A stretch of 64,000 nucleotides of DNA from Frankia alni ACN14a (lineage in GTDB: Bacteria > Actinomycetota > Actinomycetes > Frankiales > Frankiaceae). How positions within the stretch are numbered: the first letter of the stretch is position 1; each line of letters starts with the position of its first letter. The notes below the pieces were generated by a model. That model was not told the origin of the DNA. It saw only the letters and a program-made list of their open reading frames with translations, and searched no databases. The stretch lies in the NCBI RefSeq assembly GCF_000058485.1, contig NC_008278.1:4644962-4708961 (forward strand). The letters run 5' to 3'. A program made the translations under genes and the position numbers. Below are positions 1 to 64,000 of the stretch, piece by piece.

Positions 1-1
1 A

Positions 2-154
2 CTGAGCCTGCAGGACACCGTGAACCTCCCCGCGCGGGGAGAGGCGGTCGTGCGGATCCATTTCACCGACTTCACCGGAAAGACGGTCCTGCACTGCCAC
101 ATCCTCAACCACGAGGACATGGGCATGATGGCCGTCCTCCAGATCGTGAGATAG
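2..154 (+). CDS. multicopper oxidase, C-terminal end (partial)
   Basis: Only the last 50 codons are present; the reading frame is open from base 2 to the TAG at 152-154. The peptide carries the motif LHCHILNHEDMGMM, which matches the type-1/type-3 copper site that closes multicopper oxidases (HCHxxxHxxxGMM). The Cys and its flanking His residues bind the coppers and the final Met is the axial type-1 ligand. Such enzymes (CueO, CotA or bilirubin-oxidase type) oxidise substrates or Cu(I) with reduction of O2 to water, usually outside the cytoplasm. The substrate class cannot be decided from this fragment. A copper link with the CopC/CopD genes at 16.8-20 kb is possible but they are far away. 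Confidence 0.9.
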   Translation: MSLQDTVNLPARGEAVVRIHFTDFTGKTVLHCHILNHEDMGMMAVLQIVR

Positions 155-254
155 GCCGCCGCACGATGATCGCCATGACGAAGGAGCGCAGGAATGCGAC
201 CCTCGGGCGCGTGCCTCCGCCGCAGGCATCAGACATAGGGATCAGACCCAGGGA

Positions 255-518
255 TCAGACGTAGGCCTCGTCGACGTAACACCAGCGCCAGTCCTCGCCC
301 GGTTCAAACGAGCGGACGATGGGGTGGCCGTGTTCGACGGCGTGGGCGCTGGCGTGCCGCGCCGGCGAGGAGTCGCAGCAGCCGACGTTGCCGCAGGTCA
401 GGCAGAGCCGCAGGTGTACCCAGCGGCCGCCGGTGCGCAGACATTCGCCGCAGCCCTGGGGCGTCGCCGGCTCGACGTCGCGGATCGCCGACAGGTGAGG
501 GTCCTGGATGGTGGTCAT
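255..518 (-). CDS. UBP-type zinc-finger protein
   Basis: An 87-residue protein with the Cys/His pattern of a ubiquitin-protease-type zinc finger: CGEC near the N terminus, CLTCGNVGCCD in the middle, then HAVEHGHP and a closing WRWCYVDE. In eukaryotes this fold binds the free C terminus of ubiquitin. Small stand-alone copies are common in actinobacteria, where the partner is not known. I chose the ATG at 516-518 because a GGAG lies 8 bases upstream; an in-frame ATG ten codons earlier (548) has no comparable site. It is transcribed on the same strand as the repair operon at 732-3759 but 213 bases downstream of it, across a tandem repeat. Confidence 0.8.
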   Translation of the reverse strand: MTTIQDPHLSAIRDVEPATPQGCGECLRTGGRWVHLRLCLTCGNVGCCDSSPARHASAHAVEHGHPIVRSFEPGEDWRWCYVDEAYV

Positions 519-618
519 CGGCCGCTCCGATCCTCGTCTGGCCGGCACGCACGAGCGGTGCGCGCCGATGTCGACTATGCCCGGCGGGGGGCTCTGACAC
601 CTCCCGGGTGCTCTGCGG

Positions 619-672
619 GCCCTGGGTGCTCGGCGGCCCCTGGGTGCTCGGCGGCCCCTGGGTGGCCGGCGT
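619..672. repeat. 18-bp tandem repeat, 3 copies
   Basis: Three head-to-tail copies of an 18-bp unit (GCCCTGGGTGCTCGGCGG, with C in place of G at the first base in later copies) sit between the 3' end of the 2OG-Fe(II) oxygenase gene and the zinc-finger gene. The third copy is diverged at its end. No gene in this interval is supported. Confidence 0.8.
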
Positions 673-731
673 GCCGCCCTTGGTGGCCGGCTGCGGCCCG
701 GCTCGTCGCGGACTGCACCTGCGGGGTCCGA

Positions 732-1466
732 TCAGGCGGCGTCATGGAAGATCAGGCCGAGGGCGTGGCGGCGGCCCGATCGGACGGTGCTGACCCCGTG
801 CCGCACGGGCGAGGCGGACCAGCCACGCGCCGAGGGGACCGGCCGATCCCGGGTGGTGAAGATCAGGGCATGCCCGCGCGGGAGGATGTGGGCCGTGCCC
901 CGAGACTGGGCCCGCATGCGCTGCTCGACGAGCAGAAACTCGCCGCCGGTGTAGTCCGCGCCGGGGGTGTCGAGGCCGATGACGACCTGCAACGGGAAGA
1001 CCAGCTCGCCGTACAGGTCGCGGTGCAGCGCGTTCCAGTCGCCGGCCCGGTAGCGCAGCAGCAGCGGAGCGGGCAGGCGCTGCCCGGCACGGTGGCAGGC
1101 GGCCAGCCAGGCGTCGAGGGTGTCCGGCCAGGGGGCGGCCCGGCCCAGCCGGGCGGCCCATCGCCTGGCGACAGGCAGCAGGAACGGGTAGAACGCCGCG
1201 CGCAGGGACCCGACCGGCGGGGGAAGGGGCTGGTCGAAGTAGCGGTATTCCCCCGACCCGAAGCGGTGGCGGCCCATGTCCACGGTGGATCGAAAGTGGC
1301 CGGGCTCCTCGTACAGACGCACGAGGTCGCGGCACTGCGTCTCGGTGAGCACCGCGGCGGTGAGGGCGCTGCCGGTGGCATCCAGCTGCGCACCGATCTC
1401 CGCCCACTCCAGGGCCCGTACGCGTTGCGCGGCGCCGACGGTCGATGACGGCGGTGATTGCGTCAT
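732..1466 (-). CDS. 2OG-Fe(II) oxygenase of the DNA-repair-operon family (Oxygenase-NA type)
   Basis: A 244-residue protein with the double-stranded beta-helix signature of 2-oxoglutarate/Fe(II) dioxygenases: the HxD pair is H148-D150 (ALHRDLYGE) and the distal His is H223 (VRHGVSTVRS), followed by Arg residues that would hold 2-oxoglutarate. The family fits the uncharacterised group found beside ada and ogt in many bacteria, which is predicted to act on nucleic acid like AlkB but is a separate lineage. The ATG at 1464-1466 overlaps the stop of ogt by 4 bases, so the two are translationally coupled. A repair role is inferred from family and operon. The in-frame upstream extension (to 1769) is shadow sequence of ogt. 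Confidence 0.85.
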   Translation of the reverse strand: MTQSPPSSTVGAAQRVRALEWAEIGAQLDATGSALTAAVLTETQCRDLVRLYEEPGHFRSTVDMGRHRFGSGEYRYFDQPLPPPVGSLRAAFYPFLLPVARRWAARLGRAAPWPDTLDAWLAACHRAGQRLPAPLLLRYRAGDWNALHRDLYGELVFPLQVVIGLDTPGADYTGGEFLLVEQRMRAQSRGTAHILPRGHALIFTTRDRPVPSARGWSASPVRHGVSTVRSGRRHALGLIFHDAA

Positions 1467-2029
1467 CCGAACTCCCCGGCCGAGCCGGCCGGCACGCTCG
1501 CCGCGGTGGCCCCGCCGGCGAGGTCCAGCGTCGGTGCGAGCGCGCCCTCGTGGCGCAGCAGGAACTCCTTGCGATCCAGTCCGGCGGCGAAGCCGCGCAG
1601 CGTGCCGTCCGCGCCGATCACTCGGTGGCAGGGCCGCACCAGCAGCAGCGGATTGGCGCCGACCGCCGTGCCGACCGCGCGCACCTCCCCACGCCCGGCT
1701 CCGATGCGGGCGGCGAGCTGGCCGTAGCTGATCGTCGTGCCGTAGGGGATCGCCTCCAACGCCCGCCACACCCGCTCCTGGAAGCCGGTGCCGCCGGTCT
1801 GCAGGGTGAGGGTGAATCTGCGCCGTTCGCCCGCGAAGTACTCCTCGATCTCGCCTGCGACGGCGACGAAGGGCTCGGCGGCGCGGCGCCAGTGCGGCGC
1901 GGGAACCGCTGCGCCCCGCTGCCCCGGCAGGGACAGCGAGGCCAGGGTGAGCCCGCCGGGTGCCTGGTCCGTCGCGGTCCCCACCAGCAGCAGCTCGCCC
2001 ACTGGGCTCGCCAGCGTCGTGTAGAGCAT
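1463..2029 (-). CDS. ogt: methylated-DNA--protein-cysteine methyltransferase
   Basis: A 188-residue O6-alkylguanine-DNA alkyltransferase that moves the alkyl group from O6-methylguanine to its own cysteine in a suicide reaction. The active-site motif PCHRV is present with the acceptor C134 in VRPCHRVIGADG, and the helix-turn-helix segment PYGTTISYGQLA lies at about 96-107. The length is normal for Ogt. The start ATG (2027-2029) overlaps the TGA of the Ada-AlkA gene and its stop overlaps the start of the 2OG oxygenase, so three repair genes form one compact unit. A short Ala/Gly tail follows the catalytic domain. Confidence 0.95.
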   Translation of the reverse strand: MLYTTLASPVGELLLVGTATDQAPGGLTLASLSLPGQRGAAVPAPHWRRAAEPFVAVAGEIEEYFAGERRRFTLTLQTGGTGFQERVWRALEAIPYGTTISYGQLAARIGAGRGEVRAVGTAVGANPLLLVRPCHRVIGADGTLRGFAAGLDRKEFLLRHEGALAPTLDLAGGATAASVPAGSAGEFG

Positions 2030-3759
2030 CACCGCTCCCCTCTCGATCCAGTCCCGCCCATCGGGACTGCTTCGCCCACCGGGCCTGCTTCGCCCCTCGG
2101 GCCTGGTTCGACGTGCGGGCCTCGTTCGACGTGCGGGCCTGGTTCGACGTGCGTGGTCAACTCGGACCAGGCACCGGGCCCGCAGCCGTCTTCCGCCGCG
2201 TGCCGGCCCGGGCGGGCACGGCCGGCGCGCAGACCCACGCGCGTCAGTCTGGATGGATCTCCGCGGGTGGCTGCTGCGGCCCACACGTGGTGCGCCGCAT
2301 AGCTGCGCCAGGGCGCCCAGGCGGCGGCGCGACCCAGGTCGACGTCGCCGCGGCGGTCCGCGGCACGCAGGGCCGCGTCGCCCGGCGGGAGCACGTCCGG
2401 GTCGCCGAGGGCACGCATCCGGAGGTAACCCGCCGTCCAGGGCCCGATGCCGCGCAGCGCCAACAGCGCCCGGTGCGCCTCGTCGCGGTCCACGCCGGCG
2501 TCGAGGACCACGGAGCCGTCCGCGAGTGCACCGGCGAGTGTCCGCACGGTGTCCCGGCGCCCCGCCGGCATGCCCAGCTCCACCAGACCAGCGCACGCGA
2601 TGGTGTCGACCCGGGGGAACAGCACGGTCAGGCCGCCGCTCGGCGTGGCCAGCGGCTCGCCGTAGGCCGCGAGCAACACCGCGCCGAGGCGCCGCCCGGC
2701 GGCCACCGACACCTGCTGGCCGAGCACGGCCCGCACGGCGAGCTCATGTGGGTCGGCGGCACCGGGGGCGCGTAGTCCGGGCAGGCGGCCCACCTGCGCG
2801 GCCAGGGCGGGATCACCGGCGAGCCGGTCGGCGACGGCGAGCGGGTCGGCGTCGAGGTCGAACAGTCGCCGGACCCGGCTGACGGCGCTGCCGAGGTCCC
2901 GCAGATCGCTCAGGACCAGCCGGCAGTCCAGCCAGCCGGCGTCGTCGCCGGCCGGGCGCTCGGCCACCTCCGCGACGCCGTGGCCGTGGGCCAGGCGCAG
3001 GGTGCGCCGGTAGGTGCGCCGGCCTCGCTCGCCCACGACCTCCTCCATCCCGGGCAGGGCCCGGGCGGCGAGGTAGTCGAACAGGTGACCCGCCTCGTAG
3101 GGCCGGCGGTAGCCCAACCTGAGGGTGAGACCACCCTCGTCGGGGCGGCCGCCCGGACCCGCCCGATCGCCGCGGTGCCGGCCGGACGGCACGACCCGCG
3201 GCGGCCGTGGGCCGCGCAGCTCGAGGGGCGTCGCCGCATAGACCGTCCGGACGGTGTCGTTGAACTGGCGGACGCTCGCGAAGCCGGCGGCGAAGGCCAC
3301 CTCGGTGGCGGGCAGCGCGGTGGTCTGCAGCAGCAGCCGCGCGGTGTGTGCACGCCGCGCTCGGGCCAGGGCGAGCGGCCCGGCGCCCACCTCGGCGGTC
3401 AGGTGCCGGTGGAGCTGGCGCGCGCTGTAGCCCAGCCGGGCGGCGAGGCCGGCCACGCCCTCCCGATCGACGACACCGTCGCCGATCAGGCGCATCGCCC
3501 GGCCGACCACGTCCGCGCGGACGTCCCACTCGGCCGAGCCTGGCACCGCGTCCGGCCGGCACCGCCGGCAGGCCCGGAAGCCCGCGCCGTGCGCCGCCGC
3601 GGCCGTCGGGAAGAACCGGACGTTCGTCCGCTTCGGCGTCACCGCCGGGCAGCTTGGCCGGCAGTAGATGCCCGTCGTGGTCACGGCGAAGTAGAAGGCG
3701 CCATCGAATCGGGCATCCCGGCTGGCCACCGCCTCGTAGCGGCCCTCGTCCGTCCTCAT
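2029..3759 (-). CDS. alkA: Ada-AlkA fusion: methylphosphotriester sensor, AraC regulator and 3-methyladenine DNA glycosylase II
   Basis: A 576-residue bifunctional protein. Residues 1-80 are the Ada zinc domain with C33, C37, C64 and C67 (GIYCRPSCPA, FRACRRCRPD); C33 is the expected acceptor of methyl groups from phosphotriesters. An AraC-type helix-turn-helix follows at about 90-180, then an AlkA glycosylase domain from about 200 to 500 with the helix-hairpin-helix LRGIGPWTAGYLRM and the catalytic Asp in the GDPDVLPPGDAAL segment. It would both sense alkylation and remove alkylated bases, probably inducing its own operon. Start ATG 3757-3759. The last 40 or so residues are a degenerate HVEPGP-type repeat written by 18-bp DNA units and are not part of the family fold. 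Confidence 0.93.
   Translation of the reverse strand: MRTDEGRYEAVASRDARFDGAFYFAVTTTGIYCRPSCPAVTPKRTNVRFFPTAAAAHGAGFRACRRCRPDAVPGSAEWDVRADVVGRAMRLIGDGVVDREGVAGLAARLGYSARQLHRHLTAEVGAGPLALARARRAHTARLLLQTTALPATEVAFAAGFASVRQFNDTVRTVYAATPLELRGPRPPRVVPSGRHRGDRAGPGGRPDEGGLTLRLGYRRPYEAGHLFDYLAARALPGMEEVVGERGRRTYRRTLRLAHGHGVAEVAERPAGDDAGWLDCRLVLSDLRDLGSAVSRVRRLFDLDADPLAVADRLAGDPALAAQVGRLPGLRAPGAADPHELAVRAVLGQQVSVAAGRRLGAVLLAAYGEPLATPSGGLTVLFPRVDTIACAGLVELGMPAGRRDTVRTLAGALADGSVVLDAGVDRDEAHRALLALRGIGPWTAGYLRMRALGDPDVLPPGDAALRAADRRGDVDLGRAAAWAPWRSYAAHHVWAAAATRGDPSRLTRVGLRAGRARPGRHAAEDGCGPGAWSELTTHVEPGPHVERGPHVEPGPRGEAGPVGEAVPMGGTGSRGER
2099..2152. repeat. 18-bp tandem repeat inside the 3' end of alkA
   Basis: Three clean copies of an 18-bp unit (GGGCCTGGTTCGACGTGC) with at least two decayed copies before them (from about 2062). 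They lie in frame and encode the repeated tail HVEPGP/HVERGP of Ada-AlkA. The tail lies beyond the glycosylase domain, so the repeat probably extended the gene without harming the enzyme. Confidence 0.85.
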
Positions 3760-3835
3760 GCCCCCACTCTCGGCGCGACCGGCTCCGGATGCTGGCGGGA
3801 ATCGGACGTCGTGCCCGCTCGTCGGATCGGCGACG

Positions 3836-4498
3836 TCAGACGAGCGGCTTGCGCAGGACGACGAAGTAGAGGTCGGGCCGCAGCGGCCGACCGAACCGCT
3901 CGTCGGCGTACGGAAACGGTCGGGTGGCGGTGGTCGGTTGGTACCCCTTGCTGCGGTACCAGCCGATGAGTTCGCTCCGCTGGGCGATGACCTGCATCTC
4001 CATCCACGACGCCGACCACGCGGCGACGGCGTGCCGCTCGGCAAGCCGCAGCAGCGCCCCACCCACTCCGGCCCCCTGCCGGGTGGGGCTGACGGCGAAC
4101 ATGCCGAAGTAGGCCCCCGTCACCGCGGTGACTCCCGCCGCGGTGGTCCCCTCGCCCTCGCCCGGTTGGGCTACCAGCTCACCCGTCCGGACCACACCGG
4201 CTCCGCCCTGCGCCAGCGGCTCGATGCGCCGCTCAACGTGGCAGCAGCCCACGAGAAGACCCGAGGGCTCCTCCGCGAGCAGGACCGTCCCGTGCGGTGC
4301 GGTCAGGGCGGCACGCACCTCCTCCACATCCGTGCGCTGGCCTCCGACCAGGTCGGCCTCGGTGGTCCACCCCGCTCGGCTGGGCTCCCCGCGGTACGCG
4401 GACTCGACGAGAGCGACGATCGCCGCCGCCTCGACGACGCTGTCGGTGGCATGGCGAAACGCCACGTTCGCGGGCTGGGGACGGGAGACCGATCGCAT
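3836..4498 (-). CDS. GNAT-family N-acetyltransferase
   Basis: A 220-residue protein with the acetyl-CoA binding motif A of the GNAT fold (GMFAVSPTRQGAGVGGALL, with the Q/RxxGxG/A loop) and a closing GWYRSKGYQ beta-bulge segment typical of the family. The substrate cannot be read from the sequence. It starts 10 bases after the stop of the Sir2 gene on the same strand. Acetyltransferase-deacetylase pairs of this kind often act on the same protein, so reversible lysine acetylation is a reasonable inference, not a demonstrated role. The chosen start is the ATG at 4496-4498; the earlier in-frame ATG at 4636 would overlap the Sir2 gene. Confidence 0.85.
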   Translation of the reverse strand: MRSVSRPQPANVAFRHATDSVVEAAAIVALVESAYRGEPSRAGWTTEADLVGGQRTDVEEVRAALTAPHGTVLLAEEPSGLLVGCCHVERRIEPLAQGGAGVVRTGELVAQPGEGEGTTAAGVTAVTGAYFGMFAVSPTRQGAGVGGALLRLAERHAVAAWSASWMEMQVIAQRSELIGWYRSKGYQPTTATRPFPYADERFGRPLRPDLYFVVLRKPLV

Positions 4499-4508
4499 CT
4501 GCCCATCC

Positions 4509-5435
4509 TCACAGCTCAGCAGGCGAATCCCCCGACAGGGCCAGAGACACCACGGTCCGTGACGGCGCGAGCGTTCGTTTGCCACTGGTCGCGGCGGCCA
4601 GCTGGGGCAGCAGCGTCCCGAGGGGACCGTCGACACGGACCGTCGCCCGACTGTCGCCGCGGGTGGGACCCTGGTTGACGATCGCGACCGGAATGTCGAG
4701 CTCGGCCGCCCGCAGGACGAACCGGTATCCGGACATGACCGTCAGCGACGATCCCAGGATCAGCACCGCACGCGCGCTCTCGACCAGATCGAACGCCTGC
4801 GCCACGCGGGGGCGCGGCACGGTGGCGCCGAAGAACACCACGTCCGGCTCCAGCCGCTCACCGCCGCAGCCCCGGCAGCCGACCATGACGAAGCGGTCGA
4901 CCGCCTCCGCCGACAGGGTGACGTCACCGTCCGGGTTGGTGGGGGCGCCGGAGATGCGGAAGCCCGGATTCGCCGCGCTCAGCCGCTCGTCGAGGTCGAG
5001 GCGCGGACTCACCTGCCCGCAGTCGCCGCACACCACGCGGGAGAGGCTTCCATGAAGATCGATGACCTGGCGGGAGCCGGCGCGCTGGTGCAACTCGTCG
5101 ACGTTCTGGGTGATGATGCCGGTGACCAGCCCTGCCTGCTCCAGGCGGGCCACCGCGCGATGGCCCGCGTTGGGCTCGGCCCTGGCGACCTGCCGCCAGC
5201 CGGCATGGCTGCGCGCCCAGTAGCGGTGACGCGCCCCCGGTTCCTTGGTGAACTGCTGGTAGGTCATCGGGGTGTGGCGGCGCAGCGCCCCGTTCGGGCC
5301 CCGATAGTCCGGGATACCGGAGTCGGTCGAGATCCCCGCCCCGCTCACCACGGCGACGCCGCCTGCCGCGACGAGGGCGCACAGCCGGTCGAACGCCTCG
5401 CCGTCGTTGGTCGTCTTTACTCCCACCGCTCCCAT
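4509..5435 (-). CDS. NAD-dependent protein deacylase, Sir2 family
   Basis: A 308-residue sirtuin. NAD-binding motifs are clear: GAGIS at residues 32-36 with STDSGIPDYRG following, TQNVDELHQRAG at 109-120 and the catalytic H128 in DLHGS. The structural zinc is held by C136/C139 and C187/C190 (CGDCG, CRGCG). The enzyme removes acyl groups from lysines with NAD, giving O-acyl-ADP-ribose and nicotinamide. It is the first gene of a two-gene unit with the GNAT acetyltransferase downstream. The length is slightly above that of CobB because of a Ser/Arg-rich tail after about residue 285. Confidence 0.94.
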   Translation of the reverse strand: MGAVGVKTTNDGEAFDRLCALVAAGGVAVVSGAGISTDSGIPDYRGPNGALRRHTPMTYQQFTKEPGARHRYWARSHAGWRQVARAEPNAGHRAVARLEQAGLVTGIITQNVDELHQRAGSRQVIDLHGSLSRVVCGDCGQVSPRLDLDERLSAANPGFRISGAPTNPDGDVTLSAEAVDRFVMVGCRGCGGERLEPDVVFFGATVPRPRVAQAFDLVESARAVLILGSSLTVMSGYRFVLRAAELDIPVAIVNQGPTRGDSRATVRVDGPLGTLLPQLAAATSGKRTLAPSRTVVSLALSGDSPAEL

Positions 5436-5537
5436 GCTGCCCGATCGCGCGGCCGCGGACCCGTCCGAGCCGACTGGTGACCTCCGAGCACGGGTCGTAC
5501 CGTTACGCCGGGTAGACCTGTACCGAGGTGATGACCG

Positions 5538-5924
5538 ATGAACAAGCAGGTCAGCAGCGCCAGCAGACCGCCACGCGAGCGGCGGGACACCCCCGGCCCC
5601 GCCGTGGCGTCCCCCGAACGGCGCACGCCGCGCGTCGCCGGTGCGGGGGACGAAGTCGCACGCACCGGAGCTGAACGGCTGTCAGCGTGGGAGGCCGCGC
5701 AGGCCGCCGTCCACCCGGGCCCCGAGGCGCCCGTGTGTGGCGCGGCGGGACAGCTCGCCGGACCCGAGGAGACGATCGAGGCGGAGATCGTCCGGTGCCT
5801 GCCGGGGGCGGTCGCACTTGTCCGGACACCGGCCGGCACGGAGGAGATCGGTCTCGGCCTCGTCCGAGCCCAGCCGGGCGACGCGGTGCTGGTCCACGCC
5901 GGGGAAGCAGTCAGCGTCCTCTGA
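5538..5924 (+). CDS. HypC/HupF-like small protein
   Basis: A 128-residue protein whose last 65 residues resemble the HypC/HupF hydrogenase-maturation chaperone: an OB-like strand pattern (AEIVRCLPGAVALVR), LGLVRAQPGDAVLVHAGEAVSVL at the end, matching the HypC ending GDYVLVHxGxAI. In true HypC the N-terminal MCLA/GxP Cys binds HypD and the iron. Here that region is replaced by a 60-residue disordered extension and the only candidate is the Cys in PVCGAAGQ, so maturation activity is doubtful. The start ATG at 5538 follows GAGGTG. The next gene (6068) may belong to a hydrogenase-linked family. No hydrogenase structural gene is in the window. Confidence 0.6.
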   Translation: MNKQVSSASRPPRERRDTPGPAVASPERRTPRVAGAGDEVARTGAERLSAWEAAQAAVHPGPEAPVCGAAGQLAGPEETIEAEIVRCLPGAVALVRTPAGTEEIGLGLVRAQPGDAVLVHAGEAVSVL

Positions 5925-6067
5925 CCAGCAATGCCGTCGGACCGTGGGGCCCGTTCGGGCGAGTCGATACACGCGGGGCGGGCGGTGCACAGACCGGTCC
6001 GCCCGGTCGGGCGGGTCGCGCGGCGCAGCAGGGACGCCGGTGCGGCCGAGCGTGAAGGGGGCTACCG

Positions 6068-7093
6068 ATGAGGACGGTTCAGGCGCGGCTCGACCGGGCG
6101 GCGGCGATCGCCGACGCGACGATCTACCGGCACGATCCGGGCCATCGCCGGCGGGCCGGGGGGAGCGGGTCGGGCGGGCTCGTCGGGGTGCTGACCCCGG
6201 CCGCCTATGCCGTGCGCCATCCGGCTGACCGGGCCTACGCCCACGCCGAGTGCCTGTTGGAGGCCGGCCCCGACGCCGTGCTGACCGCACAGGTCCGCTG
6301 GCTGCAGATCACGACGCGGGAGCAGCACGTCCTCCGATCGGGCGGTGCCAGCGGCAGGTCGGACGCGCCCGTCGACGCCGACCCCGACGATCAGGCCGAT
6401 TTCCTGCCCCACGAGGTCGACGAGGACGTGACGGTCGCGGACCTGCTCGCCGCGCGCCCCGGCCCGATCGGTCGTCCCCCGACTCCGTCGACCGGAACCT
6501 GGCCTCGCGGCTGGCTGCCTCATCTCAGCGCCCCCCGCCCGGCCCCCTGGGAGCCGGCCGCCGCGGCGGCGGACGGGCCGGGTAGGTCCAGGTCGGGGGC
6601 ACACACGGTGCAGCTCCAGGCGCCGTCCGGCCGCCAGGTCCGGACAGTGGATCACGGTGGGACGGCGCCGACCCGGATCACCTGGGACACCTGGTCCGCC
6701 CAGGCGGAGCTGCGACTGAGCGCGGGGCTGTATCCCGGTCCGCACCCGCTGGTGCGGCTACGCGCGGAGCTGGTCAACACCTCCGGCTGGCCGCCCCACG
6801 CCGATGAGACCGGCGGCCGTGGCCCCGTGGGGTGGGCCGCCCGGACGCCGCGCGGGCAGGCGTTGCGCCATGCGCTGATCGGGGCACACGTGATCCTCGG
6901 CACGGACCAGGGTCGCTTCGTCTCCCTGAACGCGCCCCCCGACTGGGCGGCCGATGTCGCGCAGGACTGCATCAACGATGGCCTGTGGCCTGCGGTGGTC
7001 GGCGGTCCGGGCGACGGTCCGGGCGGCGGTCCGACCGCTGTGCTGCTCACGCCGGTCCGGATCTCGGACGATCCGGGTCCCTCCCCGGCGTGA
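6068..7093 (+). CDS. uncharacterised actinobacterial protein, possibly hydrogenase-locus associated
   Basis: A 341-residue soluble protein with no signal peptide or membrane segment. The start follows an excellent ribosome site (GAAGGGGG, 6 bases before ATG). I do not recognise a catalytic motif. The order of elements, an early AVLTAQVRWLQI strand, a middle PHEVDEDVTVADLLA segment and late LGTDQGRFVSLNAPPDWA then AVLLTPVRISDDP, recalls long hypothetical proteins I associate with actinobacterial hydrogenase gene clusters; that is memory, not a search result. Compared with those it looks shortened at the C terminus. It is 143 bases downstream of the HypC-like gene on the same strand, which supports the same link weakly. 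Confidence 0.55.
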   Translation: MRTVQARLDRAAAIADATIYRHDPGHRRRAGGSGSGGLVGVLTPAAYAVRHPADRAYAHAECLLEAGPDAVLTAQVRWLQITTREQHVLRSGGASGRSDAPVDADPDDQADFLPHEVDEDVTVADLLAARPGPIGRPPTPSTGTWPRGWLPHLSAPRPAPWEPAAAAADGPGRSRSGAHTVQLQAPSGRQVRTVDHGGTAPTRITWDTWSAQAELRLSAGLYPGPHPLVRLRAELVNTSGWPPHADETGGRGPVGWAARTPRGQALRHALIGAHVILGTDQGRFVSLNAPPDWAADVAQDCINDGLWPAVVGGPGDGPGGGPTAVLLTPVRISDDPGPSPA

Positions 7094-7141
7094 CGGGACC
7101 GTCGGCGTGGTGGCGGCGCCCCGGAACCTGGCCGAGATCCG

Positions 7142-8272
7142 TTATGGCCGGGGGCCGCGATCCAGGTCGGCCGCAGCCGACGGAGCGGGGTCGCCGGCGG
7201 CGGGGGCGGTGGCGGCACGACCCTCGCCAGGGGCCGACGGCGGCGGGTCGTCCGCCGGGAGCTGCTGGTCGGGCACATCGGTGAAGGTGACGTCCACCTG
7301 CTGGAAGCTCTTGAACTGCTCCGCCTTGGCATAGGAGGTGTAGGCCCGACGGTCGGAATCGGTCAGCTCGACGTCGTCGGTGAACGGGGTCAACAGCGCC
7401 CGCGGGTAGAGCCGGCCCGCCCGCACCGCGTTGATCTCCATGGCGAGGACCACGACGACGGCGAGGAAGTACAGCCAGGTCATCAGCCCGAGAACGAGCC
7501 CGAACAGGCCATAGACCTGGGTGGAGCCCTTGAGCTGGTGGGCGATGTAGTAGCTGCCCAGCGTCTGCACGAGCTGCCAGCCGAGCGCCGCGAAAACCGC
7601 CCCGGGCGCGATCTCGCGGACTCGGACGGACCGGGCGGTCAGGACCTTGAAGGCGACGAGGACCAGGCCGGCGTTGCCCGCCGTGGAGATGACGACCGCG
7701 AGTACCTGGAACCCGGCGGCCAACCGGCCGAACGCCGAGGCCCCGGTCGTGACGCTGGAAAGCACGGTCGTCATCAGCACACCGAGGCCGAGCAGGCCGA
7801 TGAGGCTGAGGCTGCGCAGTCGGGCGAAGAACGGGTTCGGTCGGGCGCGGCGCGGTACCGCCCAGACGGTGTCGAGGGCGTTGCCGATCGCCCGGGCGAC
7901 GCCGAGGCTGCCGGAGATGGCGCCGAGGACGCCGACGGCGACGGCGATCCCGCTGCCCTTGAGCGCCTGCACGTCGTCGCGGAGCTGATCGCCGATGATC
8001 GGGAACTGGCTCAGCGTCGAGGTCACAACCTGTTCCTGCAGGTCGGGATGGCCGTGCAGGACGAAGCCCAACCCGGTCGTGAGCAGCAGCAGCAACGGGA
8101 ACAGCGACAGGAACGCGTAGAAGGTGATCAGGGCGGCGAGGTAGCCGCCCTGATCGTCGGCGAACTTGTAGATGACGGCGATGACGAACCCGACGCCACG
8201 GTTGCGTTGCTGGGCCCGGTCGATGCGGCCACCGAGCGCCATCCCGCGCCTCCCAAGGCCGTCCGTCGTCAT
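7142..8272 (-). CDS. YihY/UPF0761 family inner-membrane protein
   Basis: A 376-residue polytopic membrane protein of the YihY (formerly called Rbn/RNase BN) family. About six membrane segments are visible, including ALITFYAFLSLFPLLLLLT at the family signature position, GVLGAISGSLGVARA, and FGLVLGLMTWLYFLAVVVV near the end. The name RNase BN was a historical mistake, so no RNase activity should be assumed; its true role is unknown. The ATG at 8270-8272 has GGGGGAC 6-7 bases upstream. The last 70 residues are Pro/Ala/Asp-rich and cytoplasmic. The divergent neighbour (8585) encodes a secreted protein, so the 312-base gap holds two promoters. Confidence 0.88.
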   Translation of the reverse strand: MTTDGLGRRGMALGGRIDRAQQRNRGVGFVIAVIYKFADDQGGYLAALITFYAFLSLFPLLLLLTTGLGFVLHGHPDLQEQVVTSTLSQFPIIGDQLRDDVQALKGSGIAVAVGVLGAISGSLGVARAIGNALDTVWAVPRRARPNPFFARLRSLSLIGLLGLGVLMTTVLSSVTTGASAFGRLAAGFQVLAVVISTAGNAGLVLVAFKVLTARSVRVREIAPGAVFAALGWQLVQTLGSYYIAHQLKGSTQVYGLFGLVLGLMTWLYFLAVVVVLAMEINAVRAGRLYPRALLTPFTDDVELTDSDRRAYTSYAKAEQFKSFQQVDVTFTDVPDQQLPADDPPPSAPGEGRAATAPAAGDPAPSAAADLDRGPRP

Positions 8273-8584
8273 GAAGCTGTCCCCCGTCCGGGTGGGCCGC
8301 ATACCCGCTGACCTGCCGGTAAAGCGTTCCGACGGGTTGACAACGGACCTCCCACCACCTTGCGCCCGAATCGTCGCCATGGCTGGCCCGATCGGGTGAT
8401 GCGCCGGCCGCGCGGCCGGGCTCCACCCGCATCCCCCGATCCGGGCGGCACCGCCGCGGGCTCCCTCCGCCGGCTCATCATCGCGTTGACGGATGGGCGC
8501 CCGTGGCCTTGGCTGATGCCGCCACCCTACGGACCTGATCGATCACAGGACAGCGACGGTCCACCGCCCGAAGGGAGTCCGCGG

Positions 8585-9352
8585 ATGCGACGAGGTCTCA
8601 GGGGGATCGTCCCCGGCATCGGCGTGGGCCTGCTTCCCCTCGCCGTCCTTCCGATCCTGGCCGTGTCCGGCCCGGACGGGTCAGCCTCCGCGGTTCTGGC
8701 GCCGCCGGCAGACCACCCGTTCGTGCCGCCCGCCGACGCGGCCTCGACGCCGCCCGGACGAGGTGACACACCCGGCGACGAGCCGACCTACCTGATCGCC
8801 GATCTCGGACCGGTGAACCGGTCCGGCGCGAGCGGCACGGCCACCGCGACCCTGCGGGGGAACCTGCTGAGCATCCGGATCGCGACCCACGGGCTGGCGC
8901 CGGGACTGCCGCACCCCCAGCACATCCACATCGGCGGCAGCCATTCCTGCCCCGGCCCGGACGCGACGGGCACCGGCGCGGGGGGCCAGGTCCGTTCGGG
9001 CGATGCGAAGAAGTTGATCGGCGCCATCGCGGTGTCGCTCACCACGACCGGCGACACCGGCCCGGACAGCTCCTACGCGTTGGACCGCTTCCCCGTCGGC
9101 GACGCCGGCTACCAGCGCACCATCACCGTCTCTCCGAGAGTCGCCGCGCAGCTGCGCCGCGGCGAGGGCGTGATCGAGCAGCACGGTGTCGACGCGAACC
9201 ACAGCGGCCGCTACGACGGGGCGGCCCGCAGCGACGTGAAACCCGAGCTACCCGAGGAGGTCTCCAACTCGGCCGCCTGCGGCCGACTCGTCACGAGCCC
9301 CACCGCGGTCCCGGTGGGCGGCGTGGCAGCCGGCGGCGGCGGGACCGCCTGA
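8585..9352 (+). CDS. secreted CHRD-like domain protein
   Basis: A 255-residue protein with an N-terminal hydrophobic segment (about residues 8-28, PGIGVGLLPLAVLPILAVSG) that should act as a signal peptide or anchor. The mature part, from about 65 to 230, has alternating strands around GLAPGLPHPQHIHIGGSHSC, a pattern close to CHRD domains and the Cu/Zn superoxide dismutase-like beta sandwich. The His cluster could bind metal, but the full SOD copper ligand set is not evident, so dismutase activity is not claimed. The ATG at 8585 follows GAAGGGAG. It ends 35 bases from the convergent NADH dehydrogenase gene. Confidence 0.7.
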   Translation: MRRGLRGIVPGIGVGLLPLAVLPILAVSGPDGSASAVLAPPADHPFVPPADAASTPPGRGDTPGDEPTYLIADLGPVNRSGASGTATATLRGNLLSIRIATHGLAPGLPHPQHIHIGGSHSCPGPDATGTGAGGQVRSGDAKKLIGAIAVSLTTTGDTGPDSSYALDRFPVGDAGYQRTITVSPRVAAQLRRGEGVIEQHGVDANHSGRYDGAARSDVKPELPEEVSNSAACGRLVTSPTAVPVGGVAAGGGGTA

Positions 9353-9387
9353 TCCGATCCGGACACCGAGACGGACACCGGCCCGGA

Positions 9388-10938
9388 TCACCGTCCCCCG
9401 ACGCCGCCCACCGCATGGCCCGGTTGCGCCTGGGAGTCGCCCGAGTCGACGTCGACGTCGGCGCCCGCCCGTCCTGACGCCGCCGCGGGATAGATCCCAG
9501 TCTGCTCGGTGGCGTCGATCGTGGACTGCCGCCCGTCGGCGAAGCCGAGCTGCACGATCTGGTGCGGGATGACCAGGTCCAGCGCCCAGTCGGTGAGCAC
9601 CCTGACCCGGTTGGACCCGTTGTTCAACGCGTACGCGTGGTACGCCCGGGTGACCACGGCCGCGGGTAGACCGTGCAAGGTGACCCCCAACGGGTTGGCC
9701 ACCGCGTCACGCCCGCCCAGATCGACCACGAATCCGAGATCGCGGTGCCGGTATGGCCGGGCGGTGCCGTGGCCCAGGGACGCCGCCACGTTGCGGGCGG
9801 CGGCCGCAGCCTGGCGCACGGCATGCTGGGCGGTCTGACCGGCCGGGGCGCCCGAGCGGGTCACGTCCGGCACCGCGGCGGCGTCGCCCAGCGCGAACAG
9901 GCCATCCACCTCGGGGACGCGGAAGCAGTCGTCGACGACGAGGCGACCGTGCGTGGTCGGCAGGCCCAGCTTGGCCACGAGCGGGCTCGGGGACACCCCC
10001 GCGCACCAGACCACCGTGTGGGTGTCGATCGTCTCGTGGCGGTCGGGGGCCTCCGCCTGGCCGAGGCGGACGGTGCGCTCGGTGACCTCGTTCACCGCCG
10101 TCCGCAGCCGGAGCTCGACGCCGCGGGCGGTCAGCACGTCGGCGGCCCGATGGCCGAGCGCCGGCGCCAGCTCGTGCAGCAGGCTCGGCGCGTGGTCGAC
10201 GAGCACCCAACGGACCTCGGCGGCCCGCACCCGCGGATAGTTCACCACCGCGCGCCGGCTGAAGCGGGTCATCTGCGCGGCGAGCTCCGTGCCCGTGTAC
10301 CCGCCGCCGACGATCACGAAGGTGCACAGGGCACGCCGGCGGGCATCGTCGGTGGTGGCGTCGGCCCGCTCGAACTGCCGCAGCACGTGGTCGCGCAGAT
10401 GGACGGCCTCGGCGAGGTTCTTCAGGCCGATCGCGTGCTCGCGCACGCCGGGGATGTCGAAGGTCCGCGTGACCGAGCCGGGAGCCAGCACGAGCCGATC
10501 CCAACCCAGCTCGTCGACGGTGCCGTCGCTGCCCTGCACAGTCACCGTGCGGGCCCGGGTGTCGACCGCCACGGCATGGCCCAGGCGCAGCACGGTGCGG
10601 CGCAGCGCTCCCCGGGTGGCCACCGCCAGATGCCGCGGCTCCACCGAGCTCGCGCAGACCTGCGGCATCAGGGAGGTGTAGAGCAGATGGTCCACCGGGG
10701 AGACGACGGTGAGTTCCGCCGCCGACGTCGGCAGCAGACGCTCCAGCCGCCGCAGCAGCCGCAGTCCGGCGAACCCGCTGCCCACCACGACCACGCGGGA
10801 CGCTGCCGCCCCGGACCCGGCGGCGGCCCCGGCGGCGGCCCCGGCCGGGTCGGAGGAGGAGCTCACCCGATCGGCCGCCCTGCCGGCACCCAGGAATCGA
10901 CGCAGGGGCGCCGGCAACGACGACGTTGATGGGGGCAC
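9388..10938 (-). CDS. ndh: type II NADH dehydrogenase (NDH-2 family)
   Basis: A 516-residue flavoprotein of the NADH:quinone oxidoreductase (non-proton-pumping) family. The FAD site is VVVGSGFAGLRLLRRLE near residue 48, the NADH site is FVIVGGGYTGTELA near 209, and the second FAD motif is GLFALGDAAAVPD. The C-terminal YALNNGSNRVRVLTDWALDL segment is the usual membrane-binding amphipathic region. It passes electrons from NADH to menaquinone at the inner face of the membrane. The GTG at 10936-10938 follows a perfect GGAGGTGG; the longer in-frame ATG at 11115 would add a low-complexity leader with no ribosome site. The N-terminal 45 residues are Ala/Gly/Ser-rich. Confidence 0.88.
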   Translation of the reverse strand: MPPSTSSLPAPLRRFLGAGRAADRVSSSSDPAGAAAGAAAGSGAAASRVVVVGSGFAGLRLLRRLERLLPTSAAELTVVSPVDHLLYTSLMPQVCASSVEPRHLAVATRGALRRTVLRLGHAVAVDTRARTVTVQGSDGTVDELGWDRLVLAPGSVTRTFDIPGVREHAIGLKNLAEAVHLRDHVLRQFERADATTDDARRRALCTFVIVGGGYTGTELAAQMTRFSRRAVVNYPRVRAAEVRWVLVDHAPSLLHELAPALGHRAADVLTARGVELRLRTAVNEVTERTVRLGQAEAPDRHETIDTHTVVWCAGVSPSPLVAKLGLPTTHGRLVVDDCFRVPEVDGLFALGDAAAVPDVTRSGAPAGQTAQHAVRQAAAAARNVAASLGHGTARPYRHRDLGFVVDLGGRDAVANPLGVTLHGLPAAVVTRAYHAYALNNGSNRVRVLTDWALDLVIPHQIVQLGFADGRQSTIDATEQTGIYPAAASGRAGADVDVDSGDSQAQPGHAVGGVGGR

Positions 10939-11311
10939 GTTCCACCTCCGGAGGCCGCACAGGGCGGTAGCGGTCGGGCGAGGACAGGCGCGGGCGCGTA
11001 CCGGCCCGAGGAAATGCGGACCGCGCCGGCCACCTTCCCCTGCGTGCCCGGCCATGCGGCCAGGCAACCGCCCGCCGCAGCGGTCTCGCTCCACCCGATC
11101 GGTTTTCGTGATCATGGATGCGGAATCACGTCAACACCGTTGATTATCTTGCTGGACGTCCAGAGCTCCGCCGCCGCGCGACGGCCTTCACAGCCGCCGG
11201 ACGCGCAGCACGCGGTGCCGAACGACGGGCCGAGATGTCGCCGGTCATCCTGGTCCACGCGATCACCTCATCTGTGCTGGTCGCACAGATCCCGGCACCG
11301 CGTCGACCCGA
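10939..11311. other. intergenic region upstream of ndh
   Basis: 373 bases without a supported gene. The part around 11100-11160 is AT-richer than its surroundings and holds a TGGACGTCCA palindrome (11154-11163), so it is the likely promoter region for the NADH dehydrogenase. Open frames on the plus strand here have no ribosome site or recognisable protein. Confidence 0.5.
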
Positions 11312-11791
11312 CTACTGCTTTCTTCCCTCGACGTATCCCTGGGCCGCCTGCACGTACTGGTGTCCGCCGGCACGGTAAACCAGTGCGGCCCAGATGTTGG
11401 TGCCCGTGAAGGTCTCCGAGCACCAGGCGCCTCCCGGGGCGGAGCCGATGGTGCCGGTCTGACCGAGATCCGAGCCGTTCGGGGTGGTACCGACCTGGCC
11501 CAGGACGGCGTACTTGCCATTGGGCCGCAGGTTGCGGAACTGCACGATGAACTGGCCAAGGGACGGGCCCGCCGACCTTCCCCAGATGACGAGCTCGGCC
11601 GCGTCGTCCTGCTGGCCGTTTTCATCCACGGGATAGCGCGTGGCCGTCGAGTCGAGGGGGACGATCCGCCACCCGGGCAGGTTCTGACTGCAGAAGCCCT
11701 GGGATGCGGACGCAGGCGAGGCGCCCGCAAAGGTCAGAACTGACGCAGCCACCCCCACCAGGGCGACGACCAACAGCCGGCGTAGACGCAT
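11312..11791 (-). CDS. small secreted protein of unknown function
   Basis: A 159-residue exported protein. The N terminus is a textbook signal peptide: MRLRR, a hydrophobic core LLVVALVGVAASVLTFAG, then a likely signal peptidase I cut after ASPASA. The mature part of about 130 residues has one Cys pair (FCSQN near its start and WCSET late), suggesting a disulfide, and many Gly/Gln/Asn. I see no catalytic motif. The ATG has GAGGAG 6 bases upstream. It is isolated: the next genes on both sides are more than 370 bases away. It could be an extracellular matrix or inhibitor-type protein, but nothing in the sequence proves this. Confidence 0.75.
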   Translation of the reverse strand: MRLRRLLVVALVGVAASVLTFAGASPASASQGFCSQNLPGWRIVPLDSTATRYPVDENGQQDDAAELVIWGRSAGPSLGQFIVQFRNLRPNGKYAVLGQVGTTPNGSDLGQTGTIGSAPGGAWCSETFTGTNIWAALVYRAGGHQYVQAAQGYVEGRKQ

Positions 11792-12156
11792 GAACGCTCC
11801 TCAAAGCGAGAATGGATGCGCAAGCGGTCGACTCGTCACAACTACCGGCGCAGCGTCATTTTTCGCGTAAAGAGGGCGAGCGTCAAGCTTTTCAAAAACC
11901 CTACGAGACACCACGGGCGGGTCGGCGTCAGATTCGGCGCGGCTGCCGTCAACCCGGACGACGGCCCGATGTGCTGCCCTGGAGTTTCGACCGGTAAAAT
12001 GCCAAGAATACGGCAGACAATTCCTGTCGAATGTCGACCTGTCGGCTACCCGACATCTTCTTGCCGGCGTGCCTGCGGTTCGCGGCGCCGGCATTGCTGC
12101 TCTGGAGCCCGGCAACCTGCGGATGTGGTTCTCGGATAACCCGCCGGGGAGGCGGC
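11792..12156. other. gene-poor region upstream of the secreted protein
   Basis: About 360 bases of lower GC than the rest of the window. The part next to 11791 should hold the promoter of the secreted-protein gene. Short frames on both strands lack ribosome sites and family resemblance; I see no gene. Confidence 0.5.
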
Positions 12157-12372
12157 CAGGCATGGCTGGATGACGACAGCCTGCCCCCCAGCCCGGCCGA
12201 GGGAGACGAGCTGACGGCGACCGGGAAGGACTGGGTCAGCATCGTCAGTGAGGCACAGGACCATGTGGCAGGCATCCAGCTAGAAGCCTGGGCCACGGAG
12301 CCCCCCCGCCAGGAGGACTGGGAGATCTCGGAGGACTTCCAGGTCAGCGCCTTGATCCTAAATCGAGGAGTT
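12157..12372 (+). pseudogene. fragment of a hypothetical protein gene
   Basis: The stretch reads in one frame as a plausible acidic protein segment: AWLDDDSLPPSPAEGDELT, then a strand-rich part IVSEAQDHVAGIQLEAW and PPRQEDWEISEDFQVSAL. The pattern of a Val/Glu-rich strand, Pro-Pro, then a Trp-Glu-x-x-x-Glu segment resembles small actinobacterial hypothetical proteins. Before and after it the frame loses this character and no start with a ribosome site is found. I interpret it as a remnant of a decayed gene; the call rests on composition and pattern only. Confidence 0.3.
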
Positions 12373-12704
12373 CGACAGCGTACGACGGCTGTTCACGACG
12401 GCTGTTCGCGGTCGAGCGCTTGCGCCTGGCGGTGCGGCCTTGGTCAGGATCCTGGTTTAGACAGTGACGCTGACGTGGTGGCGGATGTCCCAGCGGCAGG
12501 CGCGCCCGGCACGGCGGAGCGCACCCCATCTCGCACGATCTTCTTCACGAGCATGCCGCCCGGCTGGTCACGTAGAGAATCAGACAGTGCCACGGTGTTG
12601 GAGCAAGCGGGGCGTCGCCAGCGGCTCGACGAGCCCCACGTTCCCGACCCATCGGCCATCTGGCCCAGGGAAGCTGGGATCGGCAGCAAGGACAGGATCA
12701 GCCT
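12373..12704. other. decayed intergenic DNA
   Basis: About 330 bases with no gene I can support. Frames on both strands here are shadows with mixed composition. It may be the remains of a mobile element or of the fragment before it, but no terminal repeats or transposase motifs are visible. Confidence 0.4.
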
Positions 12705-13487
12705 TCACTGAGCCCGCCATGACCTTGATCGGCGTTGTTCCGCCCAGCGCCCCGCAATGCCCGCGGCCCGGAGCTTCCACCCCGGCGCGCCCATCCCTGC
12801 GACCTGGTGCCACACCCGCTCGTTGGCCGTCACGAATGCAGTCAGCGCGCCGTCGTCTACCCAGGTGGGGAAGGTGGCGCCCCACGCCTCGGCTTCCTCG
12901 ACGCTGTGACCGGCGACCATGAGCAGGAAGGCGACCATCGCCAAGTCCACCCACGGCGCGCCCCGGCACGCTCAGGCCCAGTCAACGATCACGGCCCGCT
13001 GGCCGGTGATCAGAATGTTGTGGCGGTTGAGGTCGGTGTGTAGCAGGGCCTCGCCGGTCATGGCGGGTTCCTGGCCGTAGTGCCGTTCGACTCTGGCCGT
13101 GGCGTGCGGTGGCAGGGGGATGCACTGGAGTCGGTCAAGGGCTGCACGGAAGAGGGGAAGGTCCGGCGAGCCGGGGGTGAAGTCCGCGTGCCGCCCTGCC
13201 ACATGTTCGAAGCCGAGGACGGTCCACCCGTCCGCCTTGACGTGCCACAGGAGCTCGGGCGCGATGTCCCGCACGTACGGGTTGGTCGCAGCCTCATTTC
13301 GCAAGGACGGGGCGAAGGGCCGGCCCTGCGCCGCCTTGACGAACACCAAGCCGCTGTCGGTCTCCAGCGTCGCCGTGAGGTCGGAGCGGCCCCCGTCGGC
13401 AGAGTGGGACGCCATGACACGTCCCGCCCGTTCTTCTACCTCGCGCCGGACCGTGCTCGGCAGTTCGGCCCACACGATCCGGGTCAC
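12705..13487 (-). pseudogene. aminoglycoside-phosphotransferase-family kinase with a premature stop
   Basis: A 261-codon gene interrupted by one in-frame TGA at 12972-12974. The first 171 codons (from GTG 13485-13487, with AAGGGAG just upstream) contain the kinase catalytic loop LLHTDLNRHNILI and end in VIVDWA, the metal-binding Asp segment of APH-type kinases. After the TGA the same frame continues as ACRGAPWVDLAMVAFLL and on to a natural C terminus. Intact relatives usually read DWA-W-A here, so a TGG to TGA change is the simplest explanation. The truncated product would lack the C-terminal substrate lobe and is probably inactive. The original substrate (antibiotic, sugar or peptide) is unknown. 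A possible 26-residue peptide gene lies 29 bases upstream. Confidence 0.8.
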
Positions 13488-13516
13488 GGCGCTCCCTTCG
13501 ATGGCGTTACAGGAGA

Positions 13517-13597
13517 TCAGCCGGAGTCATGGCAGGGGTGATTACACGTGGTGTTGCACGACGGCTTGCCGTCACAGTCCCCCGGCAGAGCCCACAT
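13517..13597 (-). CDS. possible 26-residue Cys-rich peptide
   Basis: A short frame with ATG at 13595-13597 and a GAGGTGG ribosome site 8 bases before it. The peptide starts MWALPGDCDG and ends NTTCNHPCHDSG, giving four Cys, two His and several Ser/Thr in 26 residues. It stops 29 bases before the start of the broken phosphotransferase gene on the same strand, so the two look like one transcript. There is no room for a RiPP leader unless translation starts further upstream in a frame that lacks good starts. It could be a real micro-peptide, a Cys-sensing upstream reading frame, or chance. Confidence 0.35.
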   Translation of the reverse strand: MWALPGDCDGKPSCNTTCNHPCHDSG

Positions 13598-13962
13598 GCT
13601 CTCGTCCACCTCGTACCCGGTGGCGCGCGCGGCGGTACGACGTGGCGAGCCTCGACGATCAAGGCTGTTCTTGCCTCGGCTGCTGCTGATCGACTTCGTG
13701 CTGAGTCGGGCACGTCGACTTGATCGGTAGCGCCTGGACGCAACGAGACAAGGATCATGGCCATCAAAATCGCTACTGGGGATCAAGGTGGCCGCGACTC
13801 TCACTGATCAACGCACGTCATTCTGAGCATCAACACGAAGAATATTTCGATCATGACCCCCTTACCCTTCAGTGATCTTCCCCCTGGGCAAGCCACCCGG
13901 TCCGTCGCGCAGGACTTTCCGGAGTGCAGGCGGACAGTGACGCAGTGTCGGCTGAGTCTTCC
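13598..13962. other. intergenic region between the NUDIX gene and the Cys-rich frame
   Basis: 365 bases with no supported gene. GC content is lower than average, especially at 13740-13880. It probably contains a promoter for the minus-strand peptide/phosphotransferase unit, but no clear -35/-10 pair could be fixed. Confidence 0.4.
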
Positions 13963-14436
13963 CTAGCCGAGGTAGGGAGTCGACTGGCGGGCAAAGAAGT
14001 GATCGACTCGCAGACGCATGGACGGATGCAAGTTCAACGTGTCGAGTTCCTCCACCGCGACGAAACGCGCCTCCTTTGCTTCGCTGCCGTCCGCCAACAG
14101 TGTCCCGCCGGTCACCCGAGCTTCAAAGCACACCGCGAACTGCTGCCGGACCTCTCCATCGTCGTAGGCGATCACATGCCGCGGGTCCGTGTAGGTCCCC
14201 AGGATGCCGATGATCTCTACGGTCAGCCCGGTCTCCTCCCCGACCTCTCGCGCTGCCGCTTCGGGCAGGGATTCGCCCACCTCCATCTGCCCACCCGGGA
14301 GCGCCCACCGGCCGTTGTCCGATCGGCGGATGAGCAGCACCCGGCCCCGCTCATCGGGAACGACGACGGTAGCCGCCGGGACGATCGAATTCGGCTTCGG
14401 TGCGGCCGGATCGTTGTAGAAGTCCCTTCTAGCCAC
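13963..14436 (-). CDS. NUDIX hydrolase
   Basis: A 157-residue protein with an intact NUDIX box at residues 48-70 (GGQMEVGESLPEAAAREV then GEETG), which binds Mg2+ and hydrolyses nucleoside diphosphates linked to another group X. Substrate specificity cannot be read off; the family includes house-cleaning pyrophosphatases and NADH or sugar-nucleotide hydrolases. The ATG at 14434-14436 overlaps the end of the XRE regulator gene by 8 bases, so the two are co-translated. This regulator-NUDIX pairing recurs in actinobacteria and suggests a sensing or signalling role for a nucleotide-type ligand, as inference. Confidence 0.9.
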   Translation of the reverse strand: MARRDFYNDPAAPKPNSIVPAATVVVPDERGRVLLIRRSDNGRWALPGGQMEVGESLPEAAAREVGEETGLTVEIIGILGTYTDPRHVIAYDDGEVRQQFAVCFEARVTGGTLLADGSEAKEARFVAVEELDTLNLHPSMRLRVDHFFARQSTPYLG

Positions 14437-15190
14437 GGTGGACCACGCTCCCCTCTACCGGCACGGAGCCGGAGTACACCCGGTCGAAGCTGCTCATGTA
14501 GTGGTCGAACAGCCGACCGCCCGGGATCCGCTGGACATGGACCACGGGGCTCTGAGCGGCCGGAGCTCCGAACACGTGGGTGTTCGCGAGCAGGACGTCA
14601 TCGAAACGGTAGATGGAGCTGTAGAGCGTCGTACTGTGCAGATGGATGTGAACCCCTGGCGCCCCAATGGCGTCTTGCAGGTGGGTCAGAGACAGCTTGA
14701 TCCGAGCGGACACCCCGCCGAACACCCCCTCTTCGGCTCCCCGTGCGGCCACTGCCTCCGAGTCAGGATCACCGAGGAGCACGCGCACGCGCACACCGTT
14801 CTCCGCCTTGTGGATAAGCCGCTTGGCGAGGTCGGGAGTGCCATCGGTCAGGAACAACCCGGCGTAGACCAGGACATCGACGCAGTCCTTCGCCTGGTCG
14901 AGGAGCGATGCCCAGAGGTTCAACGGGACGGCGCCCCGGTGGGGGTACAGGGTGACGAACTCGGCTCGGCTCGCCGAGTCCTGGCGCGCGTCATCAACGA
15001 GGGCAGGCCAGAGGTACGCCGGATCTTCCTTGAGCAGTGCCGCGACTTCGAGAGCCGTTCGTCGGCGCGGTGTCCTGCCCTTCGAGAGCCAGCGTTCCGC
15101 CGTCTTGTGATCAACACCTACCGCTTCGGCCAGGCTCGCAGGATCCATTCGTCTACTCGCCAGGGCGGCGCCCAGACGCTCATTTCGCAT
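14429..15190 (-). CDS. XRE-type regulator with C-terminal sensor-like domain
   Basis: A 253-residue protein. Residues 1-60 form a Cro/C1-type helix-turn-helix (MDPASLAEAVGVDHKTAERW), and residues 85-250 form a separate domain beginning NLWASLLDQAKDCVDVLVYAG with RVRVLLGDPDSEAVA in the middle. That second domain has a phospholipase-D-like arrangement without the HKD catalytic motif and is found in actinobacterial regulators of unknown ligand (I recall it as DUF5919). The ATG at 15188-15190 follows CGGAG. It is the first gene of an operon with the NUDIX hydrolase. It probably autoregulates from the 260-base gap upstream. Confidence 0.85.
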   Translation of the reverse strand: MRNERLGAALASRRMDPASLAEAVGVDHKTAERWLSKGRTPRRRTALEVAALLKEDPAYLWPALVDDARQDSASRAEFVTLYPHRGAVPLNLWASLLDQAKDCVDVLVYAGLFLTDGTPDLAKRLIHKAENGVRVRVLLGDPDSEAVAARGAEEGVFGGVSARIKLSLTHLQDAIGAPGVHIHLHSTTLYSSIYRFDDVLLANTHVFGAPAAQSPVVHVQRIPGGRLFDHYMSSFDRVYSGSVPVEGSVVHRG

Positions 15191-15451
15191 GCCGACTCCG
15201 AAAGGACGCAACGGGACGCCTTGCCGGGCGCCGTGACATCCCCAAGCGTCCCATGCGGGCGGTAGCAGTGTCCTCCGTACTGCGTGACGCTCGTGTGGCG
15301 TTCCGTCCGGGCAGCTATCCCCAGCATCGGCCCCCGGGCGGGGCGCCTACTGGCACCGGGCGCGCTTCAGCTACGGGCGGGCGTGCCCGGTGTCCTCGAC
15401 CAACAGGAGGCGGGCGGATGGGCGTGACCAGGGGGCCGGAAGGGGGCGACC

Positions 15452-15733
15452 GTGGCTGACAAGCGGAGCACCCACCGGTCAGGCGGGACACTAGATGAGG
15501 CACTCCCGGATCCGACTCATCCGGTACAGCTACCGGCGATGCCGGGCGTCAACGTGCACCACACGTCAGGCCGCACTACGGCGATCGTCGACACCGGCGT
15601 GAGACTGGCCGACATCATGCTTGCCCTGGGCGACGTGGCGCCAGGCGCTCGCCTGGTCGAGGCGATCAGCAACGTCGGCACCACCATGCTCGTGTTCGAT
15701 CAGGACGTCCCGCAGGACGGTGAGGCCACCTGA
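15452..15733 (+). CDS. hypothetical protein, first of a small pair
   Basis: A 93-residue protein starting at GTG 15452 with GGAAGGGGG just upstream. It has no membrane segment. After a polar 30-residue start it has strand-like stretches NVHHTSGRTTAIVDTGVRL and AISNVGTTMLVFDQDV. I do not recognise the family. Its TGA overlaps the ATG of the next gene by one base, so the pair is co-translated. Small co-translated pairs of this kind are common in integrated elements and accessory regions, which fits the surrounding decayed DNA. Confidence 0.6.
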   Translation: MADKRSTHRSGGTLDEALPDPTHPVQLPAMPGVNVHHTSGRTTAIVDTGVRLADIMLALGDVAPGARLVEAISNVGTTMLVFDQDVPQDGEAT

Positions 15734-16017
15734 TGATGGTGATCGTCGACTTCGCCAACCCTGACCGGGCAACCGCCCATGTGACGGTGGACGAGACCGA
15801 GCCCGGCCATGACGCGGTAGCCCTCGCTCGACGCTTCCGCGACGCCATCCCGTACGCGGCCAGGGTGCGACTGTTCAGGCCCGGCGGTTCCATCGATACG
15901 GACCGGGAGGGGGCTCCGACCCCCGGGGAGGTCCTGGAAGACGTCGTTAACCGTCTGCTTGCCAGTAGGCGTGTGGTTCGACCTGCGAGCGGCGGCGAGG
16001 AGTCACAGACCGCTTGA
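15733..16017 (+). CDS. hypothetical protein, second of a small pair
   Basis: A 94-residue soluble protein. The first part is MMVIVDFANPDRATAHVTVD and the middle has an amphipathic helix HDAVALARRFRDAIPYAARV followed by a polar linker and a last helix GEVLEDVVNRLLASRR. No known motif was recognised. It overlaps the preceding gene by one base (ATG within TGATG), so the two proteins are made together and may interact. The codon use is a little less GC-biased than in the core genes nearby. Confidence 0.6.
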   Translation: MMVIVDFANPDRATAHVTVDETEPGHDAVALARRFRDAIPYAARVRLFRPGGSIDTDREGAPTPGEVLEDVVNRLLASRRVVRPASGGEESQTA

Positions 16018-16097
16018 CCTGCACCAACGGCCACCAGGACTATGACGTCCGCGCCTGGTGGCCGTCGTCAGGCCATCCGATCAGCCTGCCAGAGCTT

Positions 16098-16472
16098 CTA
16101 CCGACGCCAGAGCGACGCCCGTTCCCGACCGGCGCAGTCGGCCCGACGATGGCGCGGCGTACCTGCGGACGGTCGAGATGGATAGGCGCAACCGGGCCGC
16201 AGCATCGGCGAACGACACCGCGGTATCAGGCCCCTGATCAGGGGGGCGGGCTCGATCGGCTCACTGGTCACCAGGGGGGCGGGCTCCACGACAACGGGCG
16301 CCAGGGGTGGCGCCAGGGTGGCGGCATCGGTCGGGGTGCCGCTGATGCTGGTCGCGGTCGGGGCGCCGTACAGGTCCCGGATGATCTGCTCACGACTGGC
16401 CGGGCGCCGCTCCCCGATCTCGTGGCAGAGCCGGACCATGACCGCGGCTCGCTGGGTGGGTGTGAGCCTCAT
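16098..16472 (-). CDS. small hypothetical protein (possible element remnant)
   Basis: A 124-residue frame starting at ATG 16470-16472. The first 45 residues (MRLTPTQRAAVMVRLCHEIG and SREQIIRDLYGAPTATS) look like a real helical protein; the rest is Pro/Ala-rich with an EPAPL repeat encoded by GGGGGGCGGGCTC direct repeats, then an Arg-rich tail that may be out-of-frame. Its start overlaps by 4 bases the end of another minus-strand frame (PPAWAVEAARGQLGRF near its end), which has no good start of its own. I read this as the remains of an accessory operon. No function can be assigned. Confidence 0.4.
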   Translation of the reverse strand: MRLTPTQRAAVMVRLCHEIGERRPASREQIIRDLYGAPTATSISGTPTDAATLAPPLAPVVVEPAPLVTSEPIEPAPLIRGLIPRCRSPMLRPGCAYPSRPSAGTPRHRRADCAGRERASLWRR

Positions 16473-16775
16473 GACTGCACACCCGCAAGCGACCGGGCCA
16501 GGGCCCGCACAGCCGACGGGACCGCGAACCGGCCCAGTTGCCCCCTGGCAGCCTCGACCGCCCACGCTGGCGGTTCGGGTAGGGCCGACAGGTCCGGCCG
16601 TGGTGACGGCTTGAGCCGGTTCGTGGGTGCGGTCGACGGGGGCAGGATCGTGGGCCCTGTCCTTCTGATCTTCGATGCTGCCTGGCGCGCTCGCGCGACA
16701 GCCGCCCCTGCTGGTACGCGGGTTCCGCCCGGCAGTGCCCACGATCCACGTTCTACCGCGCGTAGAATCTGGCGG
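16473..16775. other. intergenic region upstream of copC
   Basis: 303 bases. A minus-strand frame at 16469-16690 ends in coding-like sequence but lacks a start codon with a ribosome site, so it is left unannotated. The last 30 bases hold the palindrome described separately. Confidence 0.4.
16751..16767. promoter_or_regulatory. 17-bp palindrome just upstream of copC
   Basis: TTCTAC-CGCGC-GTAGAA is a perfect 6-bp inverted repeat with a 5-base centre, 9 bases before the proposed GTG start of copC. The TAC...GTA core resembles operators of BlaI/MecI/CopY-type repressors. It also overlaps TAGAAT, a possible -10 box. Control of the copper genes by such a repressor is inference. Confidence 0.5.
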
Positions 16776-17486
16776 GTGCGACGACAGGTGCAGACGGCTT
16801 CCGCGCGTCCCGGCGGCGCCCGGCGGAACAGGTTCGCCGCCGCGGTCGGCGTCGTCGCCGCGATCCTTCCCGCGCTGCTGCTGGCCCTGGCGGCCCCCGC
16901 CGCGGCGCACTCCAGGCTCGTGGCCACCACGCCGGCCGGGGACAGCGTGGTGGCCACCGCCCCGGGCGAGATCACGTTGACCTTCAACGAGTCCGTCTCG
17001 TCCCGCTACACCCACGTCGCCGTGACCGGCGCCGACGGTGCCAGCGTGATCAACGGGGCCACGATGGTCGAGGGCGCGACGGTCCGCCAACCGCTCATGG
17101 CGCTGGCCGGCGGGCGCTACACGGTCTCCTACCAGGCCGTCTCCGAGGACGGCCATCCCGTCGGGGGGACGTTCACGTTCACCGTCGCCGGACGGGCGAG
17201 CTCCCGGGGCGGCGCCGCCGGCTCCGCGTCGGCGGCCGCAGGCGGCGGGCCCGCCCCCGGCGTCGGCGCGGCCACCGCCACGACCACACCTGGCGCGGGG
17301 ATCGCGGCGGTTCCCGGCGGGTCCGCCTCGACGGCGCCCGCCGCCGACGCGCACGATGGGGGCGGTGGGGACGGTGGGGGTGTCGGCGGGGCCCTCTTCG
17401 TGGTGATCACCGCCGTCGTCGTCCTCGTGGTCGGCGGCCTGCTCGTCTTTCTGATCCTGCGCCGTCGTCAACCCGGAGCGCGCTGA
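16776..17486 (+). CDS. copC: CopC-type periplasmic copper-binding protein with C-terminal membrane anchor
   Basis: A 236-residue exported protein. Residues 18-45 form a signal peptide (AAAVGVVAAILPALLLALAA then cleavage before AHSRLVATTPAG). The mature domain of about 100 residues is a CopC beta barrel: it starts with the N-terminal His that binds Cu(II) (AHS), has GEITLTFNESVSSRYTHV and ends SEDGHPVGGTFTFTV, whose Asp/His complete the site. A Gly/Ala/Ser-rich linker and one membrane helix (ALFVVITAVVVLVVGGLLVF) follow. It stops 2 bases before the CopD-CtaG gene. The pair would take up or deliver copper for cytochrome oxidase. The GTG start at 16776 is tentative; 16788 is an alternative. Confidence 0.87.
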   Translation: MRRQVQTASARPGGARRNRFAAAVGVVAAILPALLLALAAPAAAHSRLVATTPAGDSVVATAPGEITLTFNESVSSRYTHVAVTGADGASVINGATMVEGATVRQPLMALAGGRYTVSYQAVSEDGHPVGGTFTFTVAGRASSRGGAAGSASAAAGGGPAPGVGAATATTTPGAGIAAVPGGSASTAPAADAHDGGGGDGGGVGGALFVVITAVVVLVVGGLLVFLILRRRQPGAR

Positions 17487-17488
17487 CC

Positions 17489-20044
17489 ATGGACATTTCG
17501 GCCTCGACGGGCCCGCCCGCCTCGACCGACGACCCCGTTGCCGCGGAGGTCCGCCCGCCGGGGGACGCCATCGCGGCACCGGCGACGGCCGCGCCGACGG
17601 CTACCCGGCCCGTGGGTGCAGTGCGGCCCGTGGGTGCCGTGCCCCGCGCGCTGCCCGTCGCGGCGCTGGCCGGCTGTGCCGTGCTGGCTCTCGTCGTCGG
17701 CTTCGGCCCGGGTCCGCTCCGGCTTCCCGGGCTGCCCTCGTCAGGCGAGGGCACCTACTGGGCGTTGCCGTTCGCCCGGCTGGTGGGCCGGATCGCCTCG
17801 GTCGCCACGCTCGGCTGGCTGCTCGCCGCCGCGGTCCTGCTTCCGGCCCGGCGCGTCCCCGTGCGCCGCGACCGCGAGCCGTCCAGTGCGGACGATGCGC
17901 CGGCATCGCTCGCCGACGACACTGCCCCGCGCACGGACGACGCGGCCCCGCGCACAGGCGAGGCCGCCCCGCGCACAGGCGAGGCGGCCCCGCGCACAGG
18001 CGAGGCGGCCCCGCGCACCGGCGACGTGGCCACACGCGCGGGGGCGCAGGCGAGGGCTCGCTCGGATGACCGGCCGCCCGCCGGCCTGCCGGAACGCGCG
18101 GCCGGGTCCCGGCAGCGGCCGCTGACGTCGACCGCGCGCCGCTGCGGGCGGTACGCGGCCGATGCCGCGGTCGTGTGGATGATCGCCACACTGGCGGAGC
18201 TGGTGTTCACCCTGTCCGACGTCTCCGCGCAGCCGGCCGGGGACGTGCTCGACCTGCACGCGCTGCGCTCGTTCGTCGCCTCGACCGAGCAGGGGCGCGC
18301 CCTGCTCACCGTCGCCGCGCTCGCCGCCGTGGTGGCGATCGTGGGCCGCACGGTGACGACGACGACCGCGGCCGGCGCGCTGCTCGCCGTCGCCGCCGTC
18401 GGGCTGCTGCCGCCGGTGCTGGCCGGGCACGCCGCCACGTCTGGTGACCACGCGATCGCGGTGGTAGCGCTCGCCGTCCACATCCTCGCCGCGTCGGCGT
18501 GGGCGGGCGGGCTGCTGGGGCTGTTGTCCGCCGTGCGGCTGCCCGCCGGCTCCTTCGGCCCGGCGCTGCGGCGGCACAGCCGGTTCGCCGCCGGTGCGGC
18601 GGCTGCCACCGCGGTCAGCGGGATCGGCGGGGCCGCGCTGCGGCTCGGCGGCCTCGCGCCGCTGTGGGAGACCCGCTACGGCCTGCTCGTCACGCTCAAG
18701 GCGGTGGGCCTGATCACCGCGGTCGCGCTGGGCGGCCTGTTGCGCCGCCGGGTCGTCGACCGGGTCACCACGGCCACGGCAGAGACTGGAACGACGGCGA
18801 ACACGCGAACCGCGGCAGAGACTGGAACCACGGCAGGGGCGGTCGGTCGGTTCGTGCGGCTGGCGGGCGTGGAACTGATCGTGCTGACGGCGACGCTGGG
18901 CCTGGCCGTGGGGCTGTCCCGCACGGCGCCGCCGGTGGACGACGCCCTCGTCCCCGCCGACCCGACCCGGGCGCTGCTCGGCTACCCGATGCCGCCGCCG
19001 GTGTCGGCCGCCCGGCTGGCCGGCGACTGGCGGATCGACTGGGTGTTCCTCAGCGCCTGCGTGCTCGCCGCCGGGCTGTACCTCGCCGGGCTGCTCCGCC
19101 TGCGCGCCCGGGGCATCCGCTGGCCGGTGGGGCGCACCATCGCCTGGCTGTGCGGTCTGGCCGTCGTCGTCTTCGCCACCTCCAGCGGGCTGGGGCGCTA
19201 CGGGCCCGTCCTGCTCAGCGTGCACATGACCCAGCACATGCTGCTGAGCATGTGCGCCCCGATCCCCCTCGTCCTCGGCGCGCCGGTGACACTGGCGCTG
19301 CGGGCGATGCGTCCCGCGCGGGCCCCGCACCGCAGCGGGCCGCGGGAGTGGCTGGTGGCGGTGCTGCACTCGTGGCCGGTGCGGGTGCTGACCCATCCGG
19401 CGTGGGTGACGGCGAACTTCATCGGCAGCCTCTACGTGCTGTACATGACGTCGCTGCTGACCACGCTCATGCACAACCACCTCGGTCACCTCTACATGAA
19501 CGTGCACTTCCTCGCGGTCGGCGTGCTGTTCTTCGAGCTGCTCATCGGGATCGACCCGTTGCCGCGGCGGCTGCCGCACCCTGGGCGGATCATCATGCTG
19601 CTGAGCGCCGTGCCGTTCCACACCTTCCTCGGAATAGCGATCATGAGTGAGTCGTCGCTACTCGCCGCCGACTGGTACGGCCGGCTGGTGCGGCCGTGGG
19701 GCGTCAGCGCGCTCAGCGACCAGCACACCGCCGGCGCCATCGTCTGGGCGTTCGGCGAACTGCCGACGTTCGCCGTGCTCGTCGTGCTTGTCATCCAGTG
19801 GTCGCGGATGGATGACCGGCGCACCCGGGCCCGTGAGCGCCGCATCGCCGCCGCCGGCGACGTCGACGCGGAACTCGACGCGTACAACGCCTACCTCGCC
19901 CGACTCGCCGACGGCCCGACCCGCCGCCGAACCGCCGCGACGGTCAGCCCGGCGGTCAGGATGACGACCACGCCTCCCGCGCCCCGGACCGCCCCGGACG
20001 ACGAGGGTCGCGGCGGACGCCAGGCGACCGGGGGCGGCGGCTGA
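17489..20044 (+). CDS. CopD-CtaG fusion membrane protein (copper import / cytochrome oxidase assembly)
   Basis: An 851-residue polytopic protein with two parts. The N-terminal half has membrane helices and a CopD domain (about 230-480) including LAVHILAASAWAGGLLGLLS with the conserved His, and RYGLLVTLKAVGLI. The C-terminal half (about 520-800) is a CtaG/caa3 assembly domain with MTQHMLLSMCAPIPLVLGAP and HLYMNVHFLAVGVLFFELL, whose His residues should bind copper. A cytoplasmic loop at about 150-185 is a PRTGEAA repeat made of 21-bp DNA units (17946-18030), and another short repeat (AETGTTA) lies near 435. It follows CopC with 2 bases between. The likely role is copper transfer into the oxidase. 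Confidence 0.88.
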   Translation: MDISASTGPPASTDDPVAAEVRPPGDAIAAPATAAPTATRPVGAVRPVGAVPRALPVAALAGCAVLALVVGFGPGPLRLPGLPSSGEGTYWALPFARLVGRIASVATLGWLLAAAVLLPARRVPVRRDREPSSADDAPASLADDTAPRTDDAAPRTGEAAPRTGEAAPRTGEAAPRTGDVATRAGAQARARSDDRPPAGLPERAAGSRQRPLTSTARRCGRYAADAAVVWMIATLAELVFTLSDVSAQPAGDVLDLHALRSFVASTEQGRALLTVAALAAVVAIVGRTVTTTTAAGALLAVAAVGLLPPVLAGHAATSGDHAIAVVALAVHILAASAWAGGLLGLLSAVRLPAGSFGPALRRHSRFAAGAAAATAVSGIGGAALRLGGLAPLWETRYGLLVTLKAVGLITAVALGGLLRRRVVDRVTTATAETGTTANTRTAAETGTTAGAVGRFVRLAGVELIVLTATLGLAVGLSRTAPPVDDALVPADPTRALLGYPMPPPVSAARLAGDWRIDWVFLSACVLAAGLYLAGLLRLRARGIRWPVGRTIAWLCGLAVVVFATSSGLGRYGPVLLSVHMTQHMLLSMCAPIPLVLGAPVTLALRAMRPARAPHRSGPREWLVAVLHSWPVRVLTHPAWVTANFIGSLYVLYMTSLLTTLMHNHLGHLYMNVHFLAVGVLFFELLIGIDPLPRRLPHPGRIIMLLSAVPFHTFLGIAIMSESSLLAADWYGRLVRPWGVSALSDQHTAGAIVWAFGELPTFAVLVVLVIQWSRMDDRRTRARERRIAAAGDVDAELDAYNAYLARLADGPTRRRTAATVSPAVRMTTTPPAPRTAPDDEGRGGRQATGGGG

Positions 20045-20486
20045 CGGCACCCGCAGCCGGGTTCTCGGTGGGCTCCCGGCGGGTTCTCGCTGCGCGCCGT
20101 GCCCGGGGAGACATTCGTCGCCACCCGTCGCCCCCGCATCCGCCTTTCGCCGAGAGTGGCGCGAGCCGAGGGCATGGACGCGTAACCGTGAACGAAATAG
20201 CCCAGCGCCGGTTCCCGCCGTATTGGCAGTGCATTGTCCCCGCAAATCCCGGTCCGCGGCCGGCCACCAGCGGAATGTCGGCACGGCTGGGCGACCCGTC
20301 GAATTGCGGTACGCCCGCCCTCGTCACGACCCCCGGAAAAGCCCTCGACAACGGGTCCGGACGTGGCGTCCTCGCCGTCGACACCGCGGGAGAAGAAATT
20401 TCTCGTTACGATCTCCGAGACGGCCGGTAATCCGCCGCCGATCCGCAGACGCCGTCGCGCGGCGGCCGCGACGGAGGAGCAGTGAC
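20045..20486. other. intergenic region between copD-ctaG and nhaA
   Basis: 442 bases with no supported gene. The stretch 20180-20430 is less GC-rich than the flanks and probably contains the nhaA promoter. Long frames that run through it are upstream extensions of the nhaA frame without starts or coding character. Confidence 0.5.
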
Positions 20487-21947
20487 GTGTCGCAACCGCC
20501 CCCTGAACCGGGCCCGGTCCGCCGCCGAACTGTACGCAGGCGGGCCATTGTCCCAGGGCAGGGACGGGGCCCGGGCCGGTGGTCGCAACGGCTGCCCCGC
20601 GGCGCCCGAGGGGCAGATCGCGACGGGTTCGCCGCTTTTCTGCGGGCGGAGACCACCGGCGGGCTGCTCCTGCTCGCCGCGACGGTGGCCGCCCTGGTCT
20701 GGGCGAACACCGCCCCCGGCACCTACCACACGGTCTGGTCCACCCCGGCCGGCCTCGGACCGTCCTGGCTACACCTCGCCGACATGCACCTCACCGACTG
20801 GGTCGCCGACGCCCTGCTCGCCGTGTTCTTCTTCACCGTCGGCCTCGAACTCAAACGCGAACTCACCCTCGGCACCCTCGCCGACCGCCGCAGCGCCGCA
20901 CTCCCCGTCGCCGCCGCCGCCGGCGGCATGCTCGCCCCCGCCCTGCTCTGCCTCGCCCTCACCCACCACACCCCCGGCGCCGGACACGCCTGGGCCATCC
21001 CCGTCGCCACCGACATCGCCTTCGCCCTCGGCGTGCTCTCCCTCGCCGGCCCCCGAGTCCCGCCGGGGCTACGCACCGTCCTGCTCGGCCTCGCCGTCGC
21101 CGACGACCTCGGCGGCATCCTGCTCATCGCCCTCGGCCTCAACCACGGCATCAACCCCGCCTGGCTCGCCACCGCCACCACCCTGCTCGCCACCACCGCC
21201 CTCGCCCACCACCGCCGCTGGACCTCCCCGCTACTGCACCTCCCCCTCGCCGCCGCCGTCTGGATCAGCCTGCACGCCGCCGGCATCCACCCCACCGTCG
21301 CCGGCGTCGCCCTCGGCCTGCTCGTGCGCGTCCACCCCGACCCCGACGAACCCGAAGCACCCGCCACCCGCCTCGAACGCCACCTCGGCCCGATCAACGC
21401 CGCCGTGATCCTCCCCGCGTTCGCCCTGTCCGCCACCGGGGTCTCCCTCACCCCGCACGCCCTGCTCCACGTCGCCACCGACCCGATCAGCCGAGGCGTC
21501 GCCGTCGGCCTGCTCGCCGGCAAACTCCTCGGCGTCCCCGCCGGCGCCTGGCTCGCCGTCCGCCTCCACCTCGCCCGCCTCCCCGACGGCGTCCGCTGGC
21601 GCCACCTGGTCCCCCTCGGCCTACTCGCCGGCATCGGCTACACCGTCAGCCTCCTCATCACCCGCCTCGCCCTGCCCGACCCCACCGCGGTCGACGGCGC
21701 CTCCACCGCCATCCTCACCGCCTCCGTCGCAGCCAGCGCCCTCGCCCTCACCGCCCTGCGCAGCCCGCTCGCCACCGTCGGCGCCCCGGCCACCCGCGGA
21801 TCGAGCAGGCCAGCCACGCAGGTCGGCGGCGTGGCCGGACCGATCCCGCAGACCCGGCGGGAGTCCGACGGCGGCCCGACCGGCGGGCAGGAGCCGCCCC
21901 CGGCGCGGGTCAGGCGCGCCCCCCCGGCGTCCCCCCACCCGCGGTGA
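20487..21947 (+). CDS. nhaA: Na+/H+ antiporter NhaA
   Basis: A 486-residue antiporter that exchanges internal Na+ or Li+ for external H+. Twelve membrane helices are evident. The functional Asp residues are present in ATDIAFALGVLSL (E. coli D133) and VADDLGGILLIAL (E. coli D163/D164), and AVFFFTVGLELKREL is the usual helix II-III signature. The GTG at 20487 follows GGAGGAG. The first 60 residues and the last 50 are polar extensions. From about 20780 to 21780 the coding strand is strikingly C-rich, with CTC/GCC/ACC chosen almost always, unlike its neighbours. The last 38 bases overlap the convergent ATPase gene. Confidence 0.92.
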   Translation: MSQPPPEPGPVRRRTVRRRAIVPGQGRGPGRWSQRLPRGARGADRDGFAAFLRAETTGGLLLLAATVAALVWANTAPGTYHTVWSTPAGLGPSWLHLADMHLTDWVADALLAVFFFTVGLELKRELTLGTLADRRSAALPVAAAAGGMLAPALLCLALTHHTPGAGHAWAIPVATDIAFALGVLSLAGPRVPPGLRTVLLGLAVADDLGGILLIALGLNHGINPAWLATATTLLATTALAHHRRWTSPLLHLPLAAAVWISLHAAGIHPTVAGVALGLLVRVHPDPDEPEAPATRLERHLGPINAAVILPAFALSATGVSLTPHALLHVATDPISRGVAVGLLAGKLLGVPAGAWLAVRLHLARLPDGVRWRHLVPLGLLAGIGYTVSLLITRLALPDPTAVDGASTAILTASVAASALALTALRSPLATVGAPATRGSSRPATQVGGVAGPIPQTRRESDGGPTGGQEPPPARVRRAPPASPHPR

Positions 21948-24741
21948 CCTCATCCCGCGCGTCGGGTGTGTCGCCGGTGCCCGGCCCGGCGCTCGGCGCG
22001 GCGGGCCCGGCACCGGGTGCCGACAGCGCCGACAGCGCCGGCGGGGCCGATGGCGCCGGCAGGGTCCGCACGTTGCTCTGCGTCACCGAGGGGCGACGCG
22101 CCGCGGCGAGTTCGCCGCGCGACGCCGCGGCGGACAGGTGCCGGCGGGTCAGCAGCCAGACGAGTTCGAGCAGGACCCCCGCGCCCGCGGCGATGCCCGC
22201 ACCGGTCCACGGGCCGGTCGTTCCCACCAGCGACAGCTGGAAGAACTCCTGGCCGAACGGGATCACCAGGACCAGCACGAAGGCGACCGCCATGGTCAGG
22301 ACCAGGGCGATCCGCCACCACGTGTAGGGGCGGGCGACGATCGCCAGCGCCCACAGCGCGACGAGGAACAGCGTCAGGGTCGCCATCGACGTCTCAGCGT
22401 TCAGATCGTCGTAGATCGACCGCGCCACCAGGTAGGACGCCATGGTCGCCGCCGCGGCGAGGATCCCGGCAGGCAGCGCGAAGCGCAGCACCCGGCCGAC
22501 GAAGTCCGGGCGGGCCCGCTCGGCGTTCGGGGCGAGCGCGAGGAAGAACGCCGGGATGCCGATCGTCAGCGAGCCGAGCAGGGTGAGATGCCGCGGCAGG
22601 AACGGGTAGGGCACCCGGGTGACGACGACGAGGAGGGCGAGCAGAACCGAATAGACGGTCTTCGTCAGGAACAGGTTCGCGACCCGTTCGATGTTGCCGA
22701 TGACGCGGCGTCCCTCGGCGACGACGGACGGCAACGTCGCGAAGCTGTTGTCGAGCAGGACGATCTGCGCGACGCCGCGGGCCGCCTGGCTGCCCGAACC
22801 CATCGCGACGCCGATGTCGGCGTCCTTGAGGGCGAGAACGTCGTTGACGCCGTCGCCGGTCATCGCGACCGTGTGCCCGCGCGACTGCAACGCGGCGACC
22901 ATCGCCCGCTTCTGCTGCGGGGTCACCCGTCCGAAGATCGAATGGGTCTCCAGGGCGTCGGCGAGGCCGGCGGGATCGGTCGGCAGCGTTCTCGCGTCCA
23001 CCGGCGCGTCGGCGCCGGGCAGGCCCAGGGAACGGGCGACCGCGCCGACGGACAGCGCGTTGTCCCCGGAGATCACCTTCGCCGCGACGTTCTGCTCGGC
23101 GAAGTAGCGCAGCGTGTCCGGCGCGTCGGCCCGCAGCCGCTGGGCGATGACGACGATCGCGACCGGCACGACGGCCGCCGGGACACCCGCCGGGTCGGCA
23201 AGCGCGCCGTCGAGCGCAGCGGTGAACCGACCGAGCAGCAGTACCCGCAGGCCGCGCGCCCCGTGGCCGTCGACCTCGGTGAGCACCGGATGACCGGCGG
23301 GCAGCAGCACGTCCGGCGCGCCGAGCAGCCAGGTGGCGACGCCGCCGGCCGGGTCAACCAGGGTGGCACCGCTCCACTTGCGGGCCGAGGAGAACGGGGC
23401 GTCCGCGCGCACCGTCCAGCCCGCCGGCGCCGGGTAGGCGTCGATGATGGCCTGCATGCTGGGGTTCGGCCGGGTGTCGGCGGCGCCGAGCGCGCCGAGC
23501 ACCCGGCGGGCCGCCTCCGCCGCGGGGCTGCCGTCGGCGTCAGTAGCCGCGGTCGCACCGGCAGCCACAGTCGCACCGGTAGCCACGGTCGCACCGGTAG
23601 CCGCGGTCGCACCGGTAGCCGCGGTCGCATCGACGATGCGTAGCTCGGCGACGTCCATCGCCGCCTCGGTCAGGGTGCCGGTCTTGTCGAGGCAGACGAC
23701 GTCGACGCGGGCCAGCCCCTCGATCGCCGGCAGTTCCTGAACGAGACACTGGCGGCGCCCCAGCCGTACCACCCCGACGGCGAAGGCCACCGACGTGAGC
23801 AGCACGAGCCCCTCGGGCACCATCGGCACCAGGCCCGCGACCATCCGGCGGATCGCCTCGGGCAGGTCGTCGTCGTTGACGAGGATCTGGCTGATGATCA
23901 GTGCGACGCCGGTCGGAATGATCATCCAGGTGACGACCCGCAGGATCGTGCTGACGCCGGCGCGCAGCTCGGAGTGCACCAGGGTGAACCGGCTGGCCTC
24001 CTCCGCGAGCTGCGCGGCGTAGGCCTCGCGGCCCACCCGGGTCGCCCGGAAGGCTCCCCCGCCCGCGACCACGAAGCTGCCGGACATCACCTGGTCACCC
24101 GGCTGCTTGTGCACCGGGTCGGCCTCTCCGGTGAGCAGCGACTCGTCGACCTCCAGGTGCTCGGCCTCGACGACGACGCCGTCGACGCCGATCCGGTCGC
24201 CCGGCCCGAGCTCGATGACGTCGTCAAGGACGATCTCGGCCACGGCGAGCGGCGCCGCGACCCCGTCGCGGCGCACCACCGGCCGGGACTCCCCGACCAC
24301 CGCCAGGCGGTCCAGGGTGCGCTTCGCGCGCAGCTCCTGGAACAACCCCACCAGGGTGTTCGCGACGATCACGCCGCCGAACAGGGCGTCCTGCAACGGG
24401 CCGACGACCAGCACGAACGCCAGCAGGACGCCGATGATCGCGTTGATCCGGGTGAACACGTTGGCGCGGACGATCTGCCCGAGGGTCCGGCTGGAGCGCA
24501 GCGGCACGTCGTTGACGTGGCCGTCGGCGATCCGCTCGGCGACCTCGGCCGCGGTCAGCCCGGCGGCGGCCGCGACGGCCGCCACGGATCCGACCTCCCC
24601 GCCCGACGCGTCCTCACGGCCCGACGCACCTTCACGGCCCGACGCGTCCTCACGGCCCGACGCGTCCTCGCCGGTCGCCGTGTCCGGGTCGTCGTGCCGC
24701 CCCGGAGACGGCCGCGCTCCCGCGACCCCTGGCCGATTCAT
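21910..24741 (-). CDS. P-type cation-transporting ATPase (CtpE-like)
   Basis: A 943-residue P-type ATPase. Key motifs: LLTGEAD near residue 200 in the actuator domain, PMVPEGLVLLTS in helix 4, the phosphorylation site CLDKTGTLTEA near 350, and the hinge TGDGVNDVLALKDAD near 630. The PEGL motif and overall order match mycobacterial CtpE, shown to transport Ca2+ in M. smegmatis; the ion here is inferred. The ATG at 24739-24741 has GGAGG five bases upstream. The first 75 residues contain a REDASG repeat (18-bp DNA units at 24596-24668), and a TGATAA-type Ala/Thr/Gly repeat (DNA 23557-23640) is inserted after the phosphorylation site. The C-terminal tail overlaps nhaA. Confidence 0.88.
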   Translation of the reverse strand: MNRPGVAGARPSPGRHDDPDTATGEDASGREDASGREGASGREDASGGEVGSVAAVAAAAGLTAAEVAERIADGHVNDVPLRSSRTLGQIVRANVFTRINAIIGVLLAFVLVVGPLQDALFGGVIVANTLVGLFQELRAKRTLDRLAVVGESRPVVRRDGVAAPLAVAEIVLDDVIELGPGDRIGVDGVVVEAEHLEVDESLLTGEADPVHKQPGDQVMSGSFVVAGGGAFRATRVGREAYAAQLAEEASRFTLVHSELRAGVSTILRVVTWMIIPTGVALIISQILVNDDDLPEAIRRMVAGLVPMVPEGLVLLTSVAFAVGVVRLGRRQCLVQELPAIEGLARVDVVCLDKTGTLTEAAMDVAELRIVDATAATGATAATGATVATGATVAAGATAATDADGSPAAEAARRVLGALGAADTRPNPSMQAIIDAYPAPAGWTVRADAPFSSARKWSGATLVDPAGGVATWLLGAPDVLLPAGHPVLTEVDGHGARGLRVLLLGRFTAALDGALADPAGVPAAVVPVAIVVIAQRLRADAPDTLRYFAEQNVAAKVISGDNALSVGAVARSLGLPGADAPVDARTLPTDPAGLADALETHSIFGRVTPQQKRAMVAALQSRGHTVAMTGDGVNDVLALKDADIGVAMGSGSQAARGVAQIVLLDNSFATLPSVVAEGRRVIGNIERVANLFLTKTVYSVLLALLVVVTRVPYPFLPRHLTLLGSLTIGIPAFFLALAPNAERARPDFVGRVLRFALPAGILAAAATMASYLVARSIYDDLNAETSMATLTLFLVALWALAIVARPYTWWRIALVLTMAVAFVLVLVIPFGQEFFQLSLVGTTGPWTGAGIAAGAGVLLELVWLLTRRHLSAAASRGELAAARRPSVTQSNVRTLPAPSAPPALSALSAPGAGPAAPSAGPGTGDTPDARDEVTAGGGTPGGRA

Positions 24742-25029
24742 GGCGTCCTCCACGCTCCGTCGCGGCCGCCGCCAGGAGCTCGGCGGCGGCGTCGGGCATC
24801 GCCTGCTGGGCCCGGTCCGGCGGACGGCCGGCGCGCGCACCACGGATCCATGCGCGTGCCCGGGGACGGCCACGTCCCGGCATGCCGCGTCCCCTCGGCG
24901 CCGTGTTCCCCGTCACCGCGCCGAGCAGGTACCCCGCACCCCCGCCCACCGCGCGTCGCGTTCCGTACGCCGCATGGGCCGCGAGCCCACCGTAGTTGAC
25001 GCGACCCCGGCGGGTCCGGCAGCGGGTCG

Positions 25030-25923
25030 TCAGTCGGCCGCGGCACCCGCGTCCGCGCTGATCGCGCCGCCGGCGAGCAACGCCAGCAACAGCAGCCCCA
25101 GCGCGACCCGGTACAGCACGAACGGCGCGAAACTGCGGGTCGAGATGTAGCGCAGGAACCAGGCGATGGCCGCGTAGCCGGTGGCGAACGCCACGACCGT
25201 GGCGACGATCGTCGGTCCCCAGGACACCTCTTCGCCGTCCCCGCCTTCGCGGTCCCCGCCGATCGACTTCAGCTCGAACACGCCGGAGGCCAGCACCGCG
25301 GGCATCGCCAGCAGGAACGAGTAGCGCGCGGCCGCCTCCCGGGTGTAGCCGAGCAACAGCCCGCCGCTGATCGTCGCCCCCGACCGGGACACGCCCGGGA
25401 TCAGCGCGGCCGACTGCGCCAGCCCGTAGAGCAGGCCGTCGCGCACCGACAGGTCGCGCAGGGTCTTGCGCGGCCGCGGCAGCGAGTGCCGCCCGCGCGG
25501 GCGCCCCTTCGAGGCGTACCAGTCCGCGCCCCCGAGGATGAGACCGAGCACGATCAGCGTCGTCGCGATCAGGCGCAGGTCGCGAAACGGGCCCTCGATG
25601 GCGTCCTGCAACGTGACACCGAGCAGACCGATCGGGATCGTGCCGAGGAGGACCAGCCAGCCGACGCGGGCGTCGGTGTCCTTACGCATCTCGCGGCGGG
25701 TCCACGACAGCGCCCAGGCCCGCACGATCCGCGCGATGTCCCTCCGGAAGTAGATCAGCACCGCGGTCTCGGTGCCGATCTGGGTGACCGCGGTGAACGC
25801 GGCGCCGGGATCGTCCCAGCCGGCCAGCGCGGCGGTGATCCGCAGGTGGGCGCTGGAGGAGACGGGAAGGAACTCGGTCAGGCCCTGGACGAGCCCGAGG
25901 ACCGTGCCCTCGAAGTAGTTCAC
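25030..25923 (-). CDS. uppP: undecaprenyl-diphosphate phosphatase
   Basis: A 297-residue membrane phosphatase (BacA family) that recycles undecaprenyl diphosphate to the monophosphate carrier for peptidoglycan and other wall polymers. Both signature segments are present: GLTEFLPVSSSAHLRI near the N terminus with the catalytic Glu, and LIPGVSRSGATISGGLLLG with the catalytic Arg/Ser. About eight membrane segments are visible. I chose GTG at 25921-25923, which gives the normal N terminus (NYFEGTVLGLVQGL); no strong ribosome site is seen there. A cytoplasmic loop with Arg/Lys (SKGRPRGRHSLPRPRKTLR) is typical. It is not in an operon with its neighbours. Confidence 0.93.
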   Translation of the reverse strand: MNYFEGTVLGLVQGLTEFLPVSSSAHLRITAALAGWDDPGAAFTAVTQIGTETAVLIYFRRDIARIVRAWALSWTRREMRKDTDARVGWLVLLGTIPIGLLGVTLQDAIEGPFRDLRLIATTLIVLGLILGGADWYASKGRPRGRHSLPRPRKTLRDLSVRDGLLYGLAQSAALIPGVSRSGATISGGLLLGYTREAAARYSFLLAMPAVLASGVFELKSIGGDREGGDGEEVSWGPTIVATVVAFATGYAAIAWFLRYISTRSFAPFVLYRVALGLLLLALLAGGAISADAGAAAD

Positions 25924-26397
25924 GGGCGCCGACCGGAGCCCGCGGGCCCCCTGCGCCCACCGCACCCGGGCTGTCCGCCGGGCCAGGACTGCCCGGCGGA
26001 CCACAGCTGCCTGCCGGGGCGGGGCCACGTGCCGGCCGGCGGGTCACCCGCCCGCCGGGTCCGGTCTGGTCGCGTCATCCGTCTGCACCCCTCCACGTGC
26101 CTCACGCTAGCGGAGCGCGAAGCACACTCTCAGGGCGGGCAGCACGGCCACATCGCCGCCCGCGGCCGCGGCGACGCGCCCGGATCGCCGGCATCGTGCC
26201 TGGTAGGGTGCGTGGCACCTCGTCGTCCGGTTTCCGACCATCGTGGCTGGTATGGGCGGCGGTCGTCGATGCGTTCGCCGCGCGTCGGCGGCTCGGGCGG
26301 TCGCCGCGACGGCGTCCACGCCCGAGCCGGACGTTGCCGGGCCTCGTCACCCCGCCGGATTCGCGCCCGCTGCGCGCTGTGGCCCGCGGACGCATCC
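25924..26397. other. intergenic region, divergent promoters
   Basis: 474 bases between the divergent uppP and MFS genes. No supported gene. Several short frames on both strands are Arg/Pro-rich and look like noise. The region must hold both promoters but no convincing -35/-10 pair or operator could be fixed. Confidence 0.5.
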
Positions 26398-28146
26398 ATG
26401 AACCTTTCTCACGACGACGCCGCCGTCCCCCCGGACGCGCCCCATCCCCTCACCGCGTCGCCCCACCGTTTCCCGCGTCGGACGCCGGCCACCGCCACCG
26501 GCCCTCGACGCGCGACCGCCCTGCCCCACCTGGGCCGTTCCGGGCGAAGCCACCCCGGCGCGACGCACCGACCCGCCACCCCCGAACCGCCTTCCCTCGG
26601 ACCGACCTCCCCCGAACCGACGACCCCCGAACCGACGACCCTCAAGCCGACGACCCTCGAGCCGACGACCCTCGAGCCGAGGTCCCCCGAACCGGTGTCT
26701 GCTGGGTCCGCCTCCCCCGTCGCGGCCTGTCCCCGGCCGGCAGAGCAGTCCATCCCGACGGGCTCATCGCCCGTTCGGACCATGCCCGCACCACCCGCAC
26801 CACCCGCCGCTCCCGACGGCGTGGCGACCCGCGGTTACGGCGCGTTGGTGGACCAGCCGGGCGGGTGGGTGCGCGTCGCGGCCGGACTGGTGGGGCGGCT
26901 ACCCATCTCGATGCTGGGTCTGGGCAGCCTTCTGCTCGTGGCGGACGTCACCGGCTCCTACGGCCAGGCCGGTGCCGTCAGCGCGACCCTGGCCCTGGCC
27001 GGCGCCCTCGCGGGTCCCGTGATCAGCCGGCTCATCGACCGGGCCGGCGCCCGCCGGGTGCTGCTCGTGCTCACCGGCCTGCACGTGCTCGCGGGTGCCG
27101 TGTTCGGGTTCGTGGTGCTGGTCCGGGCGTCGACCGCGATGGTGCTGGCCGCGGCCGCGCTGACCGGCGCGACACTGCCCCAGGTCGGCGCGGTGGCCCG
27201 GGAACGCTGGGCCACCCTGCTCGCGGGCTCGCCCACCCTCCAGTCGGCCTACGCCCTGGAGTCCGTGCTGGACGAGGTGGCGTTCGCCCTTGGGCCCGCC
27301 GCGGCCGGCCTGCTCGCCGGTGCGCTGCCCCCCGCCGGGCTGATCGCCGCCCTGGCCTGCGCGGCGACGGCGGTACCGCTGTTCGCGGCCCTCCCGGCCC
27401 CGGATGCGCCCCGGCCCGTCCCGACCATGCCCGCCACCGTCACCACACCCGGCGCCCTGCCCGCCACCGTCACCACGCCCGCCACCGTCACCACGTCCGC
27501 CACCGGTGCCCGGCCCGACGCAGGCACCCCACCCGACGCCGGCACCTGCGCAATGGCCGCCCCCCGATCCGTACCGGTGGCGCTGCTGCCCGGCATGCCG
27601 TCAGTGATCATCGTTTTCGTCGGACTCGGCGGATTCTTCGGCGCCGGTGAGGTCGCTCTGATCGCGCTCGGCCGCGAGCATGGTTGGGGAGCCGGCGCTG
27701 GGCTGCTACCCGTCCTGATCACCGTGGTGAGCCTGCTCAGCGGGCTGGTCTACGGCGCGCGGCCGGCCACCGGCGACCCGGTGCGCCGGTTCGCGCTTGC
27801 GGGCGTGGCGCTGGCGGTGGCGGCGGTGCTGATCCCGGCCACCGACCGGCTGGTCCTGGTCGTGGTGGGGGCCGGCCTCGTCGGCCTCCCCCTGGCCCCG
27901 CTGATGATCCTCGGAAACACCGTCGCCGGACGGCTGGTTCCCGCCGCCCGGCGGACCGAGGGCTTCACCTGGCTCACCGCCGGAACGAGCGTCGGGGCAG
28001 CGGTCAGCTCGCCGCTGTGCGGGATGGTCGTGGACGCCGCCGGGGCGCGGCCGGCGACCGTCGCCATCCCGATCTCGGCCGGGTTGGCCGCCGTCGGCGC
28101 GCTGCTCGCGGCGCGGTCCGACACCGCTCGATCCGACACCGCATGA
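26398..28146 (+). CDS. MFS-family transporter
   Basis: A membrane transporter of 582 residues if it starts at ATG 26398, or 454 if at ATG 26782. Twelve membrane segments begin near residue 160 (LVGRLPISMLGLGSLLLVAD), with the MFS loop 2-3 signature SRLIDRAGARRVLL and a long polar loop between helices 6 and 7. The order matches actinobacterial drug-efflux-type MFS proteins; the substrate is unknown. The N-terminal 120 residues are low complexity, including EPTTPEPTTLKPTTLEPTT encoded by tandem repeats at 26600-26690, so the shorter start may be the real one. The gene ends in a RSDTA repeat that continues as DNA past the stop codon. Confidence 0.82.
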   Translation: MNLSHDDAAVPPDAPHPLTASPHRFPRRTPATATGPRRATALPHLGRSGRSHPGATHRPATPEPPSLGPTSPEPTTPEPTTLKPTTLEPTTLEPRSPEPVSAGSASPVAACPRPAEQSIPTGSSPVRTMPAPPAPPAAPDGVATRGYGALVDQPGGWVRVAAGLVGRLPISMLGLGSLLLVADVTGSYGQAGAVSATLALAGALAGPVISRLIDRAGARRVLLVLTGLHVLAGAVFGFVVLVRASTAMVLAAAALTGATLPQVGAVARERWATLLAGSPTLQSAYALESVLDEVAFALGPAAAGLLAGALPPAGLIAALACAATAVPLFAALPAPDAPRPVPTMPATVTTPGALPATVTTPATVTTSATGARPDAGTPPDAGTCAMAAPRSVPVALLPGMPSVIIVFVGLGGFFGAGEVALIALGREHGWGAGAGLLPVLITVVSLLSGLVYGARPATGDPVRRFALAGVALAVAAVLIPATDRLVLVVVGAGLVGLPLAPLMILGNTVAGRLVPAARRTEGFTWLTAGTSVGAAVSSPLCGMVVDAAGARPATVAIPISAGLAAVGALLAARSDTARSDTA

Positions 28147-28491
28147 GGCGACACCGCCCGATCGGACACCGCGTGAGCCGACACCGCCCGATCCGACACG
28201 CATGAGCCGACACCGCACGGACCGATCCCGCGCCCGGTCCGCCGTCCCGGACCCGAACGGCTGACCCGATCCGTGCGGCGCCGTCCGCGAGCGTGCATCG
28301 CCGATGGCTTCACCGTCGCGCCATATATTCGCACGGGAAATCTCACCTTCCGTTCATCTTCGGACCGCATGGTGTCATCGGAACGCGGGGTCCGTCGACG
28401 CATGCCCTGATCCGCGCCACGGGTGGCCGAGCCGCTGCGACGGCGTCGGATCCACGCGTGCAGCACGTCCACGGCAGCAACGGGAGGTCCG
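28147..28491. other. intergenic region with decayed repeats
   Basis: 345 bases. From 28147 to about 28210 there are imperfect copies of a GACACCGCxCGATC unit that also forms the last codons of the MFS gene. The part 28310-28390 is AT-richer (CCATATATTCG) and probably carries the promoter for the small membrane protein. Confidence 0.5.
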
Positions 28492-28608
28492 ATGATGAAC
28501 CATCTGCTCGCAGGAGTGATCATCGAGGTGGTCGGGACAGCCGTCATCCTCGTGCTGACCACCCTGGTCCGTCGCTGGCTTGGTGTGCCGGGCGGCCAGC
28601 GGGCCTGA
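28492..28608 (+). CDS. 38-residue single-span membrane peptide
   Basis: A very short gene with a strong ribosome site (GGGAGG, 4 bases before ATG 28492). The peptide is one membrane helix (LLAGVIIEVVGTAVILVLTT) followed by a positively charged VRRWLG segment, so it should insert with its C terminus in the cytoplasm. I do not recognise the family. It is alone, with an ATPase gene converging on it. Small single-span peptides often regulate transporters, but no partner is shown. The 3' end runs into a 21-bp tandem repeat. Confidence 0.6.
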   Translation: MMNHLLAGVIIEVVGTAVILVLTTLVRRWLGVPGGQRA

Positions 28609-28668
28609 CCCGGCGGTCAGCGGGCCTGATCCGGCGGTCAGCGGGCCTGATCCGGCGGTCAGAGGGCC
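28597..28668. repeat. 21-bp tandem repeat, 3.4 copies
   Basis: Copies of CAGCGGGCCTGATCCGGCGG plus T (21 bp) at 28597-28617, 28618-28638 and 28639-28659, with a partial fourth. The first copy includes the stop codon of the small membrane peptide gene; the rest lie between it and the convergent ATPase gene. Confidence 0.85.
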
Positions 28669-28728
28669 GCCCGCCGCCTCGGCCGGGCCACCTCGCCGCC
28701 TCGACCGGGTCAGCCCGGATCCGGCGGG

Positions 28729-31700
28729 TCAACGCGGGCCGGGTGACGTCTGGGCACTGTGCCGCCTCGCCGCCCGCCAGGCCGCGAAGGTGGCCGCGCC
28801 GGCGGCGCCCAGCGCGATGCACCAGCCGACCGGCCCGACCGGGCGGGACCCGAACAGTGCGCTGAGCACGGGCATCTGCACCAGCACGGCGAGCACGACC
28901 ACGTTGGCGATCGCCGTCGTGATGACCAGTGGGTCCCGGCCCGCGAGGGTCAGGGTCTGGCCCAGCTGGGCCCCGACGAGCGCGAGCAGCGCGACGGTCG
29001 ACGCGCGCCGCCGGCTGCCGGTCAGCCGGGCGAGCAGCCAGGCGGCGCTCGCTCCGCCCGCGGTCGCCCCGCCCCGGATCAGCAGGATGCGTCGCAGCGG
29101 GCCGGTGAGCCAGTCGGTCGCCGCCACGCCGCCGCGGCGGACACCCCCCGGCCCGGCCGGGCTGGTCCTGGGCAGCGCCCGCTCGGCAGCCTCGCCCGAC
29201 CGGGGAGACTCCACGCCGTCGACGGCGCAGGGCCGACCGCCCTGCGGCGCACGACCCCGGACGGCGAGCGCCATCGCCGGGGCCATGTCGGTCAGCAGGT
29301 TGACGAGCAGGAGCTGGCGCGGACTCAACGGCGCCGTCCCCCCGAGGGCCGTGCCGAGGACGGTGAACGCGACCTCCCCGGCGTTGCCGCCGACCAGCAC
29401 GGACACCGCATCGGTCACCGCCCGCGACATGCCCGCGCCCTCCTCGATGGCGTCGACCAGACGCGTGACGTCGGCGTCGGTGAGCAGCAGGTCGGCGGCG
29501 CCGGTGGCCGCCGCCGACCCGTGGCCGCGGACGGCGACACCGACGTCGGCGGCGCGAATGGCGGCGGCGTCGTTCGTGCCATCCCCGGTCATGGCCACGA
29601 CGTGGCCACGCCGGCGCAACGCGAGGACGAGACGCACCTTCTGCTCGGGGGAGATGCGCGCGAACACCGTCGCCTCCTCCACCCGACGTGCGTAGTCCTC
29701 GTCGCCCAGCGCCGCCAGCTCCGCGCCGGTGACGATGTGGTCGGCCCCCGGGACGCCGAGCTCGGCGGCGATCGCGCCGGCGGTCACCGGGTGGTCCCCG
29801 GTCACGACGAGCACCCTGATACCGGCCTCGACCAGCCGGCGCACGGCCGGAGCGGCCGACGGTCGAGGCGTGTCGGCCAGGCCGAGGAAGCCGACGAGTT
29901 CCAGGCCGCGCAGCTGCTCCGCCCGCATCGGGGCGGTCCGCGCGAGCGTGGTCCGACCGGGTGACGGGTGGTCCGCACGGGCGACGGCGAGGACGCGGAG
30001 CCCGCGCCGGGCCAGGTCCTCGGCGACCGACGCCGCCGCGCGCCGCCGGACGGGCCCCAACCCGCAGCGGTCGAGCAGCACCTCCGGGGCACCCTTGACG
30101 GCGAGCTCCACCGTCCCGTCCGGGCCACGCAGCAGCGTGGCCGCGTATCCACGCGCGGTCTCGAACGGCGTCTCCGCCAGGCGCTCCCCCCACGGGGCAA
30201 GTCCACGGGCGGCGTCGAGCACCGCCCGGTCGGTGGCATGCGGCACCGGCCCGCCCGGCGCGGGACTGGCCCCGGCCGCGATCCGATGTACGGCTGCCGC
30301 GGCCGGGTCGGTGGCGGCGACCCGACGCCACCGGGCGGCGGCGGGCACACCCGCGGTACCGTCCGGCCCCTCCCGGGCGCCGCCCGCGCGGACCACGACG
30401 TCGCGCAGCACCAGCCGCCCCTCGGTGAGGGTGCCCGTCTTGTCGAAGCACACGGTGTCGACGCGGCCGAGGGCCTCGACGGTGCGGGAGGAGCGGACGA
30501 GCACGCCGAGCCGGGCCAGGCGGCGTGCCGACGCCATCTGCGCGACGGTGGCGACCAGCGGAAGCCCCTCGGGGACCGCGGCCACCGCCACGGCCACTCC
30601 GGCGTTGACGGCGGACCGCAGCGACGTGCCGCGCAGCCAGGACAGGCCCGCCACGGCGACTCCGCTGATCGCGGTGAGCGGCATCGCCAGCCGGGTCAGG
30701 TCGGCGAGCCGGGCCTGCACGCCCGGCGGCCCGCCGTGGCCGACCGCCGCCTGCCCCGCCCGACCGGCCTCGGTCGCCGCGCCGACGGCGACCACCACCG
30801 CCCGACCGGACCCCGCAAGCACGGTCGTCCCCTCGTAGAGCATGTTGCGCCGCTCGGCGAGTGCGGCGCCCGGCGTCGGGGCGATGTCCTTCACGACGGG
30901 CACCGACTCCCCCGTCAGGGAGGACTCGTCGACCTCCAGGGACTCGGCGTGGACCAGGCGGGCATCCGCGGGCACCACGTCGGCGGCACGCACGTCGACG
31001 AGGTCGCCCGTACGCAGGTCACTCGCGTCGACAAGTGCGGTCCCCGCCGTCGTCACCAACCGGGCCAGCGGGGTGTGCCGGGCCACCAGGCGGCGCATCA
31101 CCGCCTCGGCCCTGGCCCGCTGCGCGCCGCTGACCACCGCGTTGGCCACCGACACGCCCGCCACGAGCGCCGCGTCGACCGTCGAGCCGAGCACCGCGCT
31201 CGCGGCGGCCCCGACGAACAGCACCGGGATGAGCGGATCGCGCAGGTCGGAGAGCACTGCGCCGGGGAGGCCACGGACGGTGGACGCCATCGAGCCCAGG
31301 GCCCGTCCGGAGGTCGGGGACTCGTTGGTCCCCGCGGCCGGCCGGCCCGTCGGTGCCGGACCGTCGGACCGCGCCTCCACGGTCGTGGTCCCCTCGGGCG
31401 GGTCCGGCCGAGGGGAGTCCGGTTCGGCGGTGTCGGCGACGGCCAGATCCGCCGGGTCCCGCGGACCGGCGGTCAGCCGGCGTCGCACGGTGTCCGCGGA
31501 CAGGGCATGCCAGTCCGTGCGCCAGGTGGGCGCCGGCGGGTTGCGCCGGTCGGCGCGGCTCGCCCCGAGCGCGCCGAGGGCCATCGCGGCGAGCGCGGCG
31601 GCGCTGACCGGCCCGCCGCGCAGGAGTGCCGCGGGCCGGATCAACGCCGCCCGGCCCTGGCCCGTACCGGCGTCCTCGCGTCCCAGACCGGCGATGGTGG

Positions 31701-33672
31701 TGAGGACGGCCAGGGCCGATGCGGAGTGGGCGAGCGTCGCCGACCGACTGCTGACCGCCGCGGCGACCGGCGGTAGCTGCAGGATCCGCCAGGCGTCGGT
31801 CAGCCCGTCCGCGCAGATCAGATCCGCGGACCAGGGCGGCCGGGCACCAGGGGTGTCCACTCCGACGGCGACGTCCGCGCGGAACAGCGCGTCGGCATCG
31901 CCGGGAGCGACCACCGACGCCTGCGGTCGTTCACCCCCGGCCACGACGGCGACCACCCGGCCGGCCGCCTGCAACCGCCAGACCTCGGTGTCCGCGGCCG
32001 TGCCCGCGGGCAGCACGGTGTCGACGAGCGCGGCGAGCTCGGCCGTGCTGGCGTGGGCGGTGAGCACGACGGTGCCGCACGACCGGGCGGCGCGCAGGAG
32101 CGCCTCGGCGAGACCGTCGAGTTCGGCGCCGAGGACGGCGCGGGCGCGACGGCGTCCGACGCGAAGCTCGACGGGTAGTCCGGACGGGTGCAGCGCCGAG
32201 CGCGGCCCGCCGGCGTGCACCGCGACCATCCGGGCGGACCCCTCCCGCGCGACGACGTCGCCCGGCTGGAACATCCGCCGCGGGTCCACCTCGTCGACCA
32301 GTCGGTCCGTGCGCGACCACGTGGCCGCATCGGCGGCGGACAGCACCCGCATCCGCTCCCCCAGCAGGACCGGCGCGCAGACGACGACGGCGTCGATCCG
32401 ATCGAGTCGTCGCAGGCTGGCGGCGTCGAGGATCAGCACGTCCCGAGCGGACAGCCGGCGCGCCGCCGTGGCCGCGAAGACCTCACGGCCCAGTCGGGCC
32501 GCTCGCGGCACGGCCGCCAGTACCAGCTCGCCGCCGACCCGCGGGGAGCCCGTCGCGAGCAGACCGGCCGCGCCGACCGCGAGCCCGACGGCGGCCATCC
32601 GCTCGGCGCTGCGTTCGAGCGGGCCGGCGGGAAGCGGGCGGGGCCGGTGTCCCCGCGCGCCGGCGCCGAGCTCGCCGGGCGACGGGGTGTCCGGGAAGGC
32701 TCGCCGGCCTGGGACCGCACCGACCGACTCGGACGCAGCCGCGGGCGAGACACCAGACTGGTCCGCCTGGGCGGTGCGGCGCAGCAGGTCGGACTGGCGC
32801 CGGAGGAACACCGCCCGTTCGGCGAACAGCTCGCCGACGGCCGCCGCCCGGTGGGCCACGCCGACGACGAGGATGTCCGGGCTCTGGGTCACCGCGCCCG
32901 CCCCCGCGCCGAGCAGGCCGATCACCAGGTCGGCACCGCGCTGGCCGAGGCGGCGTTCGACTGCCCGCCGGACCCACGGTTGGTGATCCACGAGCGCCAC
33001 CACGGCTCCCGCCGCGCGCGGTACCGCGGGTACCCGGCACACTCGGGCCACCACAGCGACGCCGAGCGCCGCGGTGTCCACGCCGAGCGCGATCATCGCG
33101 GCGGCCACCGGCTCCGGATCCCCCGGGTAGGCGGAACCATCCTGATCACCGTCCACGCCGGCCCGCGTGTACCCGGCGTCCGGGCCCGGCTCGCCGAGGG
33201 CACCCTGGCGCAGGACTCTCTCCGCCGCGTCGACGGCCTCGACCAGCTCCGCCACGTCCACCCGATCGGAGTCGAAGCTGATCAGGACCCGCCCCAGGGC
33301 CTCGTCGACCTCGGCCCAGTCGACGCCGTCCAGGCGATGCAGTGCGGCGACGACCGCGCGGTGCAGCCGGCGCCGGTGGGCGTCGGCGACCGCCGGATCC
33401 GGCTGGGTGCCCTCGGGCCAGGGCGGATGAACCTCGATGTGCGCGTCGCCGTCCCGAGTCCACACGTGCCGCGGTCGCCGCTGCGACCGGGTCAGCTCGG
33501 TGCTCAGCGTCCGCACGAGCACCGCCGCCGCGGCCCTGGCCGCGGTCGGGCCGGGCAGTCTCACGTGCGGAGGATCAACCTCGAAGGCGAGGCCGAGCCG
33601 CGCCGCCGCTGTGACCGTTGTGACCAGACCGCTCGGCGCCAGACCGCTCGGCACCAGGACGCGAGGAACCAC
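28729..33672 (-). CDS. giant P-type ATPase (CtpI-like)
   Basis: About 1647 residues, close to the size of mycobacterial CtpI. The C-terminal half is a complete P-type ATPase: SSLTGESVPVV near residue 918, AVPEGLPLVATVAQ in helix 4, CFDKTGTLTEG near 1077 and MTGDGTNDAAAIRAAD near 1360. The N-terminal 800 residues contain a degenerate heavy-metal-domain-like segment (VDWAEVDEALGRVLISFDSD) without CxxC, paired hydrophobic stretches and a second, dead-looking hydrolase region. The transported ion is unknown for the family. The start is uncertain: GTG 33670-33672 overlaps the previous gene by 98 bases. Co-transcription with that upstream membrane protein is likely. Confidence 0.85.
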   Translation of the reverse strand: MVPRVLVPSGLAPSGLVTTVTAAARLGLAFEVDPPHVRLPGPTAARAAAAVLVRTLSTELTRSQRRPRHVWTRDGDAHIEVHPPWPEGTQPDPAVADAHRRRLHRAVVAALHRLDGVDWAEVDEALGRVLISFDSDRVDVAELVEAVDAAERVLRQGALGEPGPDAGYTRAGVDGDQDGSAYPGDPEPVAAAMIALGVDTAALGVAVVARVCRVPAVPRAAGAVVALVDHQPWVRRAVERRLGQRGADLVIGLLGAGAGAVTQSPDILVVGVAHRAAAVGELFAERAVFLRRQSDLLRRTAQADQSGVSPAAASESVGAVPGRRAFPDTPSPGELGAGARGHRPRPLPAGPLERSAERMAAVGLAVGAAGLLATGSPRVGGELVLAAVPRAARLGREVFAATAARRLSARDVLILDAASLRRLDRIDAVVVCAPVLLGERMRVLSAADAATWSRTDRLVDEVDPRRMFQPGDVVAREGSARMVAVHAGGPRSALHPSGLPVELRVGRRRARAVLGAELDGLAEALLRAARSCGTVVLTAHASTAELAALVDTVLPAGTAADTEVWRLQAAGRVVAVVAGGERPQASVVAPGDADALFRADVAVGVDTPGARPPWSADLICADGLTDAWRILQLPPVAAAVSSRSATLAHSASALAVLTTIAGLGREDAGTGQGRAALIRPAALLRGGPVSAAALAAMALGALGASRADRRNPPAPTWRTDWHALSADTVRRRLTAGPRDPADLAVADTAEPDSPRPDPPEGTTTVEARSDGPAPTGRPAAGTNESPTSGRALGSMASTVRGLPGAVLSDLRDPLIPVLFVGAAASAVLGSTVDAALVAGVSVANAVVSGAQRARAEAVMRRLVARHTPLARLVTTAGTALVDASDLRTGDLVDVRAADVVPADARLVHAESLEVDESSLTGESVPVVKDIAPTPGAALAERRNMLYEGTTVLAGSGRAVVVAVGAATEAGRAGQAAVGHGGPPGVQARLADLTRLAMPLTAISGVAVAGLSWLRGTSLRSAVNAGVAVAVAAVPEGLPLVATVAQMASARRLARLGVLVRSSRTVEALGRVDTVCFDKTGTLTEGRLVLRDVVVRAGGAREGPDGTAGVPAAARWRRVAATDPAAAAVHRIAAGASPAPGGPVPHATDRAVLDAARGLAPWGERLAETPFETARGYAATLLRGPDGTVELAVKGAPEVLLDRCGLGPVRRRAAASVAEDLARRGLRVLAVARADHPSPGRTTLARTAPMRAEQLRGLELVGFLGLADTPRPSAAPAVRRLVEAGIRVLVVTGDHPVTAGAIAAELGVPGADHIVTGAELAALGDEDYARRVEEATVFARISPEQKVRLVLALRRRGHVVAMTGDGTNDAAAIRAADVGVAVRGHGSAAATGAADLLLTDADVTRLVDAIEEGAGMSRAVTDAVSVLVGGNAGEVAFTVLGTALGGTAPLSPRQLLLVNLLTDMAPAMALAVRGRAPQGGRPCAVDGVESPRSGEAAERALPRTSPAGPGGVRRGGVAATDWLTGPLRRILLIRGGATAGGASAAWLLARLTGSRRRASTVALLALVGAQLGQTLTLAGRDPLVITTAIANVVVLAVLVQMPVLSALFGSRPVGPVGWCIALGAAGAATFAAWRAARRHSAQTSPGPR

Positions 33673-35131
33673 GCCCCCGGGAACCGGGTTCGTGGCGGCC
33701 GTTCTCGCTGTGGCCGTCGCGGTCGGACAGCCCGCCGGGCCCGTGTTCGGCATGCCGGAACCGGCGCCACAAACCGCGCGGGCCGAGTCCGGTGGGCAGC
33801 TCCGCGCTGATCTCGACCTCGGCCTCCCGCTCCCGCGCAGGAGCAACCTGCGATCCCACGGCATGCCCGGCCACATAGGTGCCGGCCGCGATGGCCAACG
33901 CCACCGGCCACTCGATCAGCTCGACCACGGCCAGGGTGCCCAGGCCCAGGTAGTAGGCGGTGCGTCCCGGGGAAGGCAGGCTCAGCGGCCCCACCCGGAC
34001 CTGGCCGCCCGGCGCGGGTGGGGGGGAGACCTCGAAATGGGCGGTGACGAAGGGAAGTCGTAGTGTCGCCGTACGTAGCTCCGTATGAGTGTCCTCGCGG
34101 CGAGACGCCCGGGTGGCCCTCCCCACCGGCGTGGAGCTCACCCGAAGGGCCGAGGAAGCTGTCACCCGGCTGCCTGCGGGATTTCGGACGGTGCCGCGTG
34201 CGCTCACCGCGCGGCCCGACGTCGTCGCCGTGCCGCGACCCGATGCCGGCCTGGTCACGGAGGCCCGCGATGTCGTGGGACGCTTCGCCGCGGCGGCCCG
34301 GCTGCTTGCAGCGCGGGTCGTGGTGCTCCCGGCGGCCGCCACCGACCGGCCGCCGCCGGCGTCACCCGACGCCGACCTGTCCGTTGCGGAGTCGGCGACC
34401 GCCGAGGCCGTGCTGCCGCGCCCGGACGCCGCCCGGGTCGGCGTCGACCGGCTGGCGGGGCCCGTTCGGGCGGCCCCCGCCCGCGCGGTGGTCGACCGGG
34501 CGGGCGTGGTCCCTCCCGCGGTCTGCGTGGTCGTCCCGACGGAGGCCGACTCCGTCGGCGCCGCCGCGGCGGACCGACCGGCCGGGGCTGCCGCCCGAGT
34601 CGCGCTCGCCCGGGTGGAGCCGGCGCGCGCGGGGGAGGACTTCGCGCTCGCCGGGCCCGACTGTCCCGCCCTCGCGGTGCCGGCCCTGGCGGTGCTGGTC
34701 TTCGCCTCGGTGGCTCCCTCTGCGGCGGTCCTGCCGGCGCCGGACTTCGCGGTGGTGGTTCTGGCGGTGGACGTCCTGGACGGCCCGGTCCCGGAGCCGG
34801 ATCGTGCGGACCCGGGCGTGGCAGCCCCGGACTCGGCAGGTCCGGATGTTGAGGACCCGGGCGTGGCGGAACCTGCGCCGACGGAACCTGCGCCGGTGGC
34901 ACCTGCGCCGGTGGCACCTGGGGGCGTGCCGGCCGAACCTGCCTGCGATGCCGACGCCCCCGCGGACGCCGGGCCTGGCCGGGAGCCGCCGTCGCCCGAC
35001 GATGCGGCATCGTCGGCAGGTGACTGCGAGGCAGACAGGGAGGTCGGGCTGACCGGGGTCCCGGCGACGGTGCTCTGGCGCGTTCCAGCGCTGCTCGGCC
35101 CGGCGCCGTTCCTGGAGCTCGTGCTTGCCAT
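33575..35131 (-). CDS. Ala/Ser/Thr/Arg-rich protein with membrane domain
   Basis: A 518-residue protein in two parts. The first 340 residues are low complexity (Ala, Ser, Thr, Gly, Arg) and look disordered, rather like the tails of actinobacterial histone-H1-like proteins. Residues about 360-450 are an ordered domain (TLRLPFVTAHFEVSPPPAPG, then a hydrophobic hairpin YYLGLGTLAVVELIEWPVAL and AAGTYVAGHAVG). The last 70 residues are polar. The ATG at 35129-35131 has GGGGAGG nine bases upstream. Its 3' end overlaps the start of the giant ATPase gene, so it is likely an accessory or anchor for that pump. The function is not known. Confidence 0.7.
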   Translation of the reverse strand: MASTSSRNGAGPSSAGTRQSTVAGTPVSPTSLSASQSPADDAASSGDGGSRPGPASAGASASQAGSAGTPPGATGAGATGAGSVGAGSATPGSSTSGPAESGAATPGSARSGSGTGPSRTSTARTTTAKSGAGRTAAEGATEAKTSTARAGTARAGQSGPASAKSSPARAGSTRASATRAAAPAGRSAAAAPTESASVGTTTQTAGGTTPARSTTARAGAARTGPASRSTPTRAASGRGSTASAVADSATDRSASGDAGGGRSVAAAGSTTTRAASSRAAAAKRPTTSRASVTRPASGRGTATTSGRAVSARGTVRNPAGSRVTASSALRVSSTPVGRATRASRREDTHTELRTATLRLPFVTAHFEVSPPPAPGGQVRVGPLSLPSPGRTAYYLGLGTLAVVELIEWPVALAIAAGTYVAGHAVGSQVAPAREREAEVEISAELPTGLGPRGLWRRFRHAEHGPGGLSDRDGHSENGRHEPGSRGRGSSRPGAERSGAERSGHNGHSGGAARPRLRG

Positions 35132-35313
35132 GGAGCGCTTCCTCCCCGTCAACCAGCCGGCCGTTGACTCCGAGGAGTCAGCGGACTGCGTCGATGGGTG
35201 CACAGCCTCGCAGCTTCGACGCCGGAGCGCTACCGCTCACCGCAATGATGCGACTACTTTTCGTTGCGACGTGCGCGGGCGGAGCAGCGCCGGGCGGTAC
35301 GGCCGCCCGGCGC

Positions 35314-35925
35314 TCAGAAGGCCGCGAAACCGGTCGCAAGCAGCCCGAGCGCCTCGTCGAGGATTGCGACCAGGTCCGTGCCCTCCTCCCGCAGCCACTG
35401 CTCGTACGCGGTGACTGCGACCCCCAGGTGCGCCGCCGCGACCGCCTGCGGCGTCAGGGCGTCTGCCGGCTGGCCGACCCGGCGGGCGACGAACTCGGCG
35501 AGGACGCCACGCCAGCTCGCGTAGCGCAACGTCGAGTGCGCCTGCAGGGCGGGGGTGCGCAGGATGAGCGTCATCCGGCGACGCAGCCAGGCACCCTCCG
35601 CGGGCGGATAGGTGTTGAAGTCGAGAATCGCCCGGCGCAGCACGGCAACCGTCGGTTCGCCCGCCGCGGCGGAGGCCAGCGACGCGCGCATGACCTCGAG
35701 CTGGCCGTCGAAGTCGCCCCAGGGGACGTCGTTCTTGGAGGCGAAGTAGCGGAAGAAGGTACGCCGCCCGATCCCGGCCGCGCGGGCGATGTCGTCGACG
35801 GTGGTCTCCTCGAACCCACGCTCGGTGAAGATCTGCAGGGCCAGGTGTTCGAGCTCCGCCGCGCTGGTGGCGGGCCGGCGGCCGGTGCGTCGACCGTCGG
35901 CACCCATGGTCACACCGGGGGGCAT
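35314..35925 (-). CDS. mftR: TetR-family regulator of mycofactocin type
   Basis: A 203-residue regulator with the N-terminal TetR helix-turn-helix (TTVDDIARAAGIGRRTFFRY) and the segment FASKNDVPWGDFDGQLEVMR, which is highly characteristic of MftR, the regulator of mycofactocin gene clusters. MftR represses and responds to acyl-CoA-type ligands in mycobacteria (established for that genus; ligand not shown here). The ATG at 35923-35925 has AGGGG seven bases upstream. It is divergent from the fused FadH/OYE gene with 161 bases between, the usual layout for a TetR regulator and its target. No mftA-F core genes are in the window. Confidence 0.85.
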   Translation of the reverse strand: MPPGVTMGADGRRTGRRPATSAAELEHLALQIFTERGFEETTVDDIARAAGIGRRTFFRYFASKNDVPWGDFDGQLEVMRASLASAAAGEPTVAVLRRAILDFNTYPPAEGAWLRRRMTLILRTPALQAHSTLRYASWRGVLAEFVARRVGQPADALTPQAVAAAHLGVAVTAYEQWLREEGTDLVAILDEALGLLATGFAAF

Positions 35926-36086
35926 CACTCGCCCCTCACCCCACTTCACTTCACTTTCGACACCGAGTGCCTTTAATGTCCGAGGCGGCGGGTGACGCCC
36001 GGTCGTCCCGCGTCGCGGGCACGCCGGACCCGTTGGCCGGCGGGCCGCACCCCACCTGCTACCCACCATCACCGTAGAGGAGATCG
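35926..36086. promoter_or_regulatory. divergent promoter region mftR / FadH-OYE fusion
   Basis: 161 bases between two divergent starts. It contains TTCACT direct repeats (about 35940-35955) and a CACT...AGTG inverted pair that could be the MftR operator, and an AT-rich TTTAAT (about 35971-35976) that could be a -10 box. The operator assignment is inference. Confidence 0.45.
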
Positions 36087-39000
36087 ATGCGGCCCGGGGA
36101 ACCGGTGGGCGCACCGCCCGTGCGCGCGGTGGTCCCACCCACCCGGCTGAGCCAGGCGATCGTCCTGCGCGGGGGGCGGCGCGCGCCCTCCCGGGTCCTG
36201 TTCGGACCGCACGAGACCAACCTGGGCCGGGGGCGGGCGTTGTCCGAACGCCATGTCGCCTACTACGAGCGGCGGGCGGCGGGCGGCGCCGGCGTCATCG
36301 TCACCGAGACCGCCTCGGTGACCTCCGACGACTGGCCCTACGAACGGGCCCCCCTTGCCGCCGAGTGCGGGTCCGGCTGGGCGGCTGTGGCCCAGGCGGT
36401 CCGGCCGCACGGGACCGTGCTGCTGGCCGGTCTGGGCCATGCCGGCGGGCAGGGATCGAGCGCATGGTCGCAGCAGCCGCTGTGGGCCCCCTCCCCGGTG
36501 GCCGACGTGGTGAGCCGGGAGGTCCCAGCCGAACTGGACAGCAGCACGATCGCGAGCATCGTCGCGGGCTTCGCCGCCGGGGCCGGCCGGGCGGTGGCGG
36601 CCGGGCTCGACGGAGTGGAGATCGACGCCGGGGTGTTCTCCCTGCTGCGGCAGTTTCACTCGGGGTTGACCAACCGGCGTGGCGACGACTACGGCCGGGA
36701 CCGGCTCCGGCTGACCCGGGAGGTCCTGACGGCGGTCCGCGCGGCCGTCGGCGACACGCCCATCCTCGGCCTGCGGCTGTGCTGCGACGAGCTGGCGCCC
36801 TGGGCGGGCATCACCGCGGACCTGGCGGCCGGCCACGTCGGTGCACTGGCCGACCTTGTGGACCTGCTCGTCGTCGTCCGTGGCGGCCCGTTCGCGACGG
36901 GTGCGTACCGGCCCGATGCGGCCACCCCGCCGGCCTTCAACACCGATCTCGCCCGCCGGATGCGCCGCGCCGCCGCCGGCCGGGTGCCCATCGTCCTGCA
37001 GGGCAGCGTGGTGGACACCGCCGACGCCCAGCAGGCCCTCGACTCCGCGGCCGCCGACGTCGTGGAGATGACGCGCGCGCTCATCGCGGAGCCGGACCTG
37101 GTGGCGCTGGTCCGCGCGGGCCAGGGCCACCGGGTGCGTCCGTGCGTGTTGTGCAATCAGGCGTGCCAGGTCCGGGATGTCCGCAACCCACTGGTGAGCT
37201 GCATCGGCGAACCCGCGAGCGGCCACGAGACCGTCGAGCCCGGGCCCGGCGGACGCGCCGCGACACCGGTGGACGTCCTCGTCGTCGGCGGCGGCCCGGC
37301 CGGGCTGGAGGCTGCACGCGTGCTGGGCGCCCGCGGGCATCGGGTCCGACTCGCCGAACGCGGCGCCCACCTCGGCGGGACGCTGCGGATCGCCGCCCGT
37401 GGGCCCGGGCTCCACCGGCTCGCCGCGCTGGCCGACTGGTGGGCGGCCGAGTGCCGCCGCCTCGGGGTGCGGATCGACCTGGACACCGACATCGGCGTGG
37501 AGGAGATCGACCGGCAGCGGGCGGCCGGCGGCGTGGTGCTGCTCGCCACCGGCTCGGTCCCGGCGCCGCCCACCGCGCGGACCGACCTGCCCGCCCCCGA
37601 CGCCGACGCCACGACAGAGGTCCTCGACGTGGTCCACGTCCTGGCGGCGGGGCCGGCGGCCCTGCCGCAGGGGCCGGTGGTCGTGCATGACCCGCTCGGG
37701 GGTCCCGTGGGGGTGGCGACCGCGCACTGGCTGGCCGAGCTCGGCCGGCCGGTCACGATCGTGACGCCCGACCCGGTGGTGGGCGCCCGACTGGCCGCCG
37801 GCGATCTCGCGCCGGCGAACGTCCGGCTGGCCCGCGCGGGCGTCCGCCGGCAAGTGCGGACGTCGGTGCGCGCGATCGGTCCGGACGGGCTGGTACTGGA
37901 GGACGCCTGGACGGGCGAGCGGCAGATCCTCGCCTGCGCCGCGGTCGTCGACTGCGGTCCCCGGCTGCCGCGGGACACCCTGCACTCCCTCCGCCCGGAC
38001 CTGCCCCGGGCGGGGGACGCGATCGCGCCGCGGACCATCCTGGCGGCCGTCCTCGAGGGCCGTCGCCGAGCACGGGAGATCGGCGCCGACCGGCCCGACT
38101 CCCCCCGACCGGACCATGACCTCCCCCGCCCCGGCCGTGTTCGACCCCCCCGGTCGGATGATGCCCCGGGCGGGCCGACGGGGCCGCAGGGGCCGCAGAC
38201 GTCGGGCGGGCCCCGGAGGCCGCAGGGGCCGCACAGGGGTGGGGCTGCGGGGTCCGGCGGCGCGGGGGGTGGTGAGGCACCCGGGCTCCTCACCCCGCAG
38301 CGGATCGGGCCGCTGACACTGCACAACCGGATCGTGTTCTGCGCGCACCTGACGAACTACGCCGACGAGGGCCTGCCGAACGTCCGTCACGCCGCCTACT
38401 ACGCCGCCCGGGCAGCCGGCGGAACCGGGATGGTCATCACCGAGGAGCTCACCACCCATCCGGGCGACCGGCCCTACGAGAAGATGATCCGCGGTTTCGA
38501 TCCGGCGGTGATCCCCGGTCTGCGGCGGATCGCCGACGCGGTCCACGCCCACGGGGTACCGATCCTCGCCCAGCTCAATCACAACGGCGGGCAGTCCGCC
38601 TCGACCTACACCCGGCTGCCCGTCTGGGCGCCGAGCGCGGTGGCGGACCCGATGTTCCGCGAGGTGCCCAAGGCGCTGACGGAGTCGGAGATCGCCGAGG
38701 TGGTCGCCGGTTTCGCGCGCACGGCCGCACACGCCGCGGCGGGCGGGTTCGACGGCGTCGAGATACAGGGCTCGCACAGCTCCCTCATCCGCGGGTTCCT
38801 GGCGCCGGCGACGAACCGGCGCACCGACCACTACGGCGGCCCGCTCGCGAACAGGGCCCGACTGCTGCTGGAGGTCATCGAGGCGGTGCGGACCGCGATC
38901 GGCCCCGGCCGGGTCCTCGGCGTACGGCTGTGCGGAGACGACGGGGTCGAGGGGGGCATCACCCTCGCCGAGGCGGTCGCCGTCGCGACGATGGTCGAGG

Positions 39001-40391
39001 CCACCGGCGCGGTCGACTACCTCAACACGGCCATCGGGGTGGCGACCTCGACGCTGCCCCTGATCGTGCCGAGCATGCAGGTCCGCCCGGGCTACGCGGC
39101 GCACATCGCCGCGGCGATCCGGGCGGCGGTCGACCTGCCGGTCGTCGCCGTCGGCCGGTTCACCGACCCGGCGCAGGCCGAGCGGGTCCTGGCCGCCGGC
39201 CAGGCCGATCTCGTCGGGGTCGTCCGCGGTCAGATCGCCGACCCCGCCTTCGCCGCGACGGCCCGGGCAGGGGGGCGCGGCCGGAGTGGACGCGGCGACG
39301 ACGGCCGAGACCAGGACCACCGGCACCAGGAGGACCACCGGGAGCGGGACGACCGGTCTGGCGGCGGCACCTGCGTGGCCTGCAACCAGGAGTGTGTGGG
39401 CCGGACGGGGCGCAATCGCTGGCTGGGCTGCCTGGCCAACCCCCGGGCAGGCCGGGAGGCGGTGACGCTGGCGCCACCGCGTCGGCGCGGACGGCGGGTG
39501 TACGTCGTGGGGGGCGGCCCCGGGGGTCTGCGGGCCGCTGTCACCGCGGCCGCGCGCGGGCACCGCGTCACCGTGGTCGAGCGTGGCGATCGGCTTGGCG
39601 GCCAGATGCTCCTCGCCGCTCAGCTGCCCGGCCGCGGCGGGCTGCGCGCTCTGGTCGACGACCTCGCCGTCCGCCTTGGCGGGCTCGGCGTCGAGGTGCT
39701 GCTGGGTACCGTCGCCGACACCGATCTCCTGCACGCCGCCGGCCCCGACGCCGTCATCCTCGCCACCGGATCCCGACCGGCCCGGCCCGACTGGGCGGGT
39801 GACGATCCACGGATCGTCGGCGTGCGAGAGGTGCTGACCGGCCAGGCCCACCCGCGCGGGCGGGTGCTCGTGGTGGACAGCACGGGTTTCCACCAGGCCC
39901 CGTCGATGGCGGAGCTGCTCGCCGCCCGCGGCGCCGATGTGACGGTGATCAGCGACGCGATGGTCGTCGGCCAGGATCTCGGCCTCACCCTGGACCTGGA
40001 GCGGTGGAACCGACGAGCGGCCGCCCTCGGTGTCCGGCAGGCCGGCGACCTCGTGGTGACGGATGTCGGCGACGCCGGTCCCGCTCCGGCGGGATCCGCT
40101 CCGTGCGGTCCGCCCGACGCGTCCCGCCGCTCCGGTCGGGTGGGCCAGGCCGGTCGCGCGGACCATGCCGGCGAGCTGACGGTGAGCGTCACGCACCATC
40201 CCACCGGGGCGGTGCGGCGCCACGCGGTGGACTGGGTCGTCCATACCGAACCCCCCCGAGCGGAGGACTCGCTGTGGTCCACGCTCCGGGTGAATGCCCC
40301 GTTCGAGCTACACCGGGTCGGCGACTGCCTGGCCCCACGGCGCGCGCACGCCGCCATCCTCGAGGGTGACCGGGTGGCCCTCCTCCTTTGA
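36087..40391 (+). CDS. fused mycofactocin-associated FadH/OYE oxidoreductases 1 and 2
   Basis: A 1434-residue protein made of two complete FadH-type flavoenzymes in tandem. Each half has an old-yellow-enzyme FMN barrel, a 4Fe-4S Cys cluster and a FAD/NAD(P) domain. Half 1 (about 1-700) has the Cys set CVLCNQAC near 352 and VLVVGGGPAGLEAAR near 400. Half 2 (about 730-1434) starts LLTPQRIGPLTLHNRIVF, has CVACNQECVGRTGRNRWLGC near 1097 and VYVVGGGPGGLRAAV near 1139. The halves match the two OYE families normally encoded as separate genes beside mycofactocin genes. They reduce enals or enoates with NAD(P)H electrons. A Pro/Gly-rich linker (about 670-730) joins them. GAGGAG precedes the ATG. Confidence 0.9.
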   Translation: MRPGEPVGAPPVRAVVPPTRLSQAIVLRGGRRAPSRVLFGPHETNLGRGRALSERHVAYYERRAAGGAGVIVTETASVTSDDWPYERAPLAAECGSGWAAVAQAVRPHGTVLLAGLGHAGGQGSSAWSQQPLWAPSPVADVVSREVPAELDSSTIASIVAGFAAGAGRAVAAGLDGVEIDAGVFSLLRQFHSGLTNRRGDDYGRDRLRLTREVLTAVRAAVGDTPILGLRLCCDELAPWAGITADLAAGHVGALADLVDLLVVVRGGPFATGAYRPDAATPPAFNTDLARRMRRAAAGRVPIVLQGSVVDTADAQQALDSAAADVVEMTRALIAEPDLVALVRAGQGHRVRPCVLCNQACQVRDVRNPLVSCIGEPASGHETVEPGPGGRAATPVDVLVVGGGPAGLEAARVLGARGHRVRLAERGAHLGGTLRIAARGPGLHRLAALADWWAAECRRLGVRIDLDTDIGVEEIDRQRAAGGVVLLATGSVPAPPTARTDLPAPDADATTEVLDVVHVLAAGPAALPQGPVVVHDPLGGPVGVATAHWLAELGRPVTIVTPDPVVGARLAAGDLAPANVRLARAGVRRQVRTSVRAIGPDGLVLEDAWTGERQILACAAVVDCGPRLPRDTLHSLRPDLPRAGDAIAPRTILAAVLEGRRRAREIGADRPDSPRPDHDLPRPGRVRPPRSDDAPGGPTGPQGPQTSGGPRRPQGPHRGGAAGSGGAGGGEAPGLLTPQRIGPLTLHNRIVFCAHLTNYADEGLPNVRHAAYYAARAAGGTGMVITEELTTHPGDRPYEKMIRGFDPAVIPGLRRIADAVHAHGVPILAQLNHNGGQSASTYTRLPVWAPSAVADPMFREVPKALTESEIAEVVAGFARTAAHAAAGGFDGVEIQGSHSSLIRGFLAPATNRRTDHYGGPLANRARLLLEVIEAVRTAIGPGRVLGVRLCGDDGVEGGITLAEAVAVATMVEATGAVDYLNTAIGVATSTLPLIVPSMQVRPGYAAHIAAAIRAAVDLPVVAVGRFTDPAQAERVLAAGQADLVGVVRGQIADPAFAATARAGGRGRSGRGDDGRDQDHRHQEDHRERDDRSGGGTCVACNQECVGRTGRNRWLGCLANPRAGREAVTLAPPRRRGRRVYVVGGGPGGLRAAVTAAARGHRVTVVERGDRLGGQMLLAAQLPGRGGLRALVDDLAVRLGGLGVEVLLGTVADTDLLHAAGPDAVILATGSRPARPDWAGDDPRIVGVREVLTGQAHPRGRVLVVDSTGFHQAPSMAELLAARGADVTVISDAMVVGQDLGLTLDLERWNRRAAALGVRQAGDLVVTDVGDAGPAPAGSAPCGPPDASRRSGRVGQAGRADHAGELTVSVTHHPTGAVRRHAVDWVVHTEPPRAEDSLWSTLRVNAPFELHRVGDCLAPRRAHAAILEGDRVALLL

Positions 40392-40440
40392 GTAGCACGA
40401 GGCGGGAGTAGCCGAGGCGGCGGAGTAGCCCGAGGCGGCG
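40390..40440. repeat. 17-bp imperfect tandem repeat at a convergent junction
   Basis: Three units of GAGTAGCxCGAGGCGGCG lie between the 3' end of the OYE fusion gene and the 3' end of the flavin monooxygenase gene. The first unit includes the stop codon of the OYE gene. The monooxygenase tail beside it (EQPERAEQPEQAEL) is also repetitive. Confidence 0.7.
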
Positions 40441-40450
40441 GGGCCGCAGC

Positions 40451-41764
40451 TCATCGAGCCGCCCGCTCGGACAACTCGGCCTGCTCGGGCTGCTCAGCCC
40501 GCTCGGGCTGCTCGGCACGCGTCGCTACGGGTTCGCCCCGACGGCGGGCCAGGCACCAGCGGCCGCCCGAGTTCAGGCCGCGCAGAGCCCGGCGGACCGC
40601 CGGGACCTGGGTGGCACGGTGCACCCGGTAACGCCACGGCGGCTGCGGACCGTGACGCCCGGCCATCGCGTAGGCGAACGACACCGCGTCCAGGTGGCCG
40701 TCCCGGCCGCCCACCTCGTTGCTCTGCGCGTCGCCGTCCCGGCCGAGGTGGCGGTCCGCCTGCTCGAACCAGGTCATGCTGGTCCGCGCCGCCGCCTGCA
40801 CCGGGCGCAGCGCCAGCCGACCGCGGGCGTCGAAGGACCGCAGTGCGGCGGTCAGGTCGTCATCGTTGTCGTCGAGGATCCGCGCGAGCATGACCGCGTC
40901 GACGATCGCCAACGCCGTCCCGGATCCCAGGGTGAAGTGGGTCGTATGGGCGGCGTCCCCGAGCAGCACGACGTTGTCGTGGTACCACCGCTCGTTGCTG
41001 ATCTCGGAGAAGCGCTGCCAGCGGGCGGTCCGACCGCGGCACTGACTGATCAGGCCGTGGCCGTCCAACGGCTCGGCGAAGATCTTCTCCAGCTCTCGCA
41101 GGGTGTCGGCGTCGCCACGCCGGTCGAAGCCGAGCCCCGCCCAGGTCCGCGGGGTGCACTCGACGATGCACGTGCTCAGGCCCGCGCTGGACGGGTAGGC
41201 GTGGCACCAGATCCAGCCCGCCGGGGTGCGTTCGAAGTCGAAGGCGAAGGTGTCGAAGAACCGGTCCGTCCCCAGCCAGATGTAGGGATTGCTGCCGGTC
41301 GTGAGGCGGGTCCCGAACGGGTTTCCACCGGCCTGGCGCACCCGGCTGTTGGCGCCGTCGGCGGCCACGACCAGGTCGGCGTCGGCGAACGGAGGCAGAC
41401 CGTCGACCTCGTGGCGGTAGGAGATCCTCACCCCGAGTTCGGCCGCGCGCCGCGCGAGGATGTCCAGCAGCGTCGCCCGCTGCATGCTGAAGCCGTATCC
41501 GGCCAGGTAGGCCGCGCCCGCCCCCGCGACGCTGATGCGCTGCTCCTGCCAGAGAGTGGACTGCGCCCGGATCTGCCGCGCGCTGCGCGGATCGTTGCGG
41601 AAGAAGACGTCCAGCAGGTTGTCCCAGTAGACGACCCCCCAGCCGTAGGTGGCTCCCGGGGGGTCTCGTTCGATCACCGTGACCTCGTGTGCGGGATTGC
41701 GCAGCTTCGTCGAGATGGCGAAGTACAACCCCGCCGGTCCACCACCCACGCACACGACGCGCAT
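40451..41764 (-). CDS. FAD-dependent aromatic monooxygenase, VioD / anthraniloyl-CoA monooxygenase-like
   Basis: A 437-residue PHBH-type flavoprotein hydroxylase. It has the FAD dinucleotide motif VCVGGGPAGLYFA at residues 4-16, the DG motif VVAADGANSRVR and the GD motif VVLLGDAAHTTHFTLGSGTA. Segments such as GWGVVYWD, NPYIWLGTDRFFDTFAF and LSTCIVECTPRTW are shared with VioD (hydroxylates the indole ring in violacein synthesis) and with the N-terminal half of anthraniloyl-CoA monooxygenase. Aromatic or indole hydroxylation is therefore likely; the real substrate is open. The ATG has GGGAGG 7 bases upstream. It lies 231 bases after a Gly/Trp-rich peptide gene on the same strand and converges on an OYE gene. 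Confidence 0.82.
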   Translation of the reverse strand: MRVVCVGGGPAGLYFAISTKLRNPAHEVTVIERDPPGATYGWGVVYWDNLLDVFFRNDPRSARQIRAQSTLWQEQRISVAGAGAAYLAGYGFSMQRATLLDILARRAAELGVRISYRHEVDGLPPFADADLVVAADGANSRVRQAGGNPFGTRLTTGSNPYIWLGTDRFFDTFAFDFERTPAGWIWCHAYPSSAGLSTCIVECTPRTWAGLGFDRRGDADTLRELEKIFAEPLDGHGLISQCRGRTARWQRFSEISNERWYHDNVVLLGDAAHTTHFTLGSGTALAIVDAVMLARILDDNDDDLTAALRSFDARGRLALRPVQAAARTSMTWFEQADRHLGRDGDAQSNEVGGRDGHLDAVSFAYAMAGRHGPQPPWRYRVHRATQVPAVRRALRGLNSGGRWCLARRRGEPVATRAEQPERAEQPEQAELSERAAR

Positions 41765-41995
41765 ACCAGATCCTCCCGATCCGCACCCGCCTGGTCAGCG
41801 GTGCCCTACCGCGGCCCGAAAACGACGACATGGCGGCGGCCGACCGCTACGGCCGGTCCGTCGCCACCTCGTCCCCGGATGAACAGAACACTCGTGGTGG
41901 GTGTCGTGACAGTTGGTTGGAACGTTGGGCCGGACTTCTGACGACGGCCTGGCCAGCCGCTGGGCTGGCGCAGGTCGCCGCAGGTCGCCTCGGGG

Positions 41996-42205
41996 CTACC
42001 AGCCCCAGCCGCCGCCCCAACCACCCCAGCCGCCCCAGCCGCCTCCGCGGCCCCAGCGGCTCCAACCCCAGCCACCCCAACCACCCCAGCCGCTCCAGCC
42101 ACCCCAGCCGCCGCCCCAGCCGCCGACGAAGAAGCCGACGAAACCGGTCGCCTGCCGGAACGATCCCTGAGCCTGAAGGGCTGGTGCCTCATATGTTGCC
42201 TTCAT
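41996..42205 (-). CDS. RiPP-like precursor: lasso-type leader with Gly/Trp-repeat core
   Basis: A 69-residue peptide. Residues 1-21 (MKATYEAPALQAQGSFRQAT then G) contain the actinobacterial lasso-peptide leader pattern Y5-x2-P8-x-L10-x3-G14-x-F16-x3-T20. The rest, from GFVGFFVGG onward, is built of WGG, WGGG and WSGW units: 13 Trp in the last 40 residues, ending GGGWGW. It has only two Arg and no Asp, Glu, Cys or Lys. A lasso ring needs Asp or Glu at core position 7-9, so this core cannot form one. The ATG follows GGGGGGAA. No lasso cyclase, leader peptidase or RRE gene is in the window. The flavin monooxygenase gene downstream is the only enzyme candidate. Confidence 0.75.
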   Translation of the reverse strand: MKATYEAPALQAQGSFRQATGFVGFFVGGWGGGWGGWSGWGGWGGWGWSRWGRGGGWGGWGGWGGGWGW

Positions 42206-42530
42206 GCCGGGTTCCCCCCGTCTGCACTCGGATACCTTCTCCTGGGCATGCCCGGCCCTTGGTGTTCCTCGTTCAAGGCCGGATACACGACCTTCGACCG
42301 AGCAAATTCCATTCTGCTTCCTGCGGGTACATTGAGGGTTCACCCACGGTCCGTTGCAGCCGGTCGCAACGGCGTCCGCGGGTCTCTGCCGCCAGCGCCG
42401 GGGATCACCGCTGGTCGCGAGTCGCCGAGGAGAGACAATTCGCTCTATGGCGCTGTATGGCGACAAAGCCAGCGGAATTCGTCGACGCGCCGGGCTCCGG
42501 GACTGCACCCGGCCTGGTCCGAGCGGAGCG
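42206..42530. other. divergent region upstream of the Gly/Trp peptide gene
   Basis: 325 bases between the minus-strand peptide gene and the plus-strand hydrolase fragment. It is AT-richer than average around 42300-42340 (AGCAAATTCCATTCTG), so it is the likely promoter region of the peptide. No gene is supported. Confidence 0.5.
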
Positions 42531-42848
42531 ATGACGTCGCGCCAGTTCACGATCCGCGGCGGCGAGGCCAGGCTGCGCTGTGACGACACCGGCCGCGGTC
42601 CCGTCCTCATCTTTCTCAACGGTGCTTTCGGCACTCGGCGGGACTGGCGGCGTGTCCTGGACACAATCGGCGGCCGGTACCGATGCGTCACCTTCGACGC
42701 GCGCGGGCGTGGCAGGTCCTCACAGGCTCCCGAGTACTCCTTCGACGACGATCTCCGTGATGCCGCCCGCGTCGTCGACGCGGTCGGGACGGGTCGGCTG
42801 GCCGGGAGCCGGGGCAGCGCGACAGGGCGGCCGGGTTACCATAGGTAA
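42531..42848 (+). pseudogene. truncated alpha/beta-hydrolase gene
   Basis: A 105-codon frame with a normal alpha/beta-hydrolase beginning: GRGPVLIFLNGAFGTRRDWR (oxyanion-hole region), RYRCVTFDARGRGRSS and a typical DDDLRDAARVVDAVG helix. At the point where the nucleophile elbow GxSxG should follow, the sequence changes to SRGSATGRPGYHR and stops. Full-length relatives are about 250-280 residues, so the catalytic Ser, Asp and His are all missing. The break falls directly at a set of inverted repeats (42836-42930), so a deletion or rearrangement there is likely. Confidence 0.7.
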
Positions 42849-42851
42849 GCC

Positions 42852-42881
42852 CATCATCTGGGAGATCCTGTCCAGATGATG
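42852..42881. promoter_or_regulatory. 10-bp inverted repeat, possible operator
   Basis: CATCATCTGG, a 10-base spacer, then CCAGATGATG. The arms are perfect complements, and their centres are 20 bp apart, so a dimer could contact both from one face. It lies 350 bases upstream of the aminotransferase gene, in the only sizeable gap before it. A smaller palindrome TTACC-ATA-GGTAA is at 42836-42848. Confidence 0.55.
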
Positions 42882-42907
42882 AGATACCTGTCGGGAGAGG
42901 CCCCTGA

Positions 42908-42930
42908 GGGGACACCCCGCCGGTGTCCCC
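42908..42930. terminator. 9-bp perfect hairpin
   Basis: GGGGACACC, loop CCGCC, GGTGTCCCC. It follows the hydrolase remnant by 60 bases and could end its transcript. No T-run follows, so it may equally be a leader hairpin of the aminotransferase transcript. Confidence 0.5.
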
Positions 42931-43233
42931 GGCGGGCCGCGACAGTCGGTCGGCGTCGGGGACTCTGACGGCCCGCCCGCCGCCGCGACCCGGCCTGGCG
43001 GGCGGGCCGTCGACCCCGGCACCCGCCATCCCGCCACGCCGCCATCCCGCCACGCCGCACCCACCACGCCTTGCCCGGGAGCCCCCGCGACCCCTGCGCA
43101 CCTGACCGGGCGGCGGCCCGACCGCACGTCCCGCGGGCGGATCACGGCCGACGCCGATGGCAGCCGGCGCAGGCAGAGGCACGCAGCCGCCGGGCCGCGC
43201 CCACCCGTCCGCAGAAGGAATCGAGAAGCCGCC

Positions 43234-44439
43234 ATGACGACCGCCGCCGCCCCGCCGCAGCTCGCCGCCCGCGCCCGCGCGGTGCGCACCTCCCCGGTGC
43301 GCGAGATCCTCGCCCTGACCGCCCGGCCGGAGGTGATCTCCTTCGCCGGCGGTCTGCCGGCCCCCGAGCTGATCGACGCGGACGGCATCCGGCGCGCCTA
43401 CGACCAGGTGCTCACCGACGAGCCCCGGCGGGTGCTGCAGTACTCCACCACCGAGGGGGACCCCGATCTGCGGGCGGCGGTCGCCGCCCGCCTGGCCCGG
43501 CGCGGCCTGCCGACCGAGCCCGACCACCTGCTGGTCACCACCGGCTCCCAGCAGGCCCTGACGCTGCTCGCCGCCGCGCTGCTCGAACCCGGGGACGCCG
43601 TCGTGGTGGAGGACCCGACCTACCTCGCCGTGCTGCAGTGCTTCGGCTTCGCCGGGGCCCGGGTGTTCGCGGCCCCCACCGACGATCAGGGGATCATCCC
43701 CGACCGACTGGCAGACCTCGTCGCCCGGGAGCGCCCCCGGCTGCTGTACGTGGTGCCCACGTTCCAGAACCCCACCGGACGCACCATGGCCGCGGACCGC
43801 CGCCGCGCCGTCGCCGAGGTCGCCGCCCGGCAGGGCCTGTGGATCGTCGAGGACGACCCGTACGGCGAGCTGCGCTACGAGGGGACGGCGCAGCCGTGGA
43901 TCGCCTCGTACCCCGCCGCGGCCGATCGGACGGTGCTGCTCGGCAGCTTTTCCAAGACCATGGCCCCGGGCATGCGGCTGGGCTGGCTGCGCGCACCGGC
44001 GGCGCTGCGGCGCGCCTGCGTGATCGCCAAGCAGGCCGCGGACCTGCACACCTCGACCGTCGACCAGGCGGCCGCCGCCCGCTACCTGGCCGAGGCCGAC
44101 CTCGACGCCCACCTCGCCCGCATGTGCGCGGTGTACCGGGAACGGCGCGACGCGATGCTCGACGGGCTCGTCGGGGCGCTGCCGCCCGGTAGCTCCTGGA
44201 ACCGGCCCGAGGGCGGCATGTTCGTCTGGGCTCGTCTGCCCGCCGGATACGACGCCACCGCCCTGCTGCCCGCCGTGGTCGCCCACGACGTCGCCTACGT
44301 TCCCGGCGCCCCGTTCTTCGCCGGCGCGCCCGACCCGGCGGCGCTGCGCCTGTCGTTCACCACGCACGCGCCCGCGCGCATCGCCGAGGGGATGGCCCGC
44401 CTCGCCCGCGCCCTCGGCGGCCAGTCCGCGACCGGGTGA
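43234..44439 (+). CDS. PLP-dependent aminotransferase (class I/II, LysN/MocR-type)
   Basis: A 401-residue fold-type I aminotransferase. The N-terminal segment EVISFAGGLPAPELIDADGI is typical of the 2-aminoadipate/aromatic aminotransferase (LysN, AroH-like) group. The PLP lysine is in LGSFSKTMAPGMRLGW, and YVVPTFQNPTGRTM and VEDDPYGELRY hold the Asn, Asp and Tyr that contact PLP. It transfers amino groups between amino acids and 2-oxo acids; the preferred amino acid is not determinable. It converges on a dimethylargininase-like gene, so amino-acid catabolism is likely. The gene has no near co-directional partner. Confidence 0.88.
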   Translation: MTTAAAPPQLAARARAVRTSPVREILALTARPEVISFAGGLPAPELIDADGIRRAYDQVLTDEPRRVLQYSTTEGDPDLRAAVAARLARRGLPTEPDHLLVTTGSQQALTLLAAALLEPGDAVVVEDPTYLAVLQCFGFAGARVFAAPTDDQGIIPDRLADLVARERPRLLYVVPTFQNPTGRTMAADRRRAVAEVAARQGLWIVEDDPYGELRYEGTAQPWIASYPAAADRTVLLGSFSKTMAPGMRLGWLRAPAALRRACVIAKQAADLHTSTVDQAAAARYLAEADLDAHLARMCAVYRERRDAMLDGLVGALPPGSSWNRPEGGMFVWARLPAGYDATALLPAVVAHDVAYVPGAPFFAGAPDPAALRLSFTTHAPARIAEGMARLARALGGQSATG

Positions 44440-44507
44440 GGTCACCCGGCCCTCGCCCGCTGGGTTGCGTGCCGGGCGGGCAGCCGGGCCGCGCTGCGTG
44501 GCCGCGC

Positions 44508-45335
44508 TCAGGCGCGGATCTCCAGGGTGGCGCACTTGATGCCGCCGCCGCCGCGGCGCAGCTCGTCGAACTCGACCCCGATCGGCTCGAACCCGCGGGT
44601 CCTCAGGTCGGCGGCGAACCCCTCGGCGGCGGCGGAGAGCACCACGTGCCGCCCGTCGCTGACGGCGTTGAGCCCGAACACCGCCGCGTCGGCCTCGCTC
44701 ACCCTGATCGCGTCCGGGAACAGGGTGGCGAGCCGCCGGCGGGCGGCGTCGTCGAAGGCCGCCGGCAGGTAGGCGACGAGGTCATCGTCGAGGACGCACA
44801 GCGCGGTGTCGAGATGGTAGAAACGCGGGTCCACCAGGGTCAGTGAGTGCACCGGGCGGCCCAGCACGCGCGCCGCCTCGGCGTGCGCGGCCGGCTCCGA
44901 CCGGAACCCGGTGCCGGCGAGGATCATCTCGCCGACGGGCAGGAAGTCGCCCTCGCCCTCGTTGCAGAACGCCGGACGGTACACCCCGCCCGGGGCCAAC
45001 CTCGCCAATCGCCGCAGGTAGGGCGCCTGTTCGCCGCGCCGTTCGGGATGGCGGAACAGGACCCCGAGCGCCCGGCCGCCGACGACGAGCCCGCCGTTGG
45101 CCGCGTAGACCATGTCGGGCAGGCCCGGCAGCGGCTCGATCAGCTCCACGGTGTGCCCGAGGTCGCGGTACAGCGCACGCAGCGCCTCCCACTGCGCGCA
45201 GGCCCGCGCGGTGTCGACCGGGCGGTGCGGGTCCATCCACGGGTTGATGGCGTAGCGGACGTCGAAGTAGGTCGGCCGGCACATCAGGTACCGGCGCGCG
45301 CGGGCCCGGCGACCCCCGGCACACGACGACGTCAT
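44508..45335 (-). CDS. dimethylargininase / arginine-deiminase-superfamily hydrolase
   Basis: A 275-residue guanidino-group hydrolase. Expected features are present: LPDMVYAANGG (substrate-binding Asp), FCNEGEGDFL, the catalytic His in FYHLDTALCVL, and the nucleophile Cys near the C terminus in GGGIKCATLE. The family removes dimethylamine or ammonia from (methylated) arginine or related compounds; mycobacterial relatives sit beside ornithine aminotransferase genes. Here the neighbour is a different PLP aminotransferase in convergent orientation, 68 bases away. The ATG at 45333-45335 follows GGGAG. Confidence 0.87.
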   Translation of the reverse strand: MTSSCAGGRRARARRYLMCRPTYFDVRYAINPWMDPHRPVDTARACAQWEALRALYRDLGHTVELIEPLPGLPDMVYAANGGLVVGGRALGVLFRHPERRGEQAPYLRRLARLAPGGVYRPAFCNEGEGDFLPVGEMILAGTGFRSEPAAHAEAARVLGRPVHSLTLVDPRFYHLDTALCVLDDDLVAYLPAAFDDAARRRLATLFPDAIRVSEADAAVFGLNAVSDGRHVVLSAAAEGFAADLRTRGFEPIGVEFDELRRGGGGIKCATLEIRA

Positions 45336-45831
45336 CCGCGACTCCCGGGACCGACAGGTGCGCTGCCACCGTCCGACTCAACGCGCCATCCCCCGGCGCC
45401 GTTCCGCCGGTCGGATCGGCTCGCGGATCGGTCGGGAAAGACCTCGCCCAGCCAGTCGGAACGGACCTGGGAGGTTCTGACCCGTCGGCGTCGGACTTCG
45501 GCAGAGAAGGTGTTTTGGACCGTCGGTCAGCTGATTCTTCGTAGCGGCCGGGGGCCGGTGTGCGGGGGGTGTGCCGGTCGTCGCGGCGCCGCACCGGCGG
45601 CCCGACGTGTCGGTCGCGGTCAATCATCTCGCCGCGGACCCCGCGAGACGATCGGTTCCGACGCGGAAGCCAGACTGCGTACTGCCAGCTCAGCGGCCTG
45701 CCCGGGGGAACGCCCAGGCCGAGGGTCATCGGCGGTGAGCCCAGGCTAAAATGCCGAATCATGACGGGGGCGCGGAGCGGAGTTCTGCCGGCTGGCCGGC
45801 CACGTGACCGGTCGACGGTCACCATCGTACG
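45336..45831. other. intergenic region
   Basis: 496 bases between the divergent dimethylargininase and kinase genes. No supported gene; all frames here are short, Arg/Pro-rich and lack ribosome sites. Both promoters must lie here. Composition is somewhat less GC-rich at 45480-45550. Confidence 0.5.
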
Positions 45832-47949
45832 TTGATTGTCGACCGTGGCCAGGTTGCCGCAGCGCTTCCTGGCTACCTGATTGGCGCGAAACTGGGCGCG
45901 GGTGCGGGCGGACTGGTGCTCACCGGCCGGCACCGTCGGCTGAAGCGTCCGGTGGCCATTAAAATTCTTCCCGGGGGTTCGGAGTACGCGCCGGGGAGTT
46001 TCGAGACCGAGGCGCGCCTGCTCGCAGGGATGGATCATCCGCATATCGTGCGGGTCTTCGACTATGTGGAAGCCGACGATCTCCTGCTGATCGTCATGGA
46101 ACTGTTGGACGGCGGTACGTTGACCCGTCGACGTGCCACGCTGGATCCGCAGGGAGCCTGCGCGGTCGGGTTAGCTGTTGCCGCGGGGCTTTCTCACGCC
46201 CATATCCGTGGGGTGCTGCACCTGGACATCAAGCCCGGCAACCTGCTGTTCGACGCGGCCGGAACACTGAAGGTCGCCGACTTCGGCATCGCGAAGATGT
46301 TCGAGGGAACCGCGGTCACAGCGACCGCGGTGGCCGGCACACCGTCCTACATGGCGCCCGAACAGATCACCGGCGGTCGACTGAGCCCGGCCACGGACCT
46401 CTACGCCCTCGGCGTCGTGATCTACCAGCTTCTGACCGGCGCACTCCCCTTCGACCCGACCCTGCCCGTCCGCGCGCTCTTCCAGCAGCACCTCACGGCC
46501 GCACCACCGCCGCTGACCGGCGTGCCCGCCCCCATCGCGCAGGTCGTCCTGCGGGCGTTGGCCAAGGACCCGACCGACCGCCAGCCCACGGCACAGGCCT
46601 TCGCCCTCGACCTCGCCAGGGCCGCCACCGCCATCCATGGCGCCGGCTGGACGAGCCGCGTCTGGCTCCCCCTGCATCTCGACGACCTGGTGAGCAACGC
46701 CGCCGACCAACCACCCGAGCCGGCCTCCCTGCCACCGCCGCCACCGCTGGCCACCCAGCCGAGCGCTCCGGGGGCAAGCACTCCCCGTCCCGACGCTCCC
46801 TCGTCCCGCAATCCCGATCCTGGCGGACGGACCAATCCGCGGTCACGGCGACGGCGCATCACGATCGCGCTCGCCGTGGCCTTGGCCGTCGCGATTCCCA
46901 CCGTGCTCGTCGTCCTGCTGAACCGGCCCGACCCCGCCCCCGAGTCCGTCCGCCCGACCCTCGTGGCCATTCTGCCTGAGCCTGCGGCCACGCCGCGGGC
47001 CGAAAGCTTCTCCGCCGACGGCCACACCCTCGTCGTCACCACCGACTCCACCGTGCGGATGTGGAATATCACCGATCCGGCGAATGCCTCGTTCCTCGGC
47101 GGTTTCCGTGATTTCGCAAAGTCGGTCGGACGGGTGTCGATCCTTTCTCCCGACGGTCGCATCCTGGCTCATTCCGGCGTTACCACCGACGGCCAGCGAG
47201 CGATATTTCTATGGGACGTCACCCGCCCGGGAAGTCCGGTCAGCATCCAAACCGATACCTTCACCGGAGAATCGGGCGGAGACAACGGGAAGTTCGTCAG
47301 GGGGATGGCCTTTTCTCCCGACGGCCTCCGTCTGGTCGCCGTCGGCGGCAACGAGATAATGTCCTGGGACCTCGCCCATCCCACCTACTCGCCTTCCGAT
47401 GCGACCATTAGCACCGGGGCCGCCGCCGCAAACCTCCATGAAAGCATCGCCGTGGGGCTCTCCGCCGACGGCCGCAACGCCGCCACCGCGGACCTCGACA
47501 ACCAGGCAACGGTGCGGATATGGGATACTCAGCACATGGAGCACCTCGTCAACACCGTCACCTTTCCCACCAGGGGCGGTAAGGCGCGGTCGGTCCTGTT
47601 CCTCGACACCGACACGGTCGTCGTCACAGACGACGTCGGCACGGTGACCCTCTGGGATACCGCCGATCGGGCGAACCCAGCCACCATCGCCTTTCCCGAC
47701 GGCGGGACCGGCCCGGTGGACGAGGTCCTGCTCTCCTTCGACCGCCATACCCTCGTCACGTTCGCCTGGGGCCGGGGAGAGATCCAGCGGTGGGACGTAT
47801 CCGATAGGTTGCATCCCCATCGCACCGCCACGTTGCGCTCCGACATCGGGGCGGTGTCGCCAAAAACGATGGCGATCTCCACCGATGGTCGGCTCTTTTC
47901 TGCTGTTGATCCCGGGAAAGATGCCGTGAACCTGTGGACGCCGGGGTGA
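45832..47949 (+). CDS. receptor Ser/Thr protein kinase with WD40-like extracellular repeats
   Basis: A 705-residue PknB-type kinase. Kinase motifs: IGAKLGAGAGGLVLTG (Gly loop), AIKIL (Lys), the catalytic loop HLDIKPGNLLF (HRD replaced by HLD) and VADFGIAKMF, then TPSYMAPEQI. A Pro-rich linker leads to one membrane span near residue 345 (TIALAVALAVAIPTVLVVLL). The outer part, about 380-705, has at least five WD40-like repeats (VRMWNIT, IFLWDVT, IMSWDLA, VRIWDTQ, VTLWDTA). It should sense something outside and phosphorylate cytoplasmic targets. The start is assigned to TTG 45832, which has no clear ribosome site. Its codon use is less GC-extreme than its neighbours. Confidence 0.9.
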   Translation: MIVDRGQVAAALPGYLIGAKLGAGAGGLVLTGRHRRLKRPVAIKILPGGSEYAPGSFETEARLLAGMDHPHIVRVFDYVEADDLLLIVMELLDGGTLTRRRATLDPQGACAVGLAVAAGLSHAHIRGVLHLDIKPGNLLFDAAGTLKVADFGIAKMFEGTAVTATAVAGTPSYMAPEQITGGRLSPATDLYALGVVIYQLLTGALPFDPTLPVRALFQQHLTAAPPPLTGVPAPIAQVVLRALAKDPTDRQPTAQAFALDLARAATAIHGAGWTSRVWLPLHLDDLVSNAADQPPEPASLPPPPPLATQPSAPGASTPRPDAPSSRNPDPGGRTNPRSRRRRITIALAVALAVAIPTVLVVLLNRPDPAPESVRPTLVAILPEPAATPRAESFSADGHTLVVTTDSTVRMWNITDPANASFLGGFRDFAKSVGRVSILSPDGRILAHSGVTTDGQRAIFLWDVTRPGSPVSIQTDTFTGESGGDNGKFVRGMAFSPDGLRLVAVGGNEIMSWDLAHPTYSPSDATISTGAAAANLHESIAVGLSADGRNAATADLDNQATVRIWDTQHMEHLVNTVTFPTRGGKARSVLFLDTDTVVVTDDVGTVTLWDTADRANPATIAFPDGGTGPVDEVLLSFDRHTLVTFAWGRGEIQRWDVSDRLHPHRTATLRSDIGAVSPKTMAISTDGRLFSAVDPGKDAVNLWTPG

Positions 47950-48191
47950 GATCGGCACCCGCCGCGCACTCCCGCGGCCGGCGTGGTAGCCGTCGAGCGG
48001 AGGCCGGCGTCCGCCGGCGGTGCCCTGCGGACCTCGTACCCGGCTCCGCCGGGCCCTTGGGGCAAGAAGTACGTTCATCCGAGGTGGTCGCTGGCGCGTG
48101 CGACCGCACGGACGCCGCGCCGGTCGTGGCACCGGGTGCACGGACCCACCGTCCGGTCCCCGTGTTGATGCAAAGGCAGGACACGAGGGAG

Positions 48192-49232
48192 ATGTCAACC
48201 TTCAAATCCGACCCGGCCGGCCCTGCCACCCCAGGGGCACCCGCCGACCGGTCCGGGCCACTCTCTCCCGCCGCGGGTGCGGCGCCGGGCGGAGGCGCCC
48301 CGCAGCCACGGCGCACCCGCCCCGCCCCGCGGCGCCTGCAGGTCGTCCGGGTGGCCCCGCTGGCCGACGACATGGTCACCGTGACCCTGGGCGGCCCCGC
48401 ACTGGCCGGTTTCGCCCTGCCCCGGCCCGCGCACCACATCAAGATCTTCCTTCCGGTGGACGGGCAGCGGGAGCCGACCGTCCCGGCGTGGGGCCCGGAC
48501 GGACGGCCGGTCTTCCCCGCGGGTCAGCCCCGCCCGGTGGTCCGGACCTACACCCCGCGACGGTTCGACCCCGACGCCGGTGAGCTGGACATCGAGATGC
48601 TGCTGCACGCGGGGGGCCCGGCCGGGCGATGGGCGGCCGGGGCCCGCCCCGGCGACCATCTCGCCATCGCCGGTCCGGGGGGTGGTTACGAGGTCCCCAC
48701 CGGCGCGGCCCATCACCTGCTCGCCGCCGACGAGACCGGCCTGCCGGCGCTGGCGACGATCCTCGAACGGCTGCCCGCGGCGGCAGGCGTCACGGTGCTG
48801 GCGGAGGTCCGCGACGCGGGCCGCCACCGTGACCTGCCGGTCGCCCCGGCGGCCACGGTCACCTGGCTGCACCGCGGCACGCGGGTCGCCGGCGAGCTGC
48901 TCGCCGAGTCCGTCGCGGCGGCCGTCCTGCCGGCGGGCACGGCGGCCTGGGTGGCCTGTGAGGCCTCGGCGGTGCGCCGGATCCGCCGCCAGCTGCTCGG
49001 CTCCGGACTGGACCGCGGCCAGATCTCCACCCGCGGCTACTGGCGGCTGGGAGCGGCGGACCATCCCGACCACGACTTCGGCGAGGCGGACCTCGCCGAC
49101 ATCGCCCGCAGTGGCGGGGGCCGCGGGAGCCGGCTGCGTAGCACGCTCGGGCCACTGAGCAGCCGCGCCCGCAGTGCCGCCCGGGAGGTGCGTGCCGCGA
49201 TGCGCGATCGCGGTGACGACCGGAGCCGATGA
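48192..49232 (+). CDS. siderophore-interacting FAD-binding protein
   Basis: A 346-residue protein of the SIP/ViuB ferric-siderophore reductase family. After a 40-residue disordered start it has the FAD domain (LQVVRVAPLADDMVTVTLGG, then RTYTPRRFDPDAGELDIEML with the RxYTxR FAD motif) and the NAD(P)H-binding part with LLAADETGLPALATILE and WVACEASAVRRIRR. It releases iron by reducing ferric siderophores in the cytoplasm. The ATG at 48192 has an AGGGAG that is too close; the in-frame ATG at 48168 is an alternative. Its stop overlaps the ABC ATPase start (ATGA), so both are co-translated. Confidence 0.9.
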   Translation: MSTFKSDPAGPATPGAPADRSGPLSPAAGAAPGGGAPQPRRTRPAPRRLQVVRVAPLADDMVTVTLGGPALAGFALPRPAHHIKIFLPVDGQREPTVPAWGPDGRPVFPAGQPRPVVRTYTPRRFDPDAGELDIEMLLHAGGPAGRWAAGARPGDHLAIAGPGGGYEVPTGAAHHLLAADETGLPALATILERLPAAAGVTVLAEVRDAGRHRDLPVAPAATVTWLHRGTRVAGELLAESVAAAVLPAGTAAWVACEASAVRRIRRQLLGSGLDRGQISTRGYWRLGAADHPDHDFGEADLADIARSGGGRGSRLRSTLGPLSSRARSAAREVRAAMRDRGDDRSR

Positions 49233-50146
49233 CCACAGCCGACACGCCGCTGAACGGCGCCGCCCCCGCCCACGGTGCCCCGACCAGCGCGGCGCCGGCC
49301 AGCGCGGCGCCGGCATCGCGGTCGGCCGTCGGCGCCGCGAACGGACCGCGGTCGGGACCGCCGGTGCTTCGCTGCGCGGGCGTCGCCCTGGTGCGCGAGG
49401 GCCGCGAGCTGCTCGCCGACGTCGATCTGACGGTCCGTCCCGGGGAGCACTGGGCCCTGCTCGGCGCGAACGGGGCGGGTAAGAGCACGCTGCTCGGCCT
49501 GTGCGGCGCGGTGCGCCACCCCACCCGCGGCAGCGTGGACGTCCTCGGCCACCGGCTGGGCCGGGTCGACGTCCGGACGCTGCGGGGCTGGATCGGGCAC
49601 GTCGATCCCCGCCATCCGCTGCGCTCGCCGCTGACCGTCGAGGAGGTCGTGCTGACCGGTGCGGCCGGATCGATCGAGCTCGTTCCCCGCTGGCGGCCCA
49701 CCGAGGCCCAGCGGCGGCGGGTGGCGGAGCTGCTCGGGCTGCTGGGCATCGCCACGATCCGGCACGCACGCTGGCCCACGCTGTCCCAGGGCGAACGGGG
49801 GCGGACGCTGATCGCGCGGGCGCTCGTGCCCCGGCCGCGGCTGCTGCTGCTCGACGAGCCGGCGACGGGCCTCGACGTCGCGGCCCGCGAACGGCTGTTG
49901 ACCAGCGTCGAGACGCTGGCCGGGGAGTTCGGCGAGCTGGCGAGCGTGCTGGTGACCCACCACCTGGAGGATCTGCCGGTTACGACGACCCATGCCATGC
50001 TGCTGCGCGGCGGGCGGGCGCTGGCGACCGGCCGGGCCGACGACGTGCTGACCACCGAGCTGGTCAGCTCCTGCTTCGACCATCCGATCGCGGTCCGCCG
50101 GGAGGACGGCCGCTGGTCGGCCCGCGCCCCGCGCCGCACGGGCTGA
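49229..50146 (+). CDS. ABC transporter ATP-binding protein (iron-type context)
   Basis: A 305-residue single-domain ABC ATPase. Walker A is LLGANGAGKSTLLGL, the signature is TLSQGERGRTLIAR (LSQGE instead of LSGGQ), and Walker B is PRLLLLDEPATGLD followed by VLVTHHLEDLP with the switch His. The first 45 residues are Ala/Pro-rich. The order resembles ATPases of the ModF/FepC-like group. It overlaps the siderophore-interacting protein gene by 4 bases, so siderophore or iron transport is likely, but no permease or binding protein is adjacent; it may work with components elsewhere. Confidence 0.88.
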   Translation: MTTADTPLNGAAPAHGAPTSAAPASAAPASRSAVGAANGPRSGPPVLRCAGVALVREGRELLADVDLTVRPGEHWALLGANGAGKSTLLGLCGAVRHPTRGSVDVLGHRLGRVDVRTLRGWIGHVDPRHPLRSPLTVEEVVLTGAAGSIELVPRWRPTEAQRRRVAELLGLLGIATIRHARWPTLSQGERGRTLIARALVPRPRLLLLDEPATGLDVAARERLLTSVETLAGEFGELASVLVTHHLEDLPVTTTHAMLLRGGRALATGRADDVLTTELVSSCFDHPIAVRREDGRWSARAPRRTG

Positions 50147-50312
50147 CCAGAAGGTTCGACCTCACTGACCCGCGCCCATCCGGGAACCTTTCACGAAATC
50201 GGACAGTTTGACGGGAGCCGCACCGGGGATACAACCCGCGATCACACCGGCGAACAGGAAAGCGGCGCACCCCGGCACCGCCGCCGGCCACGGCAAAATT
50301 GCGGAGGCTCTC

Positions 50313-50591
50313 GTGCTCTGGTTCATCCTCACCATGATTCTGCTTGGGCTCGTCGCTGGCGCAGTCGCCCGCCTGGTTGTTCCGGGTCGCGACGCGATGA
50401 GCATTCCGGCGACGATTGTCCTCGGCCTTGTCGGCTCCTTCATCGGTGGATTTCTCGGTTACCTCCTGTTCGGCCACGACTTCGACGAGGGCGCGTTCCA
50501 GCCCTCCGGCCTGATCGGCTCCATCATCGGTGCGATCATCGCACTGCTGATCTACCGCGCCGTGCACGGCCGTCGGCCGGTGCACCACTAG
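50313..50591 (+). CDS. GlsB/YeaQ/YmgE-family membrane protein
   Basis: A 92-residue membrane protein with three hydrophobic segments (LWFILTMILLGLVAGAVARL, IPATIVLGLVGSFIGGFLGY, LIGSIIGAIIALLIYRAV) and the family pattern of Gly-rich helices with GRDAM/PGRD in the first loop. The family is induced by stress in several bacteria and was once called transglycosylase-associated; its biochemical role is not known. The GTG at 50313 has GGAGG five bases upstream. A strong hairpin follows at 50663. Confidence 0.87.
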   Translation: MLWFILTMILLGLVAGAVARLVVPGRDAMSIPATIVLGLVGSFIGGFLGYLLFGHDFDEGAFQPSGLIGSIIGAIIALLIYRAVHGRRPVHH

Positions 50592-50662
50592 TCTCCGCTG
50601 AGCCTGCGCCCGGCGACCCCGCCCACCAGCGGCGTCGCTCCGGGTCCGGGAGCTGCTCCCGA

Positions 50663-50689
50663 GGGCCGACCGGCCAGTCCGGTCGGCCC
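50663..50689. terminator. 11-bp perfect hairpin, likely terminator
   Basis: GGGCCGACCGG, loop CCAGT, CCGGTCGGCCC, followed by TT. It lies 72 bases after the stop of the GlsB-like gene and fits a high-GC intrinsic terminator. Confidence 0.75.
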
Positions 50690-51183
50690 TTCGGCGTGCG
50701 CGGGGTCGTCCGCGGACGCCTCCCGCGCCCGCCGCAACCGTCGCCGGCCGGGCACGACGGCCGCCGATTCCGGCCCAACGCAGCCGTCACCCGCCGGACG
50801 GAGCCATTACCCGGGAGGCCGCGTCACCGGGCGACGGGGCCACCGGTCCCGGTGCACGCCGCCCCGGGCGCCGGCCGGCCGGAATCCGGGTGCAGCGGGC
50901 GCTGTCCGACCGATCCCGGTTTTGCCGACCGTCGAACCCCACGCGCGCAACCGTGAAAACACCAGGCGCGTCCGGCCGACGAAACGGAACGTGCCCGGGT
51001 GGCGCCCCAGAAGGCCGTCAGCATACGGCCGACCTCTCGGACACGGTCGGTCCAGCGCGGCCGAAACGTCCGTGCCAGGAGCAAAGGGAGCTCCACCACG
51101 ACGGACGAACGGGCCCGTGGCAGGCTGACGGCACGACACGGCAGCGCCCCAGCCGGGCCGCGGACGTCGGCGGAGAGGCACCT
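50690..51183. other. intergenic region upstream of pknG
   Basis: 494 bases with no supported gene. A GAAAACACC patch around 50950 and lower GC at 50920-51000 suggest the pknG promoter. Frames on either strand are extensions of other reading frames without starts. Confidence 0.5.
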
Positions 51184-53526
51184 ATGGCGGAGGACGACGC
51201 GACGCTGCCCGACGGGGACCACCACGAGGATCGGTCGGACCCGCCGGGGGACGGCCGCACCGGCGGCGCGGCCGGGTCCGCCCGGTGGCTCGAACCGACC
51301 GAGCCCACGCGGGCCCGCTTCACCGGTTCGCCCCGGCCCGGCGATGACGACGGCGACGAGGACGGCCGCGAGCGGGCCGTGGGCGTCGGTGCGGTGCCGG
51401 TCCCACGAACGATCTCCTCCCCCCGTCGGGGCCCCGCGCCCGGTGTGCCGCGCGACCCGCTGCGACTGCCCCGCCGGATCGGGCCACCCCCCGGTGCCAC
51501 CCCACCGTTGCTGGAGGCGCCGAGCGTGCCCGTGGGGCTGCGGGAGTGCGCGGGGTGCGGCGCGCCGGTGGCCCGTCCGGGCCAGTCGGGAACGGTCGCG
51601 CTCGAGGGCACCTGCGGGGGATGCGGCCACCGCTACTCGTTCACCGTCAAGCTGCGTCCCGGCGAGCGGGTCGGCCGTTACACCGTGCACGGAGTGATCG
51701 CCCATGGTGGCCTCGGCTGGGTGTACGCGGCCACGGACGACAACCTCGGTGGCGACGACGTGCAGGCCTGGGTGGTGCTCAAGGGACTGCTCGACGCCGC
51801 CAACCCGGAGGCCCGGCGGATCGCGGAGGGCGAGCGGCGCATCCTCACCACGGTGTCCCACCCCGCGATCGTGAAGATCCTCGACTACGTCACCCACGAG
51901 GGCGAGGACTACATCGTGATGGAGTACGTGCCGGGGATCTCCCTGACCGGGCTGGCCGACACCGGGCCGCCCGGTCCGGATGGGCGACCCGCCCCACCAC
52001 CCCCCGCGGACGTGCTGCGCTACCTGCTGCGGGTGCTGCCCGCGCTGGGCCACCTGCACCGGATGGGCCTGGTCTACTGCGACTTCAAACCGGACAACGT
52101 GATGGTCACCGCGTCCGGGGTGAAGCTCATCGACCTCGGCGGGGCCCGCCGCCTCGACGACATGGTCTCCGGCTACCTGTCCACGCCGGGCTACCGCGCG
52201 CCCGAGCTCGACGACGACGGCGAACGCCCCGGCGGCGTCGCACGGGCCGCACCGTCGGTCACCACGGACACGTTCGCCGTCGCCCGGACGCTGGCCCGCC
52301 TCGTCCTCGGCCGCTTCCCCGGGTTCGTCGACGCCTACCGGCACGTGCTGCCCCCGCGCCGGGCCCACCCGCCGCTGCGGGAGTTCGAGTCGCTGGACCG
52401 ACTGCTGCGCCGGGCCACCGCGACCGACCCACAACGACGCTTCCAGAGCGTCACCGAACTGGCGGACGAGCTGGTCGGCGTGCTCTACGAGATCGTCGCC
52501 CGCACGGAGGGGCCGGTTCCGCCGCTGGCGAGCCGATGGTTCGACGCCGCCGGGCATCCCACCGGGGAGACCGGCCCGACCGGACCCCCCGCCGCCTGGG
52601 AGGTGCTACCGGACCTGCGGGTCGACCAGGACGACCCGCGCGCGCCGGCGCTGACCGCCGGCCCGGAGGAGGACCCGGCGGCGCTCGCCGCCCGGCTGGC
52701 CGCCATCGTTCCGGTGACCACGGAGGTGCGCCTGGCGCTGGCCCGGGCGCGGATCCGCGCCGGGCAGCTCGGCGAGGCGGCCCGCGCCCTGGACGCCGCG
52801 GCCGCGGCGGCCCCCCGCGAGTGGCGCGTCGACTGGTACCGGGGGCTGGCCGCCCTGGTCGCGCGGCGGCCCGGGCAGGCCGCGGCGGCCTTCGACCGGG
52901 TGTACTCGCAGGTTCCCGGGGAGCTCGCCCCCCGCCTCGCCCTCGCGACGGCCCTCGCCGACGTGGCGACCACCGCCGGCTCCGCCCGGGAGCGCCAGGC
53001 GGCCCGGGAGCGCGCGGGCGAGCTGTTCGACGTCGTCGGCGCCATCGACCCCGGCGTCACCAGCGCCGCGTTCGGGCTGGCGCGGTGCCGGACCGACCCG
53101 ACCGGCAAGATCGACGCCTATCAGCGGGTGCCCCGTTCCTCCTCCGCCTACACGGCGTCGCGGGCCCGGATGATCGGCGTCCTGGTCGCCCGCGTCCCCG
53201 GAACGGACTCCCCGGCGACCGGCTCCGCGGCGCTGCTACGCGCCGCGGCACTGCTGGCCGATCCCCTGCTCGACCTCGGCGAACGACGCCGCGCCGAGCT
53301 GCGCCGCGACATCTTCACCGCCGCCCTGACGCTGGTCCCCGCGGGCCATCCACCGCCTGGCTCGCCCCGGCCCCCGACCCTGCTCGGTCGGCCCATGGTC
53401 GAGCGCGAGCTGAGGTTCGGGCTCGCCGAGACCTACCGGGAGATGGCCCGTCTGACCCCCGACCGGGCCAGCCGCGTCCGGCTCGTCGACCAGGCAAACC
53501 ACGCCCGCCCCCGCACCCTGACCTGA
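51184..53526 (+). CDS. pknG: Ser/Thr protein kinase PknG
   Basis: A 780-residue soluble kinase. A disordered 110-residue N terminus is followed by a rubredoxin-like metal site (CAGCGAP near 123, CGGCGHRYSF near 144), then the kinase domain with VIAHGGLGWVYAA, VVLKGLL, the catalytic loop VYCDFKPDNVMV and LIDLGGARR (DLG in place of DFG), as in mycobacterial PknG. The C-terminal 270 residues are TPR helices. In mycobacteria PknG phosphorylates GarA to control glutamate metabolism in response to GlnH/GlnX; both partners are encoded here, convergent to it. The ATG follows GGAGAGG. Confidence 0.93.
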   Translation: MAEDDATLPDGDHHEDRSDPPGDGRTGGAAGSARWLEPTEPTRARFTGSPRPGDDDGDEDGRERAVGVGAVPVPRTISSPRRGPAPGVPRDPLRLPRRIGPPPGATPPLLEAPSVPVGLRECAGCGAPVARPGQSGTVALEGTCGGCGHRYSFTVKLRPGERVGRYTVHGVIAHGGLGWVYAATDDNLGGDDVQAWVVLKGLLDAANPEARRIAEGERRILTTVSHPAIVKILDYVTHEGEDYIVMEYVPGISLTGLADTGPPGPDGRPAPPPPADVLRYLLRVLPALGHLHRMGLVYCDFKPDNVMVTASGVKLIDLGGARRLDDMVSGYLSTPGYRAPELDDDGERPGGVARAAPSVTTDTFAVARTLARLVLGRFPGFVDAYRHVLPPRRAHPPLREFESLDRLLRRATATDPQRRFQSVTELADELVGVLYEIVARTEGPVPPLASRWFDAAGHPTGETGPTGPPAAWEVLPDLRVDQDDPRAPALTAGPEEDPAALAARLAAIVPVTTEVRLALARARIRAGQLGEAARALDAAAAAAPREWRVDWYRGLAALVARRPGQAAAAFDRVYSQVPGELAPRLALATALADVATTAGSARERQAARERAGELFDVVGAIDPGVTSAAFGLARCRTDPTGKIDAYQRVPRSSSAYTASRARMIGVLVARVPGTDSPATGSAALLRAAALLADPLLDLGERRRAELRRDIFTAALTLVPAGHPPPGSPRPPTLLGRPMVERELRFGLAETYREMARLTPDRASRVRLVDQANHARPRTLT

Positions 53527-53592
53527 CGCCCTGCCCCCGTGATCCGCCTCGGCCACCCTGGCCGATCCGGCTGCCGGCCCGCCGGGCTCGTC

Positions 53593-54705
53593 TCAGGAGG
53601 TGTCGGCGTCGGCGAGCGGCGGGCGGCCCGGGACGCGCAGCCCGGGACGCAGCCACTCGTCGTACAGCCGTGACCAGGTGCCGTCGAGCATGATCTGCCG
53701 CAGCACCCCGTTGACGAACGCCACGAACCCGTCGTCCCCCGCGGTGTCACCGGTGATCGGCATCGCGATGCCGTAGGGCTCGTCGAGCCGCCCGCCGGCC
53801 GCGAACGCCGCCCCGAACGCCTGCGGGCCGAGCACCGTCGTGTAGGGGTCCTGGGCGGCGAGCCCGGCGAGCAGGACGTCGTCGCCGACGATCGCGTCGA
53901 CGTCGCCGTGCTGGAGGGCGACCAGGCAGTCGGCGATGCGGGAGCGGGTCACCACGCGCGGGGCGGGCGTCGGCAGCCGCGCGAGCTTCTCGCTGGCCGT
54001 GCTGCCCGCCGACGTGCACACCGGCCGGCCGGCGAGGTCCGCGATGCCGGTGAAACCCGCCTCCTGGCGGACCAGCAGCCGCAGGGTCGATTCGTAGTAG
54101 ACGCTGGAGAACCGGACCTGCCGCTTGCGCTCGCAGGTGATGGTCATCGTCGCGACGAGCATGTCGACCATGTTGGATCGCAGCAGGTCCTCCCGCTCCG
54201 ACGTGGTGACCGCCCGGAACTGGATGTGATCGTCGACGTCGTCCGGCCCGAAGATCGCCGCGGCGACGGCGCGGGCGATGCCGACGTCGAACCCCTCCAG
54301 CCGCAGGGTGCGCCAGTTCATCAGCCCCGCGGGCGGTGCGTCGGTGACGATGCCGACCCGCAGGTAGCCCCGGACCTGGGCGATCGCGCGCATCCGGCTG
54401 CCGGTCGGCATGTGCCCCGGTGCCGGCAGCGGGTCCAGCGGCGGCTCCGTGGAGCGCACCGGCCGGCCGTCCTGGCGGCAGGTGCCGTCCGGATTGACCG
54501 CCCCGGCCGGCGCCGGTGTCGGCTCGGCCGGCGGCGCCGGGGAACGCGGCAGCGGGCCGGCCTCGATCGGCAGCGGGCTGCGCGCCGTGCTGCAGCCGGC
54601 ACCGCCCACCAGGGCCAGGCAGCAGGCGAGACCCGCCGCGACCAGCCAGGCATCCCGGCGCAGGCGAGCACCGCGGCACCGGCGGGCGCCGTCGCGGAGG
54701 CTCAC
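53593..54705 (-). CDS. glnH: GlnH-type amino-acid-binding lipoprotein
   Basis: A 370-residue solute-binding protein. The N terminus has a signal sequence (LVAAGLACCLALVGGAGC) that ends in a near-canonical lipobox Cys, then a Pro-rich linker. The binding domain (about 110-355) begins YLRVGIVTDAPPAGLMNWRT and has LEGFDVGIARAVAAAIF and ERKRQVRFSSVYYESTL, typical of polar amino-acid receptors. In mycobacteria GlnH binds Asp/Glu and signals through GlnX to PknG. The GTG at 54703-54705 overlaps the glnX stop (GTGA) with GGGAG upstream. Its 3' end faces that of pknG, 66 bases away. Confidence 0.9.
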   Translation of the reverse strand: MSLRDGARRCRGARLRRDAWLVAAGLACCLALVGGAGCSTARSPLPIEAGPLPRSPAPPAEPTPAPAGAVNPDGTCRQDGRPVRSTEPPLDPLPAPGHMPTGSRMRAIAQVRGYLRVGIVTDAPPAGLMNWRTLRLEGFDVGIARAVAAAIFGPDDVDDHIQFRAVTTSEREDLLRSNMVDMLVATMTITCERKRQVRFSSVYYESTLRLLVRQEAGFTGIADLAGRPVCTSAGSTASEKLARLPTPAPRVVTRSRIADCLVALQHGDVDAIVGDDVLLAGLAAQDPYTTVLGPQAFGAAFAAGGRLDEPYGIAMPITGDTAGDDGFVAFVNGVLRQIMLDGTWSRLYDEWLRPGLRVPGRPPLADADTS

Positions 54706-56549
54706 AGGAACTCCCGCAGGCGTGGCCACATGCCGGCCGCGGCGGCGACGATGGCGGCGAGCACGAGGGCCGGGCCGGCCAGCCGCAGGGCCCGCAGGGC
54801 GTCGGCCGCGCGGCGCACGTCGCCCTCGAACCGACCGCGGGCGGAGTCGACGGCCACGTCCAGCTTGCCGAGAAAACGGGTGAACGCGGCCGTGTCCGGC
54901 CCGAGCGTGCGGGTGACCGCCTCGCCGAACGTGTCGGACGAGCGCGCGTCCCCACCGGTGGAGCCGGCGTCCCCGGGAGCGTGGGCGGCGGCCACGACCG
55001 AGTCGGGCGAGGAGGCCAGCAGTCTCACCACCGAGTCGCGCACCCGCAGCCAGGACCGCAGGTCCGCCTCCAGCCCGGGTGGCAGGTCCGCACCCTGGCG
55101 GCTGTCGAGCGCCACGACGAGGGAGCCTCGGCGGGTGACCGGCTCGGGCGGCAGCCGGTCGCCGGTCGCGTCGAAACCCAACCCCCGGGTCACCCAGGCG
55201 AAGTGCTCGTCGAAACGGACGCCGTTGCCCAACGCGGTCAGCGACAGGTTCTCGTCGACCCTGGCCTCCAGGGTCAGGGTCTTCGAGCGCGCGAGCAGCG
55301 TCATCTGCCGATAGCCGGCGTCGCGGGCGGTGTCCAGGCGGGTCTGCTGGGTGCCGAACGCCACCGCCGTCCAGACGACCGCCGCCAGCACCGCGCCGGT
55401 CGCGATCACCAGACCCGGGTTGATCAGGCGGTTCGTCCGGCGCACCAGCAGCAGCTGCACGCCGATCAGCGAGCCCAGCGCGAAGGCGGCGGTGATCACG
55501 ATGGCCCACTCCCCCTGCGACCCGGTGGCCCGCTGGTAGGCGAGGTCGACGGCGTCGGCGTAGCGGGCGACGAGAACCTCGGTCGAGGGGAGGATCTCGG
55601 TGCGCATCATGGTCGAGGCGGCCCGCAGGTTGGCCTCGCCCACGGACAGACCGGCGCGGTTGTTCGCCCGGGCCCGCTCCACCATCCCGTTGTAGACGGG
55701 GATGCCCTGAGCCAGCAGGTCCAGGGGGCACGCCGGGGACGCCATGCCCCGCGAGGCGCCATCCGACGCGCCCCCAGACGCACCGGCCGGCGGGCGCGCC
55801 CCGTCGGACTCGCCCCCCGATGTGGACCAGGGTGGTTCCATCCCGCCGGCCTGGTCCACCCCGTCGACCGGGCCGTCCGGGGGGACCGTGAGATCGTCGC
55901 CGTCGCCGACTCCCGCCGCGGCCATCGGGTCGGGAGCGAGTGCCGCCGGGTCGGCCGCGGCGGGGACGAGGGGCCCGAGTCGGGGATCCGGATCCGAGGC
56001 GCACAGCCTCGGGTCGAGGCGGCGCAGGTCGAGGACGTCGCGGGCGGCCTCGGCCACGCTCGCCTCGAAGGGCTGGCCGGCCTTGATCCCGTCGTAGCGG
56101 GCCCGCAGCTCCGCCGCCGGCTCCCTTTTGTCGACCAGCAGTTCGACGGGGGCGAACAACTCGGCGGCTGCGGCGGCGTCGGCCTGGGACAACGCGGCAC
56201 GCAGCTCCTGGGCCGTGGCCAGCGCCCGCCCCTGCCGGGTGACCAGGTCGTCGGTGGCGTCGAGCCGGTGGGCGACAACCCCGCGCAGGGTCAACCCGAA
56301 CAGGGCCAGCGCGACGACGAGCACGCCGAGCAGCCCGACCAGCCGGACGCCGGCGTCGCAGTGTGCCGCGACGGTGCGCGCCAGCCGCGCGGCCTGGCGG
56401 AACCAGCCCGGGCCGGGCGGGACGGGTGCCCTGGGAGCCCTGCCCTCGCGCCGTCGCCGGACGCCCCCGCGGCGCCGGGATTCCGGCCCTCCGCTGGGAG
56501 CAGGCGGCGGCGACGCCACAACCGTCACAGTCACCGAGCGTATAGGCAT
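54702..56549 (-). CDS. glnX: GlnX-type membrane sensor protein
   Basis: A 615-residue membrane protein. The first helix is near residue 70 (LVGLLGVLVVALALFGLTL), a large outer domain of about 270 residues follows, then two helices (AIVITAAFALGSLIGVQLLLV; LVIATGAVLAAVVWTAVAFG), a second outer domain of about 180 residues and a last helix (LVLAAIVAAAAGMWP). The order matches mycobacterial GlnX, which links GlnH to PknG. A Gly/Ser/Asp-rich insert (about 215-280) interrupts the first outer domain and has decayed repeats. The gene is co-translated with glnH. Confidence 0.87.
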   Translation of the reverse strand: MPIRSVTVTVVASPPPAPSGGPESRRRGGVRRRREGRAPRAPVPPGPGWFRQAARLARTVAAHCDAGVRLVGLLGVLVVALALFGLTLRGVVAHRLDATDDLVTRQGRALATAQELRAALSQADAAAAAELFAPVELLVDKREPAAELRARYDGIKAGQPFEASVAEAARDVLDLRRLDPRLCASDPDPRLGPLVPAAADPAALAPDPMAAAGVGDGDDLTVPPDGPVDGVDQAGGMEPPWSTSGGESDGARPPAGASGGASDGASRGMASPACPLDLLAQGIPVYNGMVERARANNRAGLSVGEANLRAASTMMRTEILPSTEVLVARYADAVDLAYQRATGSQGEWAIVITAAFALGSLIGVQLLLVRRTNRLINPGLVIATGAVLAAVVWTAVAFGTQQTRLDTARDAGYRQMTLLARSKTLTLEARVDENLSLTALGNGVRFDEHFAWVTRGLGFDATGDRLPPEPVTRRGSLVVALDSRQGADLPPGLEADLRSWLRVRDSVVRLLASSPDSVVAAAHAPGDAGSTGGDARSSDTFGEAVTRTLGPDTAAFTRFLGKLDVAVDSARGRFEGDVRRAADALRALRLAGPALVLAAIVAAAAGMWPRLREFL

Positions 56550-56755
56550 CTCGCCGATCCGGTTACTTCAAGCAGGGATCTCATCCCGGTCGGGCGGGAA
56601 AGGCGTCATAGATGACGCAGGCGATCGTCACGAACGTCGACGGCAGGGACCGATCGTGCCGGGCGCGGCAGGGCCGGGCATCGGCCCGACGGGGTGACAT
56701 CCCAGCAGGCCGTATCGTCGGTAGCCGCAACGCCGGGCGAGCACCGAGGAGCGAC

Positions 56756-57451
56756 GTGTCGACGATCCCATCTCCCTCCCGCTCGTCCCCGTCCCCCCCA
56801 TCGCCCTCCCGCGACGAGCCCGCGGGTGCGGTGGGACCGCCGGTCGAGCCGCCCCCGGGGATCACCGACGCGCGCCTCGCCCGGCAGATCGCCTTCCTGC
56901 TGGAGATCGACCAGCTCAAGTCGGTGCTGCGGCAGAGCCACCTGATCGACCGGTCTCGGCGGGAGAACGACGCCGAGCACTCCTGGCATCTGGCGATGCT
57001 CGCCGTCGTCCTCGGCGAGTACGCGGCGGCGGAGGTCGACCAGGCGCGGGTCATCCGCATGCTGCTGATCCACGACCTGGTGGAGGTCTACGCGGGCGAC
57101 ACGTTCCTGTACGACACGCAGGCCGCGGCCAGCCAGGCCGAACGCGAGCGGGCGGCCGCCGACCGGCTGTTCCCGCAGCTTCCCGGTGACCAGGCCGACG
57201 AGCTGCGGGCGCTGTGGGACGAGTTCGAGGAGCGGCGCACCCCCGACGCCCGGTTCGCCCGCGCCCTCGACCGGGTGCAGCCGCTGCTGCTGAACTTCTA
57301 CACCGCCGGGAGCACCTGGCTTCCGCACCGGGTGAGCAGGGCGGACGTGCTGGCTCACCAGAAGACCGTCGAGGACGGTTCCCCGGCGCTGTGGGCCTAC
57401 ATCCGCGTCATGATCGACGAGGCGGTGCGCCGCGGGTACCTGCTCGCCTGA
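56756..57451 (+). CDS. HD-domain phosphohydrolase
   Basis: A 231-residue protein of the HD superfamily (YfbR/HDDC2-like). The metal-binding set is in ENDAEHSWHLAMLAVVL (first His), RMLLIHDLVEVYAGDT (the HD pair) and FARALDRVQPLLLN (late Asp). Relatives are 5'-deoxynucleotidases acting on dNMPs. The GTG at 56756 follows GAGGAG; the first 40 residues (Ser/Pro-rich) are outside the fold. It is divergent from glnX and converges on the TAXI gene across an 18-bp repeat tract. Confidence 0.88.
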   Translation: MSTIPSPSRSSPSPPSPSRDEPAGAVGPPVEPPPGITDARLARQIAFLLEIDQLKSVLRQSHLIDRSRRENDAEHSWHLAMLAVVLGEYAAAEVDQARVIRMLLIHDLVEVYAGDTFLYDTQAAASQAERERAAADRLFPQLPGDQADELRALWDEFEERRTPDARFARALDRVQPLLLNFYTAGSTWLPHRVSRADVLAHQKTVEDGSPALWAYIRVMIDEAVRRGYLLA

Positions 57452-57506
57452 CGGGCCAGCGTGTCGGCCTTGCCTGCCGGCCCACCCGGGCCGCCGGAAG
57501 GGCAGC

Positions 57507-57578
57507 CCGATCCGAGACGGCCGTCCGATCCGAGACGGCCGTCCGATCCGAGACGGCCGTCCGGTGCGAGACGGCCGT
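57507..57578. repeat. 18-bp tandem repeat with internal palindrome, 4 copies
   Basis: Four units of CCGATCCGAGACGGCCGT (the last reads CCGGTGCGAG...). With the following C each contains the palindrome GACGGCCGTC. The tract fills the junction between two convergent genes and its last base is the first of the TAXI stop codon. It may act as a two-way terminator. Confidence 0.85.
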
Positions 57579-58813
57579 CAGGACAGCCCGCAGCGCTGCT
57601 GTGAGGTGTATTCGCGCAGCGCGGTCGCGACGGCGGGAAGGACCGGTACCAGGCAGAACACCGGGTTGCGCCAGAGCTGGCGGTACTCGCCGTCGCCCGC
57701 GTCGGCGTCGGATTCCAGCGCGTCGCTGTGGGCGTGGGCGACGGCGGCGGGTGCCGCCTGGCCCAGCACGCCCGCGAGCCACGGCCGGTCGGCCATGATC
57801 CTCGCCGCGGCGACGGCGAGCCCGGGGTCCACGGAGTCGCGGACCACCAGGCCGTTGGGGGCGCCGACCGTCGGCGTCGGCTGGTTCATCCCGGTGTACG
57901 TCCCGCCGGCGATCGTTCGGTCGGCGAAGATGCCCGGCGCGCCGTCGCGGCGGACGAACCCGGCCCCGGCGACCCGCTCGTAGTACCGGTCCCAGTGGGT
58001 GCCGAAACCCTCGCGGTACTGGTCGATCGGGAGGAGCTGCAGGTCCCCCGCGGCGCCGCCGAGCCGGCGGATCCGCTCGTCGAGGACCTCCGACGGCGCC
58101 GCCACCCAGACCACCGCCTGCACCGGGTCCGCGGCCGACGCCGGATCGGTCAGCGACCCCATCCCCTCGCCGAGCGACTGGTAGACGACGTGCGGCAGCG
58201 GCAGCGCCGGCGGCGTGAGCGCGCACACGTTGTCGAACAGCACGTCGTTCATCTGCAGGGAGCCGGACAGCTCCAGACCACCGGAGACGGTCCTGCCGCA
58301 CAGGTCGCGCAGGTTCGACACCTCGCCGCGGCGGACGATGACGTGCACGAGATCGAAGTAGGCGGGCCCGAGCGTGCGCAGCCGGTTGACCTGGTTCAGG
58401 GTGCCCCGGCGGAACCGGGCCGCACTCTGGTAGTCGAACTGGTAGATACCGAAGGTGGCGTCCACGGCCACGTTGAGCTGGACCATCGCGAGGGAGCACG
58501 CGGCGGCCCCGTCGTCCTGAAGCCGGTAGAGGTTGTCGGCGCTGCCGTCGGTGGCGACCGGGTCGACGGTCAGTCCCCAGCCGGGATGGCGCCGGACGAG
58601 CTCGCGGCCCAGCTCCTGCGCGACGACCCAGTACGGGGAGTTCGCCTGCCCGGTGTAGATCTTCACATTCCGGCAGTGCGTCCCAGGATCGTGGGAGCTT
58701 CCCCGCGCCGGCACGAGCAGCACGACGAGCAGCGACGCTGCGAGCAGGCAGACCGCCAGGGCGGCGGCCGTCCGCGGCCGTGTCCGTCGCCCTGCCGGTG
58801 ACGATGACGACAC
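57578..58813 (-). CDS. TAXI-family solute-binding protein
   Basis: A 411-residue exported protein. A signal anchor (ALAVCLLAASLLVVLLVPA) lies at about 20-38. The mature part begins VKIYTGQANSPYWVVAQELG, has ADNLYRLQDDGAAACSLAMVQLN and LCGRTVSGGLELSGSLQMND, and matches the TRAP-associated extracytoplasmic immunogenic (TAXI) receptors, which bind small organic acids such as glutamate or 2-oxoglutarate. No TRAP membrane subunits are adjacent, so it may act as a sensor; the PknG module next to it makes that attractive. The GTG at 58813 follows GGCGGGGG; an earlier ATG at 58906 is possible. Confidence 0.85.
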   Translation of the reverse strand: MSSSSPAGRRTRPRTAAALAVCLLAASLLVVLLVPARGSSHDPGTHCRNVKIYTGQANSPYWVVAQELGRELVRRHPGWGLTVDPVATDGSADNLYRLQDDGAAACSLAMVQLNVAVDATFGIYQFDYQSAARFRRGTLNQVNRLRTLGPAYFDLVHVIVRRGEVSNLRDLCGRTVSGGLELSGSLQMNDVLFDNVCALTPPALPLPHVVYQSLGEGMGSLTDPASAADPVQAVVWVAAPSEVLDERIRRLGGAAGDLQLLPIDQYREGFGTHWDRYYERVAGAGFVRRDGAPGIFADRTIAGGTYTGMNQPTPTVGAPNGLVVRDSVDPGLAVAAARIMADRPWLAGVLGQAAPAAVAHAHSDALESDADAGDGEYRQLWRNPVFCLVPVLPAVATALREYTSQQRCGLS

Positions 58814-58936
58814 CCCGGTACCCCCGCCTCTCCCCGATCCCCGTCCCCCACGGCGACGACCGCCACGGCGCAGGCGGGTCCGATGTGCGCTCAGTATGCC
58901 CGACATATGCAGGCACCTTCACGCTGGGAGACCGAC

Positions 58937-59016
58937 CGGCGTCACCGCGTCGGCGTCACCGCGTCGGTGTCACCGCGTCGGTGTCACCGCGTCGGCGTCA
59001 CCGCGTCGGCGTCACC
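58937..59016. repeat. 14-bp tandem repeat, 5.7 copies
   Basis: Units of CGGCGTCACCGCGT (C/T variation at the fourth base) start at 58937, 58951, 58965, 58979, 58993 and 59007. The period is not a multiple of three and the tract lies between a promoter and a 3' end, so it is not coding. Confidence 0.9.
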
Positions 59017-59104
59017 AGCGCGGTCTTGCCGAGCACGCCGCGCGGCGGCATGGGGCGGGGCACGGGGTGGAGGCGGGGAGCGGGAGACGGGAACGAACGC
59101 GGGC

Positions 59105-59809
59105 TCAGGCGTCCAGCAGGGACTCCAGGAACAGCACGGTGCGCGCCGCGACGCAGCGCCGACCTGCTCCGGTGAGCACGTCGTGGCCGCCGGGGACCAC
59201 GTCGAGTTCGGCGCGCGGCGCGGTCCGGGTCGTCATGCGTACCAGGGGCAGCGGGCTGATCTCGTCGTCGGTGCCGTGCAGCAGCAGGATCGGCAGGTCG
59301 GGCAGGGCCCGCGGCGAGGGCTCCTCGACGAGCAGGCCGGCCACGGGCAGGTGCAGCAGCGGCAGGCCGAGCAGGACCAGCCCGTCGGGACGGACGGCGG
59401 GCGAGCCGACCATCGCCAGCGCCGCCAGCGCGCCGGTGTCGGAGCCGAGCAACACGAAGGGCGCGCCCGGGACCCGTCCCTCGACCAGGGCGGACACCCG
59501 GTTACCGCCGTCGGGGACGACGGTGAGCAGGTAGCCGTCGAGCGCCAGCCGGTCGGCGAGCGCGTCGAAGACCGCCGGGTCCTCGCCGCGGCCGGGCAGG
59601 GCGGCGATCGTGGCGCGGATGTCGCGGCGGGCGACGGTGGCGCGGGCGACCGGCCGCACGGGCGTCGTGACGGGGCTGCGCGGGCCGGGGGTCGCGGTGG
59701 CGGTCGCGGTGGCGGCCACGAGCGGGCGCGCGGCACGGGGCGCCGCGACGGCGGGATACCCGCCCGCCGGCCGATCGGTGAGGGACAGGGGTTGGAACGG
59801 CGACATCAT
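59105..59809 (-). CDS. alpha/beta-hydrolase-like protein with Asp at the nucleophile elbow
   Basis: A 234-residue protein. The first 80 residues are disordered and Ala/Thr/Pro-rich. The rest shows the alpha/beta-hydrolase order: FVLLGSDTGALAALAM at the nucleophile elbow, LPILLLHGTDDEISPLPL (acid residue) and VVPGGHDVL (catalytic His). The elbow reads G-S-D-T-G, so the central residue is Asp, as in haloalkane dehalogenases, instead of Ser; the Ser is one place early. It may be a different activity or an inactive scaffold. I chose ATG 59807-59809; an AGGAG is 12 bases upstream. No operon partner. Confidence 0.65.
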   Translation of the reverse strand: MMSPFQPLSLTDRPAGGYPAVAAPRAARPLVAATATATATPGPRSPVTTPVRPVARATVARRDIRATIAALPGRGEDPAVFDALADRLALDGYLLTVVPDGGNRVSALVEGRVPGAPFVLLGSDTGALAALAMVGSPAVRPDGLVLLGLPLLHLPVAGLLVEEPSPRALPDLPILLLHGTDDEISPLPLVRMTTRTAPRAELDVVPGGHDVLTGAGRRCVAARTVLFLESLLDA

Positions 59810-60346
59810 CGGCGCCTGGTCTCCTTTGGAGGAAACGGATCGCCGCGGCCTGATGACCGGGCGTGCCGCGGACGCGGCAGGAGCATGGTCGTGCGTCGGG
59901 TGGCCGATCGGGCGGGTCACGCGCGTGGCATCCGGGCGGTGGACCGGTCCCCCGCCTGTCCCAGGGCCGAACGCGACGATGCCGGCTCCGGGGACACGGC
60001 CGGGCTCACCGGCCGACGACCGGGGCGGGCCCGGCGGCCCGGATGGGGGCGGGTAGTGCGGGAGTGCGGGCCGGGAGGTCTCGGCGCGGTGGCGCCGCCG
60101 ACGTCCGACGGATGCGTGTTCGGCGACGGGCCGAAGTCCAGTCGGGGAAGCTTCCGGCGGATCAGCTCAGCGACAGCGCCATGAGGACGATGACGGCGTC
60201 AGGGAGACGTGGCTGAGTCGAACGGACTGACGTGCGTCCACAGACATGGTTACTACCCTCGGTAGTCGCACCATCATCCGTCAACGGGTTCTCGCTGTGC
60301 GCTGCATCACTTTCGTGGATCACAGGGCGGCGGAGCGCGCAACGAC
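59810..60346. other. intergenic region
   Basis: 537 bases without a supported gene. A palindrome ACTACC-CTC-GGTAGT (60252-60266) sits in an AT-richer patch (60180-60300), possibly an operator without an assignable gene. Frames through the region are low-complexity shadows. Confidence 0.5.
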
Positions 60347-60382
60347 GGCAGGGGCACCACCCGATCGGGTGATGCCCCTGCC
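60347..60382. terminator. long hairpin 3' of superoxide dismutase
   Basis: GGCAGGGGCA pairs with TGCCCCTGCC, and the inner CACCC/GGGTG pairs around a GATC loop, with a single mismatch between them. The structure lies 136-171 bases after the sod stop codon on the minus strand and is the best terminator candidate there. It would also work on the plus strand. Confidence 0.75.
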
Positions 60383-60517
60383 GTGACTCGCCCGCGGCGC
60401 CGCGGCGCCGCGACGGGGCTCACCCCCGCCGGGTGCCTGGGCCCGCCGCCCCCACCAGCCCGGGCCCGGTGAACCGGACTCGAGCGGGCGTGGACCCGGG
60501 CGGCCATGGTGCCGCGC

Positions 60518-61129
60518 TCAGACGGCCGCCGCGGCCTTCGCCTTCGCGAAACGCTCGGCGACGTCGGCCCAGTTGACGATGTTCCACAGGGCCGCCGCGT
60601 AGTCCGCCTTGACGTTCTTGTACTGCAGGTACCAGGCGTGCTCCCACGCGTCGAACACCAGCAGCGGGGTGTTGCCGACACCGACGTTGCTCTGGTGGTC
60701 GTACACCTGCTCGATCAGCAGCCGCTGGCCGGTGGCGTCGTAGGCCAGCACCCCCCAGCCGGAGCCCTGCACCGTCGTGGTCGCAGCGTTGAGCTGCGCC
60801 TTGAAGGCGTCGAAGGATCCGAAGTCGGTGGTGATGGCCTCGCCGAGCACGCCGTCCGGCTTGTCGCCGCCGTCCGGGGACAGGTTCTCCCAGTAGATCG
60901 AGTGGAGAATGTGCCCGGAGAGGTTGAACGCGAGCGTCTTCTCCAGGCCGACGATGGCGCCGAAGTCGCCCTTGTCGCGCGCCTCCGCGATCTTCTCAAG
61001 GGTGTCGTTCGCACCCTTGACGTAGGTCGCGTGGTGCTTGTCGTGGTGCAGCTCGACTATCTGTCCGATGATGGACGGTTCCAGTGCGCCATAGTCGTAC
61101 TTCAGGTCGGGCAGCGTGTACGTCGCCAC
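60518..61129 (-). CDS. sodA: superoxide dismutase, Fe/Mn type
   Basis: A 203-residue cytoplasmic enzyme that converts superoxide to O2 and H2O2. Metal ligands are visible in [24 protein letters not shown] and [12 protein letters not shown] (the Asp/His pair DxWxH). [10 protein letters not shown] and EQVYDHQSN are standard family parts. Metal choice (Fe or Mn) is not decidable with confidence. The GTG at 61127-61129 gives the normal N terminus ([17 protein letters not shown]); AAGGA is 11 bases upstream. The gene stands alone. Confidence 0.95.
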
Positions 61130-61756
61130 TAGAGCACGATCCTTTCCGTTCGCAAGGGATTTGTTCGGGGGCACCCACGGGGGGACTCCCGGCGGTTCAG
61201 GTGGGCGGTTCCGGCGACGTCGGCGGCCACCGGCCGGGCAGCCGGGGTCGGCGGGGCCTGGCGATGCCCATCGACCCTCTCCTCCTCCGGCGAGCCGCCG
61301 AGACGCCCATCCTGTGGACGTCGACGTCAGGTGCTACGAACGCCCGCCTGGACACTATCGCCAGGAGGATCGGTCCTGCATAGCGAGACCGGACACCGTC
61401 ACGCGGGAAGGATCGTCCGTCGCTCCGGCCAATAACAGCCGGTGACGGCGACGAGGAGGTGGGCGGGATTCGGTGACCCAGGGAACAGCCGAGCGAGCCG
61501 GCCGGGGTGCCACCCCGCACGAACGTCCCGAGAATTCCCGGCGCCGCCCGTCCGGCCCCGCCCGTCCGTGCGCCGCACGGGCGGGCGGACCGCACCAGGA
61601 CCGGCCGGGCAGCCCGCGAAGCACCCCGGCCGGCAGGGTCGGTCGTCGGGCGCCGCGCCCGCGTGGACCGCAGGCGCGCGGGGGTGGGCCGGAGCATGCC
61701 GCGAACCCTTCCCGCCGACGGGGCGACTGTTCCGACCTCCGCCCCCGACGCCGCGG
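61130..61756. other. intergenic region between sod and bfr
   Basis: 627 bases with no supported gene. It contains the sod promoter (61130-61400) and the 3' flank of the bacterioferritin gene. Frames here are Arg/Pro-rich shadows. No clear operator was found near the sod start. Confidence 0.5.
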
Positions 61757-62239
61757 TCAGTCGTCCTCGTGGATCTGCTGGCTGAGGTAGTTGGCCGCGC
61801 CGAGCTGGGAGATCAGTTCGAGCTGGGCGTCGAGCCAGTCGATGTGCTCCTCCTCGGAGACGAGGATCTGCTCCAGCAGGACCGCCGAGCCGATGTCGCC
61901 GCGCTCGCGGCTCAGCGCGATGCCGCCACGCAGCACGTCGACGGCCTCGAATTCGCCGGACCGGTCGATCTCGAGCTGCTCGGGAACCGTCTCGCCGATG
62001 CGCAGTGTGTGCAGCCGCTGCAGATTCGGCAGACCACCGAGGTAGAGGACACGCTCGATGAGCTGGTCGGCGTGCTTCATCTCGTCGATGGACTCGTGGT
62101 AGTAGTGCTCCGCGATCCGCCGGTAGCCCCAGTTGCGCTGCATCCGGCTGTGCAGGAAATACTGGTTGATGGTTGTGAGCTCGTTCGTCAGCACACTGTT
62201 GAGCAGTTCTATGATTTCCGTGTCGCCACGCGTCGCCAT
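61757..62239 (-). CDS. bfr: bacterioferritin
   Basis: A 160-residue iron-storage subunit (24-mer with haem). The ferroxidase ligands are in LTNELTTINQYFLHSRM, YYHESIDEMKHADQLIERV and SEEEHIDWLDAQLELI; the haem-binding Met lies in IDEMKHAD, equal to Met52 of E. coli Bfr. It stores Fe(III) and protects from iron-driven oxidative damage, fitting its position beside sod. The ATG at 62237-62239 follows AAGGTG by 10 bases. Two IdeR-like boxes are 244-283 bases upstream, suggesting iron-dependent control. Confidence 0.95.
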   Translation of the reverse strand: MATRGDTEIIELLNSVLTNELTTINQYFLHSRMQRNWGYRRIAEHYYHESIDEMKHADQLIERVLYLGGLPNLQRLHTLRIGETVPEQLEIDRSGEFEAVDVLRGGIALSRERGDIGSAVLLEQILVSEEEHIDWLDAQLELISQLGAANYLSQQIHEDD

Positions 62240-62640
62240 CGGTTCCACACCTTTCCGTCGACTGTTTCCAGCCGGACGTCCCCACACCGCGCCGGGCGGG
62301 GCGGCCAGCTGCTCCGGTCACCCCGGCGGCCCGCGACCGGACACCGACCATCTGCGACGACGAGGCCACAGATCGACCGGACCGGGCAGGCTTACGAACC
62401 TCGAGGCACCAGCAAATCACAAGGATGCGTAATTCGCAGCGAGCCGACACTCCCGACCGGTCACAACGATCGGAACATCGCTACGGGTAAGGCTGCCCGA
62501 AGTAAGGAGAGGCTACCCGTAGGTGGTGTGCACGGCGGGGACGATCCCTCGCAATCACAACCGGCTTCACCGCCGGGCGATCTCTGGTAATCGACCTGCG
62601 ATGCCCCCCGCGCCCACTAATACGGCGGGACGGGAGGAGC
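62240..62640. other. regulatory region upstream of bfr
   Basis: 401 bases between the bfr start and the 3' end of the response regulator gene, with no supported gene. It contains the tandem IdeR-like boxes (62483-62522) and an AT-richer stretch near 62400-62440 that may be the bfr promoter. Confidence 0.55.
62483..62522. promoter_or_regulatory. two IdeR/DtxR-like iron boxes, 21 bp apart
   Basis: Box 1 (62483-62501) reads ACGGGTAAGGCTGCCCGAA and matches 12 of 19 bases of the IdeR consensus TTAGGTTAGGCTAACCTAA. Box 2 (62504-62522) reads AAGGAGAGGCTACCCGTAG; 10 of its 13 central bases match. The boxes are 21 bp apart, two helical turns. Outer arms CTACGGGTA and TACCCGTAG also form an inverted repeat. 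M. tuberculosis bfrA has tandem iron boxes too and is activated by IdeR with iron. Confidence 0.6.
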
Positions 62641-63072
62641 TCAGCTTCCGGGCAGACGGACCAGGCCGAGATAGAAGTCGTCGATCCGGTGCAGGGCAAG
62701 GATGAAGGCGTCGAAGTCGACGGGCTTGGTGACGTACGCGTTCGCGTGCAGGCTGTAACTGCGCAGCACGTCGGTCGGGGCGTCCGAGGTCGTCAGGACG
62801 ACGACCGGAATGGTCAGCAGGGCCGGATCCTCCTTGACCGACAGGAGAACCTCCCTGCCGTCCATCCGGGGCATGTTGAGGTCCAGCAGGATCAGATCCG
62901 GCCGGGGTGCCGCGGCATCGCGCAGGAAACGCATCGCCTCGACGCCGTCGGAGGCCACGTGCAGCTCGTGGTCGAACCCCCGGTCCGTCAGCGCCTCGGT
63001 GACCATGAGCGTGTCACCGGGGTCGTCCTCGACGAGCAGGATCCGAAAGGAGCGAACGGCGGTGGCGGACAC
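62641..63072 (-). CDS. single-domain response regulator
   Basis: A 143-residue CheY/Rcp1-like receiver with no output domain. It has the acidic pair in LLVEDDPGDTLMV, the phospho-acceptor Asp in LILLDLNMPRMDG, the Thr/Ser switch in VVVLTTSDAP and the conserved Lys in AYVTKPVDF. The LNMPRMDG and long C-terminal helix fit the Rcp1 (phytochrome-partner) subgroup. Its kinase is not in the window. The GTG at 63070-63072 follows AGGAGAGG. Confidence 0.92.
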   Translation of the reverse strand: MSATAVRSFRILLVEDDPGDTLMVTEALTDRGFDHELHVASDGVEAMRFLRDAAAPRPDLILLDLNMPRMDGREVLLSVKEDPALLTIPVVVLTTSDAPTDVLRSYSLHANAYVTKPVDFDAFILALHRIDDFYLGLVRLPGS

Positions 63073-63361
63073 GGCTTCGCCTCTCCTGGCAGTCGTCGGC
63101 GTCCCGGGAGGACGGGCGCGAGGTCGGCGCTCCCGCGCCGTCGCCCACGATATCGCCGGGCGCCCGGTTCGACCGGACCTGTCCGCGGGCCGTTGCCGGC
63201 CTGGCCCGGGCGGGCGGCGGGCCGCCCGCCTCCCCACGTCACGCGGTGTAACAATCCCGCCACGACCTCCGCCGCGCGGAGGGGGCTGGTTCGCGCGGCG
63301 GGTGCCTGCCCGGCCGGCGCCGCACCAGTTCGGGCCGGTCGGTCGGGAGGAGCCGCGTTCG

Positions 63362-64000
63362 ATGTCCACGAACCAGCGCGCCACCGCCGTCCTGTTGCTG
63401 GTCTGCGCGGTGTGCGGCGCGGTCGGCCTCACCGAGTTGCGCCATGCGCTCGACTACCCCGAGGTGCTCAGCGCGCCCCCGGCCGACACCCTCGCGGTCG
63501 TGCGGGAGCACTGGCTGGCGATCGGCGTCGGTGTCGTGCTTGCCGGCGTCGCCGCCGGACTGCTGCTGCCGATCACCGTGGGGATCGTCCGGCTGCTGCC
63601 GCGCGGCCCGCATCGCCCCCTGCTGACCGTGTTGGGCGCGGCGACCGCCGGCGCGCACCTCACCGGCCTGCTGTTCTGGCTGATCACGGTGCCGGCGCTG
63701 GCCCGGCGCGCGGCGATCCCCGCCCAGGCGGACCACGCCTCCGCCGTCTTCGACACCGCACGCACCCTGTTCGGAGTCATGATCGGCGAGGTCCTCGCCT
63801 GCCTGCTGACCGCGAGCTGGACGGTCGCCCTGCTGACGCGCGCGGCACGGGCCGGCGTGACCCGGCGGCCCGCTACCCGACCGGCGTTGCCGAGAGTGGC
63901 CGGCGTCGTTCTCACGGGTTGGGGCGGCCTCGCCGCGGGGGGTGTGCTCGGGGGGGTCCTGCTGCCGTTCGGGGTGGATGCCGCGGTCACCGGGCGCGTC
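63362..64000 (+). CDS. integral membrane protein (partial at window end)
   Basis: An open frame of 213 codons runs off the window. The ATG at 63362 has GGGAGGAG ten bases upstream. Five or six hydrophobic helices are visible (AVLLLVCAVCGAVGL, HWLAIGVGVVLAGVAAGLLL, AHLTGLLFWLITVPALA, MIGEVLACLLTASWTVALL, VVLTGWGGLAAGGVLGGVLL). No signature motif was recognised; a transporter or an unknown membrane protein is possible. It is divergent from the response regulator gene. Confidence 0.7.
   Translation, partial: MSTNQRATAVLLLVCAVCGAVGLTELRHALDYPEVLSAPPADTLAVVREHWLAIGVGVVLAGVAAGLLLPITVGIVRLLPRGPHRPLLTVLGAATAGAHLTGLLFWLITVPALARRAAIPAQADHASAVFDTARTLFGVMIGEVLACLLTASWTVALLTRAARAGVTRRPATRPALPRVAGVVLTGWGGLAAGGVLGGVLLPFGVDAAVTGRV

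Follow-up and report, generated by a model that had tools for sequence, protein, structure and literature searches.

The W/G precursor gene and its surroundings

We analyzed a 64,000-nucleotide stretch of the Frankia alni ACN14a chromosome (NC_008278.1, positions 4,644,962 to 4,708,961; hereafter, the window) around a short minus-strand gene whose product joins a lasso-type leader to a tail made mostly of Gly and Trp (W/G; Table 1). The translation of 42205-41996 on the minus strand is MKATYEAPALQAQGSFRQATGFVGFFVGGWGGGWGGWSGWGGWGGWGWSRWGRGGGWGGWGGWGGGWGW. Its leader reads Y5-x2-P8-x-L10-x3-G14-x-F16-x3-T20, the full pattern that a first-pass annotation had picked out, and Y5, P8, G14, F16, and T20 are invariant among 23 aligned sequences. 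The precursor matched PF19397/DUF5972 with 29.8 bits (curated cut-off, 22.6) and NF033521 narrowly, with 19.6 bits (cut-off, 19). From residue 22 onward, the 48 residues comprise 26 Gly, 13 Trp, 3 Phe, 2 Val, 2 Ser, and 2 Arg; the last 40 residues of the precursor hold 13 Trp, as had been counted before. Asp and Glu are absent from this 48-residue tail, as stated earlier, and the sole Glu of the peptide (E6) lies in the leader. In a composition scan, the tail was the only W/G-rich stretch in the window. Lasso leaders carry Thr at the penultimate position (PMC10368454), a rule by which the precursor would be cut after residue 21.

The G-run lies 8 bases before the ATG and recurs in near relatives, which agrees with the strong ribosome site called previously. 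A simple scan for sigma-70-type promoters found none for the precursor, and the RNA fold z-score of the gap between the precursor and the next gene was −1.78. Elsewhere in the window, one ORF (36087-40391) carries the mycofactocin-system OYE oxidoreductase models TIGR03996 and TIGR03997 in tandem, that is, a fusion, and another (45832-47949) encodes a Ser/Thr kinase with WD40/beta-propeller matches, mostly weak, in its C-terminal region.

Table 1. Features of the W/G locus in window coordinates.
Feature	Position	Strand	Description and basis
W/G peptide precursor gene	41996..42205	minus	69 aa and stop; translation, PF19397 and NF033521 above cut-off, conservation in the family, leader substitution pattern pointing to purifying selection
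Lasso-type leader, residues 1-20 (MKATYEAPALQAQGSFRQAT)	42146..42205	minus	motif read directly
Short hydrophobic linker, residues 21-27 (GFVGFFV)	42125..42145	minus	hydrophobic in many, not all, homologs
W/G repeat tail, residues 28-69	41999..42124	minus	13 Trp, Asp/Glu absent
G-run, probable ribosome site	42214..42219	minus	sequence; similar in near relatives
231-nt gap, precursor to monooxygenase	41765..41995	minus	no terminator-like site by simple pattern scan
Class A FAD monooxygenase, 437 aa, proposed modifying enzyme	40451..41764	minus	NCBIfam/Pfam, PDB profile search, fold comparison, W/G linkage

Conservation and selection

A whole-protein search recovered homologs of the precursor in 20 of 97 genomes, corresponding to 20 of 35 Frankiaceae and none of the 62 genomes outside the family. 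This is an undercount: the peptide is present in four more Frankiaceae genomes (G021, G022, G032, and G033), and the question of homologs in related strains, raised in the first-pass annotation, is answered by clear conservation. The homologous ORFs that were read, unless cut by a contig end, combine the leader pattern with a Gly-rich aromatic tail, mostly W/G, of variable arrangement. Among 26 different leader copies, the differences per site at the first, second, and third codon positions were 0.21, 0.19, and 0.47, the third being about twice the first and second, and the leader dN/dS was approximately 0.20 over the 100 closest pairs, a value that is only indicative as these pairs are related and non-independent. 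Judged by these substitution patterns, the leader is under purifying selection. Because this selection falls in the minus-strand frame, we rejected both a chance ORF at 42205-41996 and the reading in which a Pro/Gln-rich ORF on the plus strand is the real gene.

Copies of the W/G tail in the same genome were sought with a DNA pattern for WGGWGGW, which occurs at four sites in the 7.5 Mb: two within the precursor gene and the other two within a single paralog located at 0.29 Mb. This paralog (L021:9967-10155) has a His/Arg-rich middle and lies between genes for an RPE65-type oxygenase and SurE, with no adjoining monooxygenase. In several genomes (loci L043, L048, L273, L274, and L275), two lasso-leader W/G precursors with differing tails occur near one monooxygenase.

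The adjoining flavin monooxygenase

The gene directly downstream of the precursor, on the same strand, encodes a monooxygenase. The first-pass annotation had given no strand, had not seen this gene, which is the strongest clue at the locus, and had not foreseen the Sec- and ABC-associated versions of the peptide described below. A profile search of the PDB returned VioD as the best match (E = 1.9e-54), and VioD occupied Foldseek ranks 1-4. The AF2 model (pLDDT 85.3, pTM 0.85) aligned with VioD in VIA-align at Z 42.9, with an rmsd of 2.2 over 349 residues, whereas the next family reached Z 33.8. The predicted structure is therefore a near whole-length match to VioD, above other families, as expected of a class A flavin monooxygenase with a VioD-like fold. 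Pfam assigned FAD_binding_3, predicting flavin use, and no TPR.

Despite being the best solved match by both profile and fold, VioD is only 25-29% identical to the enzyme, which is not a VioD equivalog (NF053547, 178.7 bits against a cut-off of 620). VioD, a hydroxylase of the violacein pathway, acts on a small molecule and is not linked to a peptide. The top NCBIfam match was instead NF006101, salicylyl-CoA 5-hydroxylase/oxidoreductase, with 358.9 bits against a cut-off of 1078, so that the enzyme is not a salicylyl-CoA 5-hydroxylase by this model either. Enzyme residues 1-342 align with positions 1-348 of this bifunctional, 768-position model, and the window enzyme thus corresponds to its first (N-terminal) half only. 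With NF006101 and not VioD as the top NCBIfam match, the case for an indole substrate is weaker than the fold ranking implies. By kinship, the enzyme is an aromatic-ring hydroxylase; that its substrate is an indole is a guess, aided by the Trp-rich partner.

Pairing of enzyme and peptide

Within Frankiaceae, the monooxygenase was present in 23 of 35 genomes, and 18 of these 23 have a lasso-leader W/G peptide immediately upstream in the same orientation; close named records are those of Frankia torreyi CpI1 and Frankia sp. QA3. In three further genomes (G002, G008, and G027) a contig end truncates the enzyme locus, G034 retains a W/G-like tail remnant upstream of the enzyme, and G018 has none. 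The genes flanking the pair vary between Frankiaceae groups, so the pairing is not accounted for by mere descent of a single gene block, and no gene besides the precursor and monooxygenase is common to all Frankiaceae loci. W/G precursors without an adjoining monooxygenase were also found: the own-genome paralog (L021) and its kin L025 and L026, as well as L032, L037, L039, L044, and L045. The precursor was present in G001, G006, and G009, where the enzyme was not matched at the thresholds used. At L037:8295-10055 in G025, the gene right after a second W/G precursor encodes a cytochrome P450 (PF00067) in place of the flavoenzyme.

We then examined 80 enzyme loci, some in Frankiaceae genomes, out of 569 confirmed relatives. 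A strict scan, applied to all frames and requiring 40 residues with at least 5 Trp and a Trp+Gly share of at least 55%, yielded 53 stretches in 52 of the 80 loci; they lay upstream on the enzyme strand in 48 loci, and on the opposite strand behind an ABC transporter in four Saccharopolyspora loci. A looser Gly/aromatic rule added eight loci and inspection by eye one more (L141), giving 61 of 80. Three loci (L065, L067, and L132) are cut within 300 bases, and 16 had no W/G stretch in the DNA examined, at least three of them (L105, L110, and L121) ending just short of the site at which their kin have it. The 53 strict stretches all fell within the 477 kb closest to the enzyme, and the remaining 483 kb had none, the border having been drawn once the strict stretches had been seen. 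The scan has some background: across 277 kb of lasso loci it gave a single stretch without evident meaning (L166), and 428 kb of precursor loci likewise gave one (L037).

The lasso-leader pattern screen detected precursors in only 8 of these 80 loci, and the remaining precursors were found by the composition scans. By eye, the W/G peptides of Nocardia and Streptomyces have Sec-like signals. In Saccharopolyspora and Pseudonocardiales the leaders are short (MQIKDTF or MKIKEIF, for example) and an ABC transporter is frequently close by; the three such transporters tested carried PF00664 and PF00005. None of five W/G peptides with these other leaders reached a Pfam or NCBIfam cut-off. The W/G-type peptides range from 42 to about 120 aa, and some Streptomyces tails have less Trp and more Phe, Tyr, His, and Asp. 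Several peptides from outside Frankiaceae end in Cys (L068, L069, L071, L073, L077, L088, L095, and L113). On a quick tree of 87 rows, leader type largely tracked the enzyme, with 14 changes versus 45 after shuffling, and the lasso type was confined to one group of Frankiaceae enzymes (support 99), with G018 outside this group.

A control search covered an even sample of 393 genomes of the class. Strict or loose W/G stretches occurred within 5 kb of none of 22 non-Frankiaceae matches scoring 428-490 bits, which we read as a sister subfamily, and none of 20 lower-scoring paralogs; the latter, nearly all much longer proteins, are a subset, drawn mostly from the upper end, of the matches scoring below 428 bits. 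The notion that this monooxygenase is always W/G-linked was thus rejected. On a tree of 72 chosen rows (40 of the 87 quick-tree rows and 10 of the 20 paralog controls among them), the W/G-linked enzymes and their near kin formed one clade (support 98), apart from 21 of the 22 sisters and the 10 long proteins; the position of L230, a long branch, is unsure. The empty control loci and the separate clade indicate that linkage to W/G peptides characterizes a single enzyme clade and not the enzyme type at large. In 8 of the 22 sister loci (L231, L237, L241, L243, L246, L247, L249, and L250), a gene of one cluster (c5) lies nearby; by eye we take it to resemble a tyrosinase, presumably hinting at aromatic-oxidation or pigment chemistry.

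Lasso leader without a lasso product

The precursor shares with the lasso precursors of PF19397 and NF033521 the leader YxxPxLxxxGxFxxxT, with its YxxPxL start and Thr near the end, and both pattern and family models predict RRE binding; Frankiaceae also has genuine lasso clusters. It differs from them in its long acid-free W/G repeat, its adjoining monooxygenase, and the lack of adjoining lasso genes: B1, B2, and C do not adjoin it, its neighbors being the monooxygenase and an aminotransferase. Lasso cyclization needs Asp or Glu at core position 7-9, and since the 48-residue tail contains neither, we rejected a lasso product from this ORF, as had already been concluded from the sequence. In all 15 PF19397 loci read from other families, by contrast, Asp or Glu stands near positions 8-10 of the would-be core (by eye). 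Since these loci look lasso-like and the same flavoenzyme clade pairs with non-lasso-leader W/G peptides outside Frankiaceae, the leader and tail probably have separate histories, in keeping with the first-pass suggestion of a leader borrowed for another modification.

A search for lasso machinery elsewhere in the genome, proposed at the outset, was productive. The genome contains one PqqD/B1 match and one B2 match, which are neighbors at 5.33 Mb, approximately 0.65 Mb from the precursor, within a locus (L153, 5.324-5.340 Mb) where frames are open for B1, B2, and C-like and ABC-transporter-like proteins. By eye, the lasso precursor expected beside C looks decayed, with only remnant frames left; the only two lasso-leader matches in the genome are both W/G peptides. 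Among 21 Frankiaceae genomes (G000-G020), B2 exceeded the cut-off in 14 of 14 with a lasso-leader W/G peptide versus 3 of 7 without one, kinship being uncorrected. The single B1 and B2, the restriction of leader matches to W/G peptides, and the co-occurrence of B2 together fit a role in trans for B1 and B2 on the W/G leaders. An open frame for the lasso cyclase C is present too, and service of these peptides by B1 and B2 alone does not explain it.

Use in trans has a precedent that makes it plausible, as the actinobacterial RRE FusB1 bound non-cognate precursors (PMC13381572). The same study describes LPP RiPPs of Bacillota, which are non-lasso peptides whose YxxP leader is similar to the RRE motif of lasso systems. 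LPP systems differ from the present locus in having their own RRE and a signal-peptidase-like protease, in phylum, and in leader consensus (YxxPxVLxHQxIxFETxxS), which the W/G leader does not fit when compared by eye; the word flavin is absent from the main text of that paper (PMC13381572).

Proposed system and alternatives

The locus has a RiPP-type layout, namely a short precursor, conserved leader, variable core, and adjoining tailoring-type enzyme. We favor, with modest confidence, a two-gene peptide-modification locus in which the monooxygenase oxidizes tail Trp, lasso B1 and B2 act in trans, and the product is exported. The small gene would supply a precursor of leader and Gly/Trp-repeat tail, and the FAD monooxygenase would oxidize, most simply hydroxylate, the indole rings of tail Trp in the cytoplasm, before leader removal and export. 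Export would proceed through Sec in Nocardia and Streptomyces, and several Pseudonocardiaceae would rely on a dedicated ABC transporter. In Frankiaceae, where a lasso leader precedes the tail, the B1 (RRE) and B2 (peptidase) proteins encoded elsewhere would probably bind and remove that leader.

The main alternative is that the W/G peptide stays unmodified and is secreted as a structural or surface peptide, linked only by co-regulation to a monooxygenase that acts on free indole, an aryl-CoA, or another aromatic compound. VioD, kynurenine hydroxylase, and salicylyl-CoA hydroxylase all use small molecules, and the enzyme-less orphan precursors, the sister subfamily without a W/G peptide, and the free variation of the tail sequence would all suit such a peptide. 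However, the pairing persists across changes of leader, neighbors, and genus within one enzyme clade, and we regard this alternative as rather unlikely.

The enzyme might also act on the peptide in another manner than plain hydroxylation, by indole epoxidation leading to crosslinks or pyrroloindoline, by ring opening, or by quinone formation. Class A flavoenzymes perform several of these reactions. BhaC1, an unrelated flavoenzyme, forms a hydroxyquinone on peptide Trp (PMC9850906). Against this, the nearest known enzymes are ring hydroxylases and no further gene beside the pair is shared by all Frankiaceae loci; such a reaction appears quite unlikely. For the favored Trp oxidation as well, BhaC1/AmmC1 of the PEARL pathway offers a chemical precedent, being an FMN enzyme that oxidizes a peptide Trp (PMC9850906). 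The two would share flavin-dependent oxidation of peptide Trp, and they differ in that BhaC1/AmmC1 contains TPRs and oxidizes only the C-terminal Trp (PMC9850906), whereas the window enzyme has FAD_binding_3 and no TPR match.

A third possibility, close to the decayed precursor considered in the first-pass annotation, is that a lasso precursor lost its ring acid and that the W/G tail grew from the WGWG ring and Gly-rich end of Frankiaceae lasso precursors. The leader matches lasso families, and Frankiaceae does contain lasso precursors with lasso genes next to them: the ring G[RG]WGWG[HR]D occurred in 7 of the 18 B2 loci examined, Gly-rich ends accompany it, and at L157 the B1 and C genes were confirmed by NF033530, PF05402, and PF00733. 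The ring Asp is lost in a lasso precursor of strain QA3 (L160, by eye). At L165:5635-5838, a lasso precursor with the ring GGWGWGHD has a W/G-rich tail that passes the W/G scan, and this precursor may be an intermediate form linking lasso precursors to W/G peptides; the tail may accordingly have grown from a lasso core instead of being grafted, and may share its origin with lasso precursors. As an account of the present gene, however, simple drift conflicts with the long acid-free W/G tail kept in many genomes, the purifying selection indicated for the leader, and the occurrence of W/G tails with the same enzyme clade in the absence of any lasso leader, and we consider it very unlikely.

Finally, a Trp-sensing attenuator (leader peptide) of the monooxygenase gene is hardly credible: it would account for the abundance of Trp codons immediately ahead of an enzyme that may act on indole and for a somewhat structured gap, but not for peptides as long as those described above with a lasso leader or Sec-like signal, selection on leader amino acids, ABC transporter genes lying between peptide and enzyme at some loci, the failure of a simple pattern scan to find a terminator-like site in the gap, or paralogs without the enzyme.

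Implications

A broader form of the favored two-gene system can be outlined, although it is unlikely. Actinobacteria would secrete polypeptides rich in Gly and hydroxy-Trp, a new class of ribosomally made material, with the help of a dedicated flavoenzyme clade, and crosslinking of the oxidized indoles would yield a polymer that is melanin-like, adhesive, or metal-binding. The peptide cargo and its enzyme would be constant, the leader (Sec, short ABC-type, or lasso RRE) would be interchangeable, and Frankiaceae would retain B1 and B2 for processing in trans.

We found no description of a W/G peptide paired with a flavoenzyme in the open-access literature, the body of work covered here as distinct from subscription papers and preprints. 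The recurring pairing looks like an undescribed, RiPP-like family of modified peptides. If so, it would represent a widespread peptide-modification system in which a class A flavin hydroxylase acts on peptides, and would provide a possible enzyme for oxidizing internal Trp residues of peptides. It would also mean that cargo and enzyme remained paired as the leader was swapped among the Sec, ABC, and RRE routes, so that the modularity of RiPP leaders in evolution would become directly testable.
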